This document shows positions 1 to 64,000 of a DNA stretch of 64,000 nucleotides, one piece after another. The DNA comes from Aequorivita aurantiaca. Its GTDB lineage: Bacteria > Bacteroidota > Bacteroidia > Flavobacteriales > Flavobacteriaceae. The position numbers and the translations under genes are program-made. Within the stretch, counting starts at the first letter, position 1. The number at the start of each line of letters is the position of its first letter. The stretch covers positions 248,001 through 312,000 of the forward strand of contig NZ_JAUGQQ010000001.1 of the NCBI RefSeq assembly GCF_030410135.1. Reading direction: 5' to 3'. The notes under the pieces were generated by a model that saw only the letters and a list, made by a program, of their open reading frames with translations, had not been told where the DNA came from and did no database searches.

Positions 1-263
1 CTTCCAATATATCTGCTAAGTGCAATTCTTGAAACGGAAGGAAGAATGTTCCAGTGGTCGTTGGCATTAAAATACTCATCAAAGATATCCCCTCTAGCAC
101 CAGCTGGGATACGTACTTGATCCTCGTTCAGTCCAGCTGAATAAACGTCAACAGCGTTCATACCAACCTCCACAGCCCAAGGATTGTTTTCGTCTTGCGC
201 GTTCGCTATTCCAATTCCTAGGAATAGGACAGCAGCAACTAATAATCTGTTAAGATGTTTCAT
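1..263 (-). CDS. OmpA-family outer membrane protein, N-terminal fragment
   Basis: Only the first 87 codons lie in the window; the gene runs off the left edge. The translation begins MKHLNRLLVAAVLFLGIG, a Sec signal peptide with probable cleavage after NAQ, followed by a mature start (DENNPWAVEVGMNAVDVY) that is the usual opening of flavobacterial OmpA-type porins: an N-terminal 8-strand barrel with a peptidoglycan-binding OmpA domain expected further on, outside the window. The family anchors the outer membrane to the cell wall. A strong Bacteroidota promoter lies just upstream (299-330), so it is probably a highly expressed monocistronic gene. The family call rests on the N terminus only. 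Confidence 0.75.
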   Translation of the reverse strand, partial: MKHLNRLLVAAVLFLGIGIANAQDENNPWAVEVGMNAVDVYSAGLNEDQVRIPAGARGDIFDEYFNANDHWNILPSVSRIALSRYIG

Positions 264-298
264 ATTCGATTGTTTAATTTTTAAGTGTTAATTAAGAG

Positions 299-330
299 CA
301 AAAGTAAGTTGTTAAATATTATAAACAAAA
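299..330 (-). promoter_or_regulatory. Promoter of the OmpA-type gene
   Basis: On the minus strand a -33 element TTTTG (326-330) is followed after 19 nt by a -7 element TACTTTTG (299-306), an exact match to the Bacteroidota consensus TAnnTTTG with the expected spacing. The start codon lies 36 nt downstream. Confidence 0.75.
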
Positions 331-388
331 GCAAATCTAATAAAATTTTCCTAAAATGGTTGCTCTTGGTACGGAAATAAAGGATTTA

Positions 389-1585
389 CTAAACTATAAT
401 CTCCAGTTTTTTTCCAACTTTAATGAAAGCATTTATTGCTTTGTCTAAATGCTCTCTGGTGTGTGCTGAAGACAGTTGTACCCTGATTCTAGCTTTTCCT
501 TTTGGTACAACTGGAAAGAAGAAGCCAATTACGTATATGCCCTCTTCCAAAAGCATGTCTGCCATTTGCTGTGAAAGCTGAGCGTCATATAACATAACGG
601 GCACAATTGCTGAATCTCCATCGATTATATCGAATCCTGATTCTTTTATTCCCTTTTTAAAATAGGCCGTGTTTTCAGCTAATTTGTCTCGAAGTGACGT
701 GTCTTTTGATAACATATCAAACACTTTTATAGATGCGCCAACAATTGCAGGCGCCAATGAATTCGAAAATAAATATGGCCGCGAGCGTTGGCGAAGCATA
801 TCAATAATCTCCTTTTTCCCGGTTGTATAGCCGCCCATTGCGCCACCCAAAGCTTTTCCTAATGTTCCGGTTATAATGTCTATTCTTCCCATTACATTCT
901 TTTCTTCAAGAGTGCCGCGTCCCGTTTCGCCAATAAAGCCTGTGGCATGGCATTCATCAATCATTACCAAAGCGTCATACTTTTCGGCTAGATCACATAT
1001 TTTATCCAATGGCGCTACAAGGCCGTCCATTGAAAATACGCCATCGGTAACTATTATTTTAAAGCGTGCTCCTTTATCATTTGCTGCTATAAGCTGCTTT
1101 TCCAAGTCCTCCATATTGCTGTTTTCATAACGATATCTTGCGGCCTTGCAAAGACGGACACCATCTATTATAGAGGCGTGGTTGAGTGAGTCGGAAATGA
1201 TAGCATCTTCCTCACCCAATAACGGTTCAAAAACTCCACCGTTAGCATCAAAACATGCAGCATAAAGTATTGTATCCTCGGTACCGTAAAATTCCGCTAT
1301 TTTGCTTTCCAGTTGTTTGTGGATGTCCTGGGTGCCACAAATAAATCGAACGGAGGACATTCCAAATCCATGGGAATCCATTGCGTCTTTGGCCGCTTGA
1401 ATTACATCTTTATGTGAGGATAGCCCCAAATAATTGTTGGCACAAAAATTTATTACCTTTTGGCCAGTGCTGATAGTGATTTCGGCATCCTGTGGCGATG
1501 TAATAATTCGTTCTCTTTTGTAAAGGCCATTTTCTTTTATCTCTTGAAGTTCGGCCTGTAAATGATCTTTAATTTTTCCGTACAT
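389..1585 (-). CDS. kbl: Glycine C-acetyltransferase (2-amino-3-ketobutyrate CoA ligase)
   Basis: A PLP-dependent fold-type I enzyme of the alpha-oxoamine synthase family that joins glycine and acetyl-CoA to 2-amino-3-ketobutyrate, or runs the reverse step in threonine breakdown. It has 398 residues, the normal family length. The Schiff-base lysine is K244 in GTLGKALGG; the [10 protein letters not shown] segment (210-219) carries the PLP-nitrogen-contacting Asp and the conserved His; and the GTQ..H substrate motif is near residue 84. The start MYGKIKDHL matches the family. It follows the helicase gene by 27 nt on the same strand, so the two are probably cotranscribed, though they have no evident functional link. 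No threonine dehydrogenase (tdh) is seen nearby. Confidence 0.93.
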
Positions 1586-1612
1586 TTTTCCCTATTTTTT
1601 AGAGTATCAAAA

Positions 1613-4600
1613 TTAAACTTTATTTATTAGTATTTCCTCCTGATGGCAATAGATTAGCAATGTTTCTTCGACGTTAAATCCCATTTCGCTCAAGGCATTT
1701 GCATATTCTAATAACTGATCGCGATGGAATATGTTTACATTTCCGGTTTTATAATCAACTATCACCGCATTATTTCTTTCATCAATATTTATTCTGTCAG
1801 GCCTTAAAACCAAACCGGTTTTTGTAATAATATTTCTTTCGTTATAAATTTTGGCGCTACCATTAAAGAGTTCTTTTAAATCTGGATGATTCAAGATTTG
1901 ATGAATTGTTTTCTGCAGCTTTTCAAATTCTTTAGGTGATATGATTGAACGTAAGCTGAGTTCGGATAAAACGCGCTCTGCATCTGAACGAACATTTATT
2001 TTCGCCATAATTTCATGCAACAAATTACCTGCTGAAATGGCTGCATCTTGGGCTTCAAAACTTCTTTCCGACGAAACAATTTTTACACCATGGGCCATAG
2101 GGCTGCTGGCTAAATATTGTGGCTCTATTTGAGGAGCCAATTGTTTTAGCGGCGTTATTTTTGGCAAATCTACGCCGAACTCATAAATCATTTGTTGGGA
2201 ATTCCACATGCCGCGCTGTTTCAAAAATTCCATAAAAAGATGGTTATAACAAGTAGGTCTGTCCTCTTTCAAATCGGAAGGCATTTCCGCAAAAACATAG
2301 AGTTTTTCTACGGCCCGCGTTAAGGTAACGTACAATAAATTTATGTTATCTAGCTCCAACCTGCTTGTATGTTCCCTGTGTAAATAATGACCGACTTCTC
2401 CGTAATCCGCAATTTCAGACTTAAAATTGATATACGCTTCATTGAAGTAATATTGCTCATTCTCCAAAGGATACCAGAGCTTGTCGAATTTGGCATCATA
2501 CAACTGAATGTCCGCGAAAGGAAAAATAACCACCGGAAATTCAAGCCCCTTAGCCTTGTGAATTGTCATAATTTGGACTGCATTTGTACCCTCGCTTGCG
2601 GGAATTGAAGTACTTTCTTTTTTAGTTTCCCAATAGTCCAAAAATGCATTTTTTTCCGCTTGCGGTTGTTGTCCAAATTCAAAAACAAGGTCCATAAATC
2701 CGAAAAGATAGGCATCGGCGGCTTCCGCTAATTTAAATTTTTCAATACAGTATTCAAATGCTTCATAGATAGAGAGGGCGCGCATTTCTGAAAATTTGAA
2801 AAACACGTTGTGTTCTTCAAGATTTTCACTGAACTTCTCTTCAGAAATATTTAGAAACTTGTTGAAAAAGGAATGTTTCTCCTCTGAAATTTTTAAATGG
2901 TCATGGAGAAGATCCAGCAGTTGAATTTTGGCTTCCTCATTTCTTGCATACAAACTGACCTGTAACGAGAAAATTAGCATTTGCACCAATTTTGAAGATT
3001 TTAAAAGAAGGGTTTCCGAGGAAATTATGGGAACACCATGTTCCATTAAAAAGGCGCTAAGGGCAATACCATCTGCTTTCCGACGGGTTAAAATGCAAAT
3101 ATCACTTTCTGAAAATCCATTATTTTTTGCATTAATGATCGTATTTAAAACCAAGTGGGAATAAGCCACTTCCTTGTCGGACTTTATTTGTTTTTCAATA
3201 AACTCAAATTTCACGTAACCATTCATTTGTTGGTTACACTCTTGTTTATTCCCTTCTTCATACAGTTTGCCGTGCCCTTCATTAGCGAAATAGGAAGCGA
3301 CAAAAGTGAAAAAGGCATTGTTGAAGTTGACAATTTCGGCACAACTTCTAAAATTTGTTCCCAATGAAAGAACTTCCTTTTCGCGCTGAAAAGGATTTAC
3401 ATTTCCATATAAACCCATAAACTGTTCCGGCAACCCGCCTCGCCAGCGATAGATTGATTGTTTGGCATCGCCCACCAACAAGAGGCTAGCAGCGGTTGGT
3501 TCTAATTGTTGGGAAACTGCATTGTCAATTAGCGGAATTAGGTTCTCCCATTGCAATTTTGAGGTATCCTGAAATTCGTCAATAAAAAAGTGGCGGTATT
3601 TTTCACCCAATCGCTCATATATAAAAGGAGCGGGTTGGTTCTTAATTTCTTTATTTATCAATGAGTTGAATTCCGAAATAGGCAATACATTTTTTTCCTT
3701 CTTTATTGTTTCAATTTCCTGATAAACTAAATTAATTACAGAAAGAGGGGTTATATTCTTGAGAATATTTTCAATCAGAAAGAATTGAAAGACTAAGTTT
3801 TTACTTTGCGTAAAATTCGCAATAAAATCTGGAGTCAAGCTTTCGATAATATTACCAACATCCACTGAAACTCTTTTTGGATACAGCGGTTTCTCGCCCA
3901 TTGTTTCCTGCCATTTGGTTGCGAAGTTTATGTTATACTTTCCACAGGATAGATTTTTAAAATGAGTGGGTAAAAAGCCCCCACTAAAATCATCATTCTG
4001 CAACCCGCTTTCTTCAATTAGTCGAAGTGTTCGTTGGGCAATTTTTTCAATTTGTTCAGTAAGATATTTTCTTTGATGGAGAAGCTGCTTTTTGAAATCC
4101 AAAAAATCCTGCAACGATTTTTGTTTTAGAAAGGAAACTTGTGAAGCATTATTTTCCTCATAAAGTAATCTGGCGGCATTTGCAATATCCCGAGATATGT
4201 CCCAAGATTTGTCATCATCGGTTTTTTCCAATGCAAAATCCAGTAGCACTTTTGTAATATCATCTTTTTCACCTGCCTTGCTCAATAATGAATCCACTGC
4301 CTGGGCCAACAGTTCGTTAGTTTCAAGAATTACTTCGAAATTGGACGCCAATTTTAAATCGCGGGCAAAGGTGCGTATCAATCTGTGGTTAAATTTATCT
4401 ATGGTTTCCACACTAAAAGCGCCATAATTGTGCAACAGGTTTTTTAATATTTGGCGGGAACGGATTTGAATTTCCTCAGTAGTCATTGAATTTTCCTGAG
4501 AAATTTTCAACATCATTGGCGAAGGTGCCAATATGCTGTTTGGGGCACTGAAAGATACCAAAGTTTCAACAATTCTATGCTTCATTTCGGCCACCGCCTT

Positions 4601-4735
4601 GTTTGTAAACGTGATGGCCAAAAGATGTTTAAAATAATCGTTGCTTTTTGCCGCCAAAATAAGTTTTAAAAATTCCTTTACAATTGTAAAAGTCTTTCCG
4701 CTACCCGCCGCGGCATTATAAATTGTTATGGACAA
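1613..4735 (-). CDS. UvrD/RecB-like helicase-nuclease (AddA-type)
   Basis: A superfamily 1A DNA helicase with a C-terminal RecB-type nuclease, 1040 residues, expected to process double-strand breaks for recombination. Visible motifs are Walker A AAAGSGKTF (8-16), DEFQDT motif II (about 388-393), GDAKQSIYRWRGG motif III (about 420-432), a TIHKAKGLEFP motif V/VI region (about 720-730), and near the C terminus a full PD-(D/E)XK set: GNLLHEIM (about 905), RPDRI (about 979), VDYKTG (about 990), then QLLEYA. Both the ATPase and nuclease centres therefore look intact. In AddAB systems an AddB subunit is expected, but no such gene adjoins it here; the gene is followed by kbl. Start MSITIYNAAAGSGKT is typical, with Walker A close to the N terminus. 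Confidence 0.88.
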   Translation of the reverse strand: MSITIYNAAAGSGKTFTIVKEFLKLILAAKSNDYFKHLLAITFTNKAVAEMKHRIVETLVSFSAPNSILAPSPMMLKISQENSMTTEEIQIRSRQILKNLLHNYGAFSVETIDKFNHRLIRTFARDLKLASNFEVILETNELLAQAVDSLLSKAGEKDDITKVLLDFALEKTDDDKSWDISRDIANAARLLYEENNASQVSFLKQKSLQDFLDFKKQLLHQRKYLTEQIEKIAQRTLRLIEESGLQNDDFSGGFLPTHFKNLSCGKYNINFATKWQETMGEKPLYPKRVSVDVGNIIESLTPDFIANFTQSKNLVFQFFLIENILKNITPLSVINLVYQEIETIKKEKNVLPISEFNSLINKEIKNQPAPFIYERLGEKYRHFFIDEFQDTSKLQWENLIPLIDNAVSQQLEPTAASLLLVGDAKQSIYRWRGGLPEQFMGLYGNVNPFQREKEVLSLGTNFRSCAEIVNFNNAFFTFVASYFANEGHGKLYEEGNKQECNQQMNGYVKFEFIEKQIKSDKEVAYSHLVLNTIINAKNNGFSESDICILTRRKADGIALSAFLMEHGVPIISSETLLLKSSKLVQMLIFSLQVSLYARNEEAKIQLLDLLHDHLKISEEKHSFFNKFLNISEEKFSENLEEHNVFFKFSEMRALSIYEAFEYCIEKFKLAEAADAYLFGFMDLVFEFGQQPQAEKNAFLDYWETKKESTSIPASEGTNAVQIMTIHKAKGLEFPVVIFPFADIQLYDAKFDKLWYPLENEQYYFNEAYINFKSEIADYGEVGHYLHREHTSRLELDNINLLYVTLTRAVEKLYVFAEMPSDLKEDRPTCYNHLFMEFLKQRGMWNSQQMIYEFGVDLPKITPLKQLAPQIEPQYLASSPMAHGVKIVSSERSFEAQDAAISAGNLLHEIMAKINVRSDAERVLSELSLRSIISPKEFEKLQKTIHQILNHPDLKELFNGSAKIYNERNIITKTGLVLRPDRINIDERNNAVIVDYKTGNVNIFHRDQLLEYANALSEMGFNVEETLLIYCHQEEILINKV

Positions 4736-4763
4736 AATATTGGGATTAAATATCTCTTCGGAT

Positions 4764-4796
4764 TAAAAATACAGTTTTTATGGTTTATAAATCAAA
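4764..4796 (-). promoter_or_regulatory. Promoter of the AddA-like gene
   Basis: Minus strand: -33 TTTG (4793-4796), 21-nt spacer, then TATTTTTA (4764-4771), which matches TAnnTTTG except for its last base. It lies about 30 nt before the helicase start codon. Confidence 0.5.
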
Positions 4797-4858
4797 TTAA
4801 TCTATTGGCGAATAGAAATCTTATAAAAGCTATAACATTCTAAAGAATTAAGAATGTT

Positions 4859-4866
4859 TAAATTTG
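4859..4866 (+). promoter_or_regulatory. -7 element of the superoxide dismutase gene
   Basis: TAAATTTG matches TAnnTTTG exactly and lies 35 nt before the sod start codon. No convincing -33 TTG is seen at 19-21 nt upstream, so the assignment is moderate. Confidence 0.45.
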
Positions 4867-4901
4867 AGAGAATTTAATAATAACCAATAAAACAAAATAT
4901 T

Positions 4902-5510
4902 ATGTCTTTCGAACTACCGAAACTACCGTACGCATTTGACGCTTTGGAGCCTCATATAGATGCCAAAACAATGGAAATTCACCACGACAAACATCACCAA
5001 GGTTATACCGATAAATTAAATGATGCCATACAAGGTACAGAAATGGAAGGAAAAACCATTGAAAATATTTTGACCAATTTGGATATGGAAAATAAAGCTG
5101 TCCGCAATAATGGTGGCGGCTATTACAACCATAACCTTTTTTGGCAAGTTATGTCGCCCAATGGCGGAGGAAAACCTTCGGGAGATTTGGCCAAAGCAAT
5201 TGAAAGTGCCTTTGGCAGTTTTGATGCTTTCAAGGAAAAATTTTCGGAGGCCGCAAAAACGCAATTCGGTTCAGGTTGGGCTTGGCTTTGCGTTCAAGAC
5301 GAAGGAAAAGTAGAGATTTGCTCTACGCCTAATCAGGACAATCCCTTGATGCCGAATGTAGGTTGTGAAGGCACTCCAATTTTAGGGTTGGATGTTTGGG
5401 AACATGCGTATTACTTAAAATATCAAAACAAACGTCCAGATTATGTTGGCGCGTTTTGGAATGTAATCAATTGGGAAGAAGTATCCGCAAGATACGCTGC
5501 GAATAAATAA
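4902..5510 (+). CDS. sodA: Fe/Mn superoxide dismutase
   Basis: Converts superoxide to hydrogen peroxide and oxygen in the cytoplasm (no signal peptide). Length 202 aa, normal for the family. All four metal ligands are present: H27 (in EIHHDKHH), H77 (in YYNHNLFW), D164 and H168 (in LDVWEHAYY). The second-sphere glutamine appears in the C-terminal half (STPNQDNP, Q146), the position typical of Mn or cambialistic enzymes rather than strict Fe enzymes; metal use cannot be fixed from sequence. It is a single-gene transcript with its own promoter box and a strong hairpin terminator at 5533-5566. Confidence 0.95.
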
Positions 5511-5532
5511 ATTTTTCAAGATTAAAATTTTT

Positions 5533-5566
5533 AAATCCGCTGCCGAGAAATCGGTGGCGGATTTTA
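5533..5566 (+). terminator. Terminator after the superoxide dismutase gene
   Basis: A 14-bp stem, AAATCCGC at 5533-5540 pairing with GCGGATTT at 5557-5564 and continuing through two G-U pairs into CCGA/TCGG, is closed by a GAAA tetraloop. A T-rich tail follows. It starts 22 nt after the sod stop codon. Confidence 0.8.
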
Positions 5567-5700
5567 TTTTATGGCTACGAAATAAATAAAATAGAAATTA
5601 AGTGTGATCCTTTCGTAAAATTTTCTCTTTAATAGTTAAGTGCAAGTTTAATTTGGGCGCTAAAATTGAACTAGGATTAAATAGTCAATTTATACCAATA

Positions 5701-5786
5701 AAAAAAGGCAAACAAATGTTTGCCTTTTTTTGCCCCAAATCTACCATGAACTTAACCTACTTATGCTAATGGTATGTTCAAATATA
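5701..5786 (-). ncRNA. Putative small RNA unit A (hairpin plus terminator)
   Basis: Read on the minus strand: a TATATTTG box (5779-5786, exact TAnnTTTG); two bases later a stem with TACCAT/ATGGTA arms (5769-5774 and 5742-5747); a loop containing TAAGTAGGTTA (5753-5763); then GATTTGGGGC; and a hairpin AGGCAAAC/GTTTGCCT followed by a run of T (5701-5730). The predicted transcript is about 70-75 nt. Unit B at 6086-6172 has the same layout and the same conserved blocks. It could instead be a 3' UTR element of the purF-like gene, or a plus-strand repeat; Rfam was not searched. I do not recognise the family. Confidence 0.45.
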
Positions 5787-6085
5787 TGGCAATAAAAGGT
5801 TCAAAATTATGCTTTTAGATGAATAACCTATATTTTCGTTAAAAGACCTATTTTGCAATTATTCTCCATATAAGAGATATGTATACATTTAATTTTAACA
5901 CTTTTAAGCAAAGAGAAAACAGTTTAATACAAGGTTATGAGTACAACCAACACCTTATATAACCTCTCAAAAATTGAATGATTGCAGAAGAAAAAGCCCC
6001 GGGTATTGAGAAAGCCAAAACGATCACGAGAGCATTTTAGCATTAGTTTGCTTATCAAGACCCCCCTGTTCAAATCTTTGGCATG
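5787..6085. other. Gene-free stretch between the two RNA-like units
   Basis: About 300 nt, A+T-rich, without a plausible open reading frame (the longest I find is a 14-codon frame from 5938). A weak inverted pair AGGTTAT/ATAACCT lies near 5932-5965. Nothing else could be supported. Confidence 0.5.
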
Positions 6086-6172
6086 AAAAAAGGCAGGCTT
6101 TCGCCTACCTTTTTTGCCCCAAATCTTACCATAGACCTAACCTACTTACGCCTTATGGTAAGCTCAAATATA
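6086..6172 (-). ncRNA. Putative small RNA unit B (hairpin plus terminator)
   Basis: Minus strand: TATATTTG box (6165-6172); two bases later a perfect 8-bp stem CTTACCAT/ATGGTAAG (6155-6162 and 6125-6132); a loop with the same TAAGTAGGTTA block (6138-6148); GATTTGGGGC; then the terminator hairpin AGGTAGGC-GAAA-GCCTGCCT and six T. In this hairpin the minus-strand RNA pairs fully (one G-U) with a GNRA loop, while the plus-strand copy would have a C-A mismatch, so the minus strand is the likely transcribed one. It sits 100 nt after the stop codon of the purF-like gene. Confidence 0.5.
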
Positions 6173-6271
6173 AATTAAGTTTTCTTCACTAATATAGTGT
6201 CAATCAACAATTTCGTTTAAGTGAATTGGGTTTCCGATAAACGGCATGGGCCTTGTTAAAATTTGAAGAAA

Positions 6272-8170
6272 TTAATAGGCTCTTTCTGGATTACCCTCGT
6301 AAAAATTAATATAAGCACGATTCACAACCCTATTACCGCCTGCAGTAGGATAGTTTCCAGTAAAGTACCAATCACCTAGATTCTTCGGACACGCCTTATG
6401 AAGATCATCTACTGACTGAAAAATAAGCTTCACAGCAGCTCTAATATTCTCATTGCTAATTATTTCAGCAATTTTATCAGAAATTTCTTCATCTGTAAAA
6501 GGTGCATATAACTTTTTAACGTGATTGATAACATTGACGTCTTCCATAGCAATCTGCTCCCTGCACTTTTGATAGATTTCCTCAACTATGGAAGAAGTTC
6601 CTCTATCCTTGTGAAGTTCAAGCGCTGCCTGAAATGCAACTAAATCCTCCAGACGCGCCATGTCAATTCCGTAACAATCAGGATAGCGTATTTGTGGAGC
6701 AGAAGATACTACCACGATTTTCTTAGGATTTAACCGGTCCAACATCTTTAAAATACTTTTTCTTAAAGTAGTTCCCCGTACAATGCTGTCATCAATTATA
6801 ACTAAATTATCCGTTGGTTTTACCACGCCGTAGGTAACATCATAAACGTGTGCCACAAGATCATCCCGACTGCTGTCGTCAGTAATAAACGTTCTGAGCT
6901 TTACGTCCTTTATAGCTATTTTCTCCGTTCGTATTTTATGGGCTTGGATTTGCTGAAGTCTTTCTGCAGTCAGGCTATCCCTTTCATTTAAAATGGCTTC
7001 ATTTTTTTGTTTATTCAGTTCATCTTGGGCCGCTTCGAGCATTCCATAAAAGGACGTTTCCGCGGTATTGGGTATAAAGGAAAAAACAGAATTTTCAGTG
7101 TCAAAATTTATGGCCTCCAAAATCTTAGGCATTATAAGTTTACCCAACATTTTTCGCTCTTGATAGATTTCCGCATCGCTTCCACGGGAAAAATAGATAC
7201 GTTCAAAAGAACAGGATCTACGTTCCAGTGGGGCAAGAATTTCAGAAATTTTCATACTTCCATCCTTCTTTATTATAATTGCATTCCCAGGATCTAACTC
7301 CTTAACTTCTTCAAAGGAAACATTAAAGACCGTTTGGATAGCGGGCCGTTCCGAAGCAACTACAATAACTTCTTCATCTTGGTAATAATAAGCTGGCCTA
7401 ATTCCCGCCGGATCGCGAAGTACAAAAGCATCGCCATGACCCAGGAGTCCGGCCATGGCATACCCGCCATCCCAGTTCGATGCAGATTTTCGAAGAATTT
7501 TTGCAACCTTAAGGTTTTCGGCAATATAAGGTGACGCTTCCTGTTTGTTCATTCCCTTTGCCTTGGCTTTTTTATAGAGCTTGCTTACCGCATCATCTAA
7601 AAAATGCCCGATTCGTTCCATAACCGTAACTGTATCGGCCTTTTCCTTTGGGTGCATGCCGAGCTTGATTAGGTTATCGAATAGCTCATTGGTGTTGGTC
7701 ATATTGAAATTACCGGCAATGATAAGGTTCCGGTGCATCCAATTGTTCTGTCGAAGAAAAGGGTGCACATTTTCAACACTGTTTATTCCGAAGGTGCCAT
7801 AGCGCACGTGGCCGAGGAAAACTTCGCCAATATAGGGGATGTGCTTTTTTTGGGCCGCAACATCATCCTTCAATTCCGGATGGTTTTGAAATTCAAGATT
7901 GATGCGTTGGTTAATTTGAGAAAAAATATCCTGAATGGGCTGCGCAGCATTCGAACGAACGCGGCTTATGTAGCGCTCTCCCGGATTAACGTCTAACTTA
8001 ATACTTGCGAAACCAGCACCGTCCTGACCCCGGTTGTGCTGCTTTTCCATCATTAAATACATCTTATTTACTCCGTAAAAGGCAGTGCCATATTTTTCCT
8101 TATAGTATTCCAAAGGTTTCAACAGCCTTACCATTGCTATTCCACATTCATGTTTTAATGCGTCACTCAT
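6272..8170 (-). CDS. Long amidophosphoribosyltransferase-like protein (class II glutamine amidotransferase + PRPP-binding domain)
   Basis: A PurF homologue of 632 residues, clearly longer than the usual 470-510. The N-terminal class II glutaminase domain has the nucleophile C9 in HECGIAMVRL (exposed only after removal of eight residues) and the MEKQHNRGQDGAG motif. The C-terminal phosphoribosyltransferase domain has the PRPP loop VIIDDSIVRGTT at about 455-468. About 100 additional residues, partly charged and helical (QDELNKQKNEAIL and onward), precede the PRPP loop. Bacteroidota often carry this long form beside a normal PurF; whether it makes phosphoribosylamine or another product is not known from sequence, so no symbol is given. 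It follows the pfkB-type gene but a hairpin terminator lies between them. Confidence 0.8.
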   Translation of the reverse strand: MSDALKHECGIAMVRLLKPLEYYKEKYGTAFYGVNKMYLMMEKQHNRGQDGAGFASIKLDVNPGERYISRVRSNAAQPIQDIFSQINQRINLEFQNHPELKDDVAAQKKHIPYIGEVFLGHVRYGTFGINSVENVHPFLRQNNWMHRNLIIAGNFNMTNTNELFDNLIKLGMHPKEKADTVTVMERIGHFLDDAVSKLYKKAKAKGMNKQEASPYIAENLKVAKILRKSASNWDGGYAMAGLLGHGDAFVLRDPAGIRPAYYYQDEEVIVVASERPAIQTVFNVSFEEVKELDPGNAIIIKKDGSMKISEILAPLERRSCSFERIYFSRGSDAEIYQERKMLGKLIMPKILEAINFDTENSVFSFIPNTAETSFYGMLEAAQDELNKQKNEAILNERDSLTAERLQQIQAHKIRTEKIAIKDVKLRTFITDDSSRDDLVAHVYDVTYGVVKPTDNLVIIDDSIVRGTTLRKSILKMLDRLNPKKIVVVSSAPQIRYPDCYGIDMARLEDLVAFQAALELHKDRGTSSIVEEIYQKCREQIAMEDVNVINHVKKLYAPFTDEEISDKIAEIISNENIRAAVKLIFQSVDDLHKACPKNLGDWYFTGNYPTAGGNRVVNRAYINFYEGNPERAY

Positions 8171-8196
8171 AATTTTCTGAAACTATATAAATGTTC

Positions 8197-8222
8197 AAAA
8201 AACGCCCTGAAAATTAAGGGCG
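8197..8222 (-). terminator. Terminator between the PfkB kinase and PurF-like genes
   Basis: On the minus strand CGCCCT (8217-8222) and AGGGCG (8203-8208) form a 6-bp G+C-rich stem with an 8-nt A/T loop, followed by six T (8197-8202). It would end the pfkB-type transcript before the purF-like start at 8170. Confidence 0.6.
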
Positions 8223-8227
8223 CGTAT

Positions 8228-9151
8228 TTAGGTTAATTTGATATCAAACTGTGTCAGACTCTTAAATTGCTGGATTCGTTGATGCACCTCTTTGTTTGTA
8301 AGATTCAACAATCGCTCCGGCCCAAATTTTTCTACGCAAAATGAAGCTAAGGCAGACCCGTTTATTACCGCATTCTTCATATTACTATAGCTGTAATCGC
8401 CTGTTTTCGCCAAATAGCCAGTAAATCCACCGGCAAATGTATCGCCTGCGCCCGTTGGGTCAAAAACTTCGCGCAGCGGCATGGCGGGCGCAAAGAAAAC
8501 GTCGTCGTCACCAAATAATAGAGCGCCGTGTTCCCCCTTTTTTATCACCACATATTTTGGTCCCATCTCCATTATTTTTTGGGCTGCTTTTACCAATGAG
8601 TATTCTCCGGAAAGTTGTCTTGCCTCCTCATCGTTGATTGTAATAACATCTACTTTGGAAATAACTTTCATTAATTCATTCAAAGCGCTGTTCATCCAGA
8701 AATTCATAGTATCCAAAACAATAAGTTTGGGGGAATGCATCTGTTCAATCACGCCCAATTGGACGAGCGGATGTAAGTTTCCTAACATAACTACTTCGGC
8801 ATCGCGATAATTTTCGGGAACTTTTGGGTTGAAATCTGCAAGCACGTTCAAATCTGTTATCAAAGTGTCGCGCGTATTCATATCGTTGTGATATTTTCCG
8901 CTCCAAAAAAAGGTTTTTCCGTTTTCAACAATTTCGAGGCCTGAAATATCCATTCCTTTCGATTCGAGCATTATAAGATCTTCCTTCGGAAAATCACCGC
9001 CCACAATTGAAACTATTGCGCCATCAACCCTGAATTGTGAGGCAGCCAGGCCAATAAAGGTTGCGGCACCGCCTAAAATTTTATCGGTTTTCCCAAAAGG
9101 GGTTTCAATGGCGTCAAAGGCAACGGTGCCAACAATTACGAGTTTGCTCAT
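8228..9151 (-). CDS. PfkB-family carbohydrate kinase
   Basis: A ribokinase-fold sugar or nucleoside kinase, 307 aa, the normal length. Signature 2 is DPTGAGDTFAGGF (about 231-243) with the GAGD anion hole and catalytic Asp at about 237; the N-terminal GGAATFIGLA segment (27-36) matches signature 1. The substrate cannot be told. In Flavobacteriaceae this gene often sits upstream of the long PurF homologue, as here, which hints at a ribose-phosphate or nucleoside link, but this is inference. A TAAATTTG box on the minus strand (9174-9181) could be its promoter -7 element. Confidence 0.85.
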   Translation of the reverse strand: MSKLVIVGTVAFDAIETPFGKTDKILGGAATFIGLAASQFRVDGAIVSIVGGDFPKEDLIMLESKGMDISGLEIVENGKTFFWSGKYHNDMNTRDTLITDLNVLADFNPKVPENYRDAEVVMLGNLHPLVQLGVIEQMHSPKLIVLDTMNFWMNSALNELMKVISKVDVITINDEEARQLSGEYSLVKAAQKIMEMGPKYVVIKKGEHGALLFGDDDVFFAPAMPLREVFDPTGAGDTFAGGFTGYLAKTGDYSYSNMKNAVINGSALASFCVEKFGPERLLNLTNKEVHQRIQQFKSLTQFDIKLT

Positions 9152-9239
9152 AAAGGGTTTTTGAAATGAGGTGCAAATTTAATCAAATTAATGGGAATAA
9201 ATTACTTTTAACAACTCGCAATAATGAAGAAAATTGGGA

Positions 9240-9872
9240 TTATTTCCTGCCAAAATCCGCCGGAATTTCACCCCACGCTTTCGTTTCCCATTTCACTATT
9301 TTTGTTTCGTATTTATTGGTTTTTAGCCAATTTTCGGCGCGTGCAACCAAATCGAAAAGTGCTCTATTTTTGGCAGATAACTTTAGTTTTGTATTACATT
9401 TTTTCTTTTTTACCCAACCCATCGCAATCCGCGAATCGCTGTAAATAATACGGTCGCTGTTGTTTTTCTTTAAAAAAGCCAAGCCGTGCACAAGCGCCAA
9501 AAACTCGCCAATATTATTTGTTCCCTGTTGAAATGGACCTTGGTGAAAAAGTTGTTTGTGCGTTTGTGTATCCACCCCACGATATTCCATTATTCCGGGA
9601 TTGCCACTCGAGGCCGCATCAACAGCGATTGAATACAGATTTGGTTCGCCCAATTTTTGGAGCTGTACTTTGGACAGTGCTTTTTTTACCGTCTTCCCTT
9701 TATAATCTGCATACTCCTTATTATATGCCTTTTTTGCTTCCTCAAAAGTTTCAAAACTTTTGTATTGTGATCCTTTCACGCCATCAATGGAACGTTTGCA
9801 TTCCTTCCAACTATCAAAAATTCCAGCGGGATTTCCGAACCAAACCACGTAAAATTTCTGCTTTTTAGCCAT
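9240..9872 (-). CDS. rnhA: Ribonuclease H with N-terminal viroplasmin domain
   Basis: Degrades the RNA strand of RNA-DNA hybrids. The N-terminal part (about 1-50) is a viroplasmin/caulimovirus-type hybrid-binding domain (FYVVWFGNPAGIFDSW). The RNase H fold follows: first catalytic Asp in YSIAVDAASSGNPG, Glu in NIGEFLALVHGLA, Asp in IIYSDSRIAMGWV. I chose the ATG at 9872 (MAKKQKFYVVW, about 210 aa) because it matches the family start; an in-frame ATG at 9890 would add six residues. The start overlaps the end of purN by 8 nt, indicating translational coupling. A phage or mobile origin is not suggested by the surroundings. Confidence 0.88.
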   Translation of the reverse strand: MAKKQKFYVVWFGNPAGIFDSWKECKRSIDGVKGSQYKSFETFEEAKKAYNKEYADYKGKTVKKALSKVQLQKLGEPNLYSIAVDAASSGNPGIMEYRGVDTQTHKQLFHQGPFQQGTNNIGEFLALVHGLAFLKKNNSDRIIYSDSRIAMGWVKKKKCNTKLKLSAKNRALFDLVARAENWLKTNKYETKIVKWETKAWGEIPADFGRK

Positions 9873-10437
9873 TGCGAAGTACTTCTTCAATTATTTTCGG
9901 AAACCATTCGTATTCCAATTTGTGTACTTTTTCGGCAATTGTTGCCGCGGTTTCATTTTCGGAAAGACTTATTTTTTTCTGTGAAATAATCGCGCCTTCG
10001 TCATAATTTTCATTCACATAATGAATTGTAATGCCGGTTTCAATTTCCTTATTTTTATGAATTGCTTCGTGCACAAAATTGCCATACATACCTTTTCCGC
10101 CGTATTTAGGGAGCAACGCTGGATGAATATTTATCACCCTATTCGGAAATTCCCTTAAAATAATATCGGGAAATTTCCACAGAAAACCCGCCAAGACAAT
10201 AAGGTGGGGTTTATAATTCGTCAAAGTTTTCAATACTCCATTTTCCGAGAACAATTCATCTTTCGAAAAATATACAGAATCAATTTCAAGGTTTTTTGCG
10301 CGCTCCAAAACCTTGGCTTCCTGTTTGTTTGAAAGCACGAGGACAACCTCGGCAAATGTAGATTTTTTGAAATATTTTATAATATTCTCAGTATTGGTTC
10401 CGCTGCCCGATGCGAAAATTGCAATCCGTTTCTTCAT
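9865..10437 (-). CDS. purN: Phosphoribosylglycinamide formyltransferase
   Basis: Third step of purine synthesis: transfers formyl from 10-formyl-tetrahydrofolate to GAR. It has 190 residues. The GSGTN phosphate loop (11-15) and the catalytic triad N103, H105 (in VINIHPALLPKYGGKG) and D146 (in ENYDEGAII) are all present. It overlaps the RNase H gene downstream by 8 nt. A TACTTTTG box (10488-10495) upstream on the minus strand is the likely -7 element; it is divergent from the acpP operon. Confidence 0.95.
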   Translation of the reverse strand: MKKRIAIFASGSGTNTENIIKYFKKSTFAEVVLVLSNKQEAKVLERAKNLEIDSVYFSKDELFSENGVLKTLTNYKPHLIVLAGFLWKFPDIILREFPNRVINIHPALLPKYGGKGMYGNFVHEAIHKNKEIETGITIHYVNENYDEGAIISQKKISLSENETAATIAEKVHKLEYEWFPKIIEEVLRNG

Positions 10438-10487
10438 TGGGTTCTTTAAAATTTTTCTGGAGTATTTATTAATTCTTAAATAAAAAA

Positions 10488-10495
10488 CAAAAGTA
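10488..10495 (-). promoter_or_regulatory. -7 element of the purN-rnhA operon
   Basis: Minus-strand TACTTTTG, an exact TAnnTTTG match, 50 nt before the purN start. A TTTTG lies 23 nt further upstream, slightly beyond the usual spacing. Confidence 0.5.
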
Positions 10496-10622
10496 AGGCA
10501 ATACGGTTTTACTTAGCCCAAAATTGTTTAAATTGGTTTTCCCATTTTTGTGAAGGGGTGAAATTTCAGAACCTGCAAGTTCACATTTTAAACATTAAAT
10601 GGTGTTTTCAATTAAAATATTT

Positions 10623-10630
10623 TATTTTTG
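10623..10630 (+). promoter_or_regulatory. -7 element of the acpP-fabF-rnc operon
   Basis: TATTTTTG, an exact TAnnTTTG match, 32 nt before the acpP start codon. The -33 region (GGTGTTTTC near 10601) is not a clear TTG. Confidence 0.5.
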
Positions 10631-10662
10631 CCACTTATAATTAAATTTAAAAATCAAGAATT

Positions 10663-10896
10663 ATGTCAGACATTGCATCACGAGTAAAAGCGATTATCGT
10701 AGACAAATTAGGTGTAGACGAAAACGAAGTTGTAAACGAAGCAAGCTTCACTAACGACTTGGGAGCAGACTCCTTGGATACGGTAGAGCTTATCATGGAA
10801 TTTGAAAAAGAATTCGACATCCAGATTCCAGACGACCAAGCTGAAAACATTGCCACTGTTGGCCAAGCAATTTCCTATATAGAAGCCGCAAAATAA
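10663..10896 (+). CDS. acpP: Acyl carrier protein
   Basis: Carries the growing acyl chain of fatty-acid synthesis. 77 residues, acidic, four-helix fold; S37 in [10 protein letters not shown] is the phosphopantetheine attachment site. The order acpP-fabF-rnc, with 10 and 8 nt gaps, is the widely conserved arrangement and fixes the identity. Confidence 0.97.
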
Positions 10897-10906
10897 GAAT
10901 TCTTCT

Positions 10907-12160
10907 ATGGAATTAAAGCGAGTTGTAGTTACCGGCCTTGGCGCCCTTACCCCTATTGGCAACAACCTCCAGGAATACTGGGATGCCCTTGTTAGCGGGA
11001 AAAGTGGCTGTGCGCCTATAACCTATTTTGACACTGAAAAGTTCAAAACTAAATTCGCTTGCGAACTGAAGAATTTCAACGCAGAAGATCATTTTGACAG
11101 GAAGGAAGCCCGAAAACTTGACCGTTTTGCCCAATATGCCCTCGTCTCGTCAGACGAAGCTATAATAGATGCTGGAATCAACCTCGATGAAGTAGATAAA
11201 TTCCGCGTTGGTGTAATTTGGGGAGCCGGAATAGGCGGTCTGGAAACATTTCAAGATGAAGTAATAAACTTTGCAGAAGGGGATGGAACACCGCGTTTCA
11301 ACCCCTTCTTTATTCCAAAAATGATTGCGGACATTGCGCCCGGAAACATTTCTATAAAGCACGGATTTATGGGACCAAATTATACTACGGTCTCCGCGTG
11401 CGCCTCTTCTGCAAATGCAATGATAGACGCACTAAACTACATACGTTTGGGTCATTGTGACATTATCGTTACCGGCGGAAGTGAAGCGGCCGTTACGAAA
11501 GCAGGAATGGGAGGTTTCAACGCAATGCACGCATTATCTACCCGTAACGAAAGTCCCGAAACCGCCTCGCGACCTTTTGACGCCACACGTGATGGTTTTG
11601 TTTTGGGTGAAGGTGCGGGCGCCTTGATTCTTGAGGAGTACGAACATGCAAAAAAACGCGGCGCAAAAATTTATGCCGAAGTTGTTGGCGGGGGCATGAG
11701 CAGTGACGCTTACCACATGACAGCGCCACACCCCGATGGAATTGGGGTAGAACGCGTTATGTTAAATACTCTGCGAGATGCCAATATGAGTCCGGAAGAA
11801 GTTGATGCCATAAATACCCATGGTACCTCAACTCCCCTTGGCGATGTTGCCGAATTAAAAGCGATCGTAAATGTTTTTGGCGACCACGCCAAAGATATCA
11901 ATATCAACTCTACGAAATCCATGACCGGCCATCTTTTGGGCGCTGCCGGCGCTATTGAAGCTATTGCTTCTATTTTGGCAATGAAATATGGGATTGTTCC
12001 TCCTACCATTAACCATACTACGGTAGATGAAAACATAGATCCTTCCTTAAACCTTACCCTTAACAAAGCTCAAAAACGCGACATTAAAGTGGCCATGAGT
12101 AATACCTTTGGATTTGGCGGGCACAACGCTTGTGTTCTCTTTAAAAAACTTGATGCCTAA
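10907..12160 (+). CDS. fabF: Beta-ketoacyl-ACP synthase II
   Basis: Elongating condensing enzyme of type II fatty-acid synthesis. 417 aa, full length. The Cys-His-His triad is C165 (VSACASSAN), H305 (NTHGTSTPLGD) and H342 (MTGHLLGAAGA); the GFGGHNA glycine-rich loop is near the C terminus. It follows acpP by 10 nt and precedes rnc by 8 nt. Confidence 0.97.
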   Translation: MELKRVVVTGLGALTPIGNNLQEYWDALVSGKSGCAPITYFDTEKFKTKFACELKNFNAEDHFDRKEARKLDRFAQYALVSSDEAIIDAGINLDEVDKFRVGVIWGAGIGGLETFQDEVINFAEGDGTPRFNPFFIPKMIADIAPGNISIKHGFMGPNYTTVSACASSANAMIDALNYIRLGHCDIIVTGGSEAAVTKAGMGGFNAMHALSTRNESPETASRPFDATRDGFVLGEGAGALILEEYEHAKKRGAKIYAEVVGGGMSSDAYHMTAPHPDGIGVERVMLNTLRDANMSPEEVDAINTHGTSTPLGDVAELKAIVNVFGDHAKDININSTKSMTGHLLGAAGAIEAIASILAMKYGIVPPTINHTTVDENIDPSLNLTLNKAQKRDIKVAMSNTFGFGGHNACVLFKKLDA

Positions 12161-12168
12161 CATAATTA

Positions 12169-12912
12169 ATGGCTTCCATTAAAAACATATTTTCTTCCCG
12201 TAATGATAAGAGCGGGGAATTTTCCAATTCCCTTAAAAAGATATTAGGCTTCAAACCGAAAGATATTTCCATTTACAAAACCGCCTTTACCCACCGTTCC
12301 ACCAATGAGAAAAACCTAAGCGGCCAACCCCAAAACTACGAGAGATTGGAATTTTTGGGCGATGCCATGCTTGGCGCCGTTATCGCCGCCCATCTATTTA
12401 AAAAAGTTCCCGATGGCAATGAAGGCTATTTAACAAAAATGCGCAGTAAGGTCGTGAGCCGCGAACATTTGAATGAATTGGGTCGTGATCTTCATTTGGT
12501 AAAATTTCTAAAAACCACCGTGCCGGCACAGCAATTCAGCGGAAATATCTACGGAAATGTTTTTGAAGCCTTAGTGGGCGCAATTTATTTGGATAGAGGT
12601 TTTAAATACTGTGAAAAGTTCATTCAAAAAAGGGTTATAAAACCTTATGTGGACATCAAAAAATTAGAAGGAAAGGTAATTAGTTACAAAAGCCTTTTTA
12701 TTGAATGGTGCCAAAAAAATAAGAAACAATTCCATTTTGAAGTTTATGAAGATACCGGGAAGGATGAAATGAAGCATTTCGCAATACGTTTAAAACTGGA
12801 AGATGAAGTGGTAGCTAAGGCACGCGCAACCTCTAAAAAAAAGGCTGAAGAACGTGCATCAAAAAGAGCATTTTATAAACTTCAGCTTAAGATCGGGTCA
12901 GAAACCCCTTAG
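12169..12912 (+). CDS. rnc: Ribonuclease III
   Basis: Double-strand-specific endoribonuclease for rRNA and mRNA processing. 247 aa: RNase III domain with the signature ERLEFLGDA (58-66), then a double-stranded RNA-binding domain (about 175-243) with the basic KKKAEERASKRA helix. In the second catalytic motif (GNVFEALVGAIYLD, 129-142) the glutamate E133 is kept, but the residue aligned with E. coli D114 is N130. I believe the Asn also occurs in other Bacteroidota but could not check. Last gene of the acpP-fabF-rnc operon. Confidence 0.94.
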   Translation: MASIKNIFSSRNDKSGEFSNSLKKILGFKPKDISIYKTAFTHRSTNEKNLSGQPQNYERLEFLGDAMLGAVIAAHLFKKVPDGNEGYLTKMRSKVVSREHLNELGRDLHLVKFLKTTVPAQQFSGNIYGNVFEALVGAIYLDRGFKYCEKFIQKRVIKPYVDIKKLEGKVISYKSLFIEWCQKNKKQFHFEVYEDTGKDEMKHFAIRLKLEDEVVAKARATSKKKAEERASKRAFYKLQLKIGSETP

Positions 12913-12982
12913 TGTCAAAGTTGTTTTTTCCGTATTGCGGCCAACATTTTCCACTTCTTTAGTTAAAACCTCCGAAGTTGCC

Positions 12983-12990
12983 TATTTTTG
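12983..12990 (+). promoter_or_regulatory. -7 element of the IPExxxVDY-pyk operon
   Basis: TATTTTTG, an exact TAnnTTTG match, 68 nt upstream of the IPExxxVDY gene. No strong -33 TTG. Confidence 0.4.
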
Positions 12991-13058
12991 TACAAACATA
13001 TTAGCAGCTTTCATAAATTTCTGAGGCCGCCAAAATTAGCAACAATTTCAATACTTAG

Positions 13059-13544
13059 ATGATCCACCACAAATTAGAAATGGCGGAAGATTTCGAAGAG
13101 CCATTTACGCTCATCGCAATCCATTGCGGCGAGGAAGAGTACAAACTGGCATACCTCTTGAACCAACACCTCAACACACGTTTTAAGAGGCGAAGGCTCG
13201 ATATTGATTTTCCCTCACAAGGCATGATGGTCACCTTTCCAATCTATGATTTTGTGGACGAGTTCAATTACAGCCAATATCATCTTGTGGCCAATAAATG
13301 TAGGATTGCACAAGCTGCGCTTCAAAGTTCCGGCGGTTTGTTTTCCGAAATAGGATCAGAAAAGGATCATTTCCTCTTGCCAGAGTACAAGAAAGTAGAC
13401 TATTTTCTAAAAATATATTCGGATTTCGAAACTAGAACATTACAGTCGCTTGTTTCACAAATAAACAAAATTGAACAGATTGTTTCTGCATATTCACTTG
13501 AAACGATCAATATAAAATCTAAAAACAATTTAATTTTCGATTAA
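13059..13544 (+). CDS. IPExxxVDY family protein
   Basis: A small (161 aa) Bacteroidota-restricted protein of unknown function. The family-naming motif appears as LPEYKKVDY (about 106-114), with Leu for the first Ile. The N terminus (DFEEPFTLIAIHC) and the AYLLNQHL segment are typical of the family. It ends 1 nt before the pyk start, an arrangement common in flavobacteria, so it is cotranscribed with pyruvate kinase. No signal peptide, membrane segment or catalytic motif is visible. Confidence 0.8.
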   Translation: MIHHKLEMAEDFEEPFTLIAIHCGEEEYKLAYLLNQHLNTRFKRRRLDIDFPSQGMMVTFPIYDFVDEFNYSQYHLVANKCRIAQAALQSSGGLFSEIGSEKDHFLLPEYKKVDYFLKIYSDFETRTLQSLVSQINKIEQIVSAYSLETINIKSKNNLIFD

Positions 13545-13545
13545 A

Positions 13546-14976
13546 ATGTCAAAACAAAAAAGAACAAAAATAGTCGCAACCCTTGGCCCAGCAACATCCA
13601 GCGAAGAAATATTGAAACATATGATTATGGAAGGTGTGGATGTTTTTAGAGTAAATTTTTCGCACGCAGAATATGCCACGGTTAAAAAAACTATTGAAAC
13701 AATCCGAAAACTTTCAGAAGAATTGGATATCCACGTTGCCATTATGGGAGACCTGCAAGGTCCAAAACTTCGCGTAGGCGTTATGAAGGAGGAAGTGATT
13801 GTGCAACCTGGCGATGAGCTTTCCTTTTTTACAGGTGCCGAATTCGAAGGTACCAAAAGCAAGGTTTTTATGAATTACAACAACTTTCCAAAGGACGTGA
13901 ATCCTGGCGAACGGGTGCTTTTGGACGACGGTAAGCTTATTTTTGAAGTGCTGGAAACCAACAAGAATGACGAGGTAAAAGTAATGGTAATCCAAGGCGG
14001 ACCCCTACGTTCCAAAAAAGGGGTAAACCTTCCCAACACAAACATTTCGCTTCCCGCTCTCACCGCAAAAGACAAAGAAGATGCAATATTCGCTATTGAT
14101 CAAAAAGTAGATTGGATAGCTCTTTCCTTCGTGCGCCACGCTGAGGATTTAAAGGAATTACAGGCATTGATTGAAGCACATTCGGAATATAAAATCCCCA
14201 TTATCGCAAAAATCGAAAAGCCCGAGGCGGTGGAAAATATTGACAGAATCATCGCCTATTGCGATGGTTTAATGGTTGCCCGGGGCGATTTGGGGGTGGA
14301 AGTTCCTGCCGAGGAAGTTCCGCTTATTCAAAAAGAATTGGTGCTTACCGCAAAACGTGCCCGAATTCCGGTAATTATTGCAACCCAAATGATGGAAACA
14401 ATGATAACATCCCTAACCCCAACCCGCGCCGAGGTAAATGATGTTGCGAATTCCGTTATGGACGGTGCGGATGCGGTGATGCTATCTGGAGAAACTTCCG
14501 TGGGGAATTATCCCGTTGCTGTAATTAAAACCATGGCAAAAATCCTTAGAAGCGTTGAAAATTCGGAATTGATACGCGTGCCACAAGCCCCGCCACAAAT
14601 TAAAACCAACCGCTACGTAACAAAGTCCATTTGCTATCACGCCGCCCATATGGCCAATGAAATTGAGGCGCAAGCCATTTGTACTTTGACTAATAGTGGT
14701 TACACTGCATTCCAGATTTCTGCGTGGAGACCTTCAGCTTTTATCCTGGCTTTTACCAGTAACAAACGCATTCTTGCCCGCTTGAATTTGCTTTGGGGCG
14801 TAAAAGCGTTTTACTATGACAAATACGTAAGCACAGACGAAACCGTAGACGATGTAAACCGCATTGCTTTTGAAAAAGGCTACGTGCACAAAGGCGATTA
14901 TTTAATAAACCTTGCGGCAATGCCAATTGTGGATAAGGGAATGGTGAATACCTTGCGTGTGTCGCAAGTAAAATAA
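13546..14976 (+). CDS. pyk: Pyruvate kinase
   Basis: Final ATP-forming step of glycolysis. 476 aa, full length, A/B/C domains. Visible features: TKIVATLGPATSS at the N terminus (substrate-site R/N region DVFRVNFSHA, 30-39), MGDLQGPKLRVG (B-domain border), and the catalytic signature IIAKIEKPEAVENID (about 225-239) with the active-site Lys and Glu, then MVARGDLGVEVP and the TQMMETMI motif. Cotranscribed with the IPExxxVDY gene. Confidence 0.97.
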   Translation: MSKQKRTKIVATLGPATSSEEILKHMIMEGVDVFRVNFSHAEYATVKKTIETIRKLSEELDIHVAIMGDLQGPKLRVGVMKEEVIVQPGDELSFFTGAEFEGTKSKVFMNYNNFPKDVNPGERVLLDDGKLIFEVLETNKNDEVKVMVIQGGPLRSKKGVNLPNTNISLPALTAKDKEDAIFAIDQKVDWIALSFVRHAEDLKELQALIEAHSEYKIPIIAKIEKPEAVENIDRIIAYCDGLMVARGDLGVEVPAEEVPLIQKELVLTAKRARIPVIIATQMMETMITSLTPTRAEVNDVANSVMDGADAVMLSGETSVGNYPVAVIKTMAKILRSVENSELIRVPQAPPQIKTNRYVTKSICYHAAHMANEIEAQAICTLTNSGYTAFQISAWRPSAFILAFTSNKRILARLNLLWGVKAFYYDKYVSTDETVDDVNRIAFEKGYVHKGDYLINLAAMPIVDKGMVNTLRVSQVK

Positions 14977-14981
14977 CCTAA

Positions 14982-15010
14982 CTTTGACAAAGTTTTAAAC
15001 TTTGTCAAAG
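14982..15010. repeat. 14-bp-arm palindrome after pyk
   Basis: Perfect inverted repeat CTTTGACAAAGTTT (14982-14995) and AAACTTTGTCAAAG (14997-15010) around a single base. It lies between convergent genes (pyk and the VCBS-repeat gene) and may end both transcripts, though no long T-run follows. Its GTTTT-AAAC core resembles the two palindromes at 20202-20275. Confidence 0.7.
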
Positions 15011-15029
15011 CAGTTTTAGACCAAGAAGT

Positions 15030-16391
15030 TTATTCCTTTATGATTTTTTGTACAAATTCTCCACGATCTGTTTTTAACCTCAAAAAATACATCCCTTTTT
15101 CAAGCGTTGAAAAATCCACTTGTTGGATTTTTCCGTTTAATTGAAGCACCTTTTTGCCCAGAATATCAAAAATGGTAGCACTTACAATATTTTCGGTTTT
15201 TGAATTTATATAGACTAAACTTTGAGTAGGATTAGGGTAAATTTCAATATTTTGCAGCCCAAAGTTGGGGATAGCCAGCAATTGGTTCTCAAACCAATAA
15301 ACAGTGTTGTCCCTTTGCGAAGCGGTAATCGGATCCATATCGCCGTCATTGTCCAGATCGGCAGCTGTTACGGTAATGGCAAACTCAAGGTCGTCCTTAA
15401 TGACATTCGCCTCCCCAAAATTGCCTAAGCCGTCCAAATTTTCATACCAGCGCAGAAAACCGGGGGCAAGCGCCAAAACATCAATATCGTCGTCATTGTC
15501 CAGATCGACCGGATATATATAAGTTGTAATCAAAGTATTGTTTATTATTTTTTCCAAACCATAATTTCCCAGTCCGTCAAGATTTTCCCACCAAGCAAAA
15601 ACCCCAGCGCCCACGGCCGAACCAATAACATCCAGATCGCCATCTCCATCTATATCGGCCAAGAAAACTGACAGTACGGCCATCCCCGAGGACCCTATTT
15701 CCCGTGGAGGTCCAAAGGTTCCCTCGCCGTCCAGATTCTCGAACCAGGACATAATGTTATAATTAAGTGTGCCAGCTACAATATCTAGATCGCCATCGCC
15801 ATCAATATCCCCCACATCAATGCCGGAACCGTTTACATAGCCCGAAATAATTATATTGCCCGTATCAAAGTTACCATTGCCGTCCAGATTTTTATACCAC
15901 GTTAAAGAGTCATCATCAATAGAACCAACCACAAGATCATTATGACCATCCCCATCAATATCCCTAACAAGAATAGCACGTTCCCCATTTGTATTTGGCG
16001 TAGCAATTAAGGTTCCGGTTCCAAAGTCACCTAATCCATCAAGATTTTTGTAACTAACAAGGTTTGGAGGAATTGAATAAGGAGACGTCCCCAAAACATC
16101 CAAATCGTTATCTCCATCAATATCCCCTACAGCTATATTCCTTGGTTCATAAATTACTCCAATCTCTAAGCCAATACCAAAGTTTCCGAGTCCATCGGTA
16201 TTTCTATACCAAACAAAATTTTGAGCGGGATAATTATTTACATTTAGAACATCCATGTTCCCGTCGTTATCAATATCCCCAACGACGATTTGCAAGGGAC
16301 CACGAGCATTGGAACTAACAATTTTCTCGGTCCACTGCGCCATAAGAGACGTGCTACAAAGAACGAAAAGAAAAGTACAGATTGTTCGCAT
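15030..16391 (-). CDS. Secreted VCBS/FG-GAP repeat protein with T9SS sorting domain
   Basis: 453 residues. Signal peptide MRTICTFLFVLCSTSLMA, then seven FG-GAP/VCBS blades, each with a calcium-loop-like DIDGDGDLDV-type motif (for example VGDIDNDGNMDVL and LADIDGDGDLDVI), predicted to fold as a seven-bladed beta-propeller. A C-terminal type IX secretion signal of about 80 residues (IYPNPTQSLVYINS ... VQKIIKE) shows export to the cell surface by the T9SS. Function is not known; such propellers are often adhesive or carbohydrate-related. It lies 57 nt after the M43-type gene on the same strand, but a terminator separates them. Confidence 0.85.
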   Translation of the reverse strand: MRTICTFLFVLCSTSLMAQWTEKIVSSNARGPLQIVVGDIDNDGNMDVLNVNNYPAQNFVWYRNTDGLGNFGIGLEIGVIYEPRNIAVGDIDGDNDLDVLGTSPYSIPPNLVSYKNLDGLGDFGTGTLIATPNTNGERAILVRDIDGDGHNDLVVGSIDDDSLTWYKNLDGNGNFDTGNIIISGYVNGSGIDVGDIDGDGDLDIVAGTLNYNIMSWFENLDGEGTFGPPREIGSSGMAVLSVFLADIDGDGDLDVIGSAVGAGVFAWWENLDGLGNYGLEKIINNTLITTYIYPVDLDNDDDIDVLALAPGFLRWYENLDGLGNFGEANVIKDDLEFAITVTAADLDNDGDMDPITASQRDNTVYWFENQLLAIPNFGLQNIEIYPNPTQSLVYINSKTENIVSATIFDILGKKVLQLNGKIQQVDFSTLEKGMYFLRLKTDRGEFVQKIIKE

Positions 16392-16400
16392 AAAGTCCTT

Positions 16401-16439
16401 AAAAAAATGGGCCTATCCTTATTACTGGATAGACCCATT
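16401..16439 (-). terminator. Terminator of the M43-like metalloprotease gene
   Basis: Minus strand: AATGGGTCTATCC pairs with GGATAGGCCCATT (13 bp, one U-G) around an 8-nt loop, and runs into seven T. On the plus strand the wobble would be a C-A mismatch, so it serves the minus strand. It starts 10 nt after the protease stop codon. Confidence 0.75.
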
Positions 16440-16448
16440 AATGATACA

Positions 16449-17867
16449 TTAATTTTGTTTAAAGATTATCGTCTGCTGTGTAGCTCCTTCTTCATAGTTA
16501 AACTCAATCTTATAAAGACCCGCATCGAGTTCATCGATAAGATTGGGGTTATTAATTCCGATCGAATCTTTTGGGGTTATTGTAACATTTGCATTCAAGA
16601 CACCGTCGTTAAATAGTGTAACACTACCGCCATTTGGTCTCCGATTGTAATTATCATAACATCGGCGGGTGTTTTGGCCATAGGTATCACAAATATCGAG
16701 GTCAATATAAATGGCACTGTGATTGGGATGAGTTATAATACTATAGTTTGGTTCATACTTGCTTATTGTCAACAAGGAGTTATTGGTATAAGAGAAGGAA
16801 ATATCATTATAGTCTGCAGGTTCCGGACAGTCACAGCTGCATTCCACAAAACGATAGTCAAAACCTGGCTGGAACAAGGGTTTATATAAAACTGGGGTTC
16901 CCGGGGAACTACTGACAAAATATTCCCCGGCGTATGGCTCGTATAGGGACTCAATAGATGTTAGGGTAGGTGCAAAATTTCCAAGAATATCATCCTCAAG
17001 TGCTTCTCGCGCCCGTATTCCCTGACCGATTGTTAATGGGGAATAGCCATCCATACAAATATATGCATCACTAAGAACGTTAATTACATCTTCGTGTGAG
17101 GGTATATATTCGTCACCATCATAATCTCTCTGAGTTCCATCATTTTCATATGTACAATTTACGGTTATAAATGGATATGTACCATTTGAAGCCCTGTAAC
17201 CCGGATTGGCGGCCGTATCAATTACCCTATCGCCATGGGTATCGGCATTGTAGTCAGGATCGTTAATGTCCCTGGTAACCCTTTCCCCGCCTATTCCCCG
17301 GGCTGACCGAGTATGTATCAGGTTAAGGTTATGGCCTATTTCATGGGTCATGGTAGATAATGTCAATCCCGCGGCGCTTACGCCGGATGTAGTAACATTA
17401 TAGCCCGGAGAAATACCCCCGAACGCTCCCCATCCAAAAACATAGACATTAAAGGCGTCTGCTTTTTTATACCCATTAGCCTCCGCCCACGAGGTGAGCC
17501 CATTGAACTGTATGATGTTTTCCAGAACAAAATGGCCATCAGGGTCATTGGGCAAAGCAGGACTCTGTATTTTCTCAAAGCCCCTATACTTAAAATAAAT
17601 ATTGAACTGATTGTAGAGAATGTTTGTATTGGCCACGGCGGTAAGCACATTATGGGCCTGGTCGGGGAAATAATCAACCCCGTCGGGATGCTTAATACCC
17701 CAAAAATAAATATTGAGGACGATAGGCTCGCATTCCATATCAAAATAAGCACTGTCCGTGGAGTGGCTATATACTCCCGTCGGATCGGGGATTGTGGGTT
17801 CGGGCGTTGCACAAACGGGGCTGCCTTGTTGTGCGTTCATAAAAATACATTTGCAATAAATGTACAA
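16449..17867 (-). CDS. M43-like (pappalysin-type) metalloprotease, signal peptide out of frame
   Basis: A zinc metalloprotease of 472 residues as read. The zinc site is HEIGHNLNLIH (about 174-184), HExxHxxxxxH, with Asn where M43 enzymes usually have Gly; a later ICMDGYSPLTIGQGIRARE segment resembles the Met-turn region of the family. Several Cys, including CSCDC, are present, and the C terminus (GLYKIEFNYEEG ... IIFKQN) recalls a T9SS-type end, weakly. The start MYIYCKCIFMNAQQG is not a convincing signal peptide, but in another frame just upstream (17840-17887) a good one is encoded; see that entry. Likely a secreted enzyme disrupted or mis-sequenced by one base. Confidence 0.7.
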   Translation of the reverse strand: MYIYCKCIFMNAQQGSPVCATPEPTIPDPTGVYSHSTDSAYFDMECEPIVLNIYFWGIKHPDGVDYFPDQAHNVLTAVANTNILYNQFNIYFKYRGFEKIQSPALPNDPDGHFVLENIIQFNGLTSWAEANGYKKADAFNVYVFGWGAFGGISPGYNVTTSGVSAAGLTLSTMTHEIGHNLNLIHTRSARGIGGERVTRDINDPDYNADTHGDRVIDTAANPGYRASNGTYPFITVNCTYENDGTQRDYDGDEYIPSHEDVINVLSDAYICMDGYSPLTIGQGIRAREALEDDILGNFAPTLTSIESLYEPYAGEYFVSSSPGTPVLYKPLFQPGFDYRFVECSCDCPEPADYNDISFSYTNNSLLTISKYEPNYSIITHPNHSAIYIDLDICDTYGQNTRRCYDNYNRRPNGGSVTLFNDGVLNANVTITPKDSIGINNPNLIDELDAGLYKIEFNYEEGATQQTIIFKQN

Positions 17868-17887
17868 AAAAGTAGTAGGTTTTTCAT
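17840..17887 (-). other. Out-of-frame signal peptide of the metalloprotease gene
   Basis: From ATG at 17887 the minus strand encodes MKNLLLFCTFIANVFL, a typical Sec signal core, and then stops at a TGA that overlaps the ATG of the protease frame (ATGA). Adding one T to the T-run just before would join it to MNAQQGS, giving a normal flavobacterial signal peptide with cleavage after NAQ. Either a real frameshift, a homopolymer sequencing error, or a stop-start coupled upstream frame. Confidence 0.65.
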
Positions 17888-17995
17888 GATTACAAAAGAT
17901 TTGGGCTAATAATTTAGTTATATGAACATATATTATGATAAATGTAGTGATTTATATATCACTTTCAAAATTATTTTGATGCTCATCTTTAACGG

Positions 17996-18220
17996 GTGGA
18001 CAATGAAGCTAACAGATATTTAATTCAATTTGGGGACAACCTAAGAAAACAAAGGATTGCCCAAGTATTGTCCCAAAAGCAACTTGCCTTTGAAACTGGG
18101 CTTACAAGAGAATTTATAAATAGAATTGAAAATGGAAAAGTGAACATTTCACTGACCAATATAATGGAAATTGCAAGAGTGTTGAATATTGCCCCAAAGG
18201 ATTTATTGAATTTTAAATAA
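17996..18220 (+). CDS. Small XRE-family transcriptional regulator
   Basis: 74 residues, essentially one helix-turn-helix domain of the Cro/CI type (about 12-66: LRKQRIAQVLSQKQLA, then TREFINRIENGKVN as recognition helix, then the LTNIMEIARVLNIAP helix). No sensor domain. It starts with GTG at 17996. It is divergent from the metalloprotease gene and convergent with the SH3 lipoprotein gene (4 nt between stops), so its target is unclear. Such short XRE proteins can be phage or toxin-antitoxin relics, but no partner is seen. Confidence 0.82.
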   Translation: MDNEANRYLIQFGDNLRKQRIAQVLSQKQLAFETGLTREFINRIENGKVNISLTNIMEIARVLNIAPKDLLNFK

Positions 18221-18224
18221 GTAA

Positions 18225-18986
18225 TCAATCAGCCACCTCCACCTTCTCAAGTTTCATCCCCTCGGCGGCCTTGGTAATGGTTACGGCATAGCCGAACCCA
18301 GTGGTTTTGTAATTATACACAATTTTCTGAAGCTCATTGTTGTTGCGCGCAATCTGTAGCTCGCTTACAAAATCCCCCTTCTTTTTAGCGTTGTTCTGCT
18401 GCGTCTCGCTATTGGCTCCCTTCGGGTTTGGAAATGCAAACTCCCTCGGAATATTGAAAAGCTGCTGTGCAGTAAAAAACGCTTCATGCCATTTGTCAGT
18501 CGGTAAGATAAGCGTTTCGGTTTTTGTGGGTTTGCTCGCCGTGCCGCCGGTAGCTTCGGAATAGTTTACTTTTGGGAAATCCTTCTTCAATTCCTCAGCA
18601 TAATTTTTTGCGGAAGCATTTTCCCCGGGAGGAAAAAATTTCGACATAAACCCATTAAAGGCAAAACCTTTTTGATTGTTGAATTCCACCTCATCCATCG
18701 CGCCGTCAATCCCGCCTACGTTCATCGTTATTTTTCCTTCGGCAGTTGCTATTTTCACCTTCGTGCCCAAAGGCATTACGGCAAGTTTTGCACTTTGCAG
18801 GTTTGGAAATTCCCGCAATGTCAACCCACTTACGGCCGTAACATACATAAAATCGGGGGCCGTTTGCGCAGGAATGGAATCCGTCACAACAGTTGTGGTT
18901 TCTTCGCTGGTTTTACTATCGTTTTTACAGGAAAAAAGCAATGGGAATAATGTAAAGGCAAGAATCGAAAAGGCTATGGATTTCAT
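18225..18986 (-). CDS. SH3-domain lipoprotein
   Basis: 253 residues. Lipoprotein signal with lipobox LLFSC (Cys about 20), a Ser/Thr-rich linker, then a bacterial SH3 domain (about 47-115: MYVTAVSGLTLREFPN ... GTKVKIAT) and a C-terminal domain I do not recognise (about 150-253). Probably periplasmic or outer-membrane bound. It stands alone between the XRE gene and dinB. No enzymatic motif is seen. Confidence 0.75.
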   Translation of the reverse strand: MKSIAFSILAFTLFPLLFSCKNDSKTSEETTTVVTDSIPAQTAPDFMYVTAVSGLTLREFPNLQSAKLAVMPLGTKVKIATAEGKITMNVGGIDGAMDEVEFNNQKGFAFNGFMSKFFPPGENASAKNYAEELKKDFPKVNYSEATGGTASKPTKTETLILPTDKWHEAFFTAQQLFNIPREFAFPNPKGANSETQQNNAKKKGDFVSELQIARNNNELQKIVYNYKTTGFGYAVTITKAAEGMKLEKVEVAD

Positions 18987-19068
18987 AAACTGGTATTTTA
19001 AATCAGTTTAAAGATACGCAGCTTTCATTCATATATAAAATTTTCAGTAAACCGAAGACCGAGGTGGT

Positions 19069-20172
19069 CTAAAATTCAAGTTTCAACTGAACGTCAATGG
19101 AAACTTTTGCCTCGGCCTCCATTTTATGGGTTTCATTATTTAAGTTCGAAATTGAAATCCCCAACAACCGCACAGATTCCTTCATCCTTTCTTGAAACAA
19201 CAGCTCCTTAACAACAGTTAATATTTGTTTTCCGCCATCAATAAAATCCGATAGCGTTCGGCTGCGGGTTTGCAGGCTGAAATCACTATAGCGTATTTTC
19301 AACGTGACCGTTTTGCCGGCAAGTCTGCTTTTTTTCAACCGGTTTTCCACTTCCGCGGCTATTTCTTCCAAACGTTCCATCATAAAGATTTCGGAAGAAA
19401 TGTTTTCGGAAAAAGTATGCTCTGCCGCCAACGACTTTTGAATGCGCGATGGCTTCACTTTGCTGTGGTGAACGCCGCGTACCGCATTATAATAATGTTT
19501 GCCACTCTTCCCGAAATGTTCCTCCAAAAATTCAAGCGAGTGCGTTTTCAAATCCAAACCGGTGAAAATTCCGAGTCGGTACATTTTTTCTTTGGTAACC
19601 TTCCCCACACCAAAGAATTTCTTCACGTCTAAACCTTCCAGAAATGTTTCAACTTCCTCGGGCGATATTGTTTTCTGCCCATTGGGCTTGTTGATATCGC
19701 TGGCAATTTTCGCCACAAATTTATTCACTGATATCCCCGCGGAAGCATTCAAACCAGTTTGTTCCTTAATCATTTTGCGTATTTCCGACGCGATCATCGA
19801 TGCGCTGGGATTCCCTTTTTTGTTTTCGGTAACATCTAAATAAGCTTCGTCCAACGACAGCGGCTCCACCAAATCAGTATATTCCAAAAATATAGCACGG
19901 ATCTGTTTGGAAATTTCACGGTAACGGTCAAAACGCGGACGCACAAAAATAAGCTGCGGACAGTTTCGTTTTGCTGCCACGCCACTCATCGCGCTGCGAA
20001 CGCCAAATTTTCGGGCCTCATAACTTGCCGCGGCAACCACGCCCCGTTGTTCGCTACCGCCCACGGCCAAAGGCTTGCCGCGCAGTTCCGGGTTGTCCAG
20101 CTGCTCTACGGAGGCATAAAATGCATCCATATCTATGTGAATTATTTTTCGAACTGGAAACGGCTCCTGCAT
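19069..20172 (-). CDS. dinB: DNA polymerase IV (Y-family)
   Basis: Error-prone translesion polymerase, 367 aa, the normal length. Catalytic carboxylates are in IIHIDMDAFYASVEQ (D and the steric-gate region, about 11-25) and SLDEAYLDVT (about 103-112); the helix-hairpin-helix and little-finger regions follow (VGKVTKEKM and on). The C terminus MEAEAKVSIDVQLKLEF has a short hydrophobic end that could be a beta-clamp motif. No LexA-type box was recognised. Confidence 0.95.
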   Translation of the reverse strand: MQEPFPVRKIIHIDMDAFYASVEQLDNPELRGKPLAVGGSEQRGVVAAASYEARKFGVRSAMSGVAAKRNCPQLIFVRPRFDRYREISKQIRAIFLEYTDLVEPLSLDEAYLDVTENKKGNPSASMIASEIRKMIKEQTGLNASAGISVNKFVAKIASDINKPNGQKTISPEEVETFLEGLDVKKFFGVGKVTKEKMYRLGIFTGLDLKTHSLEFLEEHFGKSGKHYYNAVRGVHHSKVKPSRIQKSLAAEHTFSENISSEIFMMERLEEIAAEVENRLKKSRLAGKTVTLKIRYSDFSLQTRSRTLSDFIDGGKQILTVVKELLFQERMKESVRLLGISISNLNNETHKMEAEAKVSIDVQLKLEF

Positions 20173-20201
20173 TTTGTAAATTTAATATCTTTAAACAAGC
20201 C

Positions 20202-20275
20202 AAACCTATCGGGTTTTGAAAAACCCATTCGGTTTTTTCCCAAAATTCCTGCAAGGTTTTTCAAAATCTTGTAGG
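20202..20275. repeat. Two adjacent REP-like palindromes with a shared core
   Basis: First, 20202-20235: AAACCTATCGGGTTTT pairing imperfectly with AAAACCCATTCGGTTT. Second, 20248-20275: CCTGCAAG and CTTGTAGG around GTTTTTCAAAAT. Both have a GTTTT/AAAA centre with different arms, as does the palindrome after pyk. They lie in the divergent gap between dinB and the Rossmann-protein gene. Confidence 0.6.
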
Positions 20276-20287
20276 TATATTTATAGT

Positions 20288-20932
20288 ATGAAAACAGCAA
20301 TTATTTTAGGCGCCACGGGGCTTACGGGAAGTATTCTTTTAAAAAAACTTCTGAAAGATCCTACGTTTGAAAGGATTAAACTCTTCTCGCGTAGTTCCTC
20401 GGAAATAAATTCCCCAAAAATTGAAGAACATTTAATAGATATGTTTCAATTGGAAAACCATTCCGAAGCCTTCACTGCCGATGTGGTTTTCTGCTGTATC
20501 GGTACCACAAAATCCAAAACGCCGGATAAGGATACTTATAAAAAAATAGATTATGGCATTCCCGTAACTGCCGCAAAAATGGCAAAGCAAAACAATATTG
20601 AAAACTTTATTGTGATTTCTGCCTTGGGCGCAGATGCGAACAGCAGTATTTTTTACAACAAAACTAAAGGCGAAATGCAGCGTGATGTTTTACAGCAAGA
20701 CATTCAAAACACTTACATTTTACAACCTTCTTTAATTGTGGGTGATAGGGATGAAAACCGTTTTGGAGAAAATGTAGCCATATTTTTTATGAAGACATTC
20801 GGGTTTTTGGTTCCAAAGAAGTACAAAATGATAAAGGCCGAAACCATTGCAGAGGCAATGCTTATTTTAGCGAAAAAGGGCCATTCAGAAAAAATTATCA
20901 CTTCCGAAAAAATTCATGAAATTGGAAAATAA
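20288..20932 (+). CDS. NAD(P)-binding Rossmann-fold protein (HTATIP2/TIP30-like)
   Basis: 214 residues from the ATG at 20288 (MKTAIILGATGLTGS), chosen because the nucleotide loop GATGLTG must lie near the N terminus; a longer frame from 20216 would add 24 unlikely residues crossing a palindrome. An atypical short-chain dehydrogenase without the usual YxxxK clearly placed: VISALGADANSSIFYNKTKGEMQ (split around 123-145) offers S, Y and K in the extended-SDR order. The substrate is unknown. It ends 13 nt before the CYTH gene and is probably cotranscribed with it. Confidence 0.8.
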   Translation: MKTAIILGATGLTGSILLKKLLKDPTFERIKLFSRSSSEINSPKIEEHLIDMFQLENHSEAFTADVVFCCIGTTKSKTPDKDTYKKIDYGIPVTAAKMAKQNNIENFIVISALGADANSSIFYNKTKGEMQRDVLQQDIQNTYILQPSLIVGDRDENRFGENVAIFFMKTFGFLVPKKYKMIKAETIAEAMLILAKKGHSEKIITSEKIHEIGK

Positions 20933-20945
20933 AAATAAAAATTGG

Positions 20946-21425
20946 ATGCAGGAAATAGAGCGTAAATTTTTGGTCACTTCCGAAGCTTTTAAAAATGAAG
21001 CCCATAAACGCACACGAATCGTTCAGGGTTTTTTAAACACCAATCTCGAACGAACCGTCCGGGTACGTATTCAAGGGGACGTGGGGTTTATTACCATAAA
21101 AGGCAAACCCAATGATTCTGGACTTTCCCGTTTTGAGTGGGAAAAACAAATCCCGCTTGCCGAGGCCGAGGACCTGCTTCATCTCTGCGAGCCGGGCATC
21201 ATTGAAAAAACGAGGTATGAGGTTTTCCACGACGACCATACTTTTGAAGTGGATGATTTCACTGGCGAGAATGAAGGTTTAATAATAGCTGAAATAGAGC
21301 TGGAAACTGAGAGTGAACCCTTTTCGTACCCCGAATGGCTGGGAATGGAAGTTACGGGCCAAGTGAAATATTACAATTCAAATTTGAGTAAAAATCCATT
21401 TAAAAACTGGACAAATGAGAAATAA
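20946..21425 (+). CDS. CYTH-domain protein (class IV cyclase/triphosphatase fold)
   Basis: 159 residues from ATG 20946 (MQEIERKFLV). The ExExK signature is EIERKFLV, and alternating basic and acidic tunnel residues follow (RTVRVRI, ITIKGK, FEWEKQIP, IEKTRYEV, EVDDF, IAEIELE), all consistent with an active triphosphate tunnel enzyme. Bacterial members hydrolyse tripolyphosphate or related triphosphates. An in-frame ATG at 20916 would overlap the previous gene and add ten residues outside the domain. It overlaps the next gene by 11 nt. Confidence 0.85.
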   Translation: MQEIERKFLVTSEAFKNEAHKRTRIVQGFLNTNLERTVRVRIQGDVGFITIKGKPNDSGLSRFEWEKQIPLAEAEDLLHLCEPGIIEKTRYEVFHDDHTFEVDDFTGENEGLIIAEIELETESEPFSYPEWLGMEVTGQVKYYNSNLSKNPFKNWTNEK

Positions 21426-21909
21426 ACTAATTGTTTCACTTGTGTTGTTTTCACTATTAAGTTGTGAAACCAAAATCGAAAAAGAAATTATCACAGAACC
21501 CTGCCCCGAGGAAGCGAAAATTCCAATGGCAGAACTGAAAAAGCAATTGACCGAAAAAGGCTTTCAAACTTTTGACTATGTCGATGAAAAATCTGGCGAC
21601 ACCATTTTAATGCAACAATATTTTATCGCTTTTTTGAAAACGGGAACAAATCGTTCGCAATCAAAGGAAGAAACGGACAGCCTTCAAAAGTTGCATTTGG
21701 CGCATTTGGGCAGAATGTACGAAGAAGGTTTTGCGGATATTTCGGGCCCGTTCGGCGATGATGGCGAAATTCGCGGTATTACTATTTACAACGTTCCCAC
21801 CCAAAAAATGGCGGACAGTTTGGCAAATATGGACCCAATGGTAAAATCCGGTAGATTGGAAATTGAAATCCACCCTTGGTGGGCGGCAAAAGGGTTTCCG
21901 CTACGATAA
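21415..21909 (+). CDS. Lipoprotein with YciI-like domain
   Basis: 164 residues: lipoprotein signal with LLSC lipobox (Cys 17), then about 120 residues resembling a YCII-related ferredoxin-like fold (MQQYFIAFLKTG, HLAHLGRMYEEGFADISGPFGDDGEIRGITIY, split here by short gaps, and LEIEIHPWW at the end). The conserved HL..H and GPF region suits YciI proteins, whose activity is poorly known. Starts inside the end of the CYTH gene (11-nt overlap). Confidence 0.7.
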   Translation: MRNKLIVSLVLFSLLSCETKIEKEIITEPCPEEAKIPMAELKKQLTEKGFQTFDYVDEKSGDTILMQQYFIAFLKTGTNRSQSKEETDSLQKLHLAHLGRMYEEGFADISGPFGDDGEIRGITIYNVPTQKMADSLANMDPMVKSGRLEIEIHPWWAAKGFPLR

Positions 21910-21920
21910 TAAATTTTCTT

Positions 21921-21959
21921 CAAAAAAAATCTGCTTCGAAATAAATTCCGAAGCAGATT
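21921..21959 (-). terminator. Terminator of the RND efflux operon
   Basis: 11-bp arms AATCTGCTTCG (21929-21939) and CGAAGCAGATT (21949-21959). On the minus strand the stem runs into eight T, which fits termination after the outer membrane factor gene (stop at 21991). It lies between convergent genes and may also slow plus-strand transcription. Confidence 0.75.
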
Positions 21960-21990
21960 TACAATCAACAATAAAACCAACATTAAAAAC

Positions 21991-23379
21991 TTATCTCCAA
22001 CCGCCTCCCAAGGCCTCGTATAAATCTACAATTGCTTGAAGACGGTTGTTTTTTACGGCAACCAAATCTAGGTTAGAAGTAAGGGCAAGGCCCTGTGCAA
22101 CCAATACCTCCAAATAATTTGCCATACCACTATCTAATAATTCCTGTGAATATCCAGCAGCCAAAACATAAGCTTCATTTTCATTTTCCTTAATTCTGAT
22201 TTTCTCCGTTGCAGCTTCAATGGAATACATAGCATCTGACACTTCTTTTCCTGCAACTAGCAGGCTGTATTTAAATTCTAGCAAGGCCTGTTCCTGTCTT
22301 GCCTGTGAAACTTCAAATTCAGTTCGTATTTTTCTGCCATTGAAAATAGGTTGGGTTAACCCGCCAACAACCGATGCAAACAGCGAGTTCACATTCAAGA
22401 GTTTATCGAGTTCCAAACTTTGAAAACCTCCATTTGCAGTAAGTGATAGGGAAGGATAAAAGTTCGCCCGTGCCACATTGGTAAGCTCGAAGGCGTTCAT
22501 TAAACTAAACTCTGCCGCCATTACATCCGGCCTGTTTCTTAATAATTGCGCGGGCACGCCCGTTTCCAATGGAATTGCAATATTTTGCTCCTCTAACGTA
22601 CTTCGTCGCATGGATTGTGGCGCCGCCCCGAGTAGAATGGACAATGTATTTTCCACAAAACGGCTTTGTGTTTCTAAATCGACCAAAATAGCTTTTGCAG
22701 TAAATAATTGGGCCTCGGTTTGCTTTACTCCAGCTTCGTTCCCTATGCCGGCATCCTTTAGGGCAACAGTAGTTTCCAATCCTTTGGTTCGGGTTTCAAT
22801 TGTTTCGGTGGTTACCCGAATTTGCTCATCAATGGCCAAAAGTTGGTAATAGGAAGAGGCAATATTTGCCACCAATCTACTTTTAACGGCTTGGTGTGCG
22901 GCTACGGTTTGTAAATAGGAAGCATCAGACGCACGCTTTGCACTTCTTATTTTTCCCCAAATATCGGCTTCCCAAGAAAGGCCGCCGGCAATTTCAAATT
23001 GATTTGCGGACGAAATATCCCCAAACTGACTGCTTTCGGAAAACTCCTGATGCGTTGCCCGAGCACTGGCGTTCAAAGTGGGAAAGTACCCTGCTCTTCC
23101 TTGTTTAACATAGGCTTCGGCTATTGCAATTTGCTGTAATGCAATGCGAATATCCATATTGTTACGTAGACCTTCCTCAATATAATTTTGAAGAATTGTA
23201 TCCGTAAATATTTCCTTCCAAGAAAGTGTTGCGATGGATAAACTGTCCTTCGGTAAATTCTCGGTTCGGAAATTTTGGGATACCTCCACAGTTTCAGGCC
23301 TACCATATTCTTTGGTAACCAAGCAAGATTGTAGGGACAATAAGATTAATGTGAATATAATTCCTTTAGTAATTTTCAT
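21991..23379 (-). CDS. RND efflux outer membrane factor (TolC/OprM/NodT type)
   Basis: 462 residues, lipoprotein (LQSC lipobox, Cys about 19), with two OEP repeats (about 60-245 and 275-460) giving the trimeric barrel plus alpha-helical tunnel that carries drugs across the outer membrane. The AEAYVKQGRAGYFPTLNASA-type motif (trimmed) and LLRNRPDVMAAE are family hallmarks. Last gene of the operon gbsR-adaptor-pump-channel; it follows the pump gene by 14 nt. Confidence 0.93.
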   Translation of the reverse strand: MKITKGIIFTLILLSLQSCLVTKEYGRPETVEVSQNFRTENLPKDSLSIATLSWKEIFTDTILQNYIEEGLRNNMDIRIALQQIAIAEAYVKQGRAGYFPTLNASARATHQEFSESSQFGDISSANQFEIAGGLSWEADIWGKIRSAKRASDASYLQTVAAHQAVKSRLVANIASSYYQLLAIDEQIRVTTETIETRTKGLETTVALKDAGIGNEAGVKQTEAQLFTAKAILVDLETQSRFVENTLSILLGAAPQSMRRSTLEEQNIAIPLETGVPAQLLRNRPDVMAAEFSLMNAFELTNVARANFYPSLSLTANGGFQSLELDKLLNVNSLFASVVGGLTQPIFNGRKIRTEFEVSQARQEQALLEFKYSLLVAGKEVSDAMYSIEAATEKIRIKENENEAYVLAAGYSQELLDSGMANYLEVLVAQGLALTSNLDLVAVKNNRLQAIVDLYEALGGGWR

Positions 23380-23393
23380 AATCGAATATCTTT

Positions 23394-26300
23394 TTAGTTT
23401 TCGTCTTCCGTTTGCTCAACAACGGGTTGCGGTGTTTTACTTACTTTTTCCTGTAACCATTGGAAAAAGATAAACAGAATCGGGATTACGAAAACCCCCA
23501 GAATTGTTCCTATCAACAAACCGCCAACGGCTCCTGTACCAATGGAACGGTTACCCGAGGCGCCCACTCCGCTAGAAAGCACCAACGGCATCAACCCAAA
23601 TATGAAAGCGAACGAAGTCATTAAGATGGGTCGCAATCTCGCTTCTGCGCCATCAATTGCCGCATCTAAAATAGATTCACCCTGCTTTCTTCGTTGCAAT
23701 GCGAATTCAACAATAAGAATTGCATTCTTCGCGAGAAGTCCAATAAGCATAATGAGCGCAATCTGGAAATAAATGTTGTTCTGCAAGCCCGTAAGCTGCG
23801 TGGTAATATATGCGCCGAATACGCCAACGGGTAATGATAACAATACCGAAAATGGCAATAAATAACTTTCATATTGGGCGGCGAGTAGGAAGTACACAAA
23901 AACCAACGACAGTATAAAAATCATGGTAGTTTGGTTTCCGGCGTTTTTTTCTTCCAAAGTAAGTCCGGAATACGCAATATCAAAATTACTTGGAAGCGTC
24001 TGCTTTACTTCTTCCACGGCATTAATCACGTCGCCCGTACTATAGCCTGGCGCTGTAGCGGCGGTAACTTTGGTTGAATTGAAGAGGTTAAAACGGGTTA
24101 CGGATTGTGGCCCGTAAACTCTTTTTAGCGAGACAAACTGTGTGATAGGTGTCATTTCGCCACTTGCCGTTCTCACATAAATGCTGTTTAAATCACTTTC
24201 CTCGGCCCTATCTTCGGGCAATGCCTGCACATAAACGCGGTATTGTTTTCCGAAGCGCGAAAAATCTGCAGCAAAAATACTCCCAATATAACCTTGAAGG
24301 GTATTAAAAATAGATTGCACCGAAACCCCGGCTTCCTTTGCCAAAGGTACGTTCAGCGTCATTTCATATTGCGGGTAACGCGTGTTGAAGGATGATTGTG
24401 CGTATTGAATTTCAGGGCGCTCCGTTAATTTTCCTAAAAATTCCTGGTTTACTTTATCCAAATCGGTAAAACTTCCTCCCGAACGATCCAATAAATTGAG
24501 CTCGGCACCCGCAGAGTTTCCAAAACCTGGGATACTTGGCGGCGAAAAGAAAATAATCTGCGCCTCCGGAATCTGGGCGGCAATGCCGAAAAGTTGGCCT
24601 GTAATTGATTCAACGGAAAGAGATTCATCTTTCCTATCTTCCCAATTGTCAAGGCGAATAAATCCGAGACCGTAGTTGCTTCCGGCGCCGCTTATCAAGC
24701 TTCGGCCATCAATAACCGAAACCCCTTGAACGCCGGGAAGATTCTTTATTTTGGAATATAGAATTTGGTTCACTTCGTGGGTTCTGTCAATGGAAGATCC
24801 CGCGGGAAGTTCCATATTCATAAATACAATTCCGCGATCTTCATCGGGCACAAATCCCGTTTTTGTTACGGAAGAAGACCAAATAATTCCGCCCACCGCC
24901 AAAAGCAAAATGAATACTGTAATCCATTTGTGACGGTATAAATAATGAACGGATTTACCGTATTTGTTCACGGTAGCCTTAAAACCTCTGTTGAAGCCGT
25001 TGAAAAATTTCTGAATAAAGCCTGGTTTATTGCTGTTCTGTTTTTCATCGTGACCTTTCAAAAATAAGGCACACAAAGCTGGTGTTAACGTAAGCGCGTT
25101 TACTGCGGAAATGATAATTGCCACAATTAAGGTTACCCCGAATTGTTCGTAAAATACGCCCGTTGGACCTTTAATAAAAGTTACGGGAATAAACACGGCA
25201 GACATCACCAAAGTAATGGAAACAATGGCGCCGGAAATTTCGTGCATCGCATTGAGCGAAGCTTTTTTGGCACTTTTTTCGCCTTCATCAATCTTTGAAT
25301 GCACCGCCTCGACGACCACAATGGCATCATCTACCACAATACCAATGGCCAATACCAATGCGAAAAGCGTTAAAAGGTTTATGGAATAGCCGAATAAATT
25401 CAGAAAGAAAAACGTTCCGATAATTGAAACGGGGACCGCGATTGCGGGAATTAAAGTGGAACGGAAATCCTGTAAAAAGATAAACACTACGAGGAAAACC
25501 AAGAGGAATGCCTCAACTAATGTAGTTACCACTTTTTCAATGGAAGCGTTCAAAAAGTTATTGGTGTCATACGGAATATAATAGGTAATGCCTTCGGGAA
25601 GATTTGCCTCCACATTTTCCAATTCAACTTTTATGGCATCAATAATTTCCTGGGCATTGGAGCCCTTGGTTTGGAAAATCCCCATATTTACCGCCGGATA
25701 ACCATTGGTCACCGAACCTCCGGCGTATGATTGCGCCCCGAGTTCAATTTTTGCAACATCGCTCAGTCTCAAAAATTCGCCATTCCCCAACGCCTTAATT
25801 ACAATATCGCTGTATTGTTGTTCGGTTTTGTAACGTCCGGAATATTTAATGGTATATGAAAATGCTTCCCCATTATTTTCGCCCAATGCCCCGGCAGCAG
25901 CTTCCAAACTTTGTTCTTTTAAAGCGGCAACAACATCGGAAGGCATCAAACTGTAGGCCGCGAGTTTTTGCGGATTTAACCAAATGCGCATGGAATAATC
26001 CTTTCCCCCGAAAACACTTACATCACCAACCCCATTCACCCTCTGCAATTCTGGGATCACATTTATTTTTAAATAATTCTGAAGATAGGTATCGTCATAA
26101 TCTTTGTTCGTACTGTAGAAGGAAAGAAACATCAGCGCAGAAGTCTGCTGCTTTGAAGTGGTTACCCCAGTTTGAATTACCGCTTGTGGTAGCAATGAAT
26201 TGGCACGTGCCACGCGGTTTTGAACGTTTACTGCTGCAATATCCGGATCTACATCCTGATCGAAAAAAACGTTGATAGAAGCCGAACCGGTATTGGTCGC

Positions 26301-26543
26301 GGTGGAGGTTAAATAGGTCATTCCCTCAACCCCGTTAATTTGTTCTTCAAGCGGAATTATAACGCTTTCAAGAATTGTCTCCGCGCTCGCTCCGGGATAG
26401 GAAGCATTCACTTGAATCGTGGGCGGGGCAATATCGGGATACTGAGTAACCGGAAGGTTCATTAGACCTAGAACCCCCAGTATTATTATAATTATCGAGA
26501 TAACCGTAGAGAGTACGGGTCTGTTTATAAATGTTTTTAACAT
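23394..26543 (-). CDS. RND multidrug efflux permease (AcrB/HAE1 type)
   Basis: Inner-membrane proton antiporter of 1049 residues with 12 membrane helices and two large periplasmic loops. The start MLKTFINRPVLSTVISIIIIILG is the family N terminus; GIVVDDAIVVVEAV in helix 4 carries the conserved proton-relay Asp pair, and the PSPPSIPGFG-type segment (here FFSPPSIPGFGNSAG) is the substrate-channel region of HAE1 transporters. Expected to export hydrophobic drugs, detergents or bile-like compounds. It lies between adaptor (21-nt gap) and outer membrane factor (14-nt gap). Confidence 0.95.
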   Translation of the reverse strand: MLKTFINRPVLSTVISIIIIILGVLGLMNLPVTQYPDIAPPTIQVNASYPGASAETILESVIIPLEEQINGVEGMTYLTSTATNTGSASINVFFDQDVDPDIAAVNVQNRVARANSLLPQAVIQTGVTTSKQQTSALMFLSFYSTNKDYDDTYLQNYLKINVIPELQRVNGVGDVSVFGGKDYSMRIWLNPQKLAAYSLMPSDVVAALKEQSLEAAAGALGENNGEAFSYTIKYSGRYKTEQQYSDIVIKALGNGEFLRLSDVAKIELGAQSYAGGSVTNGYPAVNMGIFQTKGSNAQEIIDAIKVELENVEANLPEGITYYIPYDTNNFLNASIEKVVTTLVEAFLLVFLVVFIFLQDFRSTLIPAIAVPVSIIGTFFFLNLFGYSINLLTLFALVLAIGIVVDDAIVVVEAVHSKIDEGEKSAKKASLNAMHEISGAIVSITLVMSAVFIPVTFIKGPTGVFYEQFGVTLIVAIIISAVNALTLTPALCALFLKGHDEKQNSNKPGFIQKFFNGFNRGFKATVNKYGKSVHYLYRHKWITVFILLLAVGGIIWSSSVTKTGFVPDEDRGIVFMNMELPAGSSIDRTHEVNQILYSKIKNLPGVQGVSVIDGRSLISGAGSNYGLGFIRLDNWEDRKDESLSVESITGQLFGIAAQIPEAQIIFFSPPSIPGFGNSAGAELNLLDRSGGSFTDLDKVNQEFLGKLTERPEIQYAQSSFNTRYPQYEMTLNVPLAKEAGVSVQSIFNTLQGYIGSIFAADFSRFGKQYRVYVQALPEDRAEESDLNSIYVRTASGEMTPITQFVSLKRVYGPQSVTRFNLFNSTKVTAATAPGYSTGDVINAVEEVKQTLPSNFDIAYSGLTLEEKNAGNQTTMIFILSLVFVYFLLAAQYESYLLPFSVLLSLPVGVFGAYITTQLTGLQNNIYFQIALIMLIGLLAKNAILIVEFALQRRKQGESILDAAIDGAEARLRPILMTSFAFIFGLMPLVLSSGVGASGNRSIGTGAVGGLLIGTILGVFVIPILFIFFQWLQEKVSKTPQPVVEQTEDEN

Positions 26544-26564
26544 GATTGGTTTTTCTTAAAACGG

Positions 26565-27701
26565 TTATCTGAAAACTTTTTCAATTGGTTTGGCAATGCT
26601 GTCAAAAGGCATTTCCTGAGGTACTATTTTTGTATTTCCCCGAAGTTTATTTGCACCCTTTGCTACAATTTTATCACCTTTTTCTAGTCCCGCATCAATC
26701 ACAAAAAGATTTTCAACATCGGCCACAACATTTATTTTTGTGGAGGTTGCGGTGCTGTCCTGCCCCACTTTGTAAACATAAACACTTCCCTGTTGCTCAA
26801 ATGTAGCTTCTTGTGGTACCACTATCGCTTCAGTAAAAACTTTTGGAACCTTTATTTTTCCGCTGTTACCATTGGTTAAAATACGCGATGGGTTGTCAAA
26901 AACGGCTCGAAAGGAAATTGTTCCCGTATTTGGATTCACCTGTGAATTAATGGTTTCAATAGTGCCTTCCTTTTCATATAAACTGCCATTAGCCAATACC
27001 AATTGCACTTTCGGAAATTTTTCGATCTTTTCTTCAATAGTTTCTCCTTCGGCGTTTTGGATGAAATCTAAATACTCCTTTTCATTCATTGAAAAATAGG
27101 CATAAACCTGACTAATATCAGCCACAGTTGTCAATGGAATTTGGGATGAAGGGCTCACCAATGCACCTTTCCGAAGATTAATGGAGCCCACATATCCATC
27201 CACTGGGCTTTTTATATTCCCATAATCAATGTTTGCGGCAATGCTGTTATAGCCGCTTTTGGCTTGTTCCAATTTTGCTTTGGCGGTTTCCAACTGCACT
27301 TTGCTGATGATGTTTTTCTCCACTAAAGGTTTCAACTTATCAACCTCAACTTGGGCGGCATTTACATTAGCACGCGCGGCACCAGCATCTTGGCTCAGGG
27401 TTTGGGTTTCCAACCTAAAAAGTGTTTGTCCTTTTTTCACTTTTTGGCCCTCATCCACCAAAACGTCGGTAATGTATCCCGAAATTTTCGCTTGAACCTG
27501 GCTGTTTGTTATGCCCTCAATACTCGTGGGATAGGTAGTGTATGCAGTCACGGTTTTGGTGGGGATTGCAACCACCGGTAACATTGGCGCCCGTTGTGCC
27601 ATTTGTGCCTGTTGTGCATTTTTATCATCACCACAGGAGGAAAACAATAGCAACACTCCTAAAATTATGGGAAGGGAATAGATCAGATTTTTCTTTTTCA
27701 T
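26565..27701 (-). CDS. RND efflux periplasmic adaptor (membrane fusion protein)
   Basis: 378-residue lipoprotein (LFSSC lipobox, Cys about 23) with a lipoyl half-motif, alpha-hairpin (SQDAGAARANVNAAQVEVDK and following), beta-barrel and membrane-proximal domains. It links the pump to the outer membrane factor. It follows the regulator gene by 11 nt. Confidence 0.93.
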   Translation of the reverse strand: MKKKNLIYSLPIILGVLLLFSSCGDDKNAQQAQMAQRAPMLPVVAIPTKTVTAYTTYPTSIEGITNSQVQAKISGYITDVLVDEGQKVKKGQTLFRLETQTLSQDAGAARANVNAAQVEVDKLKPLVEKNIISKVQLETAKAKLEQAKSGYNSIAANIDYGNIKSPVDGYVGSINLRKGALVSPSSQIPLTTVADISQVYAYFSMNEKEYLDFIQNAEGETIEEKIEKFPKVQLVLANGSLYEKEGTIETINSQVNPNTGTISFRAVFDNPSRILTNGNSGKIKVPKVFTEAIVVPQEATFEQQGSVYVYKVGQDSTATSTKINVVADVENLFVIDAGLEKGDKIVAKGANKLRGNTKIVPQEMPFDSIAKPIEKVFR

Positions 27702-27712
27702 TATTGGTTTAA

Positions 27713-28201
27713 TTAATTGTTTGTATGTTTCTCGGTAAGTTTCATTTTAAGTTTTTCAATGGAAGCACTTGCCTGCTCTAAAAACTCCAAATAATCGGTA
27801 TGGAATTCCAAATCGAAGATTTCATCGGAATCTTTTGAAAGTGATTCATTTATTTCCTTTTTGTATTCCATTATTTCCAAATGCAAATTTTTTTCACTGT
27901 TCCAGTTTTTCAACATTACAGTCATTGAATGAATCATTGCATCCGGAATTAAAATGAAGTATTTTTTCCGATCTCCAGTTTTGGTATAATAAGTAATTCT
28001 TTGAGCGGCCTGAAGGGTAGTGAGATGTGTTGAAATTGTGCTTTTACTCGCACCAAGTTCACAAACTAAGGTTTCAAAAGTGGTTCCTTGTTTTCCCGTT
28101 AAAATAAGTGTTGCGAGAATTCGGGCCGCCAGAGGTGCAATCTGTTCCTTGCACTCTATGTACACCCCCAATTTCTCAATTAAATTTTTTCTTTTAGTCA
28201 A
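27713..28201 (-). CDS. GbsR/MarR-type repressor of the efflux operon
   Basis: 162 residues with a winged helix at about 20-95 (LAARILATLILTGKQGTTFE, then ELGASKSTISTHLTTLQ as recognition helix, then a KTGDRKKYF wing) and a C-terminal helical dimer region. First gene of the four-gene efflux operon. A perfect palindrome at 28241-28266 covers its promoter, so it probably represses its own operon and is released by a pump substrate; the ligand is unknown. Confidence 0.88.
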   Translation of the reverse strand: MTKRKNLIEKLGVYIECKEQIAPLAARILATLILTGKQGTTFETLVCELGASKSTISTHLTTLQAAQRITYYTKTGDRKKYFILIPDAMIHSMTVMLKNWNSEKNLHLEIMEYKKEINESLSKDSDEIFDLEFHTDYLEFLEQASASIEKLKMKLTEKHTNN

Positions 28202-28230
28202 AATAACTGAAGTTTAATTTTTTCAGACGG

Positions 28231-28266
28231 CAAATGTACGATTGGTTCGGAAACTACCGAACCAAT
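28231..28266 (-). promoter_or_regulatory. Promoter and operator of the efflux operon
   Basis: Minus strand -7 element TACATTTG (28231-28238, exact TAnnTTTG). Two bases upstream lies a perfect 10-bp inverted repeat ATTGGTTCGG (28241-28250) / CCGAACCAAT (28257-28266) with 6-nt spacer, filling the -12 to -37 interval. Binding there would block RNA polymerase, as expected for the adjacent repressor. Confidence 0.75.
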
Positions 28267-28451
28267 TAAATTATAAATTTCTGTTAAATTTTAAAAGGGA
28301 GGTTTTTGTGGGGTCTATTCAAAATAATGTTGAATAAGAAAAGTGCTCAAAGTCTTTTGAAATTCGGAAATTATAAAGACTTTTTTGAATTTTTTTACCG
28401 CAACCCTTTACTTTACTAGTACTTTCGTGCCTCAATTTTAAAATATTTATA

Positions 28452-29972
28452 ATGAAGAAATTTTTTACCTCAGTATTGCTATTGGCAATAACAACTTTTA
28501 CCCACGCGCAATCTGGAATTTTAGACACATCATTTGGCAACAACGGAATTGCAACCACACAGGTTTCCCCAACATACAATTTTGCAACGGCTACCAAAGT
28601 TCAGCCTGACGGTAAAATTCTTGTTGTGGGCGATTCAGGCGAACCAGCAACCTATAAAGCCACGGTTGTCCGTTTTAATGCCGATGGTTCTTTAGATACT
28701 TCTTTCGGAACCGGCGGAAATGCTACTATTACTATCCCAACCGCAAAGTCTTTCGGAATGGATGTTGCGCTTCAAGATGATGGAAAAATAGTTGTTGGCG
28801 CGAGAACTTGGGATAACGTTACCGGTGATTTCGTTTTGGCAAGACTTAACGCAGACGGTTCTTTTGATAGCTCTTTCGGCACAAACGGTGTTGTAATTGC
28901 AAATTCCGGCGCGAGCGATGTTGCAGCATCCCTTTTAATTGCAGATGATGGCAAAATCTATATGGCCGGAGATTCCGACAATAACTTTTCCATTGCAAAA
29001 TTCAATACAGACGGCACAATGGATACTAGCTTCGGTACAAATGGATGGTCCATTATAGCATTTTCCTCTTCTAGCTATGCCCAAGATATTGCTTTTCAAA
29101 ATGACGGTAAAATCGTAATGGGTGGATTCAGCATTATTTCAGGAGGTCGATATCAAATGGCGGCTGCAAGAATAACCGCTGATGGCGCCTTAGATAATAG
29201 TTTCGGAACTGATGGAAAGGTTGCTTTTAACTTCGGTATTGACCATGATATTGCAACCGCTTTGGGAATTCAATCTGACGGAAAAATTGTATTGGGAGGA
29301 CACACATACATTACAAGCAACCCAAGACTTAGTTATGATTTTGCAGTGGCAAGACTAAATACGGACGGAAGTCTTGATACTACTTATGGAAATAATGGAG
29401 TGACTACAACGCAAATTGTAGATGAAGCCAATTATGCCAACGGTCTAGTCATACAGGCAGATGACAAAGTAGTTTTAGCAGGCCGTACAGTGAAAGAGTT
29501 CGATTATGATTTCGCAATGATTCGTTTTAATACTGACGGCACCTTGGATTCTACCTTTGGAAATGCAGGAAAAGTGAGCACAGATAATGATGGAAAAGAA
29601 GACCACGGTTATGCCATCGCACTGCAACCAGATAACAAAATTATTTTAGCGGGTCACTCATATTCCGCAGGAGGTGATGATTCTGAAATCGTCGTGGCAA
29701 GATATACCAACGAAACCTTGGGTATTGCGGACAATGAAAACGTAGAATTCCGTTTATACCCAAATCCTGCAAATGAGCAAATTACAATTGAATTAAGCGA
29801 TGCTTCTTCAAACTACCAAGTTGCTATTTATGATGTTTTGGGCAAAAAAGTATATACTTCCGAAATTCAAAAAGTAGGACAGATTGATGTTTCTGCTTTG
29901 GCTTCGGGCACTTATTTGGTAAAACTTAATTCTGATAACAAATCAAGCGTAGTGCGTTTTGTAAAGCAATAA
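28452..29972 (+). CDS. Delta-60 repeat protein with T9SS sorting domain
   Basis: 506 residues. Signal peptide MKKFFTSVLLLAITTFTHAQ, then seven delta-60 repeats, each with a DGSLDTSFG-type motif spaced about 50-60 residues (SGILDTSFGNNG first, DGTLDSTFGNAG last), predicted to form a beta-propeller-like fold, and a C-terminal T9SS sorting domain (FRLYPNPANEQITIEL ... SSVVRFVKQ). A surface or released protein of unknown role. A TACTTTCG box (28420-28427), near the -7 consensus, precedes it, and a strong terminator follows. Confidence 0.87.
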   Translation: MKKFFTSVLLLAITTFTHAQSGILDTSFGNNGIATTQVSPTYNFATATKVQPDGKILVVGDSGEPATYKATVVRFNADGSLDTSFGTGGNATITIPTAKSFGMDVALQDDGKIVVGARTWDNVTGDFVLARLNADGSFDSSFGTNGVVIANSGASDVAASLLIADDGKIYMAGDSDNNFSIAKFNTDGTMDTSFGTNGWSIIAFSSSSYAQDIAFQNDGKIVMGGFSIISGGRYQMAAARITADGALDNSFGTDGKVAFNFGIDHDIATALGIQSDGKIVLGGHTYITSNPRLSYDFAVARLNTDGSLDTTYGNNGVTTTQIVDEANYANGLVIQADDKVVLAGRTVKEFDYDFAMIRFNTDGTLDSTFGNAGKVSTDNDGKEDHGYAIALQPDNKIILAGHSYSAGGDDSEIVVARYTNETLGIADNENVEFRLYPNPANEQITIELSDASSNYQVAIYDVLGKKVYTSEIQKVGQIDVSALASGTYLVKLNSDNKSSVVRFVKQ

Positions 29973-29992
29973 TTCATTCGAATTAAAATTCT

Positions 29993-30029
29993 AAAGAGAC
30001 TATCTGTTTTTAGGTAGTCTCTTTTTTTT
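29993..30029 (+). terminator. Terminator after the delta-60 repeat gene
   Basis: 10-bp arms AAAGAGACTA (29993-30002) and TAGTCTCTTT (30015-30024), extended by five further T. It lies between convergent genes. Confidence 0.85.
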
Positions 30030-30035
30030 GGTTAA

Positions 30036-32399
30036 TTATTGAAGCGTTTTAATTTCGATTTTTTCCCGAAGCTCATTACCTTCCGCATCCACAGCTGTCA
30101 ATAAATATTTTCCGGGCTTTGGCGAAACTGCCAACTCGTGAAAGGTTTCAGTCATCCCAATATATTCCGAATCCAAATACCAAAAGACAGTGGTTTCCGG
30201 CGAACGGTGCGCAAGTTTGAAAATAACTTCGTTCACATTTTCATCAAAATTCTTCGGAAGCAGAACCGCCTCATTTTTCTTCGGATAAATAAAAGCCATC
30301 AACTTTTCCCCGTCCTGCAAACAATCGGGTGCAAAAGGTGGAAGAATTTTATATTCCGGGTGAAGTTGGGCATAATAATATTCCATCACCGGCGGTAATA
30401 CAAACCAATTTTTCTGAACCATTTCCGAAAGCGGATAACACGACGAATTCACCCGAAAATTTTCCGAAGCATTTAAAAATACCGTTTGATGATATGGGCA
30501 CGCTTCTGTTCTTGTTCCGTTTTTTGGCATCCATTCGTTCTTAATTTCTTCGCAAAAAAGTCCGGCAAGATGCCCACTTTTAGTGCAAATTTCAACCTCA
30601 ACCAATTCGTCATACGGAATTTTAAACCAACCGCTTTGCGGCAAAACATTCAAAACATCAAACAAAACTGGCGCAGCAGCTTGAATTCCCGTTAATCCCG
30701 GACGGCCTTCGCCATCGGCATTTCCCACCCAAACGCCTATTGCATATTTTGGCGTAACCCCAACTGCCCACGCATCCTTAAATCCGTAGCTCGTCCCGGT
30801 TTTCCAAGCAAGCGGCTGGCTGCTTGTGAAAAATTCCCAGTTTTCCTCCCCGCTTGGGCGATTCACTCTTTCCATCGCTTCAAAGGCTTCGTAAATTGCC
30901 CCAGCATTCCAAACGGAAGGTTTTTGTTGGATTTTTCCGAAGTCAATTTCATCGTGATTCTTTACATAAACCGGTTCCACAAATTCATTTTTCCGATATT
31001 CGCTGGAAGAATTATTGAAGAAATTTAAAGTGGAAGCCATTCCCGCATAGGCTTTTGTAATATCCCACAAACTGCTTTCCGCACCGCCGAGAATTAGGGA
31101 AAGTCCGTAATAATCCGCAGGTTTATCAATTTCGTTTAAATTAATTTTGCCCAAAACATTATAAAAACGCTGCAAATCAAAATCACGCAACATCCGGACC
31201 GCGGGAATATTCAGCGAACGGGAAAGTGCAACGCTTGCGGGCACTGCGCCGTTGAATTGCTTATCGAAATTTTCTGGCGTGTACCCATTAACCGAAGTTG
31301 GAATATCTGCCACCAACGTATTCGGAAGAATTTCGCCAGCATCGAGCATCGAAGTAAAAAGAAACGGTTTTAAAATACTGCCCGTGCTTCGCGGTTTTTC
31401 AATAACATCCACAAAATTGTTGTGCTCGGCGGTTGTTGGGGCATTACCAACGTATGCCAATACTTCCCGCGTGTTCACATCCAAAACCAAAACGGCAAGG
31501 TTGTGGATTTGGTTTTGGCTCAAAATATAATTGTTCTCCTTAACAATATTGTTCACTTTTTTTTGAAGCGAAAAATCAATCGTGGTTTCAATACGTTTTC
31601 CGGGATGCTCCTTTCGTATTTTTTCGGTTAAATGTGGTGCAAATTCAGGCAAAGGCAACGGTTTTCCGGGAAGCATTTCATCCACGGCCAATTGAAATGT
31701 AGTTTTATCAAATACTTCATTTTGAAAAAGTTTTAGCAACAATGCATCTCTTTTCTGTTTTAGAATTTCCTCGTTTTTCCCGGGAAAAATAAGCGATGGT
31801 GCGTTGGGAAGCACTGCCAATGCCGCGGATTGCCCCCAACTCAGTTCGCTCGCGGGAATTCCAAAATAGCGCCACGAAGCAGTTTCGAGCCCCACCACAT
31901 TTCCACCGAAAGGTGCGTACGAAGCATATAAATTCAGAATTGATTTCTTTTTGTAACCGGCTTCTAAACGCGTAGCTTGAAAAATTTCAATCACTTTTTC
32001 AAAATAAGTGCGCCCTTTATTTTGGCGGGAAAGTCGGATTACTTGTTGCGTAATCGTACTTCCGCCGCGGCGGGAATCGCTGGTAAGATTGTTCCAAAGT
32101 GCTTTTGAAATTGAAACCAGATTAAAACCGGGATGCCAATAAAAATGTTCGTCCTCAAAATAAAGAATGCATTTTTCAAACCGTTCCGGCACGGAATCCA
32201 TTTTCGGAAATCGCCATTGGCCATCGTCCGCAATCCGCGCGCCGAGCATCTGTCCGCTATTGCTTTCAGCAACCGTTGCGGTTGGAACGTTGAATAATGG
32301 GGATGGAAGGCAGAATAGCCAAAGCATGAATAAAATCATCAGGATGCTGAGTTTTATTTTATGTTTTTTTAAATAGCTATTTATATAAGAAAATTTCAA
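30036..32399 (-). CDS. pbpC: Penicillin-binding protein 1C
   Basis: Bifunctional peptidoglycan synthase of 787 residues: N-terminal membrane anchor (about 13-33), GT51 glycosyltransferase (about 60-230, with the EDEHFYWHPG and GGSTITQQ motifs), transpeptidase (about 290-560) with SxxK in RSTGSILKPF (about 335-342), SLN, and KTGTSYGFKDAW (about 530-541), then the C-terminal PbpC domain (about 700-787). PbpC is known to be paired with alpha-2-macroglobulin (E. coli pbpC-yfhM) as a periplasmic defence and repair unit, and the partner is next upstream here, separated by a GIY-YIG cassette. Confidence 0.95.
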   Translation of the reverse strand: MKFSYINSYLKKHKIKLSILMILFMLWLFCLPSPLFNVPTATVAESNSGQMLGARIADDGQWRFPKMDSVPERFEKCILYFEDEHFYWHPGFNLVSISKALWNNLTSDSRRGGSTITQQVIRLSRQNKGRTYFEKVIEIFQATRLEAGYKKKSILNLYASYAPFGGNVVGLETASWRYFGIPASELSWGQSAALAVLPNAPSLIFPGKNEEILKQKRDALLLKLFQNEVFDKTTFQLAVDEMLPGKPLPLPEFAPHLTEKIRKEHPGKRIETTIDFSLQKKVNNIVKENNYILSQNQIHNLAVLVLDVNTREVLAYVGNAPTTAEHNNFVDVIEKPRSTGSILKPFLFTSMLDAGEILPNTLVADIPTSVNGYTPENFDKQFNGAVPASVALSRSLNIPAVRMLRDFDLQRFYNVLGKINLNEIDKPADYYGLSLILGGAESSLWDITKAYAGMASTLNFFNNSSSEYRKNEFVEPVYVKNHDEIDFGKIQQKPSVWNAGAIYEAFEAMERVNRPSGEENWEFFTSSQPLAWKTGTSYGFKDAWAVGVTPKYAIGVWVGNADGEGRPGLTGIQAAAPVLFDVLNVLPQSGWFKIPYDELVEVEICTKSGHLAGLFCEEIKNEWMPKNGTRTEACPYHQTVFLNASENFRVNSSCYPLSEMVQKNWFVLPPVMEYYYAQLHPEYKILPPFAPDCLQDGEKLMAFIYPKKNEAVLLPKNFDENVNEVIFKLAHRSPETTVFWYLDSEYIGMTETFHELAVSPKPGKYLLTAVDAEGNELREKIEIKTLQ

Positions 32400-32430
32400 T
32401 TTAAATTCTAAAAATAATAATGAATACGTC

Positions 32431-32489
32431 TGTCAGTCTGAGCTTGTCGAAGACCGTCAAGGATACGCTTCGACAAACTCAGCGTGACA
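32431..32489. repeat. REP-like inverted pair downstream of the GIY-YIG gene
   Basis: Two copies of a 23-24-nt unit (core CTGAGCTTGTCGAAG on the plus strand at 32431-32454, and its reverse form at 32467-32489) face each other, like a REPIN. Further copies are at 32521-32544, 32881-32903 and 32935-32958. Confidence 0.75.
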
Positions 32490-32520
32490 ATTCATTTCAA
32501 TTTATAATTTTGTCTTTTAG

Positions 32521-32544
32521 TGTCAGTCTGAGCCTGTCGAAGAC
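32521..32544 (+). repeat. REP-like unit forming the 3' end of the GIY-YIG gene
   Basis: Core CTGAGCCTGTCGAAG. It overlaps the last codons of the GIY-YIG gene, so the protein ends in repeat-encoded ESSTGSD. It is 31 nt from the preceding inverted copy. Confidence 0.75.
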
Positions 32545-32855
32545 TCTCGTGAATCTGGATGTCCATATTCAGTATAATTTTTTGAAAATTTAATCAGATC
32601 CTGCCAATTTTCTTGAATCAATGATGTTTTCTTTCTTCGCGACCAACCCTTTATTTGCTTTTCAATTTTTATTGCTTCTGTTGGATTTGTACATTGTATA
32701 TACCATTTCAATTCAACGGGTCTTCTATTAAAAGTATAGCAATCTCTCTTTTTACCTTCATTATGTTGCTCAAGTCTTCGTTCCAAATCATTAGTCATTC
32801 CAGTGTAATAGGAATTATCGGAACATTGCAGAATATATGTAAAGTAAAATTTCAT
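32523..32855 (-). CDS. Small GIY-YIG nuclease flanked by REP-like repeats
   Basis: 110 residues, a stand-alone UvrC/Intron-type GIY-YIG nuclease of the UPF0213/YhbQ-like group. The motif appears as TYILQCSDNSYYTG (about 6-19), with R in LERRLEQHN and E in AIKIEKQIKGWSRRKK, so the active site looks intact. The last seven to ten residues are encoded by a REP-like unit, which suggests that the repeat has replaced the original end of the gene or that gene and repeat travel together. It stands between pbpC and its usual partner. Such genes are frequent and multi-copy in flavobacteria; their cellular role is not established. Confidence 0.85.
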   Translation of the reverse strand: MKFYFTYILQCSDNSYYTGMTNDLERRLEQHNEGKKRDCYTFNRRPVELKWYIQCTNPTEAIKIEKQIKGWSRRKKTSLIQENWQDLIKFSKNYTEYGHPDSRESSTGSD

Positions 32856-32880
32856 CTTTGAATTTATTTCATCATACAGC

Positions 32881-32958
32881 GCTTCGACAGGCTCAGCGTG
32901 ACAACTTAATTCAATTTATATTTAATATTACGAATGTCAGTCTGAGCTTGTCGAAGAC
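32881..32958. repeat. REP-like pair upstream of the GIY-YIG gene
   Basis: Inverted unit at 32881-32903 (reverse form of CTGAGCCTGTCGAAG) and direct unit at 32935-32958, separated by exactly 31 nt. The same pair with the same 31-nt spacing and a similar A/T-rich spacer occurs at 32467-32544, so the gene lies between two direct copies of a 78-nt module. Confidence 0.75.
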
Positions 32959-32978
32959 CCATACACCTACGCATCAAC

Positions 32979-35900
32979 TTATAACTCCACAGTAACCCAC
33001 ATCCCTTTATTCCTCGCATAATAGCTATTGTCATACATAGCCTCAACCTGCGTTCCGGGCAAATAATACGTCCCCAAATAGGAAGCATTTAACTTTACAC
33101 TAAACGCTTTAGTTTCACCAGCTTTCAAATCGAAGAAAAAATTCACTCGGTCGTCGCGAATGTCTGTGTATCGCGCATTTCCACTTGCTCCGCCGCCTAA
33201 TTCAGAAAAATTTGTGTTTACAATTTCCCAACCGCTTGGGAAGATTTTTGCCAAAGCAACATTATTTATCCAATCGCTTGAAGTATTTGTAACAATCACT
33301 TTTGCTATGATTTCGGTTCCTTGTCGCAATTTTGTAACGTCTATTGGTTTTCCATCACCTCCCAAATATTCAGATTTAATGGAAAGATTTCGTTTTTCTG
33401 CGAGTTCCTTGCCAAGAGGTAACTTTCCTCTTTGCGAAAGCGTAATGTAAACCACATTTCCTTTTTTGTTGGTCACCGAAACGGAATTGCTTCCCATTAC
33501 AAACGAAAGATCGCGCTGGGAAATAGCCCGATCAGTTTTTACCTCAATCGATTTTCCGCCATTCGTAAACGTAAGTTCCATCGCTTTTCCACCGTTTTTG
33601 GCAACCATTTTTGCCATTGCCATCAGCGCATACGAAGTTTCCTGAGTGCTGTACCAATTTCCGGATGACAAATCTTTTGCCACGGAAATCGCTAAATCGC
33701 GTTGTTTCGAATCGCCCAATAAAACCAAAGTTTCCATAGCCATCGCCCTATTTCTGAAAGGCGAGCCATAAGTGTAATAATCATACTTCTGCGGAACGAA
33801 ATTTATGTTCGCCGTTCGTGCAATCTGTTGCGCAACTTCCTTTTTTCCTGCCAAAGCGTACGCGGCTGCCAAACGCCATTTGGCATCATTGCTCAATTCC
33901 TTGCTTTCGCGAAGTCGATTCATGGCGGCAAGTTCGGGTTTTCCGGCAAGCGCCATTGTGTAAAGCCGATAAGCCTGCGTTAAACTGGAATTATAAACCT
34001 TATAACTATTTCGCCATTGGCGTGCTGCATTTTGTTGGTATAGCAACCAATTGCTCATAAAACTTATGGGCAGCGCATACCCTTTTTGCTTGGCCTCGAG
34101 CATAAAATGACCCACATAACTGGTACTCCATTCATCCGCTTCCCGTTCGCCGGGCCAATACGAAAGTCCGCCATTGGGGAGTTGAAATCGGCCCAACCGT
34201 TCAATTGCGGCTTTTACGTTTTTCTCAATTTCTTTCTTTTTTTCGAAAGTTATGTCGAAAACATCTGCCAAATAAAGCTGCGGAAATGCAGAGGAAGTAG
34301 TCTGCTCAATGCATCCGTAGGGATAATGGATCAAATATTCCATTCGTTTGCCGAAATCCATCGGCGGCAAGGTTGAAAATTCAAGCATCGCGGCATTGCT
34401 TCCGGGAACGCCAAAGGTTTCAAAAGTGATGGTTTGCGAAGCACTTCCGTCCAAAGTATAATTCGTGGCTTTTTGCGAAATGGGGTTCGGGTTTTCTACG
34501 TCAATTTCTACTTTATAACTCGCTTTTTCGCCGTTGCCGGAAGCAGTTACCTCAATGGTTTGAAATTTCTTCCTTGGTAAAACATCGAATTCAAAATTGA
34601 CAATCTGTTCCCCCGGACTGCTGAAAGAAACGGTTTTTGAAACCCCGTTTTTCGGTTTCAGTGCATCGCCAGTTTTCACAGTAATCATAGCGGTTTTCAC
34701 TTTATTCTCCATCGCAAAAACGGTAACGGGAAGCGTAACGGTTTCGCCCGGCGACAATTTCCGCGGAAGCGAAGCCAGCACCATTAATGGCGTGCGGACT
34801 GGCGTAGTTTTTTCGACACTTCCATACGCACCTTTTGCATTGTCGCCCGCAATTACCATCGTCCGAACTGAACCTATATAATTTGGCATTATAATATTAT
34901 GCGTTGCTGTTATTCCGGCTGCCAATTGAAACGGGCCGAGATATTTTACAACCGGTTTAAACCGGTCCGCTTTTCGGTTTTTTGCACCCAACGCCGCATC
35001 GCCGCCGCCAATTGCGTAAATATTATCCACACTGCCGGAATACGCGCCAATCACGTAATCGAACATATCAAAGGTTTTTACGCCCAGGGCTTCGCGGCTG
35101 TAAAACGCTTCGTGAATATCGGGCGTCGCAAAGCGGGTTAAATCCAATAAACCTTCGTCCACGACGGCAATTGTGTATGTCATCGGTTTGTTGTTTTCTT
35201 CGGAAACTTTTATGGTAAATTGTTTCTCTGGTTTTAAAACCTCAGGCATAGTGATTTTAGGGTGAAGCACCGTTGAAGGATCTTCCACCCAAAGCGGAAT
35301 AACGCCGTAAAGCCGTATTGGCAAATCGTTTTTAGTTTGGCTATGCGGCTGCAGTAGCGAAATATTCACATAAATATTCGGTGCCATTTCCTTTGTGATT
35401 TTTATCGCCGCTTTCGTTTCGCCTTTTTTGGTTTCAATCCAATGCGTTGCCAAAACTTCGGTACCATTTTCAACACTAATCAGCGCGTGGCCTTCACTTC
35501 CCGATGGAAAAGTTATAAAGGCTTCCTCGCCCACATTATATTTTTCTTTGTCTGCCGAAAAAAGAAGCATCCGCGCACTTTCAGCATCGCCGTCGCTTGG
35601 GCGTTGCCACCAATTTCTGTAGAAATATGTTATACGCCCTGTTGCGTGGCCGGATTGTTTATCAATTACGCGAATTAAATAGCGTCCACCTTCCTCTTCG
35701 GGAATATTTACTGTGAATTTTCCCTTTCCGCTACCATCGGTTTTTACGGTGAATTCCTTAACTGGACGATGCACGGTTGAATTTTCATAGGTTGAAAGAT
35801 TGTCCTCCCCGCGATTCCACCACCAACGCCATTCAATTTGGAAAACTTTTACTTCCAGTTCGCGATTTGCTGCAGCTTTGCCTTGGGCATCCACGGAAAC

Positions 35901-38597
35901 AACATCAAAGTTTGTGTTTTCACTTGTAAAATAAGAGCCGTAACGGCCGGCTTCGGGAGATTTCAAACCGACGAAATGTGAGAATGGCGCTAAATCCTTT
36001 GAAAAAATATCCATTGAAAAATCGCCACCGCCTTCGTACAGTTTCGTTAAGAAAGTAGCTTTCAACATTCCCGGCGCACTTTTTCCAACTTCTATTTTTT
36101 GGTTGAAAGAAGTTGTTCCTTCCGAAGAAAGTTGCGCATCCAGAACCGGAATTTCAACCTCCTCAAATTTTCGGATTGGGTCGATGAAATTGTATTTTGG
36201 ATATTTCGAAAAAGCGGAATTGCTGGCGCGAAGCGTAGCGGACATATCAATCTTCAAATTACGCGCAGGCGAGCCGTGAAGCCACATTGCGCTTGCAGTT
36301 CCCTTTACGGGCTTTGTGGCGTCGAGGATTTCGTCTTCAAAATCCAGCTTTATTTTTAAACGATTCGGTTTAATGGTCGCAACTTTTAAGGTATGCGAAA
36401 ATTGCGCGCCACCAACCGTTATTGTGGCGTTCCAATTGCCCGTAGGTGCCGCAGCGTCCGTTGCGATTGGGAAATAATAGAAGCCCTTCAGCCCCCTGGC
36501 CCCCGAAGGGGGAACTACTGTTTGAGAATTATTCGAATTTAAAACACTTCTTTGAACGAGTTTTCCGCGAGCATCGGTTATTGAAAGCGTAACGGGATGG
36601 TTTTTTGGCAGCGGATTTGCGTTGTCGTTCAACACAAAAGTAAGGTGAATGCTATCGCCGGGACGGTATACGCCGCGTTCAGTATAAATGAAACCTTTAA
36701 GACCGCGTTGCAGTTCTTTTCCAGAAATGTCGAAATTACTCATGGAAAGGGCATTTCCGTCTTCCAGTTTTACATAGGCATAATTGTTTCCTTTTTGCGC
36801 CACTGCGAAAGCGGCATTTTTGGTGCCGTCATAAAGCGTGATTCCATCGCTTTCCGTGGTTACTGTTTCGATTAGTTGCTGCTGATAATTGAAAAGTTTC
36901 ACCTTTACGCCATCTTCAGGTTTCGCGGAAATTAGGTTTGTTGCGAAAAAATGATACGAACGGTTGTTGCCTTTTTTCACGATCAGGCCCAAATCGGAGC
37001 CCAAAATATTTGCTGTAACTACGCGCTCTTCGTTGTAATATGCGGGGTGGCACGGATTATCCTGCTGCTCCCAATTATAGGTGTAATTTCTCCAGCGGTA
37101 AATTTCATTGTCCCAATAGCGCTCTTCGCGAATTTCTTCATCCTCGGTGTTATCGTTGGCGTAATAGGGATCTTCTTCGTAATATTCATCTTCATATGCG
37201 TCACCTTCTTCTTCATTATCCTCGATAATGGCTGAAGTCGTTTCGCTGCAATCATAAGTAATGTAATCCTTTTTGAAACTGAATTCCAACTGATAAATAG
37301 CACCGGGATCTGCCTTAAAATATTCCGAAAGATTGATGGCGTAGGCTTTCCAACTGCCGTTATTGCTGAAATCGTCATTTTTAAGGGTGATGGTTTTTTT
37401 GGCAATCCTTCTTCCGACGCGTTTAATATCGTAGGTATTGTTATCATTCAAATTATAACTTTGAAGAAATTGGAGTAGGTTCTTCTCGTAAATTTTAATG
37501 ATGCGAACATCGACTTTTGAAAGATTTACCGCTTCAAAATAAACCGGCGTTGTTGCAGAATTCGGAAGAATTACGCCTTTGGAAATCATCCGTACTGCAG
37601 GTTTTAATTGCTCGAAAGAAACCAATTCTGAAAATTCCTTCTTCAATCCGAAGCCCTCGGTATTTTTTATTCCCGTGAAAACGGTGACTTTTACGTCGCC
37701 CACAACGCGATTTGGAGGATACACATTTAGTACATTTCCGTTGACTTCGTAACGCAAATCCTGCGTGTTTTCAATAGTTACCAAGCCTGCAAAATCCTGA
37801 TTTTCCAGCAAAGGATCTGAAAAGTTGATACTTAACAGCGCCGCGGGCGCCAACGTACTGCTGATATCGACGATTGTAAAATTATTTTGTCCGGGGATTG
37901 CAAAGGTGTTTTCACCTTTGTTTTCTGCGCCAATTGGTTTTCCGTCCCATTTAATTAGAATTTCGGAATCTTCCATTTTACGGCTTATACTGTCTATTTT
38001 AAAGTTGAAGAACTTCGCCTCATTGCTTTCCTCGGGCCATTTCAGCCTTAATTTTTTACCTCCCTGCGAAGCCGAAACCAATTGTTTGACCTTTTCCAAC
38101 GAAATAACATCGGACGCTTCAACCGATGCTTCCAGATATTGCCATTGTTTACTGTAGCTTTGAAGGTTTCCCAAATCAACTTTAAAATTTGGGGTAATGG
38201 TGTGAAAACTGAAAGTGTAGGTTTTAAAATCCTTTGAAATGTCTTCGTAAAATTTATTCAGTTTTACCGTTACGGTGTATTCCGTGTCAGGTTTTAAATA
38301 TTCCGAAGGTCGGAAGATTAGGGTTTTGCCGTTTTCAACAATCAATTTTCCTTTTGTAGCAGGTGAAATTTTTAAGTATTCTTCTGCGGAAAGTTCTTGG
38401 GTCAACTCAAATTGTTCCAAGGGTTTTGCAAGTCCAATCCGGATATCTGTGGTAACGGATTGATTTCCGTATGTATTATAAGAAATAAATTCCTTGAATT
38501 TGAAAAGATTGTCAGTTTCGGAATGTTTGTCTTTGTCTTTGCAGGAAGCAATAAAAATTATTGCCGAAAGAATTAATAGTCGCTGCAGTATTTTCAT
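32979..38597 (-). CDS. Alpha-2-macroglobulin family lipoprotein
   Basis: 1872 residues, a bacterial A2M that traps invading proteases in the periplasm. Lipoprotein signal with ASC lipobox (Cys about 19), MG domains, and a thioester motif YGCIEQTT with C1429. The thioester-domain helices follow, and the C terminus ends VTVEL. Two oddities: a stretch extremely rich in Asp, Glu and Tyr at about 455-500, and a repeat-derived segment VVPPSGARGLKG at about 694-705 encoded by a palindrome inside the gene (36489-36518). It is the known partner of PbpC; the pair is interrupted by the GIY-YIG cassette. In E. coli the homologue is YfhM. Confidence 0.93.
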   Translation of the reverse strand: MKILQRLLILSAIIFIASCKDKDKHSETDNLFKFKEFISYNTYGNQSVTTDIRIGLAKPLEQFELTQELSAEEYLKISPATKGKLIVENGKTLIFRPSEYLKPDTEYTVTVKLNKFYEDISKDFKTYTFSFHTITPNFKVDLGNLQSYSKQWQYLEASVEASDVISLEKVKQLVSASQGGKKLRLKWPEESNEAKFFNFKIDSISRKMEDSEILIKWDGKPIGAENKGENTFAIPGQNNFTIVDISSTLAPAALLSINFSDPLLENQDFAGLVTIENTQDLRYEVNGNVLNVYPPNRVVGDVKVTVFTGIKNTEGFGLKKEFSELVSFEQLKPAVRMISKGVILPNSATTPVYFEAVNLSKVDVRIIKIYEKNLLQFLQSYNLNDNNTYDIKRVGRRIAKKTITLKNDDFSNNGSWKAYAINLSEYFKADPGAIYQLEFSFKKDYITYDCSETTSAIIEDNEEEGDAYEDEYYEEDPYYANDNTEDEEIREERYWDNEIYRWRNYTYNWEQQDNPCHPAYYNEERVVTANILGSDLGLIVKKGNNRSYHFFATNLISAKPEDGVKVKLFNYQQQLIETVTTESDGITLYDGTKNAAFAVAQKGNNYAYVKLEDGNALSMSNFDISGKELQRGLKGFIYTERGVYRPGDSIHLTFVLNDNANPLPKNHPVTLSITDARGKLVQRSVLNSNNSQTVVPPSGARGLKGFYYFPIATDAAAPTGNWNATITVGGAQFSHTLKVATIKPNRLKIKLDFEDEILDATKPVKGTASAMWLHGSPARNLKIDMSATLRASNSAFSKYPKYNFIDPIRKFEEVEIPVLDAQLSSEGTTSFNQKIEVGKSAPGMLKATFLTKLYEGGGDFSMDIFSKDLAPFSHFVGLKSPEAGRYGSYFTSENTNFDVVSVDAQGKAAANRELEVKVFQIEWRWWWNRGEDNLSTYENSTVHRPVKEFTVKTDGSGKGKFTVNIPEEEGGRYLIRVIDKQSGHATGRITYFYRNWWQRPSDGDAESARMLLFSADKEKYNVGEEAFITFPSGSEGHALISVENGTEVLATHWIETKKGETKAAIKITKEMAPNIYVNISLLQPHSQTKNDLPIRLYGVIPLWVEDPSTVLHPKITMPEVLKPEKQFTIKVSEENNKPMTYTIAVVDEGLLDLTRFATPDIHEAFYSREALGVKTFDMFDYVIGAYSGSVDNIYAIGGGDAALGAKNRKADRFKPVVKYLGPFQLAAGITATHNIIMPNYIGSVRTMVIAGDNAKGAYGSVEKTTPVRTPLMVLASLPRKLSPGETVTLPVTVFAMENKVKTAMITVKTGDALKPKNGVSKTVSFSSPGEQIVNFEFDVLPRKKFQTIEVTASGNGEKASYKVEIDVENPNPISQKATNYTLDGSASQTITFETFGVPGSNAAMLEFSTLPPMDFGKRMEYLIHYPYGCIEQTTSSAFPQLYLADVFDITFEKKKEIEKNVKAAIERLGRFQLPNGGLSYWPGEREADEWSTSYVGHFMLEAKQKGYALPISFMSNWLLYQQNAARQWRNSYKVYNSSLTQAYRLYTMALAGKPELAAMNRLRESKELSNDAKWRLAAAYALAGKKEVAQQIARTANINFVPQKYDYYTYGSPFRNRAMAMETLVLLGDSKQRDLAISVAKDLSSGNWYSTQETSYALMAMAKMVAKNGGKAMELTFTNGGKSIEVKTDRAISQRDLSFVMGSNSVSVTNKKGNVVYITLSQRGKLPLGKELAEKRNLSIKSEYLGGDGKPIDVTKLRQGTEIIAKVIVTNTSSDWINNVALAKIFPSGWEIVNTNFSELGGGASGNARYTDIRDDRVNFFFDLKAGETKAFSVKLNASYLGTYYLPGTQVEAMYDNSYYARNKGMWVTVEL
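36489..36518. repeat. Palindromic repeat inside the alpha-2-macroglobulin gene
   Basis: CAGCCCCCTGGCCCCCGAAG followed by GGGGGAACTAC: arms of C and G runs around CGAA. Similar sequences occur between genes at 42799-42830 and 42894-42922. Here it is read in frame and leaves the reading frame open. Confidence 0.65.
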
Positions 38598-38660
38598 GAA
38601 TGAAGATTTTGGCTATTAAATGTAATTGAAAAAACGAATATCTATCAATTCACAGACCGT

Positions 38661-39734
38661 TTATTCCTCTTTGTAAATTTTAATTACGATCCCACCTTCA
38701 CTATTCATTGAAGCCCGATACATTCCCGCAGTATTGAATTCCATTGCCACGTTTCCATCCTTATCGATGGCCACGATTCCCCCGTCACCACCCAGAGCCG
38801 GTACTTTTTTCTGAATAACTTCGTGGGCGGCTTCCTGCAAAGTCAATTCTTTATATTCCATCAAGGCCGAAATATCATAGGCAACAACCGAACGAATGAA
38901 ATACTCGCCCCAACCGGTTGAAGAAACCGCGCAAGTTGCATTATTGGCATAAGTTCCTGCACCAATTATCGGGGCATCGCCAATGCGGTTCCAGCGTTTG
39001 TTGGTCATTCCGCCGGTCGAGGTTCCGGCGGCAAGATTTCCGTGTTTATCCAAGGCCGCGCAACCCACGGTTCCAAATTTCGAGTTTTTAATGAAGGGAT
39101 CTTCAAAAGAAACTTTTTTATCGTTTTGAGCTTTTTCCCTTTCCATAACACGCTGCAGGGATTCATACCTATTTTGTGTGTAGAAATAGGAAGTGTCCAT
39201 CATTTTATAGCCTAAACTTTGGGCGAATTCTTCAGCTCCCGCACCGTAAAGCATAACATGTTCACTTTTCAGCATTACATCCTTTGCTAAATTTATTGGG
39301 TTTTTTATATGTTTTACCCCGGCAACTGAACCGGCATTCAAGGTTTTTCCATCCATTATTGAAGCGTCAAGTTCGTTTGAACCTTCGTGGGTAAAAACAG
39401 CGCCCTTTCCCGCATTGAAAAGTGGTGAATCCTCCATTACATTAATAGTTTCGGTTACAGCATCTAGGGATGTGCCCCCGTTTTTCAGAATTTCATAACC
39501 TTTTGAAATAGCTTCCTTTAATTTTTCCATATAAGCGGCTTCCAAGGAATCGCTCATATTTTCCTTTAAGATTGTACCGGCTCCTCCGTGGATTACGATT
39601 CCGAAATTTTCAGTATTTTCTATTAAATTTTTCGTTGCATTTACCTCTTTCGAGTTTTCATTCCTATCATTTTTACACCCCAAAAGGAGAAATCCGATTA
39701 TTGAATATGTTAAAATTTTTATCATTCGTATCAT
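38661..39734 (-). CDS. Isoaspartyl peptidase / L-asparaginase (Ntn hydrolase), lipoprotein
   Basis: A plant-type asparaginase of about 357 residues that removes isoaspartyl residues from peptides and hydrolyses asparagine. Autocleavage site: KFGTVGCAALD, with the Thr as N-terminal nucleophile of the beta subunit; AGTSTGGMTNK and GDAPIIGAGTYA are substrate-site motifs. A lipobox LLGC near the N terminus shows an envelope location. I start it at 39734 (MIRMIKILTYS); the frame is open to an ATG at 39767, and an ATG at 39725 is also possible. Monocistronic. Confidence 0.9.
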   Translation of the reverse strand: MIRMIKILTYSIIGFLLLGCKNDRNENSKEVNATKNLIENTENFGIVIHGGAGTILKENMSDSLEAAYMEKLKEAISKGYEILKNGGTSLDAVTETINVMEDSPLFNAGKGAVFTHEGSNELDASIMDGKTLNAGSVAGVKHIKNPINLAKDVMLKSEHVMLYGAGAEEFAQSLGYKMMDTSYFYTQNRYESLQRVMEREKAQNDKKVSFEDPFIKNSKFGTVGCAALDKHGNLAAGTSTGGMTNKRWNRIGDAPIIGAGTYANNATCAVSSTGWGEYFIRSVVAYDISALMEYKELTLQEAAHEVIQKKVPALGGDGGIVAIDKDGNVAMEFNTAGMYRASMNSEGGIVIKIYKEE

Positions 39735-39881
39735 TTCTATTCTTTTAATAATCTTCGAAATATACAATGTTTACGGCACTTAGGCAAAGTTCGGGTAAAT
39801 TCAAACTATATGAAAATATCAATTTCAACGATAAAGTGTAACTTTTTTTCGTTTAAAGGCACTTTCATTTAAAAAAATTTA

Positions 39882-39918
39882 TATATTTGAACCAACATCA
39901 TGCCCCAAATTTGATGTT
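39882..39918 (+). promoter_or_regulatory. Promoter box and leader hairpin of the CAP lipoprotein gene
   Basis: TATATTTG (39882-39889), an exact -7 element, then AACATCA (39894-39900) and TGATGTT (39912-39918), a 7-bp inverted repeat around TGCCCCAAATT that would lie at the very 5' end of the mRNA. Confidence 0.5.
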
Positions 39919-39927
39919 GCCCCAATT

Positions 39928-40437
39928 ATGCACCTACTAAAAAGTAACCTACTTGCCATGGCGCTGCTATGTCTGGTAATCACCTCTTGCTCAAAAGAGG
40001 ATTCTGTTGAAGTTGAAGCCGTAAAATATGATATTGATCTGGCCTTAGCTCAAAGAAATGACAGTCAAATGTCCAGTGAAATCCTAAGTCTTGTGAATAG
40101 CCACCGTACCTCTTTAGGACTTTCTACCTTAAAAATGGACACCCAATATGCTTCAGCTTTCGCTGTGGACCATACTGAATATATGATTGAAAAGGAGCAA
40201 ATAAACCACGATAATTTCGGGTACCGCTCAGAAGGAATTAAATATCACGACAATGCTGAAGTTGTTGGGGAAAATGTAGCGTATGGATATGAAACCGCTG
40301 AAAAGGTGGTGGAAGCCTGGTTAAAAAGCCCCGGCCATAAGGCAGTTATTGAGGGAAATTATACCCACACTGGTTTTGGTGTGATGAAATGCGAAAAGGG
40401 CCGCAGCTATTTCACTCAACTCTTTTATAGAAAGTAA
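39928..40437 (+). CDS. CAP-domain lipoprotein (SCP/PR-1 family)
   Basis: 169 residues. Lipoprotein signal (ITSC lipobox, Cys about 21), then a CAP domain (about 48-167): HRTSLGLSTLKMDTQYASAF, trimmed, AVDHTEYM, NHDNFGYRS, EVVGENVAYGY, and VEAWLKSPGHKAVIEGNYTH. The conserved His and Glu of the CAP cleft are present. The role in bacteria is poorly known; envelope or cell-wall related functions have been proposed. It has its own promoter. Confidence 0.88.
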   Translation: MHLLKSNLLAMALLCLVITSCSKEDSVEVEAVKYDIDLALAQRNDSQMSSEILSLVNSHRTSLGLSTLKMDTQYASAFAVDHTEYMIEKEQINHDNFGYRSEGIKYHDNAEVVGENVAYGYETAEKVVEAWLKSPGHKAVIEGNYTHTGFGVMKCEKGRSYFTQLFYRK

Positions 40438-40464
40438 CCTCACTTCCTTTTTCTATTAGCCCAA

Positions 40465-40508
40465 ATTGCCGTATTTTTACGATGGTAACATCCTAAAAAT
40501 ACGGCAAT
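40465..40508 (+). promoter_or_regulatory. Long palindrome ending in the nbaC start codon
   Basis: Perfect 15-bp arms ATTGCCGTATTTTTA (40465-40479) and TAAAAATACGGCAAT (40494-40508), with an inner GATG-GTAA-CATC mini-hairpin. The right arm includes the first two bases of the nbaC ATG. It may be an operator (the left arm holds TATTTTTA, close to a -7 box) or an mRNA hairpin hiding the start. Confidence 0.6.
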
Positions 40509-41043
40509 GGCTATTAAAAAACCTTTCAATTTAAATAAATGGGTTGAAGAAAACCGCGACCTTCTGAAACCTCCCGTCGGCAATAAAAACCTTTATGTTG
40601 AATCTGATGATTATATTGTAATGATTGTCGCTGGTCCCAATGCCAGAAAGGATTACCATTATAATGAAACGGAAGAACTTTTCTATCAATTGGAAGGAAA
40701 TATTCAAGTTGCAATCCAGGAAAATGGAGAAAAGAAAGTGATGGAACTCGGGCCAGGCGATATGTATTTACATCCCGGAAAAGTGCCACATTCACCTGGC
40801 CGGAGCGAAGGTTCAATAGGTTTGGTAATTGAAAGAAAACGTCAAGATCTGGACGGAAAAGATGGCTTGCTTTGGTTCTGCGACAACTGCAACAATAAAT
40901 TGTATGAAGTTTACTTCCCCTTAAGCGATATTGAAACCGATTTCCTGAAACATTTTAAGCATTTCTATGGAAGCAAAGAGTTGCGAACTTGCGATAGATG
41001 CGGAACAATAATGGAAGCCGACCCACGATTCATTCAAGATTAA
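40507..41043 (+). CDS. nbaC: 3-hydroxyanthranilate 3,4-dioxygenase
   Basis: Opens the ring of 3-hydroxyanthranilate in the kynurenine route of tryptophan breakdown (or NAD synthesis). 178 residues, cupin fold. Fe(II) ligands H51, E57 and H95, with substrate-binding R47, all match the bacterial enzyme, as do two CxxC pairs (C125/C128 and C162/C165) that form the extra rubredoxin-like iron site of bacterial members. The next gene is an aldehyde dehydrogenase on the same strand. No other kynurenine-pathway gene is in the window. Confidence 0.95.
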   Translation: MAIKKPFNLNKWVEENRDLLKPPVGNKNLYVESDDYIVMIVAGPNARKDYHYNETEELFYQLEGNIQVAIQENGEKKVMELGPGDMYLHPGKVPHSPGRSEGSIGLVIERKRQDLDGKDGLLWFCDNCNNKLYEVYFPLSDIETDFLKHFKHFYGSKELRTCDRCGTIMEADPRFIQD

Positions 41044-41097
41044 CTGCGTATTTCCTAAACAGATACTGTTTCTTTTTACTTTCTTCAGTCGATTGTG

Positions 41098-41105
41098 TAC
41101 CTTTG
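41098..41105 (+). promoter_or_regulatory. -7 element of the ALDH7-type gene
   Basis: TACCTTTG, an exact TAnnTTTG match, 142 nt upstream of the aldehyde dehydrogenase start. It suggests that the dehydrogenase has a promoter separate from nbaC. Confidence 0.45.
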
Positions 41106-41207
41106 CCCACTTGCCGCGAAGGCGGTAATCTTAATAAGATTTATCAAAAATTTTTCGTCGAAGTTTATTATAAATGGAAGTCGAAGAAGAAATACTATAA
41201 CAATGAG

Positions 41208-41228
41208 ATTCCCGCCTTCACGGGAATA
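41208..41228. repeat. Short palindrome before the ALDH7-type gene
   Basis: ATTCCCG-CCTTCA-CGGGAAT, a 7-bp inverted repeat of a kind common between bacterial genes. It lies 20 nt upstream of the start and may be a dispersed repeat; AGGCGG of GCCGCGAAGGCGG near 41112 looks like part of a similar unit. Confidence 0.5.
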
Positions 41229-41246
41229 TTTAAAAATCATAAATAT

Positions 41247-42800
41247 ATGCAGGCAACAACAACCAGCTTCGGTATCGAAGAAGCTTTGGAACAATTAGGA
41301 ATCAAGGAATCAAACCAAGGCACTTCCACCGGAAGCGAATGGTTTTCAAATGGAGAGGAAATTTCTTCGTTTTCTCCCGTTGATGGCCAACTAATCGCCA
41401 AGGTGAGTACCACTTCCAAAGAAGATTACGAAAAAGTAATGGCAAGCGCAACTTCGGCTTTCAAAACTTGGAGATTGAAACCGGCTCCGCAACGTGGCGA
41501 AATTGTTCGCCAATTCGGGGAAGAATTGCGAAGATTAAAAGAACCCCTTGGAAAATTGGTTTCCTATGAAATGGGAAAAAGCTACCAAGAAGGATTGGGC
41601 GAAGTGCAGGAAATGATTGATATCTGCGATTTTGCGGTGGGCCTTTCCCGCCAGCTTCACGGATTGACGATGCACAGCGAACGTCCCGGCCACAGAATGT
41701 ATGAGCAATATCACCCAATGGGCGTGGTTGGGATTATTTCAGCCTTTAATTTTCCAGTAGCAGTTTGGGCCTGGAACACAGCATTGGCTTGGATTTGCGG
41801 CAATGTATGCGTTTGGAAACCATCGGAAAAAACTCCTTTATGCGGAGTTGCCTGTCAGAAAATAGCAGCGAAAGTTTTCGCTGATAACAATTTACCCGAA
41901 GGAATTTCTTGCCTTATAAACGGCGATTATAAAGTGGGTGAAATGATGACAAACGATAAGCGCGTGCCTTTGGTTTCAGCAACCGGTTCCATTAGAATGG
42001 GAAAAATTGTTGCGCAAGCTGTTGCCGCCCGTTTAGGAAAATCATTACTCGAATTGGGCGGAAATAACGCAATTATTGTTACTCCCGATGCCGATATAAA
42101 AATGACCGTAATAGGAGCTGTATTTGGCGCTGTCGGAACTGCCGGCCAGCGTTGTACCTCAACCCGAAGACTGATTATTCACGAAAGTATGTATGACAAA
42201 GTGAAAGATGCCGTGGTTGATGCCTATAAGCAATTGAAGATCGGAAATCCTTTGGACGAAAAAAACCACGTTGGTCCACTTATCGATAAAGATGCCGTGA
42301 AAATGTATAACCAAGCCCTTGAAAAAGTAGTTGCCGAAGGTGGAAACATTATCGTTGAAGGTGGCGTTTTGGAAGGCGAAGGCTACGAAAGCGGCTGCTA
42401 CGTAAAACCAGCAATTGCTGAAGCTAAAAACAGTTTCGAAATAGTTCAGCACGAAACCTTTGCGCCGGTTTTATATCTTATAAAGTATACCGGCGATGTT
42501 GAAAATGCCATTGAAATTCAAAATGGTGTTGTGCAGGGACTCTCTTCTGCAATTATGACCAATAATCTTCGCGAGGCCGAGCGTTTCCTTTCACATTCGG
42601 GAAGTGATTGCGGAATTGCAAACGTGAATATCGGCACGAGCGGCGCCGAAATTGGCGGTGCTTTTGGTGGCGAAAAAGAAACCGGTGGCGGTCGAGAGAG
42701 CGGAAGCGATGCCTGGAAAATTTATATGCGCAGACAAACAAACACAATTAATTATACAACTGAACTACCTTTAGCGCAAGGAATTAAATTTGATTTGTAA
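41247..42800 (+). CDS. ALDH7-type aldehyde dehydrogenase (antiquitin-like)
   Basis: 517 residues from ATG 41247 (MQATTTSFGIEEALEQLG); the frame stays open upstream to 40998, but that part overlaps nbaC and is not protein-like. Catalytic E269 (LLELGGNN) and C303 (GQRCTSTRR). The sequences SERPGHRMYEQYHPMGVVG, AFNFPVAVWAWN and GNVCVWKPSEKTPL mark the ALDH7 (alpha-aminoadipate semialdehyde dehydrogenase) subfamily of lysine catabolism rather than the ALDH8 group that acts after 3-hydroxyanthranilate dioxygenase. Substrate by homology only. Terminator at 42841-42879. Confidence 0.9.
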   Translation: MQATTTSFGIEEALEQLGIKESNQGTSTGSEWFSNGEEISSFSPVDGQLIAKVSTTSKEDYEKVMASATSAFKTWRLKPAPQRGEIVRQFGEELRRLKEPLGKLVSYEMGKSYQEGLGEVQEMIDICDFAVGLSRQLHGLTMHSERPGHRMYEQYHPMGVVGIISAFNFPVAVWAWNTALAWICGNVCVWKPSEKTPLCGVACQKIAAKVFADNNLPEGISCLINGDYKVGEMMTNDKRVPLVSATGSIRMGKIVAQAVAARLGKSLLELGGNNAIIVTPDADIKMTVIGAVFGAVGTAGQRCTSTRRLIIHESMYDKVKDAVVDAYKQLKIGNPLDEKNHVGPLIDKDAVKMYNQALEKVVAEGGNIIVEGGVLEGEGYESGCYVKPAIAEAKNSFEIVQHETFAPVLYLIKYTGDVENAIEIQNGVVQGLSSAIMTNNLREAERFLSHSGSDCGIANVNIGTSGAEIGGAFGGEKETGGGRESGSDAWKIYMRRQTNTINYTTELPLAQGIKFDL

Positions 42801-42830
42801 GCCCCTCCCGACCTCCCCGAAGGGGAGGAG
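42799..42830. repeat. C/G-run palindrome after the aldehyde dehydrogenase gene
   Basis: GCCCCTCCCGACCTCCCCGA followed by AGGGGAGGAG, an imperfect palindrome around CGAA, of the same type as the repeat inside the alpha-2-macroglobulin gene. A relative in opposite orientation (TTCCCCTTGGGGGTTAGGGG) is at 42899-42918. Confidence 0.55.
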
Positions 42831-42840
42831 ATAGCGTAAG

Positions 42841-42879
42841 AAAGCCTCACAGATCTCTAAGATTTGTGAGGCTTTTTTT
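42841..42879 (+). terminator. Terminator of the ALDH7-type gene
   Basis: 15-bp stem AAAGCCTCACAGATC (42841-42855) / GATTTGTGAGGCTTT (42861-42875) with one G-U pair in the plus-strand RNA, followed by more T. Confidence 0.85.
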
Positions 42880-42920
42880 GGTATCATTTTCATAGCAATT
42901 CCCCTTGGGGGTTAGGGGGC

Positions 42921-43910
42921 TTACACCACCCCATTCGGCTCAACCCACTTAAAACGATTGGCATCTTCCGGAATTTTTATGCGTTCTGCAATCCGCATCA
43001 TTCGCGAGGGTAATTTTAAGAGATAATCGCGCGCCTTTTCGGCTTCATCCGTCAAGCCACTTATTTTTGAAATTTCCCAATGGGCATTTAATTTTTCAAG
43101 AATATCGATATAATCAAAAGTGGTGTATACGCCCAATCGCTGCGCCGCATTACTAAAATCATCAAAAGCCGACGCCATTTTTCCGCCGCTTTGTCGAAGA
43201 TTTTGGGCTGGCATAATGATTTTTTTCTGCATCATATCTTGAAATGCCAACATCATTTCGCTGGCATCATATTCAAAAATTGTTTTGACGAATTCGCGAT
43301 AGGCCAAATGGTGGCGCATTTCATCGCCGGCAATAATATTGCACATTTTCGCCAGCATTTTGTTGCCTTTTTTCTTTGCTATTTTGCCCACGCGGTTATG
43401 CGAAACATTCGTAGCCAATTCCTGAAAACTTGTATAGATAAAATTTCGGTATGGGTCGCGGCCAGTTCCAACTTCAAAACCGTCATTAATTAAGTGTTGC
43501 GTAGTTATTTCAACTTCTCTCATATTTACCCTTCCGGATAAATAAAGGTATTTATTCAATGTATCTCCGTGGCGGTTTTCCTCACCAGTCCAATGGCGAA
43601 TCCATTTGCTCCAGCCGTTTCGACCGTGTTGGTCCACGCCTTCCATATCCATCAACCAACTTTCGTAGGTTGGTAGCGCTTCTTCGGTAACCATATCGCC
43701 CACTAAAACAATCCAAAAATCATAGCCCAATTCCTTCGCTTCTTCGCGTAGCTGGATTACTTCGTCCATATAATTTTCCTTTTGAAAATCGGGTAAAAGA
43801 TCGGTCGGCTGCCAAATTTCCTCCACGGGAATTAGGTATTGGTCAATATAACTATCAATTTTTTTTTCGACAGTCTGCATTACTTCCAACCGGATATTTT
43901 TAAGCGCCAT
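42921..43910 (-). CDS. Acyl-ACP desaturase (ferritin-like di-iron)
   Basis: Introduces a cis double bond in acyl-ACP, giving monounsaturated membrane lipids. 329 residues. All six iron ligands of the stearoyl-ACP desaturase type are visible: E76, E111 and H114 in EENRH, E164, E197 and H200 in DEMRH. No transit or signal peptide. Expressed alone: a palindromic repeat follows and the next gene upstream is 64 nt away. Confidence 0.92.
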   Translation of the reverse strand: MALKNIRLEVMQTVEKKIDSYIDQYLIPVEEIWQPTDLLPDFQKENYMDEVIQLREEAKELGYDFWIVLVGDMVTEEALPTYESWLMDMEGVDQHGRNGWSKWIRHWTGEENRHGDTLNKYLYLSGRVNMREVEITTQHLINDGFEVGTGRDPYRNFIYTSFQELATNVSHNRVGKIAKKKGNKMLAKMCNIIAGDEMRHHLAYREFVKTIFEYDASEMMLAFQDMMQKKIIMPAQNLRQSGGKMASAFDDFSNAAQRLGVYTTFDYIDILEKLNAHWEISKISGLTDEAEKARDYLLKLPSRMMRIAERIKIPEDANRFKWVEPNGVV

Positions 43911-43974
43911 GATTATATTTTAAAGCTAACTACAAAGATAATAAGTCAATAGTGTAATTTATTATAAAGAAGTC

Positions 43975-44700
43975 TTAATTCCTGCCTTTTTCCTCAGGAT
44001 ATAATTTGAAAACTGGTTCGCTTTGCCAGATTTCTTTTGAATCAATGTCCATCATGGAAACTCTTCCTTTGAAAGCCGCTCCCGTATCAACATTCCAAAC
44101 ATTGGCAAATTTGGCGGGTTTCTCAAAGCCAACACGGGTTACGGGCGTGTGGCCGATATAAATTTCCTTAAAAAGTTTTAATCGTTTGGGGTATTTGTCG
44201 CTATCGGTGGAAATGGATTGGTCCATTGCGCATACCATTTCCCACAGGGTTCGGTCCCAATAAACAATGTTTGGATAATATTCATTTTGTGGACCACTTT
44301 GATTTGTAAAACCTGCGTGAACAAAAAGGCGGTTTTCAGAATCTATGTGAAAATTTACCAAATTCTCAAAAAATTCGATGTGTTTCTCCTTTTCCTCTCC
44401 GGAAATTTTAGAATAGCTTTTTATACTGCTTTCGCCGCCTTGGCTTCGCCACGCAGGATTTTCATCATTAAATTTTAAGTAATTATAAAGTAATTCGTCG
44501 TGATTTCCGCGGATGAAAATGCAATCATTTCTTTCTGAAAAATCTATTAAATATGAAACAACTTCGGCAGATTCGCTCCAGCCGTCCACATAATCGCCCA
44601 CAAAAATATACCGTGTATCTTTCGGAAGATTTGTTGTTTCCATTACTTGTTTTAAGGCTCTAAAACCTCCGTGAATATCACCAATTACAACTGTTCGCAT
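43975..44700 (-). CDS. Calcineurin-like metallophosphatase
   Basis: 241 residues of the PPP family resembling bacterial serine/threonine phosphatases and diadenosine tetraphosphatases. Metal ligands: GDIHGG (D8, H10), GDYVDGW (D36), GNHDE (N66, H67), then H in FVHAGF and GHTP. The substrate is not known. It starts 3 nt after the stop of the AlbA_2 gene, so the two form an operon. Confidence 0.88.
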   Translation of the reverse strand: MRTVVIGDIHGGFRALKQVMETTNLPKDTRYIFVGDYVDGWSESAEVVSYLIDFSERNDCIFIRGNHDELLYNYLKFNDENPAWRSQGGESSIKSYSKISGEEKEKHIEFFENLVNFHIDSENRLFVHAGFTNQSGPQNEYYPNIVYWDRTLWEMVCAMDQSISTDSDKYPKRLKLFKEIYIGHTPVTRVGFEKPAKFANVWNVDTGAAFKGRVSMMDIDSKEIWQSEPVFKLYPEEKGRN

Positions 44701-44703
44701 AGT

Positions 44704-45840
44704 TTAATTATAACTTACCTTTCTCAAAATTCGCAATGATTCCTTTAAAAGCTGATATGCCTCCGTATCGTAATCGCGCAATAATTCCTTTGCTTCCTGC
44801 AATTTTTCCTTGGCATCGTCAAAATTGTTCAGATAGCAGATTAGATATGTTGAGGGAAGACTGCGCAAATCCTTCTCCTCGGAAGGATTCAACGGAATAT
44901 TTTTCTTCACTTTTTCCAATATTGAATTGTTGGAATTGTAAATATGAAATAAGGTTTTCTTATTAAATTTCGGACTTTCAAAAATTAATTTTGAATCCAT
45001 TTGATATGAGCCATTTTCCTTGAAATGAATTGTAACTTCTTCCAAGGGATAATATTTAAATTGTTCGTTCAAACCTAAGTGGACGTATTCTACAATTTTA
45101 AAATAATCTTCGGAATAATCTATGCTAATCTCATCCAAAGCCGAATAAAACAGCCGAACCTGCTCATTTATCAATTCAATATCGACACGGGAAAAATAGG
45201 TTTTGTCCTTTACCCTTTTTTGTTTTCCCGCCCAACAAACCACAAATTGTTCTTTGAAAACCTTGTAATTGCTATCCAAATCCTTGTGGCGATGGTTTAT
45301 AAAGTCTATCACTCCATCCAGCGTTAATTCTATGTTATTTTTTGCGGCATTTTCTATGGATTTTACAATTTCTGAATTGATATCCTTTATCTCAATATCA
45401 AAATCTTTGGGCATCGAAATACTTCCGTCGCGAAGAAAAATGGAGCCTCCCCAATATTTCCAGATATTTTTTCGAAGCGAAGTTATTTTTCCGTTCGGAC
45501 GAATAGTAACCAACCCCACCACTTTATCGGAAGGCAAATTCGGGAATGCCACATTTTCATAAATAATGAGCGGGGCATTGGTTAAATATGCATTTACAAG
45601 ATTCTGGATTTTGCTGTCGTCAAAAAAATCGACTCCGGTAATTTCATTGGTTTCATCCTCCACCCCAATCACGATGAACGAATTGTTTGCCGGATTGCTG
45701 TTGCTCAGGGCACAAATATGTTTCAAAAATTTCGCCTTGCCTTCTTTCGTTCCAAGATCAATTTTTCGCTTTTTATCATAAAAACTGCTCTCGTCATTAT
45801 GGGCGAGTAGGTTTTTGATTAAAAGTCGTTTGTTGATCAT
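44704..45840 (-). CDS. AlbA_2-domain (Schlafen-like) putative DNA-binding protein
   Basis: 378 residues. The N-terminal AlbA_2 domain (about 15-145) is shown by KFLKHICALSNSNPANNSFIV (trimmed; the LSN and IGVEDETNEITGVD parts are the hallmark). The middle is not recognised and the C terminus (about 335-378) is helical with KEKLQEAKELLRD. Often called an ATP-binding or helix-turn-helix protein, but no Walker motif is visible. Cotranscribed with the phosphatase downstream. It could be a regulator or defence-related; no evidence decides. Confidence 0.72.
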   Translation of the reverse strand: MINKRLLIKNLLAHNDESSFYDKKRKIDLGTKEGKAKFLKHICALSNSNPANNSFIVIGVEDETNEITGVDFFDDSKIQNLVNAYLTNAPLIIYENVAFPNLPSDKVVGLVTIRPNGKITSLRKNIWKYWGGSIFLRDGSISMPKDFDIEIKDINSEIVKSIENAAKNNIELTLDGVIDFINHRHKDLDSNYKVFKEQFVVCWAGKQKRVKDKTYFSRVDIELINEQVRLFYSALDEISIDYSEDYFKIVEYVHLGLNEQFKYYPLEEVTIHFKENGSYQMDSKLIFESPKFNKKTLFHIYNSNNSILEKVKKNIPLNPSEEKDLRSLPSTYLICYLNNFDDAKEKLQEAKELLRDYDTEAYQLLKESLRILRKVSYN

Positions 45841-45969
45841 TTACAATAATTTTCTAAAAATACTCTCACATAAATTTTTCAAACTCAGTTGTCAAAATCC
45901 GAACAATGTGTTTATTCGACAAGCTGTGACATTTGTTACTTTTATTGGTTTAAAAAATTAATTTAAACA

Positions 45970-46725
45970 TCACTTTTTATTTACAATGGTGGAAGAAGCC
46001 TGATCCAAACACATAACGGTCAAATCGGCAATATTTACGTGTGGCGGTCGCGTTACCGCAAACAAAATAATTTCAGCGATATCTTCCGGTTGCAAGGGCA
46101 CATAACCTTGGTACACTTTTTCTGCCCTCTCTCGGTCACCTTTAAAACGTACTTCGCTAAATTCAGTTTGCACCAAGCCCGGGTTTATGGCCCCTACCTT
46201 TATTCCCTTTCCATTTAGGTCTATCCGCATGCCTTGGGTTAGGGCATCTACGGCATATTTACTAGCGCAATACACATTTCCCCTTGGGTAAACTTCCTTT
46301 CCCGCGGTGCTCCCGATGTTTATGATGTGCCCACTTTTGCGCGCTATCATTTGTGGAAGTATTGCTTTACTGACATAAAGCATTCCCTTCACGTTTATGT
46401 CTAGCATGGCGTCCCAATCGTCCACATTTCCTTGGTCGATTGTTTCCATTCCGTGGGCATTTCCCGCATCGTTTATTAAAATATCAATTTCCGAAAACTG
46501 CTTCGGAAGGGATTGGATTGCCGAAAAAACTTCCTCTTTGTGGCGAACATCAAATTTTAAGGTATGCACCTCTGTGATTTTTGAGAGTTCTTCCGAAATA
46601 TTCTTCAAACGGTCTTCCCTTCTTCCGCACAAAATCAATCGCATACCATTCTTGGCAAAAACCCGCGCTGTGGCCATCCCAATTCCGGAAGTTGCTCCGG
46701 TTATAAATACTGTTTTATTCATCAT
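45970..46725 (-). CDS. Short-chain dehydrogenase/reductase (YdfG-like)
   Basis: 251-residue classical SDR. TGATSGIGMA (about 10-19) binds NADP (R residues in CGRREDR follow), NDAG replaces NNAG, the catalytic Ser is in INIGSTAG, and YCASK provides Tyr and Lys. The conserved YVPLQPEDIAE and HVNIADLTVMCLDQA C terminus resembles 3-hydroxy acid dehydrogenases (YdfG). It is divergent from moxR across a 235-nt A/T-rich gap with no clear feature. Confidence 0.9.
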   Translation of the reverse strand: MMNKTVFITGATSGIGMATARVFAKNGMRLILCGRREDRLKNISEELSKITEVHTLKFDVRHKEEVFSAIQSLPKQFSEIDILINDAGNAHGMETIDQGNVDDWDAMLDINVKGMLYVSKAILPQMIARKSGHIINIGSTAGKEVYPRGNVYCASKYAVDALTQGMRIDLNGKGIKVGAINPGLVQTEFSEVRFKGDRERAEKVYQGYVPLQPEDIAEIILFAVTRPPHVNIADLTVMCLDQASSTIVNKK

Positions 46726-46960
46726 CTGTTTTTTATCCCTGATTTTTATAGGCTTAAATACTCATTAAAAATACTATTTCTGAATTATTCTATCGACGGT
46801 TGTTTCAGTATTTATTACCTTGACAATTGCCCAGAAATACTAATAAAAGTTTAAGTTTAAAGGATTTTTATTTTAACCAATTGTTAACAGCCTTTTAGTC
46901 AATAAATTTTCAATTTGCACCGACTTTTTATAAAGGCATATAATTGAATCTAAATACGGT

Positions 46961-47965
46961 ATGGAAAATACAAATTCGACCTTTGACATTGGGGCATTAA
47001 ACGAAAAAATTGAAAGAGAAAGTGCCTTTGTGGACATTCTTTCAATGGAAATGAACAAAGTAATCGTAGGCCAAAAACATATGGTGGAACGTTTGCTGAT
47101 AGGCCTTTTGGGCCAAGGCCACATACTTCTTGAAGGTGTGCCGGGACTGGCAAAGACACTCGCAATAAACACGCTTGCAAAGGCCGTTCACGGAACCTTT
47201 AGCCGAATACAATTTACTCCGGATTTGCTCCCTGCAGATGTGGTGGGTACCATGATTTATAATATGAAGGTCAATGACTTCAGCATAAAAAAAGGACCCA
47301 TATTCGCCAATTTCGTACTTGCAGACGAAATTAACCGTGCGCCCGCCAAAGTACAATCTGCACTACTTGAAGCCATGCAGGAAAAACAGGTTACCATTGG
47401 CGAAACTTCCTTTAAGCTCGACAAGCCTTTTTTGGTAATGGCCACCCAAAACCCAATTGAACAAGAAGGTACATACCCTTTGCCCGAAGCACAGGTTGAC
47501 CGTTTTATGTTGAAAACGGTTATAAAATATCCCCAGATTTCGGAGGAACAATTAATAATCCGTCAAAATTTAAAAGGCGATTATGAGCAAATTAATCCCG
47601 TAGCAACTGTGGAGCAAATCTTGCGAGCCCAAGCTGCGGTGCGCGAGGTTTATATGGATGAGAAAATCGAAAAATATATCCTCGACATTATTTTTGCCAC
47701 ACGTACTCCCGAGAACTTTGGCCTTTCAGATTTAAAACCCCTTATCAATTTTGGGGCCTCCCCACGTGGAAGTATAAACTTAGCCATTGCCGCTAAATGT
47801 TATGCCTTTATCCGCCGCCGCGGGTATGTGGTTCCCGAAGATGTTCGCGCGGTTGTGCACGATGTGCTTCGCCACAGAATTGGTATTACTTATGAAGCCG
47901 AGGCCGAAAATATTACTTCCGAAGACATCATCAACAAGATTGTTAATGTAATTGAAGTACCCTAA
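46961..47965 (+). CDS. MoxR-family AAA ATPase
   Basis: 334 residues. Walker A GVPGLAKT (59-66), Walker B VLADEINRA (about 115-123), sensor 1 in ATQNPIEQEGT, and arginine-finger region DRFMLK. MoxR ATPases act as chaperones for von Willebrand-factor proteins and head the Bat (Bacteroides aerotolerance) operon. The next genes are the DUF58, BatD-like, BatA and BatB genes, in the standard order. Confidence 0.93.
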   Translation: MENTNSTFDIGALNEKIERESAFVDILSMEMNKVIVGQKHMVERLLIGLLGQGHILLEGVPGLAKTLAINTLAKAVHGTFSRIQFTPDLLPADVVGTMIYNMKVNDFSIKKGPIFANFVLADEINRAPAKVQSALLEAMQEKQVTIGETSFKLDKPFLVMATQNPIEQEGTYPLPEAQVDRFMLKTVIKYPQISEEQLIIRQNLKGDYEQINPVATVEQILRAQAAVREVYMDEKIEKYILDIIFATRTPENFGLSDLKPLINFGASPRGSINLAIAAKCYAFIRRRGYVVPEDVRAVVHDVLRHRIGITYEAEAENITSEDIINKIVNVIEVP

Positions 47966-48048
47966 AAGTTCAGAGTTACAAGTTCAAAGTTTAAAGTTTT
48001 AAATGCTTTGAACCTGAAAATTGAAACCTGACAACTGAAACTACGACA

Positions 48049-48912
48049 GTGGATACTAAAGAACTTCTTAAAAAAGTACGCAAAATCGAGATCAAGACGC
48101 GGCGCCTGAGCGATCACGTTTTTGGTGGCGAGTATCACAGTACTTTTAAAGGCCGCGGAATGACGTTCAGCGAAGTACGCCAATACCAATTTGGCGACGA
48201 CGTGCGTAACATAGATTGGAACGTTACTGCGCGCTACAACGAGCCTTTTGTAAAAGTTTTTGAAGAAGAACGCGAGCTTACATTGATGCTTGTGGTTGAC
48301 ATTAGTGGTTCCGAATTTTTTGGAACGCAGGATCAATTCAAAAATGAAATCATTACTGAAATAGCCGCAACCCTTGCATTTTCCGCAATGCAGAACAATG
48401 ACAAAACTGGATTGATTCTTTTTTCAGATGAAATAGAACTTTACATTCCGCCAAAAAAAGGAAAATCGCACGTGCTTAGAATCATTCGCGAATTAATTGA
48501 ATTCAAACCAAAAAGTAACAAAACCGACATTGCCAACGCCTTAAAATTTCTAAGCAGCGTAATGAAAAAGAAAGCAATCGTTTTTGTGCTTTCAGATTTC
48601 ATAGCAGACCATTATCGGGACACTCTCAAAATTGCAGCGAAAAAACACGATGTTACGGGAATAAGAATTTACGATAAAGCCGAAGAAACTATTCCAAATC
48701 TGGGAATGGTGCAAATGGAAGACCAAGAAACGGGCGAACTTTTATTGGTGAATACCAGCTCAAAAAATGTGCGCAACCAATACTACAGTTATCACCGGGA
48801 ACGGGTGGATTATTTTACCGAGTCTTTCACAAAAAGTGGCGCGGGTGCCATAAGCACAAGGGTTGATGAAAGTTATGTGAAAAAATTGTTAGGGTATTTT
48901 AAGAGACGATAA
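48049..48912 (+). CDS. DUF58 protein of the Bat operon
   Basis: 287 residues, with a vWA-like fold. The DUF58 core is GRGMTFSEVRQYQFGDDVRNIDWN (trimmed to its FGDDVRNIDWN part), with MIDAS-like VVDISGSEFFG. It begins with GTG at 48049. The 83-nt gap to moxR contains short tandem-like GTTCAAAGTT/TTGAAACCTG sequence but no other feature. Function: partner of the MoxR ATPase in stress tolerance. Confidence 0.9.
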   Translation: MDTKELLKKVRKIEIKTRRLSDHVFGGEYHSTFKGRGMTFSEVRQYQFGDDVRNIDWNVTARYNEPFVKVFEEERELTLMLVVDISGSEFFGTQDQFKNEIITEIAATLAFSAMQNNDKTGLILFSDEIELYIPPKKGKSHVLRIIRELIEFKPKSNKTDIANALKFLSSVMKKKAIVFVLSDFIADHYRDTLKIAAKKHDVTGIRIYDKAEETIPNLGMVQMEDQETGELLLVNTSSKNVRNQYYSYHRERVDYFTESFTKSGAGAISTRVDESYVKKLLGYFKRR

Positions 48913-48931
48913 AAAAGATAGAAGAACTTAG

Positions 48932-50602
48932 ATGTTAGATTTTAGATTTTTATTGAGTAGCATTTCCAACTTTGGACTTTCCCAAAAGTCTATAAGGCAA
49001 CCTCTTTTTTCCCTATTTTTTTCTCTTTTATCATTCGTCTCGTTTTCACAAGTATCTTCATCCATCGATTCCACAAAAATTAAAATTGGTGAAGAAATCC
49101 TTTATACCATTAACGTAAACGCAGATTCTACAGATGTAGTTGTTTTTCCGGAAGAGCAGACTTTTGCACCTTTGGAAATGATTGAATCCTATAAAACTGA
49201 CACTACTTTTGAAGGCACGAAATATCGACTCATTAAAAAGTATGGATTGACGCAGTTTGATAGCGGTAAATATACCATTCCCCCTCAGCGCATTTTCATA
49301 AACAATAAACCATATTTCACCGATTCCATAAATGTTGAAGTGGCTGACGTGCCCGTCGATACCACAAAACAGAAAATGTTCGACATAAAACCGGCAATGG
49401 AAGTGAAAAGTCCGCCGTTTGATTGGCTATCCCTTCTCTATTGGTTGGTTCCGATTCTTATAATTATCGGGATTGCATTTTATTTATTTCGAAGAAAAAA
49501 ACGAAAAGAAGCCGCCGAAAAGCAATTGCCACCCTATGAAGAAGCAATAGTCGCTCTAAAAACTTTGGACAACAGTCAACTTTTAAAAGAAAACAAAAGC
49601 AAGGAATATTACAGTAGCCTTACCGAAATAGTAAAAAGATATTTGGATCGGGAAGTGGATGAAGCGGCACTCGAAAGTACCAGCGATGAGCTTATCACGC
49701 GGTTGATGATGCACAAAGACGCCGGAAGTTTCGATTTTGATGTGGAAACCATCCGAAAATTGGATGCCATTTTCAAGCGCGCCGATTTGGTGAAATTTGC
49801 AAAAATGAACCAAGAAACTGGCCAGGCCGAAGTGGATCGAAAAACGATCGAGGAAATTATTAACGAAACCCATGAAGCGGTGCCCGAACCAACCGAGGAA
49901 GAACTTTTGGCAAATCAGGAATACCTTGAAAAACTTCAGAAAAAACGCCAGCGCAGAAAATGGGTTTTAGGAATTTCGGGACTTTTGGCAACCGTTGTTT
50001 TGGCAGCTATTATTTACGGTAGCGTAACTGGTTTCGATAATTTAAAAGACAAGGTTTTTGGCAACGACCTACGCGAATTGGCTGAAGGTCGATGGATAAA
50101 TAGTGAATATGGCAATCCGGCCGTAATTCTTGAAACACCGGAAGTGCTAGTTCGCGCCGAAGCTCCCTCAACAACTGCTGATAATAGTGCCGTAATGGGC
50201 AGGGATTTTTTCACATACGGCACTATGAATTCCCCACTTTTCATTATGGTTTCTACCACACAATTTGCACAAAAACAAGATATTGCTTTGGAAACAGCTC
50301 TAGAAGCGGTGTTGGACGATCTTGAGCAAAGTGGCGCAAAAAATATGATTGTAAAACGGGACGACTTTGAAACCGATAAAGGCATAAAAGGACTGAAAGC
50401 CTACGGCGAATTCAACGTGCAAGTTTCAGATAATAAAGTTTTAAAAGAGACCAGCACCTATGAGTTGTTACTTTTCGCACAGCAAAACGGATTGCAGCAA
50501 GTGTTGATCGTGTACCAAGATGACGGCAAATACGCCGAAGAAATATTAAAAAGAATTGAAGCGTCCTTAGAACTTGAAATTTCAGAGAAAGATGGGCAAT
50601 AA
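48932..50602 (+). CDS. BatD-like membrane protein of the Bat operon
   Basis: 556 residues. Signal or anchor (about 20-40, LFSLFFSLLSFVSFSQ), an extracytoplasmic BatD-like beta domain (about 45-165), a membrane helix (about 170-190, WLVPILIIIGIAFYLF), a cytoplasmic part with helical KEYYSSLTEIVKRYLDREV (about 225-245), a second helix (about 348-370) and a C-terminal extracytoplasmic domain with RWINSEYGNPAVILETP. This two-helix layout is typical of the flavobacterial gene at this place. Start 48932 is the only good ATG. It overlaps batA. Confidence 0.8.
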   Translation: MLDFRFLLSSISNFGLSQKSIRQPLFSLFFSLLSFVSFSQVSSSIDSTKIKIGEEILYTINVNADSTDVVVFPEEQTFAPLEMIESYKTDTTFEGTKYRLIKKYGLTQFDSGKYTIPPQRIFINNKPYFTDSINVEVADVPVDTTKQKMFDIKPAMEVKSPPFDWLSLLYWLVPILIIIGIAFYLFRRKKRKEAAEKQLPPYEEAIVALKTLDNSQLLKENKSKEYYSSLTEIVKRYLDREVDEAALESTSDELITRLMMHKDAGSFDFDVETIRKLDAIFKRADLVKFAKMNQETGQAEVDRKTIEEIINETHEAVPEPTEEELLANQEYLEKLQKKRQRRKWVLGISGLLATVVLAAIIYGSVTGFDNLKDKVFGNDLRELAEGRWINSEYGNPAVILETPEVLVRAEAPSTTADNSAVMGRDFFTYGTMNSPLFIMVSTTQFAQKQDIALETALEAVLDDLEQSGAKNMIVKRDDFETDKGIKGLKAYGEFNVQVSDNKVLKETSTYELLLFAQQNGLQQVLIVYQDDGKYAEEILKRIEASLELEISEKDGQ

Positions 50603-51596
50603 TTTCGAATTTGTGAATCCGCAGTTTTTCTGGTTGTTCCTAATACTTCCGGTGCTTGTGCTATGGTATTTATGGAAACGGAATCAACAAACGGCTTCCC
50701 TTAAAATTTCAAGTGTCACTGGTTTCAAATCGGGAAAAAACTGGTTGGCTCGATTGAAACCGGTGCTTTTCGCGCTTCGCCTTTTGGCGCTTTCAGCATT
50801 AATCGTAGCAATGGCGCGCCCGAGAACGGTTGACGAATCCACAAAAACAAAAACCACAAGCGGAATTGATATCGTAATGGCAATTGACGTTTCTGCAAGT
50901 ATGCTGGCGCGCGACTTGAAACCGAATCGTTTGGAAGCATTGAAAACAGTAGCGGCAAGATTTATTGACGATCGCCCAAATGATAGAATTGGGTTGGTGG
51001 AGTATGCCGGCGAAAGTTATACGCGAACGCCATTAACGAGTGATAAAACGATTGTGCTTTCCTCTTTGAAAAATATAACCTACAACACAACCATTGAGGG
51101 CGGAACCGCAATTGGTTCGGGCTTGGCAACGGCCGTAAACCGATTAAAGGAAAGCCGTGCAAAAAGCAAAGTCATTATTTTATTGACGGACGGGGTGAAC
51201 AACACAGGTTTTATTGATCCAAAAATCGCGAGCGAACTTGCGGTGGAATTCGGTATAAAAGTATACACGATTGGTTTGGGAACAAACGGAATGGCAATGT
51301 CGCCCATTGGCATTCGCCCCGACGGCGGATTTCAATACGGAAATGTGCAAGTGGAAATTGACGAGGCCCTGCTCAAGCAAATTGCTGAAAAAACTGCCGG
51401 ACAATATTTCCGGGCAACATCGAACACGAAATTGGAAGAGATTTACGAAGAAATCAACAAGCTTGAAAAGACGGATATTGAGGAATTTAAATACACCCAT
51501 TACGATGAAATGTTTCGGCCGTGGGCAATCTTCGCATTGGTTTTGACTGGGTTTGAGTTTTTATTGCGGATGACGGTCTTCCGGGGATTTGTGTAA
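50592..51596 (+). CDS. batA: Bat aerotolerance protein A (von Willebrand factor A domain)
   Basis: 334 residues from ATG 50592 (MGNNFEFVNPQFFW); an in-frame ATG at 50574 would add six residues. Two N-terminal membrane helices, a vWA domain with MIDAS DVSAS (about 99-103), and a C-terminal helix (AIFALVLTGFEFLL). Binds metal in the periplasm as part of the Bat complex that raises tolerance to oxygen. It overlaps the BatD-like gene by 11 nt. Confidence 0.93.
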   Translation: MGNNFEFVNPQFFWLFLILPVLVLWYLWKRNQQTASLKISSVTGFKSGKNWLARLKPVLFALRLLALSALIVAMARPRTVDESTKTKTTSGIDIVMAIDVSASMLARDLKPNRLEALKTVAARFIDDRPNDRIGLVEYAGESYTRTPLTSDKTIVLSSLKNITYNTTIEGGTAIGSGLATAVNRLKESRAKSKVIILLTDGVNNTGFIDPKIASELAVEFGIKVYTIGLGTNGMAMSPIGIRPDGGFQYGNVQVEIDEALLKQIAEKTAGQYFRATSNTKLEEIYEEINKLEKTDIEEFKYTHYDEMFRPWAIFALVLTGFEFLLRMTVFRGFV

Positions 51597-51614
51597 TATT
51601 TTCAAAAAATAAAT

Positions 51615-52049
51615 TTGAAAATTTTGGAACAGGAAAATGATTATATAAAACGAGAAATTCAAAAGTTGACAATGGTTTTGAAAAAACTGATTGACAAAAC
51701 CAATTCTGCGGATATAAATAACTTTCAAGCAATAGTTTCTGAAACCGATGAAAAATTAAAAGAGTTTTTTGACATGTCGTTAACGGAAATTGTGGCCCCA
51801 GAAAATTTCGAATTGGTGAAGAGATTGGAAAATATAAATGAGGAACATCTTGAAAATTTAATAAACCTGTTATTTCAAATATTTCAAAAATCGCAAGAAT
51901 ATAAGATTGAGCAAGCTATCGATATGACGAAATTATCAGAAAAATTACTTTTGATGATTGATTTGGCAAACGAAAAAACCAATGATTTTTCTATTGAAAG
52001 AATGAATATAAAAAACAAAATAATACAAATTAAGAATAGCACTAAATAA
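51615..52049 (+). CDS. Coiled-coil protein inserted between batA and batB
   Basis: 144 residues, mostly helical and highly charged (ENDYIKREIQKLTMVLKKL, then EIVAPENFELVKRLENI, then the QAIDMTKLSEKLLLMIDLA helix). It starts with TTG at 51615; no ATG upstream fits. The N terminus loosely recalls the short DYI.R.I..L family of unknown function (DUF6483), not confirmed. It is not part of the usual bat operon. The A+T content looks higher than in the flanking genes, from its codon use, so a recent arrival is possible. Confidence 0.6.
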   Translation: MKILEQENDYIKREIQKLTMVLKKLIDKTNSADINNFQAIVSETDEKLKEFFDMSLTEIVAPENFELVKRLENINEEHLENLINLLFQIFQKSQEYKIEQAIDMTKLSEKLLLMIDLANEKTNDFSIERMNIKNKIIQIKNSTK

Positions 52050-52053
52050 GAAA

Positions 52054-53097
52054 ATGTACCAATTAGAACAACCCATATATTTTTACATCCTTTTCGCCAT
52101 TCCGGTGATTGTGATGGTATTTTTATTGGTTTTAGTGTGGAAAAAAAGGGTGCAAAAAAGATTTGTCGACAAAGAACTTCTGAAAAAACTGAGCCCAAAC
52201 CGCTCGCTTTTCAAATCGGTTTTAAAAGTTTTCGTGCTTTGTCTGGCTATTGCGTGTTTAAGTTTTGCGCTCGTAAATCCGAAAATCGGCACAAAACTGG
52301 AAACCGTAAAACGCGAAGGCGTGGATATAGTTTTCGCCTTGGACGTTTCCAAAAGTATGTTGGCAGAGGATATTGCCCCCAACCGTTTGGAAAAATCAAA
52401 ACAGCTCATTACTCAAATAATCAACAATCTTTCGGGTGATAGAATTGGGATTATCGGGTACGCGGGCAGCGCTTTTCCGCAGGTGCCCATCACTTCCGAT
52501 TTTTCCTCGGCAAAATTATTTCTAAACGGAATGAATACCGATATGGTTTCTTCCCAAGGAACTGCCATTACACAAGCCATTGAAATGGCGCAAACTTTTT
52601 ATGACGATGAGGACCAGACAAATCGCGTCCTTTTCCTAGTTTCCGACGGGGAGGATCACGAGGGCAATGTTGCATCAATTGCCGAAGAAGCTGCCGAAAA
52701 AGGTATCCGGATTTTTACAATTGGCGTCGGTACGGTTGAAGGTGGGCCAATTCCCATTAAAGAAAACGGGGTGCTACAATATTACAAACGCGACCAAAAT
52801 AACGAACAGGTTATCACCCGTTTAGGTGAAGAAACTCTTAAAGAGATTGCCAAAACGGCCAACGGTGAGTATATTGATGGCTCAAACACAAAAGTGGTTG
52901 TGGACCGAGTAAATGCCATTTTGAACGGAATGGACAAAAAGGAATTCGAGGCGAAACAATTCACCGATTTTAAAGACCAATTCCAATGGTTTTTAGCTGG
53001 GGCATTGTTTTTGCTGGTTTTGGACGTATTTCTATTGGAACGCCAAACCGCTTGGCTGAAAAAATTGAATTTGTTTAATGAAAAGGAAAAACAATAA
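52054..53097 (+). CDS. batB: Bat aerotolerance protein B (von Willebrand factor A domain)
   Basis: 347 residues with two membrane helices (about 8-28 and 53-75), a vWA domain with MIDAS DVSKS (97-101), and a C-terminal helix (FLAGALFLLVLDVFLL). Homologous to BatA, with which it probably forms a membrane complex. Preceded by 4 nt after the coiled-coil gene and overlaps batC by 20 nt. Confidence 0.93.
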   Translation: MYQLEQPIYFYILFAIPVIVMVFLLVLVWKKRVQKRFVDKELLKKLSPNRSLFKSVLKVFVLCLAIACLSFALVNPKIGTKLETVKREGVDIVFALDVSKSMLAEDIAPNRLEKSKQLITQIINNLSGDRIGIIGYAGSAFPQVPITSDFSSAKLFLNGMNTDMVSSQGTAITQAIEMAQTFYDDEDQTNRVLFLVSDGEDHEGNVASIAEEAAEKGIRIFTIGVGTVEGGPIPIKENGVLQYYKRDQNNEQVITRLGEETLKEIAKTANGEYIDGSNTKVVVDRVNAILNGMDKKEFEAKQFTDFKDQFQWFLAGALFLLVLDVFLLERQTAWLKKLNLFNEKEKQ

Positions 53098-53977
53098 AAT
53101 GATGTTTGGAGATAAAGCTTTTTTTCAGAAAGATGTTGTGCTGCGGATAATGATTATCCTCTGTACGGCCTTCTTTTCAATAAATTCATTCGCACAACCA
53201 CAGCAATCGAAGGAACAAGAAGCAGATTTTAGAGCGTCCCAAAATTATTTAAGCGAAGCACAACAGGCGCTTCAAAAAGAAGAATTTTCCACGGCCGAAG
53301 CAGATTATCGCAAAGCAATTTCGTTAAATCCAAAAGGAGAAATTGCGAAATATAATCTAGGAACCGCTTACTACGGAAAGGAAAAAAATGCCGAAGCGAT
53401 GCTTCGTTTCAAACAGGCCGCAACCGCCGCAACCTCTAAGGCAGAAAAACATAAAGCTTTCCATAATTTGGGAAATACTTTTATGAATGAAAAGAAATAT
53501 TCCGAAGCAGTTGAGGCATATAAGAATGCGCTTCGCAACAACCCGAATGATGACGAAACTCGCTATAACTTAGCTTTGGCAAAAGATATGCTGGAAAAAA
53601 ATCCGCCACCACCGGAGGATAAAGATGACAAAAACAAAGACCAAAACGAGGACGAAAAAGATCAGGACAAAAAAGATCAGCAGGAAAAGGACGATAAGAA
53701 CAAAGAAGGCGACCAAGGCGACGAAAAAGACGAAAAGGATAAAGGCGACGAAAAACAAGACAAAAAAGAAGGCGATAAAGACAAAGGCAATCCCGAAAAA
53801 CCAAAAGATGAAGAAGGCGACAAGCCCCAACAGCAACAACCAGTGCCCGGACAACTTTCACCTCAGCAAGTGAAAAGTCTGTTGGAAGCCATGAACAACG
53901 AAGAGAAAAAAACGCAGGAAAAAATAAATGCCGAAAAACAGAAAGGCGCAAAAGTGAAAACGGAAAAAGATTGGTAG
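53078..53977 (+). CDS. batC: Bat aerotolerance protein C (TPR)
   Basis: 299 residues. Signal peptide ending SINSFAQ, three TPR units (about 55-170: ALQKEEFSTAEADYRKAI, then YGKEKNAEAMLRF, then FMNEKKYSEAVEAYKNAL), then about 80 residues almost only of Asp, Lys, Glu and Gln (about 182-250), and a short end QLSPQQVKSLLEAMNNEE. The TPR part is expected to bind Bat partners. An ATG slightly inside batB (20-nt overlap) is used as start. Confidence 0.87.
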   Translation: MKRKNNKMMFGDKAFFQKDVVLRIMIILCTAFFSINSFAQPQQSKEQEADFRASQNYLSEAQQALQKEEFSTAEADYRKAISLNPKGEIAKYNLGTAYYGKEKNAEAMLRFKQAATAATSKAEKHKAFHNLGNTFMNEKKYSEAVEAYKNALRNNPNDDETRYNLALAKDMLEKNPPPPEDKDDKNKDQNEDEKDQDKKDQQEKDDKNKEGDQGDEKDEKDKGDEKQDKKEGDKDKGNPEKPKDEEGDKPQQQQPVPGQLSPQQVKSLLEAMNNEEKKTQEKINAEKQKGAKVKTEKDW

Positions 53978-53980
53978 ATT

Positions 53981-55753
53981 ATGAAGAAGATGAGTTTTTT
54001 ATTCCTTTTAGGGTTTGTACTGTGCACTATAGCTGCCACGGCACAGGTTCAGTTTGACGCGAAGGTGAGCAAAAAAAGACTGGGAATAAACGAGCGTTTG
54101 CGGATAGATTTTGAAATGAACCAAGATGGCGACAATTTCAGACCGCCAAATTTTGAGGGGTTTCGCGTTGTGGGCGGCCCCAACCAATCCATCAGCAATT
54201 CGTGGATAAATGGTAAGCGAAGTTTTTCAAAAACGTATTCTTACTTTTTGGCACCACAGACCCGCGGGAAAATAACCATTGCCCAAGCCACCATTGAAAT
54301 TCAAGGAGAAACCTATAAAACCCTACCTGTTGAGGTGGAGGTCACCGCCGCTGTTGAGGTGCCTAAGGATGGCAATAATGCTGATTATGTGGCCAGTGAA
54401 AATGTGCATTTGGTTGCAGAAATTTCTAACGCAAATCCATATTTAAATGAAGCGCTTACCGTAACATACAAACTTTATGTTTCACACGACGTAAGCATCA
54501 CTAGCCAATGGCGGGAAATCGACACTCCGAAATATGCAGATTTCTGGAGCCAAAATATTGACAACCAAAATAATTTCAAGGTGTATGAAGGCAAATACAA
54601 TGGCCAAAATTACCGCTATGTAATTTTACGGACTACCGTGCTGTATCCTCAAAAAACTGGGGAGTTGGAAATAGAACCGCTAACCCTGGATATTCCGATA
54701 GACGTGCAAGGCAACCGCCGCGACATTTTCGGAAGGAGGGTAATGGAGCGCGTAAACAAAACTATTTCCGCGGGCAAGCGTACCATTAATGTGAAACCAC
54801 TTCCGCTGGAAGGCAGGCCGGATGGTTTTAATGGCGCCGTGGGTGATTTCGCCTTCGAGGTAATTCCCAACAAAACATCATTAAACGCCAATGAATCCCT
54901 GCAATTGGATCTAAAAGTTTCGGGAAAGGGAAATTTAAAATTGTTCACCCTTCCGTCGGTAAAACTTCCGAATACCTTAGAGGTTTATGAACCGGAGCAC
55001 AGTGAAAGCGTAAGCACCACTATCGGCGGGATGTCAGGCTCCGTCACCGATTCCTATACAATAGTGCCGCAATTTAAAGGAACATATCCGGTGAATCCCA
55101 TTACTTTTTCATTCTTTGATCCAAATACGGAAAAGTATAGAACCCTCACCTCAAAAGAATTTACGATTGAAGTTGAATCCGGACCCATTAGTTCTGCGAC
55201 CGCAAATAGCAATACGACCGACTCGAAAAAACAAGTTGTTCTTTCAAAGGAAAACTTTAAATATATAAAGTTGGATGCCAATCTTCGTAACATAGCGCAG
55301 GAAAATTTCTTTAAATCGGCCCTATTTTGGTCGCTTTTGGGAGGCCCCTTTTTACTGATCCCGCTGTTTATCCTTGCGGGAAAAAAGCGCAAAGAGCGAA
55401 TGAACGATGTGGAAGGAAACAAGCTGCGGCGCGCCAACAAACTTGCGAAAAAATATCTTTCCGAAGCAAAGCGTAATATTCAAAATCCTGCCCCTTTTTA
55501 CGAAGCCTTGGAACGGGCGCTTCACAATTATTTAAAAGCGAAGCTGAATATTGAAACTTCGGAAATGGAAAAAGGCCTCATTTCAAAAATGTTGCTCGAA
55601 CGAGATGTGGAGGCGGTGACCGTGGAAAATTTTATTGGTCTGTTGAAAAGTTGCGAATTCGCCCGATATGCTTCTACTTCAACAGCATCCGTTCAAAATG
55701 ATTATTCCAAGGCGGTGGAAGTAATTTCAAATATTGACAAACAAATACAGTAA
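53981..55753 (+). CDS. batD: Bat aerotolerance protein D
   Basis: 590 residues. Signal peptide (MKKMSFLFLLGFVLCTIAATAQ), a large extracytoplasmic beta-rich BatD region (about 22-420) starting VQFDAKVSKKRLGINERL, one membrane helix (about 448-466, ALFWSLLGGPFLLIPLFIL) and a cytoplasmic helical tail (about 480-590). Follows batC by 3 nt and is followed by batE. Confidence 0.9.
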   Translation: MKKMSFLFLLGFVLCTIAATAQVQFDAKVSKKRLGINERLRIDFEMNQDGDNFRPPNFEGFRVVGGPNQSISNSWINGKRSFSKTYSYFLAPQTRGKITIAQATIEIQGETYKTLPVEVEVTAAVEVPKDGNNADYVASENVHLVAEISNANPYLNEALTVTYKLYVSHDVSITSQWREIDTPKYADFWSQNIDNQNNFKVYEGKYNGQNYRYVILRTTVLYPQKTGELEIEPLTLDIPIDVQGNRRDIFGRRVMERVNKTISAGKRTINVKPLPLEGRPDGFNGAVGDFAFEVIPNKTSLNANESLQLDLKVSGKGNLKLFTLPSVKLPNTLEVYEPEHSESVSTTIGGMSGSVTDSYTIVPQFKGTYPVNPITFSFFDPNTEKYRTLTSKEFTIEVESGPISSATANSNTTDSKKQVVLSKENFKYIKLDANLRNIAQENFFKSALFWSLLGGPFLLIPLFILAGKKRKERMNDVEGNKLRRANKLAKKYLSEAKRNIQNPAPFYEALERALHNYLKAKLNIETSEMEKGLISKMLLERDVEAVTVENFIGLLKSCEFARYASTSTASVQNDYSKAVEVISNIDKQIQ

Positions 55754-55762
55754 AAATTGAAG

Positions 55763-56515
55763 ATGATGAAAAAGCTGCTGTACCTATTGATTATACTCGT
55801 TTCTTTCTCCGGAATCGGACAAAATGAAAATCTCTTTGAACAAGGAAAAGAGCTATATAAAAACGGAAAATACCAACAAGCGGTAAACGCATGGATGAAA
55901 ATTTTGGACAATGGCCAACATTCTGCCGAACTTTATTTCAATTTGGGAAACGCACAATATAAGTTGAACCATATTGGGCCAAGCATATATTATTATGAAA
56001 AGGCGCTACAGCTTTCCCCCAATGACAATGATATAAAAAACAATCTGGCCTTCGCCGAAAACGCAAGGATAGACGCCATTGAACCGCTGCCAAAAACAGT
56101 CTTTTCAAAATGGTACAACAGCATTTCGGGAATTTTCACCTTTAATGGTTGGGCCATTTTGGCCGTTGCTTTTTCCATATTTTTCGTTGCATTGTTTTTA
56201 TTTTATTATTTCGCCTTTTCGGAAAGAAGAAAACGCTTGCTTTTTGTGAGTTCTATGTTTGCGGGTGTTCTATTGATTGCATCACTTACGATGGCTTTTT
56301 TTACCTATGGCGACTATTCAAAGAATCAGCTTGCCGTTATTTTCGCCAGTGAAATTGAAGTAAAAACCGAGCCGTCCATGGGCAGCAACGTTGCGTTTAC
56401 GCTTCACGAGGGCACTAAAGTTCAGATTATGGCACAGGATGGAAATTGGTTCCGAATTGCCTTGGAAGACGGAAAAGATGGTTGGATTCCTGCCACTGAT
56501 TTAAAACAGCTTTAG
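55763..56515 (+). CDS. batE: Bat aerotolerance protein E (TPR + SH3)
   Basis: 250 residues from ATG 55763; the frame is open to a TTG at 55757. Signal peptide (MMKKLLYLLIILVSFSGIG), TPR units (about 22-95: YKNGKYQQAVNAWMKIL, then LYFNLGNAQYKLN, then KALQLSPNDNDI), two membrane helices (about 125-150 and 160-185) and a C-terminal SH3-like domain (about 195-250: EVKTEPSMGSNVAFTLHEG, KVQIMAQDGNWF, GWIPATDLKQL). Last gene of the operon. Probably scaffolds the Bat complex in the envelope. Confidence 0.87.
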   Translation: MMKKLLYLLIILVSFSGIGQNENLFEQGKELYKNGKYQQAVNAWMKILDNGQHSAELYFNLGNAQYKLNHIGPSIYYYEKALQLSPNDNDIKNNLAFAENARIDAIEPLPKTVFSKWYNSISGIFTFNGWAILAVAFSIFFVALFLFYYFAFSERRKRLLFVSSMFAGVLLIASLTMAFFTYGDYSKNQLAVIFASEIEVKTEPSMGSNVAFTLHEGTKVQIMAQDGNWFRIALEDGKDGWIPATDLKQL

Positions 56516-56581
56516 ATTTAATATTTACTTAACACGGAATAAACCTCAAACTATTATTTTTGGATTTCCTAAAAAAAGTGG

Positions 56582-56875
56582 GTGAGGCCGATCAGTATAT
56601 TCTTAATTATTGTGTTTACGAGTTTTCTTGTAACGCCAGCCTTTATTAGTCTTTCAGGTTCCCAACCCGATGTTTCGACTTTTTTTTCAATGAATGAGGA
56701 AGAAAACTCTAACAAGCTTCCGCAGGCAACTTTTGCCTTTGTTATTGAAAAATTACCATCCAACTTTGAAAGCCTTCAATTTCTGAAATACCGGAAATCC
56801 AATTACCGTCTAGATTCGTTCAACTATTCGAACGTATTCTTGGAAGTAGTGTCGCCACCTCCGCGGACTGCTTAA
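56582..56875 (+). CDS. Small signal-anchored hypothetical protein
   Basis: 97 residues starting with GTG (56582). One N-terminal hydrophobic segment (ISIFLIIVFTSFLVTPAFI) that may be a signal peptide or an anchor, then an acidic NEEENSNKL stretch and a C-terminal hydrophilic tail. No homologous family recognised. Flavobacteria often have such a gene just before the carbonic anhydrase-SulP pair, which suggests a link in bicarbonate or sulfate handling, but this is weak. Confidence 0.55.
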   Translation: MRPISIFLIIVFTSFLVTPAFISLSGSQPDVSTFFSMNEEENSNKLPQATFAFVIEKLPSNFESLQFLKYRKSNYRLDSFNYSNVFLEVVSPPPRTA

Positions 56876-57009
56876 TTATTCCCCTTACACTATCATTATT
56901 CTAAATAAGGAAATCTTTTCGTATGAAAAATACGGGAAGAAATACGTCCGTTTTCCTTTCCTTTTAGAAATCAATTTAAACTTCAAAAAAATTTAAACAT
57001 TCCATTCCG

Positions 57010-57600
57010 ATGAAATTATATGATACGCTTATTGAAAACAATAAAAAATGGGTTAAACAAAAATTAACTGCAGATCCCGACTATTTTAAGAATCTGTCCA
57101 AAGGCCAAACTCCGCCAGTTTTGTGGATTGGTTGCGCGGATAGCCGCGTGCCCGCAAATCAAATCATAGGCGCCCAGCCCGGGGAAGTTTTCGTGCAGAG
57201 AAACATTGCAAATATGGTAATCCATACCGATATGAATATGCTCAGCGTGCTCGATTACGCAGTGAACGCCCTAAAAGTAAGGCATGTGATTGTTTGCGGC
57301 CATTACGGTTGCGGCGGTGTGAAAGCGGCTATGCAAAATAAATCCATCGGGCTGATTGACAATTGGTTGCGGCATATTAAAGATGTTTACAGACTCCATA
57401 TAGACGAACTTGACGGAATAAGCAATGAAGAGGAACGGTTCAACCGTTTTGTGGAACTGAACGTAATTGAACAGGTTTATGACCTTGCGAAAACTTCAAT
57501 TGTACAAAAATGCCTGGCACAACAACCAAGAATTGCATTTACACGGCTGGGTTTACGGGCTGGAAACAGGTTTAATAAAGAATTTGGAGGTAAACGTTAG
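57010..57600 (+). CDS. can: Beta-class carbonic anhydrase
   Basis: 196 residues. Zinc ligands C42, H98 and C101 with the dyad D44/R46 (CADSRVP and HYGCGG) give the classical beta-CA site; it converts CO2 and bicarbonate. 90 nt upstream of a SulP transporter gene on the same strand, an association seen in many bacteria in which bicarbonate uptake and carbonic anhydrase work together. Confidence 0.95.
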
Positions 57601-57690
57601 CAATAATGATGAATTGCAAAAAGTATATAAATTGAATTTTTAAGAAAAATTATATCGCTTTCAGATACCACAAAAACACTATTTAACATA

Positions 57691-59541
57691 ATGACAAAGA
57701 ATATTTTTTCAAATTTTAGGGGCAATCTTTTCGGTGGCATTACCGCAGGAATTGTTGCCCTGCCATTGGCACTCGCCTTTGGAGTTCAATCTGGATTAGG
57801 GGCAGATGCAGGGTTATACGGAGCCATTTTTATTGGTTTTTTCGCATCTCTTTTCGGCGGCACCAATACCCAAATATCAGGTCCAACCGCACCAATGACA
57901 GCCGTTTCCATGGTTTTGGTTGCTGGTATAATCGCAACTAACAATGGCGATGTGGAGCAAGCGCTGCCATATATTTTACTGGTTTTTTTAATGGCCGGTT
58001 TAATGCAGATTTTATTGGGAATTACAGGCGTGGGCAAATACATAAAATACATTCCCTATCCGGTAGTTTCAGGCTTTATGACGGCAATCGGCGTAATCAT
58101 ATTAATAACTCAAATTTTACCCGTTTTAGGCTATTATTCTGAAGAGGATACCACCTTTATTGATACCTTCAAACCAAAGGCCGAGGAAGTTTTGTTGAAT
58201 AAAATCCTGCAAGACGAAGCGGGCGAAGGTATTTTAGTGCTTCAGGATTTTAAGGAAACAATCAGCCGCTCCGAAAAAATTTCTGAAGAAGAAGTTTTTC
58301 AAGAATCCAAAACACTCGCTAAGGCCGCAACCTCAGGAGTTATTGGAGCCATAAAAGCACTACCGAGGGCAATATCGAACATTCAATGGTTGGAGTTTAT
58401 TTTGGCGTCGCTTACCATCTTCATTATATATGGTTTTAAGAAAATCACAACGAAAATTCCCAGCACTTTGGTAGCATTATTGGTTATTTCGGCGGGCGCC
58501 TATTTTCTAAAGTTGGATTATCAGCCTATTGATCAAATTCCGGGAGGTTTCCCCATTCCGAATTTAAACATGTTCAGCCAATTCGAATTTGCGCAAATTT
58601 CACCTTATGTCTTTACAGCGTTGACGCTTGCTTTTTTGGGAAGTATAGATTCCCTTTTAACATCCGTTGTGGCCGATAATATGACAAAAACAAAGCACAA
58701 CCCAAACAGAGAACTGATGGGCCAAGGAATTGGGAATAGTGTAGCGGCAATTTTTGGCGGAATTCCCGGTGCCGGGGCAACAATCAGAACCGTGGTAAAT
58801 ATTAAATCCGGAGGAACCACCAAGCTTTCTGGCATGACAGCGGCAGTTTTGCTGTTGGTAATTTTACTGGCATTAGGCACCATAGCATCACAGATTCCCG
58901 CGGCCGTACTTGCGGGAATTTTGATAACTGTGGGTATTGGCGTAATGGATTACAAAGGGTTGAAAGCCATCCCTAAAATGCAAAAAGCCGAAGTTTCCAT
59001 CATGCTCGTGGTATTGCTGCTCTCTGTATTTTGGAATTTAGTGTACGCCGTCGGGATCGGGTTGATTTTGGCTTCCATTATTTTTATGAAGAAAATCGGC
59101 GATTTAACCGCAGGAAAATCCAGTGTTGTGTCGCTTTTGAATGCTGATGAATTCTCGGGAGCGTGGCCCGATGAAACGGATTTTCCCGTAAAATTGAAAG
59201 AAGAAATATTCATTAAACGGTTGGAAGGCCCGTTGTTTTTCGGTTATACTTCAGATTTCCAAAAATTGGCTTTGGAAATCCCCGAAATGGCCACCCACGT
59301 AATTATACGAATGGGAAAATCACCCTATATTGATCAATCCGGTTTGTATGCTATGGAAGAAGTGCTGATGGAAATTTCCCGAAAAGGAATAAAGCCGATG
59401 TTTGAAGACCTTCAACCACAGCCGCGCGCAATGATGGAACGCATTGAAATAATTCCAAATTTAGTGCCGCCGGAATTGATATTTAAAGATTTTAGTGCCG
59501 CCCTTGCGTACTCCCGAAAAAACATACAAGACGTGGTATAG
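57691..59541 (+). CDS. SulP-family anion transporter with STAS domain
   Basis: 616 residues. The start MTKNIFSNFRGNLFGGITAG fits; helices 1-14 of the SulP core include the SGPTAPMTAVSMVL motif, and a C-terminal STAS domain (about 500-616) carries VIIRMGKSPYIDQSGLYAMEE (trimmed). A long polar insert (about 150-235, rich in charged residues) interrupts the membrane part. With the carbonic anhydrase next door, bicarbonate (BicA-like) is as likely as sulfate. Confidence 0.9.
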   Translation: MTKNIFSNFRGNLFGGITAGIVALPLALAFGVQSGLGADAGLYGAIFIGFFASLFGGTNTQISGPTAPMTAVSMVLVAGIIATNNGDVEQALPYILLVFLMAGLMQILLGITGVGKYIKYIPYPVVSGFMTAIGVIILITQILPVLGYYSEEDTTFIDTFKPKAEEVLLNKILQDEAGEGILVLQDFKETISRSEKISEEEVFQESKTLAKAATSGVIGAIKALPRAISNIQWLEFILASLTIFIIYGFKKITTKIPSTLVALLVISAGAYFLKLDYQPIDQIPGGFPIPNLNMFSQFEFAQISPYVFTALTLAFLGSIDSLLTSVVADNMTKTKHNPNRELMGQGIGNSVAAIFGGIPGAGATIRTVVNIKSGGTTKLSGMTAAVLLLVILLALGTIASQIPAAVLAGILITVGIGVMDYKGLKAIPKMQKAEVSIMLVVLLLSVFWNLVYAVGIGLILASIIFMKKIGDLTAGKSSVVSLLNADEFSGAWPDETDFPVKLKEEIFIKRLEGPLFFGYTSDFQKLALEIPEMATHVIIRMGKSPYIDQSGLYAMEEVLMEISRKGIKPMFEDLQPQPRAMMERIEIIPNLVPPELIFKDFSAALAYSRKNIQDVV

Positions 59542-59546
59542 AAAAA

Positions 59547-60107
59547 TTATTCGTTTTCAGATTCAAGCTCCGTTTCCGCGGGGCTTTTTTCTTCTAAAAT
59601 TTCTTCGTCTCCCAAATTATAGTCGCCCACTTCTTTCATTATTGTCGGTAAAATAGCTGGTGCAATCATAGCAACGGGACCATATAATTTTGAATCTTGC
59701 CGTTGTTCCGGGGTGAGGATTTCATATTCTTCCGAAGCGTTTACGAACATAAAAACCACACTTATTAAAAAAGCCAATTTCAGCACGTTAAAAACGCCTC
59801 CGAATAATTTGTTGAAAATTCCCAGCATCGCAAAATCCGCTACTTTCGTCAACAACCGTCCCAAAATACTGAACAATATCATGATCAATAAAAAAGTGAC
59901 CACAAAAGCCACAACATTGGTAGTGTCCGCACTCCAGTCAAACCACCGCACAAGATATCTGCCTACATAGTCCGAAAAGAACATGGCGCAGTAAACCCCA
60001 ACCACAATGCCAATCAATGATGCAAGCGAACGCAGTAAACCTTTGCTAAAGCCAACAAAAAAGGCGATAATCAAAATGAGGCCAATTATTATATCAATTG
60101 TATTCAT
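59547..60107 (-). CDS. CvpA family membrane protein
   Basis: 186 residues from ATG 60107 (MNTIDIIIGLILIIAFFVGF); an in-frame ATG at 60173 would put 22 unlikely residues before the first helix. Four membrane helices (about 5-25, 30-48, 62-84 and 100-122), a conserved GFSKGLLRSLASL loop, and an acidic C terminus. The family name comes from colicin V production; envelope function otherwise unclear. Convergent with the SulP gene, 5 nt between stops. Confidence 0.85.
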   Translation of the reverse strand: MNTIDIIIGLILIIAFFVGFSKGLLRSLASLIGIVVGVYCAMFFSDYVGRYLVRWFDWSADTTNVVAFVVTFLLIMILFSILGRLLTKVADFAMLGIFNKLFGGVFNVLKLAFLISVVFMFVNASEEYEILTPEQRQDSKLYGPVAMIAPAILPTIMKEVGDYNLGDEEILEEKSPAETELESENE

Positions 60108-60197
60108 AGTTTCAAAATTTTCATAAATATACCAATTTATAAGTTTGAACTTTTCAGCTAAAAATTCGCTCACTGAATTAGGCTTTAATATTTGGGA

Positions 60198-60230
60198 TTT
60201 GATTTTTGGAATTTTAAACTTGTATCTTTG
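60198..60230 (+). promoter_or_regulatory. Promoter of the conserved hypothetical-pheS unit
   Basis: -33 TTTG (60198-60201), 21-nt spacer, then -7 TATCTTTG (60223-60230, exact). 24 nt before the ATG at 60255. Confidence 0.7.
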
Positions 60231-60254
60231 CGGACTAACTTTTTTTTAAAAATA

Positions 60255-60611
60255 ATGGCGCGCGACGAACAATTAAAGGAACGGTGGGAAGCAGTGGTTG
60301 AAATGCTGGGCAACCGTTTTGCCGATGGCCAAATTTTGGATTTGGATGCAATTATATATTTGATAGGTGTGCAGGAATTGGGACAACTTCACCGCAAATT
60401 TAAAAAGGACGAAAAGTTGAATCTTATGCACATTGCCATCTGCCGGCTTTTGGAACCCTATGGTTATTACGAGTTTGATTATGTGGACGAGCAAGGTTGG
60501 CCACATTATAAGGTTTTGGAACAATTGCCCCCGCTAAAAGCCGGTGAGCAAAGTGTTTTGATGAAGGAGGCGATTGTGCAGTATTTTGTGGAAAAGGAAG
60601 TGATAATCTAA
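60255..60611 (+). CDS. Conserved hypothetical cytosolic protein
   Basis: 118 residues from ATG 60255 (MARDEQLKERWEAVVEMLG), chosen because a promoter with exact elements lies just upstream of it; the frame is open upstream to 60192 but that part overlaps the promoter. No known domain; an acidic-basic helical start, a central IIYLIGVQELGQ segment and a HYKVLEQLPPLKAGEQS end. It belongs to a family common in Bacteroidota and sits 25 nt before pheS. Function unknown. Confidence 0.75.
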   Translation: MARDEQLKERWEAVVEMLGNRFADGQILDLDAIIYLIGVQELGQLHRKFKKDEKLNLMHIAICRLLEPYGYYEFDYVDEQGWPHYKVLEQLPPLKAGEQSVLMKEAIVQYFVEKEVII

Positions 60612-60636
60612 AACGTGAGTTAGAGAAAGTTTAAAA

Positions 60637-61656
60637 ATGATAGAAACAATAAAAAAACAAATTGCAGAAGTTGAAGCCTTTTCTTCCACAAACAAAGAGG
60701 AAATAGAAAATTTCCGCATAAAATATTTAGGTAAAAAAGGATTATTGAACGAGTTTTTTGCTGAATTCAAAAACGTGCCCAACGAGCAAAAGAAAGAATT
60801 CGGACAAGTTATAAATACCCTTAAAACTACTGCCCAGGAAAAAGTAGATTCCCTTAAGGAAGCGCTTGAGAACAATGCCGAAGCCAAAGGTATATACGGC
60901 GATCTTTCCCGACCCGGGGAGGTCATTCCCTTGGGCTCGCGACACCCAATTTCCATCGTTAAAAATAAAATTATCGATATCTTTTTGCGCATCGGTTTCA
61001 ACGTTTCCGAAGGGCCGGAAATTGAGGACGATTGGCACAATTTTACGGCACTAAACCTTCCCGAATATCACCCGGCCCGCGATATGCAGGATACGTTTTT
61101 CATTCAAACCAATCCAGATGTTTTGTTGCGCACGCACACCTCATCCGTGCAAGTGCGCTATATGGAAAATAACAAACCGCCAATCCGCACCATTTCGCCT
61201 GGGCGTGTTTATAGAAATGAAGCTATTTCCGCACGATCCCACTGTTTTTTCCATCAAGTGGAAGGTTTGTACGTTGACAAAAGCGTGAGCTTTGCAGATT
61301 TAAAACAGACGCTTCAATACTTCACTACTGAAATGTTCGGCAAATCAAAAATCCGGCTTCGCCCCTCCTATTTTCCTTTCACGGAACCAAGTGCCGAAGT
61401 GGATGTTTATTGGGGGCTGGAAACCGAAGCCGATAAACGCATCACCAAAGGAACAGGATGGCTGGAAATTGGAGGCTGCGGCATGGTGGACCCAAACGTT
61501 CTCAAAAATTGTGGCATCGATCCGGAAGAATATTCCGGTTTTGCCTTTGGCGTGGGCATAGATCGTATTGCAATGCTGTTGCATCAAATTCCCGATATTA
61601 GAATGTTCAGCGAAAACGATGTGCGCTTTTTAGAACAGTTTAAAAGTGTTCTTTAA
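60637..61656 (+). CDS. pheS: Phenylalanyl-tRNA synthetase, alpha subunit
   Basis: Charges tRNA-Phe together with PheT (not in the window). 339 residues. N-terminal coiled coil (about 1-85), then class II catalytic domain: motif 1 region (HPISIVKNKIIDIFLRIGF), motif 2 (RTISPGRVYRNE, about 185-196) and motif 3 (GFAFGVGIDRIAML, about 305-318). Full length. Confidence 0.97.
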   Translation: MIETIKKQIAEVEAFSSTNKEEIENFRIKYLGKKGLLNEFFAEFKNVPNEQKKEFGQVINTLKTTAQEKVDSLKEALENNAEAKGIYGDLSRPGEVIPLGSRHPISIVKNKIIDIFLRIGFNVSEGPEIEDDWHNFTALNLPEYHPARDMQDTFFIQTNPDVLLRTHTSSVQVRYMENNKPPIRTISPGRVYRNEAISARSHCFFHQVEGLYVDKSVSFADLKQTLQYFTTEMFGKSKIRLRPSYFPFTEPSAEVDVYWGLETEADKRITKGTGWLEIGGCGMVDPNVLKNCGIDPEEYSGFAFGVGIDRIAMLLHQIPDIRMFSENDVRFLEQFKSVL

Positions 61657-61692
61657 ATTGTATCTTTAAGCAAAAACACTAAAACCTTTGCT

Positions 61693-61857
61693 ATGAAAAA
61701 ATTTCTTATTATCGCCTTCCTCGTAATCGTGGGCTTGGGCATTGCTTATCTCACATTCGTAATAGCCGCCATAAAAATTGTAGTTGGTGCTGTTTTATTG
61801 GGCGTTGCCGCAATCGCACTTTTGGCGGTTTGGATTATGTGGAAAAATAGAGACTAA
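61693..61857 (+). CDS. Small two-helix membrane protein
   Basis: 54 residues starting MKKFLIIAFLVIVGLG. Two hydrophobic stretches (about 4-26 and 28-47) separated only by IK, then WKNRD. No family recognised. It lies between pheS and the next gene (3 nt gap to its ATG), so it may be cotranscribed with the 131-aa gene and the ABC ATPase. Confidence 0.65.
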   Translation: MKKFLIIAFLVIVGLGIAYLTFVIAAIKIVVGAVLLGVAAIALLAVWIMWKNRD

Positions 61858-61859
61858 TT

Positions 61860-62255
61860 ATGCGAAAGGATATTGAAATTCCCCAAGCCAAGAACGTGCA
61901 TATCGTTGCCATAAAGGAATGGGATAAGGATTTTACCGGCCAACAATGGAATATTTATTTGGTAAATGATCGAGACGATGAAATTTCCACAGTTTTGGTA
62001 ATGTCCCGCGGAAAAAGTGAGGATAGAAAAACATCTGTTTTACGGCACGGTCTGGGAAATTTGAAGCCAAAAACCGCGACAAAGGTGGAATTTATCCCTA
62101 CCGAAGTTTTAGCTTTTACCAATGAATATCTGCTCACTTTTTTTGCTGAAAATAAACTTTTCGAACGGAAGTTCATCTTTGAACCTAACACTATTTCCGA
62201 AGAAAATGTAGTGGAAATTCCAGTCTTGGAAAGTGAAGGAATTATGGCGAAATAA
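61860..62255 (+). CDS. Conserved hypothetical protein
   Basis: 131 residues, no signal or membrane segment. It resembles small Bacteroidota proteins with an N-terminal VAIKEWDKDFTGQQWNIYL beta-strand region and a C-terminal FAENKLFERKFIFEP tail. Function unknown. Translationally close to both neighbours (2 nt after the small membrane protein, 4 nt before the ABC ATPase). Confidence 0.68.
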   Translation: MRKDIEIPQAKNVHIVAIKEWDKDFTGQQWNIYLVNDRDDEISTVLVMSRGKSEDRKTSVLRHGLGNLKPKTATKVEFIPTEVLAFTNEYLLTFFAENKLFERKFIFEPNTISEENVVEIPVLESEGIMAK

Positions 62256-62259
62256 ATGG

Positions 62260-63216
62260 ATGATGTTAAGAGTTGAAATTGATTCCTATTCCTATTCCGA
62301 AAAAACTATTTTAGAGAACCTTCATTTTAAGCTTCAAGCCGGGGAACACTTAAGTGTTTTAGGCGAAAGCGGCTGTGGGAAATCTACACTTTTGCATCTT
62401 ATTTATGGCTTGCTTCAATTGGAAAAGGGTGCTATTTTTTACAACGAAAAAAAACTCCTGGGACCCGCAAATTCTTTAATTCCCGGTGAGCCTTTTATGA
62501 AGCTTGTTGCACAGGAATTCAACATTATGCCGTTTACCACCGTAGCGGAAAATCTCGGCTCACATCTTTCGCGTTTGGACGAAGCAACGGATGAAAAGAG
62601 AATTGACCAACTTTTGGAAGCTGTTGAAATGGAAGATTTCAAAAATGTTTTGGTGAAAAATTTGAGCGGCGGCCAAAAACAACGGGTTGCACTTGCAAAA
62701 GCTCTGGCAAACGAACCTAAAATACTTTTGCTTGACGAGCCTTTTAGCAATATTGATGTTTTCCGAAAAAATAAATTACAGCGGAAAATATATAGTTATT
62801 TAAAGGAAAAAAATATTGGATGCATCACCGCCACCCACGACAGCAATGAAGCTTTAGCATTTTCTGACCAGATTTTAATGTTGAAAAATGGCCGTGAGGA
62901 AATGATGGGAACGCCGGAATATATTTATAAAAACGTAGCAACTGAATATCAGGCAGGATTTTTTGGCGAAGCGAATCTGCTTCCGCAAAGTTTGGAATCG
63001 AAGGAAGTTTCTGGGGGGAAAACTATTGTCTTTCCGCACCAATTAAGCATTTCAACAGAAAAAACAAATTTCGAAATAATTATAAAAAATAGCTTTTTCA
63101 AAGGAAGCCACTATTTAATTGAAGCCGATTTTAATGGGGAAACCGTATTTTTTACAAATCTTCTTCCCATAAAAAAGGGGGAAGTCCATTGCTTGAAAAT
63201 TTCGGATAACGCTTAG
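62260..63216 (+). CDS. Orphan ABC transporter ATPase
   Basis: 318 residues from ATG 62260, 4 nt after the preceding stop. Walker A GESGCGKST (about 39-47), Q loop, signature LSGGQKQR (about 130-137), Walker B LLLDEPFS (about 155-162), H loop ATHD. The C-terminal extension (about 230-318) looks like a regulatory TOBE-type domain of the MalK/PotA/FbpC kind. No permease or binding protein is nearby. Confidence 0.88.
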   Translation: MMLRVEIDSYSYSEKTILENLHFKLQAGEHLSVLGESGCGKSTLLHLIYGLLQLEKGAIFYNEKKLLGPANSLIPGEPFMKLVAQEFNIMPFTTVAENLGSHLSRLDEATDEKRIDQLLEAVEMEDFKNVLVKNLSGGQKQRVALAKALANEPKILLLDEPFSNIDVFRKNKLQRKIYSYLKEKNIGCITATHDSNEALAFSDQILMLKNGREEMMGTPEYIYKNVATEYQAGFFGEANLLPQSLESKEVSGGKTIVFPHQLSISTEKTNFEIIIKNSFFKGSHYLIEADFNGETVFFTNLLPIKKGEVHCLKISDNA

Positions 63217-64000
63217 ACCACCACAATCATCTTTCCTTTATTCTTTCCTTCAAACAAATCGATAAATGCTTTTGGGATATTTTCAAAACCCTCGACAGTG
63301 GTTTCCAAATAGGTTAGTTTATCTTCTTCCATCCAATCCGCCAATTGTTTCTGCGCTGGCCCAAAATCCTTTACAAAATCACGAACTGTAAAACCTTGCA
63401 TCAAAATGCTATTTTTTATCAAAGTAGTTTCCACCCTTGGCCCAGTTGGAGTTTCGGATTTGTTATAAAGTGATATCGCGCCACAGTTTACAACCCTTCC
63501 ATATTTGTTCATATTGGCAAGCGCGGCATCCAGAATTTCACCGCCCACATTATCAAAATACACATCCACACCGTTGGGACATGCTTCAGCGATTGCCATT
63601 TTCATATTTTGTGTTGTTTTGTAATTGATAGCCGCATCAAAACCGAATTTATCACGTATTCGGTCTATTTTTTCTTCGCTTCCAGCAATCCCGACGACTC
63701 TGCAGCCTATAATTTTTCCAATTTGACCCGCAATGCTGCCCACGGCTCCGGCGGCTCCCGACACTAAAAGCGTTTCACCATTTTCCGGCTTTCCTATTTT
63801 CTTCAACCCTAAATAGGCCGTAATTCCGGTTAGTCCCAAAATGCCCAAATAGGCCTTTAACGGTGCTTTTTTCCGATCAACTTTGTTCAACCCATTACCG
63901 TTAGAAGTTTGATATTCTTTCCATTGAAGCATGCCGTTTACAAATTCTCCCTTTTCAAAATTTCTATTTTTGGATTCCACCACTTCGGCAATAATACCAG
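63213..64000 (-). CDS. NADP-dependent medium-chain oxidoreductase, partial
   Basis: The frame is open through the right edge (…GIIAEVVESKN), so the N terminus lies outside. Within 262 residues: GILGLTGITAYLGL (LTGLTAY hallmark), GAAGAVGSIAGQIGK (the AAxGxxG nucleotide loop) and CRVVGIAGSEEK, then YFDNVGG. These mark the leukotriene B4 12-hydroxydehydrogenase / prostaglandin reductase branch of the zinc-free MDR family (CurA/YncB-like). It reduces the double bond of alpha,beta-unsaturated aldehydes or ketones. Its end overlaps the stop of the ABC gene by 4 nt on the opposite strand. Confidence 0.9.
   Translation of the reverse strand, partial: GIIAEVVESKNRNFEKGEFVNGMLQWKEYQTSNGNGLNKVDRKKAPLKAYLGILGLTGITAYLGLKKIGKPENGETLLVSGAAGAVGSIAGQIGKIIGCRVVGIAGSEEKIDRIRDKFGFDAAINYKTTQNMKMAIAEACPNGVDVYFDNVGGEILDAALANMNKYGRVVNCGAISLYNKSETPTGPRVETTLIKNSILMQGFTVRDFVKDFGPAQKQLADWMEEDKLTYLETTVEGFENIPKAFIDLFEGKNKGKMIVVV

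Follow-up and report, generated by a model that had tools for sequence, protein, structure and literature searches.

A family of RNAs of about 75 nt, previously uncatalogued and encoded at a conserved chromosomal position across the Flavobacteriaceae, is identified here by sequence comparison, beginning with two tandem units in Aequorivita aurantiaca. These units are probably an array of co-regulated, trans-acting small RNAs (sRNAs) that occlude the start codons of envelope-protein mRNAs. Their sequence, conservation and synteny, their complementarity to start codons, and a motif shared with the target promoters carry this reading. At the sequence level, the existence of the small RNAs is almost certain; pairing with the start codons of envelope-protein mRNAs is highly probable, and repression is overall the likely sign of the regulation. 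Each unit has its own predicted promoter and terminator, together with conserved complementarity to mRNAs encoded elsewhere, which identifies the units as putative trans-acting antisense sRNAs.

Anatomy and distribution of the units

Direct reading of the minus strand at 5700-6172 of the window (the whole stretch of 64,000 nucleotides analysed) reveals two homologous units of about 75 nt, as a preliminary description of this DNA had proposed. In each, a -7 box of its own (TATATTTG) precedes a hairpin with UAAGUAGGUUA, which is followed by a GAUUUGGGGC linker and then by an intrinsic terminator (Table 1). The +1 positions were inferred from F. psychrophilum, in which the sigma-A box TAnnTTTG is located at -12 to -5 (PMC9723704). 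The minus-strand RNAs fold with z-scores of -6.0 (unit A) and -4.8 (unit B), and none of 200 shuffles was as good. In the same genome TAAGTAGGTTA occurs four times, but the hairpin, linker and terminator are found only at units A and B; the copies L003 and L004, which are devoid of them, were rejected as units. Taken together, the folds and this restriction of the full anatomy to two copies place the units beyond chance.

Table 1. Coordinates of the units, their elements and the predicted targets. Positions are those of the window unless a locus is named.
Feature	Position	Strand	Description and evidence
sRNA unit A	6086..6160	-	~75 nt, predicted +1 at 6160, terminator end 6086; sequence and fold
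Unit A -7 box TATATTTG	6165..6172	-	Sequence; TAnnTTnR conserved across genera
Unit A apical loop region TAAGTAGGTTA (seed 1)	6138..6148	-	Invariant in aligned rows
Unit A linker GATTTGGGGC (seed 2)	6116..6125	-	Sequence and alignment
Unit A intrinsic terminator AAAAAAGGTAGGC-gaaa-GCCTGCCTTTTTT	6086..6115	-	Fold; arms covary across relatives
Unit A upstream direct-repeat element CCGTTTATCGG ... CTTAAACGA	6213..6243	-	Period ~21; sequence, motif count
sRNA unit B	5700..5774	-	~75 nt, predicted +1 at 5774, terminator end 5700; sequence and fold
Unit B -7 box TATATTTG	5779..5786	-	Sequence; conserved across genera
Unit B apical loop region TAAGTAGGTTA (seed 1)	5753..5763	-	Sequence and alignment
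Unit B linker GATTTGGGGC (seed 2)	5732..5741	-	Sequence and alignment
Unit B intrinsic terminator	5700..5731	-	Palindromic on both strands; sequence and fold
Unit B upstream direct repeat TTTAACGA and TTCATCTA	5815..5844	-	20 bp apart; sequence, motif count
Predicted target, CAP-domain lipoprotein (169 aa)	39928..40437	+	Pfam PF00188, E 1.3e-18
Target site 1, GCCCCAAAT	39902..39910	+	Linker complement, in 5' UTR hairpin loop
Target site 2, AACCTACTT	39946..39954	+	Loop complement, first codons
Second candidate site CCCAAATC-TTTTGTAATC-ATG-AAAAACCTACT	17881..17905	-	Duplex -30.4 kcal/mol; metallopeptidase-like gene 16449-17867 (minus)
Small-protein gene downstream of scoB	L481 about 1231-1317 (G000:C11 near 510.9 kb)	-	Tandem sRNA sites in leader
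Small-protein orthologue	L510 2412-2537		

Read on the minus strand, the stem of unit A is formed by CTTACCAT and ATGGTAAG, and that of unit B by TACCAT and ATGGTA. Pairing of the stem arms, claimed for both copies, thus holds for unit A, while in unit B it is limited to these 6 bp and the outer 'CA' of CATACCAT stays unpaired. The terminator said to pair fully on the minus strand only is that of the 6086 unit (A) and not of unit B: there, a U-G pair on the minus strand becomes a mismatch on the plus strand, and the terminator ending at 5700 is a perfect palindrome. The preliminary description also regarded arms that differ yet still pair as the mark of selected RNA structure. This is true of the terminators, whose arms vary between relatives and keep pairing, but the first hairpin varies too little among host copies, its covariation being limited to one A-U to G-C swap. 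TAAGTAGGTTA is identical in 49 of 49 aligned rows and GATTTGGG nearly so, and the UAA/UUA closing pairs rest on a symmetric mismatch of two purines, which are A-A or, in unit A of Aequorivita, G-G.

Independent support for the hairpin comes from two viral contigs, in which the loop and linker are kept and the stems are wholly different from those of the host yet pair. One of them (L156, 412-506) reads TTCTAATTTAAA-TAAGTAGGTTA-ATTAAATTTAGAA-TTGATTTGGGG followed by a terminator (fold z -4.4); the other (L035, 5915-5995) reads CTAGC-TAAGTAGGTTA-GCGTTAG-ATTTGGGG, also with a terminator (fold z -3.0), and encodes a terminase related to those of Bacteroides phages. A GroEL-like protein is encoded on the former contig as well. 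Most matches to looser viral patterns were due to chance, and L182, L193 and L205, obtained in this way, look like ordinary G-rich terminators and were discarded.

A DNA search of 59 relatives recovered the tandem copies at 80-100% identity in most genomes of the same genus, and also in members of several further genera of the family. When named genomes were scanned with a pattern, at least 118 stretches were obtained; among the matches listed, every genus-named record belongs to the Flavobacteriaceae (Zobellia, Maribacter, Winogradskyella, Aquimarina, Flavobacterium and others), and some are labelled uncultured. One pattern match, L146, lies inside a coding region and was set aside as chance. 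A first covariance model (R1), built on a MAFFT alignment of whole units, performed poorly because of the variation in unit length, and a model of the hairpin and linker (R2) was used instead. R2 matched 240 of 299 Flavobacteriaceae genomes and 193 of 236 genera, with E about 1e-16, and gave nothing below E 0.003 outside the family in a phylum-wide sample. In Rfam 15 no family reached its gathering score in the window, where only chance-level matches appeared at E up to 10, and only unrelated matches came up when the literature was searched for the loop and the linker. The preliminary description had named a covariance search as its check and homologues without the conserved stem and loop as contrary evidence; the family homologues found with R2 were not of that kind. 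Its reading of two small RNAs of 70-80 nt is supported by the TAnnTTnR box of each unit, the fold, the linker, the terminator and the family-wide conservation; the units are presumably transcribed.

Arrays comprise 1-7 units per genome, usually 190-250 bp apart. The purF gene lies directly upstream on the same strand in 101 loci and a convergent SOD gene directly downstream in 91, so that the array, nearly always located between these two genes, constitutes an orthologous locus. In most genera the first unit starts a short distance from the purF stop codon, and a few genomes have extra units away from purF (L414, L415, L420 and L427). Those at L414 (near 1527) and L415 (near 1651), both on the minus strand (G032:C13), are dispersed units with a GGGTAAAAG linker outside the purF-SOD interval. 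There are two classes of unit. The linker ends in GGGG in most of them. In a group of genera to which Maribacter, Zobellia and Flagellimonas belong, the array ends with a unit (e.g., L029, L041 and L063) that has GATTTGGGACG together with a different, very conserved promoter, CACAATACCAGTAATTTAG, which suggests separate control. In Aequorivita loci (e.g., L008), a CATGCCCCAAATTTGGGGTGGC-like sequence complementary to the linker is located directly 3' of several terminators.

Predicted targets

A scan for seed complements provided the first lead, a Zobellia lipoprotein whose 5' leader reads CCCAAATCTTA-AC-ACCTACTTATG, the final ATG being the start codon. The bipartite pattern CCAAATCN{0,13}CCTACTTATG, the complement of linker and loop ending in ATG, was chosen after this example had been seen; it matched 29 times in 299 family genomes versus once for the reversed control, and all 29 genomes carry the sRNA. 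Among 354 non-family Bacteroidota there were no matches, the only two in that sample being family members already known. The ATG opens an ORF in 25 of the 29 matches: 16 encode orthologues of the CAP-like lipoprotein, 3 a second small lipoprotein and 3 a Zobellia lipoprotein with Ig-like domains, and the others are a short protein carrying a probable tail for type IX secretion, a CreD-like protein and a small protein encoded downstream of scoB. Since 16 of the 29 matches are orthologues of one gene, the independent target families number about six. The exact match is absent from many family genomes, and a second, looser pattern was less clean (40 matches versus 9 in the control). Genome scans with single seeds (CCCCAAATC, ACCTACTTA) served as leads only, as they matched mostly coding sequence and their reversed control was biased by a stop codon.

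In most targets the AUG itself lies within the paired segment, and the CAP leaders keep both paired blocks unchanged around a spacer of variable length and sequence. Across the genomes compared, sRNAs spelled UAGAUU or UAAGAUU are matched by targets spelled AAUCUA or AAUCUUA; sRNAs reading UAGAUUUGGG go with targets reading CCCAAAUCUA, and in Aequorivita the sRNA reads UAAGAUUUGGG and the target CCCAAAUCUUA. This matched change is suggestive, although it follows phylogeny.

Within the window, the CAP-domain lipoprotein ranks first of 50 start regions, with a predicted duplex with the sRNA core of -35.3 kcal/mol; the runner-up reaches -23.6 and the median is -15.6 kcal/mol. The hairpin of its leader persists despite stem changes in 7 Aequorivita genomes, and the mRNA is also predicted to pair at codons 6-8. 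The metallopeptidase-like gene is a less certain candidate: its 16-codon leader ORF, MKNLLLFCTFIANVFL, and the main ORF are in different frames around a TATTTTTATG run (17830-17905, minus strand), and the break may be an assembly error, a pseudogene or a real frameshift. Elsewhere in the genome, a capD-like polysaccharide gene carries GCCCCAAATC at its extreme predicted 5' end.

In most genera an unannotated gene of 29-46 aa, with the consensus MNxAPNLPxPTxxES...LTKKxFML and no match in Pfam or NCBIfam, is found downstream of scoB. Its leader contains one to three sRNA complements in most genera, several of at least 17 nt. In A. aurantiaca, the leader CCCAAATCTTACCAACTTAACCTCATATG is predicted to form a duplex of -51.6 kcal/mol with unit A, and none of 300 shuffles was as good. 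With up to three sites, this mRNA may also act as a sponge.

Promoter control, mode of action and rival readings

The motif TTYRWCBA, defined on the same data as scored, occurs upstream of the -7 box in 76% of GGGGC units (14% expected) and in 96% of target promoters (21% expected). In the units it forms mostly direct repeats 20-21 bp apart, with copies in the array reading TTTCATCGA/TTCATCTAA; the narrower form GTTYRWC is present in 43% of units only. It resembles LytTR-type sites, such as CCGTTCGTC of AlgR; the direct repeats of LytTR-regulated promoters are of the GTTN[AG][TG] type and about two helix turns apart. Because the same element precedes the sRNA units and their targets, one candidate regulator probably drives both, and the shared operator suggests an incoherent feed-forward loop. 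ECF-type control, as described for the promoter of the F. psychrophilum RNA Rfp11 (PMC9723704), is disfavoured by the TAnnTTnR box conserved in front of every unit and by the 20-bp repeat, which favour sigma-A together with an activator.

The proposed mechanism would involve near-identical trans-acting sRNAs of about 75 nt, each transcribed from a sigma-A-type promoter and most of them controlled by an operator of direct repeats further upstream. Pairing would begin at the single-stranded, G-rich linker (GAUUUGGGG), after which the apical loop (CAUAAGUAGG) would open its weak A-U closing stem. Linker and loop would then pair with two short mRNA segments around the start codon (CCAAAUC ... CCUACUUAUG), blocking the entry of the ribosome and reducing translation. 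The outputs lowered in this way would be the CAP-domain lipoprotein, other envelope lipoproteins and the protein of about 40 aa encoded downstream of scoB. With one regulator driving both the sRNAs and their targets, the circuit would limit the output of envelope proteins through incoherent feed-forward.

Pairing with the same mRNAs could instead activate them, by opening a 5' UTR hairpin or stabilising the 5' end. The linker complement of Aequorivita CAP leaders does lie in a conserved 5' hairpin loop, and the capD-like site is at the very start of its leader; activation is nevertheless unlikely, for an AUG inside the paired segment, as in most targets, would block initiation, and the A. aurantiaca CAP leader pairs in its codons 6-8 as well. 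A different role, that of decoys titrating an RNA-binding protein through tandem invariant-loop hairpins in the manner of CsrB or RsmZ, would suit the invariant loop and closing pairs, the purine-purine mismatch beside the loop and the many tandem copies. It fails to predict perfect start-codon complements in specific genes across genera, and the linker is invariant too, beyond the hairpin alone; this reading was dropped once the start-codon complements appeared and is judged quite improbable.

The proximity of the first unit to the purF stop fits a repeated purF 3' UTR or attenuator rather than independent RNAs, and a repeated 3' UTR regulator had been the alternative offered in the preliminary description. 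It becomes very improbable because every unit has its own promoter, with a conserved -7 box and an upstream operator, and because extra units exist away from purF. Least credible is a mobile or structural DNA repeat devoid of RNA function: the multiple copies and palindromic terminators would agree with it, but the fixed synteny in more than 100 loci, the strand-specific U-G pairs, the covarying terminator arms and the complementary start sites elsewhere argue strongly against it. Start-codon occlusion by trans-acting sRNAs is the preferred explanation.

Related RNAs and significance

The closest parallel within the phylum is FopS of Bacteroides thetaiotaomicron, a paralogous sRNA family with a phage-borne copy that stops translation near the start codons of surface-protein mRNAs, associates with the RRM protein RbpB and has been deposited in Rfam (PMC11697453). 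The units described here share its multicopy nature (1-7 copies per genome), the start-codon pairing with surface-protein mRNAs, predicted here in silico, and the phage copy; their targets are lipoproteins and small proteins, whereas those of FopS are of the SusC type. In FopS, a terminator comes after a single-stranded 5' seed, and the members are separate genes; the present units have a 5' hairpin with loop and linker seeds and form one syntenic tandem array. No match to a FopS-type curated covariance model was obtained in Rfam 15, of which the copy used may not include FopS. The Rfp sRNAs of F. psychrophilum (Rfp11, Rfp13, Rfp15 and Rfp18) are likewise short, structured and conserved beyond the species, and Rfp18 affects secreted-protease mRNAs, pairing through its third stem-loop (PMC9723704). 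Compared by description only, they may belong to the same family as the units. Flavo-1 RNA (RF01705) is another motif widespread in Flavobacteriaceae; it is a separate RNA, which cmscan places off the units. In F. swingsii, a Flavo-1 copy occurs close to the array (plus strand of L070, 5116-5193).

OmrA/OmrB, MicA/RybB, Qrr and LhrC are sibling sRNAs that act under one regulator and limit envelope proteins by pairing at start sites; in sequence and phylum they are unrelated to the units described here. A family-wide envelope circuit is possible, though less likely than not: one response regulator would drive the array and the lipoprotein genes that it limits, the small-protein mRNA might serve as a sponge, and phages of Bacteroidota with stem-swapped sRNAs might reprogram the surface of the host by means of its own seed pair.

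Beyond a few species of Bacteroides and Flavobacterium, the post-transcriptional control of Bacteroidota has been charted poorly, and few RNA families of the phylum have been curated. The present analysis adds a predicted sRNA family found in most genera of Flavobacteriaceae, a large marine and freshwater group that includes fish pathogens. It also predicts target sites to the single base, proposes a candidate operator common to sRNAs and targets, and reports copies carried by phages; among the predicted targets, an unannotated small protein is the most conserved. The whole putative regulon thereby becomes directly testable in cultivable strains.

Follow-up and report, generated by a model that had tools for sequence, protein, structure and literature searches.

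Introduction

CGTC-tagged REPs were defined in 2013, apparently without a dedicated transposase, according to the parts of that study drawn on here (Di Nocera et al. 2013, PMC3733652). On the enzyme side, Slx1 cuts branched DNA in a structure-specific manner, and GIY-YIG domains are classic homing nucleases, as stated in the sections of PMC1564403 used here. We found no earlier report of a link between GIY-YIG genes and REPs among open-licence PMC papers. In the excerpts of a Moraxella study that bear on the matter, RAYT and GIY-YIG are given only as separate genes of one clade (PMC9465073), and the word 'nuclease' is absent from the portion of the RepRanger paper used here (PMC12306157).

Here we describe a locus of Aequorivita aurantiaca in which a small GIY-YIG gene is bracketed by REP-like hairpins. 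This enzyme is a possible partner for a widespread family of repeats that had been regarded as lacking one.

Results

Five hairpin units and two paired modules

The window, which is the whole 64,000-nt stretch of DNA that was analysed, had been given a preliminary description from its letters. All five REP-like units claimed there were found in their places (Table 1). Each consists of GTCA, a four-base arm, GAG, a 5-base loop, CGA and the complementary arm, and the stems are split by strand, with GTCT on the + units and CGCT on the - units. The repeat core is an unpaired TGTCA tag, a short variable stem, GAG/CGA with internal G.A mismatches, and a loop. A loose unit pattern matched six times in the window, five of these at the GIY-YIG locus, compared to an expectation of 0.92 and at most three matches in 100 shuffles.

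Four units form two modules, and the reported offset of about 414 nt between these direct copies proved correct, as did the 31 nt between the units of each pair (32490-32520 and 32904-32934, when one extra base is counted at each unit's tag end). The two spacers had been called similar, for which the support is modest: they are identical at 18 of 31 positions against a shuffled mean of 11.9, and 25 of 2000 shuffles were equally high. The last codons and TGA of the nuclease frame lie inside unit 3, so that this claim also stood. When folded as DNA, two single units of the window type did no better than shuffles, whereas each 78-nt pair gave one long hairpin. The pair is thus the structural unit. 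In REPINs, paired units likewise form the structural unit.

Table 1. Positions in the window of the repeats, the nuclease gene and the genes at its borders
Feature	Position	Strand	Description
pbpC-like gene	30036..32399	-	One border of the insertion site
Unit 1	32432..32454	+	Stem GTCT; outer copy downstream of the GIY-YIG gene; GTCA-GTCT-GAG-CTTGT-CGA-AGAC
Downstream module	32465..32545	.	Two inverted units and a 31-nt spacer; single long hairpin; -13.3 kcal/mol as DNA, z -3.45
Unit 2	32466..32488	-	Stem CGCT with a TTTGT loop; forms the first arm of the downstream module
Unit 3	32522..32544	+	Stem GTCT; forms the second arm of the downstream module and codes for the C-terminal end and TGA stop of the GIY-YIG gene
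Standalone Slx1-like GIY-YIG nuclease gene	32523..32855	-	110 aa; Pfam PF01541, E 7e-20
Upstream module	32879..32959	.	Repeats the downstream module in direct orientation; folds as DNA at -17.6 kcal/mol, z -5.12
Unit 4	32880..32902	-	Stem CGCT; part of the upstream module
Unit 5	32936..32958	+	Stem GTCT; part of the upstream module
Alpha-2-macroglobulin-like (A2M) gene	32979..38597	-	Other border of the insertion site

The nuclease belongs to the Slx1 side of the GIY-YIG superfamily

In 43 aligned sequences Y7, Y17, G19, R27, H31 and E65 were invariant, which includes the catalytic Tyr, Arg and Glu of an Slx1-like GIY-YIG domain (Y7, Y17, R27 and E65). The AlphaFold2 model of the protein had a pLDDT of 87.5, and Foldseek ranked 1ZG2 and 1YWL first, followed by Slx1-Slx4 chains, with only 1ZG2 at E below 0.001. 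The 110-aa protein is a standalone domain whose nearest fold in this ranking is of the Slx1 type, and it groups with the Slx1 side of the superfamily. Since Slx1 cuts branched DNA, a hairpin or cruciform substrate would suit the enzyme. A Pfam profile search found no NUMOD or second domain in the window protein, and NCBIfam holds no family for it or for the second standalone enzyme of its genome.

Repeats accompany one GIY-YIG clade

To follow the linkage in relatives, 80 loci were picked from GTDB genomes by protein similarity alone (the best 80 of 550). In 70 of these best 80 of 550 loci the gene had a strict tagged unit at a distance of at most 500 bp, and in 60 it had one on each side. The tag-free core hairpin was present within the same distance in 77 and on both sides in 69, so that the co-occurrence of gene and repeat suggested by the preliminary description was borne out. 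Six of the 10 loci in this set of 80 without the strict motif are non-Bacteroidota, and those inspected keep the core under another tag; the tag is gone from the Sphingobium and Anaerolineae copies. By scan, no core hairpin was found within 500 bp in L068, L084 and L120 (three of the best 80 of 550), and decayed unit copies were seen by eye in L120. The hosts comprise Flavobacteriaceae, Sphingobacteriaceae, Chitinophagaceae, Ignavibacteriota, Nitrospinota, Chloroflexota and Sphingobium (Alphaproteobacteria).

In the same best 80 of 550 loci, the core reached a density of 6.2 per kb at 0-250 bp from the gene compared to 0.077 per kb at 5-10 kb, a local enrichment of about 80-fold. Units are dispersed in these genomes, and repeats that crowd intergenic regions could have a gene fall among them by chance. 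The local enrichment and the class matching described below speak against such a coincidence, which the distal-flank control refutes, and we give it practically no credence. Circularity was controlled with features that had not been imposed. GAG/CGA was inside 226 of 359 GTCA-tagged inverted repeats less than 300 bp from the gene versus 28 of 1001 beyond 3 kb, and the arms, for which complementarity was not required, were complementary in 166 of 193 units versus 22 after shuffling, with 22 different stems.

Linkage to the repeats is specific to one GIY-YIG clade. The clade set holds 138 genes (133 distinct sequences), of which 129 have a unit within 400 bp; none was found at this distance for L025, L031, L068, L084, L120, L141, L143, L178 and the second gene of L045. 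Among other GIY-YIG rows, 8 of 33 had a unit nearby, three of these eight being pieces of, or next to, clade genes. At least 10 units were present in 18 of 22 family genomes with a clade gene versus 8 of 38 without one.

Stems differ between the two unit orientations

Within a locus, units in the same orientation share their stem in 248 of 262 pairs and units in opposite orientation in only 22 of 302, which indicates an array with two distinct ends. Similarly, the stems of neighbouring inverted pairs differ in 83 of 89 cases. In 45 of the best 80 of 550 loci the closest unit upstream of the gene is + and the closest one downstream is -, meaning that the tags face outward and that the enzyme gene stands between inverted ends, as in an insertion sequence. 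Tandem duplication of the module would yield the identity of same-orientation units, and we infer that the heterodimer was the founding form of the array. A stop codon in or beside the downstream unit was detected by script in 16 of the best 80 of 550 loci, 12 of which we judged to have the same arrangement as the window.

In L018, L091 and L177 enzyme and repeats together are duplicated in tandem, about 1 kb apart.

Repeat classes follow enzyme subtypes

Units were sorted into class A (5-nt loop), class B (6-nt loop, closing pair T-A or C-G) and class C (long loop ending TAT), and the enzyme tree was built from the first 84 alignment columns, leaving out the repeat-encoded tail. On this tree, whose resolution is weak (only 13 of the 130 inner branches are starred), the class label changes 15 times compared to a shuffled mean of 62, and 0 of 300 shuffles fell below 54. 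After exclusion of 13 of the 133 rows, which were unlabelled for class, the closest relative in another genome predicted the class in 106 of 120 cases (chance 28%). When restricted to relatives less than 70% identical, 89 of 120 were predicted (chance 28%), and this drop indicates that part of the match is plain co-inheritance. In eight genomes there are two enzymes that differ in class, and both lie next to units of the class that belongs to them. Across 60 family genomes, every unit class was commonest where its own enzyme type occurs (p 1e-4 for A, 9e-5 for B and 7e-6 for C), the off-diagonal links being weaker. The repeat class follows the enzyme subtype.

These 60 genomes also bear on the alternative in which repeat mobility comes in trans from RAYT or some other transposase and the GIY-YIG gene is cargo. 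Y1_Tnp genes occur in 27 of them and class C units are weakly correlated with RAYT (p 0.019), but overall RAYT and units are not associated. Furthermore, PF01797 (HUH Y1 transposase) is absent from the window's genome, and a unit within 500 bp was found in 0 of 20 strong RAYT loci of the same family, which were chosen by hand. RAYT was rejected as the driver. A cargo gene would also not match the repeat class, as the enzymes do, which leaves transposition in trans very improbable.

Units and enzymes in the own genome, on plasmids and in phages

The genome of the window has six PF01541 hits, four in long ORFs and only two in standalone genes. Both standalone genes lie among such repeats, in two different classes, so that the co-occurrence also holds within this genome. 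The second gene (G000:C3:42941-43210; L011 about 1941-2236) is in a long-loop class C array, GTTCGAG...GTATCGAGAAC. We counted 15 exact class A units, 13 forward and two reverse, with 0 matches to the reversed control pattern. There are also 19 class B units but no class B enzyme, and G027 has 20 units and no clade gene. Repeats that are abundant without any link to GIY-YIG genes had been named in advance as a refutation. This was seen only in part, as dispersed units in genomes without the matching enzyme.

Several further units were noted in the own genome. A tandem class A array of seven exact copies and variants is found at G000:C6:10832-11182 (L007 about 2320-2690), with no GIY-YIG gene seen nearby. 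One in-frame unit, at G000:C11:442386 (L008 1880-1902), is inside a gene that we take to be methionyl-tRNA synthetase-like, where it encodes the peptide GHAELVEAL; another, at G000:C44:144318 (L009 about 2017-2042), encodes CHAEPVEG inside a 327-aa ORF. Two CGTCATTGCGAGCGTAGCGAAGCAA units of a further stem type (L005 2489-2512 and 2650-2673) are near another PF01541 gene.

Plasmids gave 22 matching records, nine of which were inspected for units. On a Sphingomonas plasmid (L188) the scan detected a unit on one side and the upstream unit was read by eye, and on Methylobacterium plasmids (L189, L190) longer-loop units were read by eye on both sides. No unit was detected by scan in the plasmid loci L211, L212, L214, L215 and L216. 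A Planktothrix plasmid (L213 1224-1908) carries a GIY-YIG gene with GTCATTCTGAG..CGAAGAAT units on both sides, which adjoins MmeI and DISARM drmA. It adds Cyanobacteriota, with an enzyme of only 82 bits that may lie outside the clade. The 23 matching phage records were all less than 60% identical. A comparison with Rfam, made to see whether a known RNA family is present, gave nothing but matches far below the gathering scores.

The cassette occupies many genomic positions

The borders of the site in the window are genes that we take to be pbpC-like and alpha-2-macroglobulin-like. When 19 same-genus A2M-pbpC junctions were compared (15, with four added), the cassette was present at seven (the own genome, G061, G073, G091, G093, G094 and G095), seven were closed up and five held other cargo or a spacer. 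Among the first 15 junctions, the 12 loci without the GIY-YIG gene had no units between A2M and pbpC. The search for an empty site that had been proposed for this locus thus showed gene and repeats to be present or absent together. The cassette is at the same site in a sister genus (G039 and Cochleicola gelatinilyticus), so the insertion is old and some 'empty' relatives may be losses. Against the empty A2M-pbpC site of this old insertion, no target-site duplication or clean boundary was seen. In G072 the A2M-pbpC site is empty, but an 83% identical cassette is present at another place, flanked by tandem units that number about six on one side and seven on the other. In total, 132 loci fell into 73 neighbourhood clusters.

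The other cargo at the junctions L126, L127, L128 and L133 was named by eye as a lipoprotein-like ORF or a toxin-antitoxin-like pair. In the Sphingomonadaceae loci L092, L110 and L188 the cassette has nrdR on one side and a gene for an RNA methyltransferase on the other; the GIY-YIG frame of L092 and L110 continues into the latter. A GIY-YIG/SPOUT fusion is reported in the part of PMC1564403 used here, and it may be this arrangement.

If the gene were a homing-type parasite, it would land in existing repeat clusters, and the repeats would be its targets and not its offspring. The catalytic domain fits this behaviour, and class matching is also expected if each subtype homes into its own repeat. 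However, the 12 same-genus junctions without the gene are also without units, and the window protein, with its single domain and no NUMOD, sides with Slx1. We consider homing unlikely. The Slx1-type fold, that of a branched-DNA nuclease, and the long hairpin of the paired module would suit a host-serving resolvase that trims hairpins or cruciforms and is kept adjacent to them for co-regulation, with no mobility. Against such a role, the gene is patchy (any match at E at most 1e-5 in 37 of 60 family genomes), lies at many unrelated sites, arrives with its repeats and is duplicated with them in the three tandem loci. We consider a resolvase function unlikely, too.

Discussion

The gene is linked to the repeats on both sides, its subtypes match the repeat classes, the units are of two oriented types, the cassette is found at many sites and the catalytic residues are conserved. 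We conclude that the locus is probably one copy of a compact repeat-plus-enzyme element, in which an Slx1-like GIY-YIG gene is bracketed by REP-like hairpins. The preliminary suggestion that a GIY-YIG nuclease is the repeat-linked enzyme holds as far as linkage is concerned; recognition, cutting and mobilisation are inferred. The enzyme very probably acts on these repeats, and it may well spread them. Speaking against an element, units persist without a matching enzyme (class B in the own genome, G027, and 8 of 38 genomes without the gene), and unit copy numbers are modest.

In the proposed mechanism, the enzyme would recognise the GAG/CGA hairpin extruded in single-stranded or cruciform DNA and nick it near the tag. 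New copies of the paired units, as REPIN-like dimers, and occasionally of the complete cassette could then arise elsewhere through host repair or recombination. The GIY-YIG enzyme would thereby take the role that RAYT has for GTAG-tagged REPs, but it would cut by hydrolysis and not by HUH chemistry. In its broadest form, which we put forward tentatively, this would be a new class of mobile element, in which hairpin ends with G.A mismatches are recognised by their own Slx1-type GIY-YIG nuclease, a single enzyme that also drives the copying of the cassette and of REPIN-like dimers. CGTC-type REPs would then have a dedicated enzyme, present in five or more bacterial phyla, and a single cell could house several enzyme subtypes, each specific for another class of hairpin.

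Having a candidate enzyme, for which the partner classes are defined by sequence and the controls are clear, makes the missing-transposase question for CGTC-tagged REPs, as it stands in the parts of PMC3733652 drawn on, testable at the bench. Many genes now annotated as 'GIY-YIG nuclease family' would also gain a function, and there would be natural nuclease/hairpin pairs for the study of structure-specific cutting.

Comparison with known systems

Of the repeats described so far, CGTC-tagged REPs come closest. Going by the same parts of PMC3733652, the units share with them an unpaired CGTC/TGTC end tag, a short stem with its loop, the pairing of oppositely oriented units into dimers, heterodimers (the prevailing form in the families CGTC-2 and -3), and the occurrence in Bacteroidetes and alphaproteobacteria with no link to a transposase. 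Of the end tags CGTC, TGTC and CCTC that mark those repeats, TGTC is present at 5 of 5 window units. In contrast to the 8-9 bp stem (A-T at the first two positions), 4-5 nt loop and CCA tail described for CGTC-tagged REPs, the outer stem of the window units is 4-5 bp long and accompanied by G.A mismatches, and the CCA tail is missing. They also differ in the GAG/CGA mismatch core and the linked nuclease gene, and outside Bacteroidota the tag of the present units is often another one. Since the units lack some of the published features, the resemblance, drawn from the published descriptions, is a likeness and not membership.

With the REP/REPIN and RAYT (TnpA-REP) system the locus shares short units of hairpin type, the folding of an inverted pair into a single hairpin and an enzyme gene flanked by its own repeats. 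The enzyme here is GIY-YIG and not HUH Y1, RAYT genes are not near the units, no repeat-flanked HUH Y1 gene was found in the own genome or the 20 RAYT loci, and the tag is TGTC instead of GTAG. Other standalone Slx1-like GIY-YIG nucleases (UPF0213; PDB 1ZG2, 1YWL) have the same domain, size, fold and conserved residues, but the linkage is found in one clade only, Bacillus yazA and other subfamilies being mostly without repeats. I-TevI-type homing endonucleases have the catalytic domain in common with the window protein, as well as the proposed logic of selfish spread by cutting. Unlike these enzymes, which are located in introns or inteins and carry NUMOD, the window gene is a free ORF with a single domain, and here the repeats travel with the gene.
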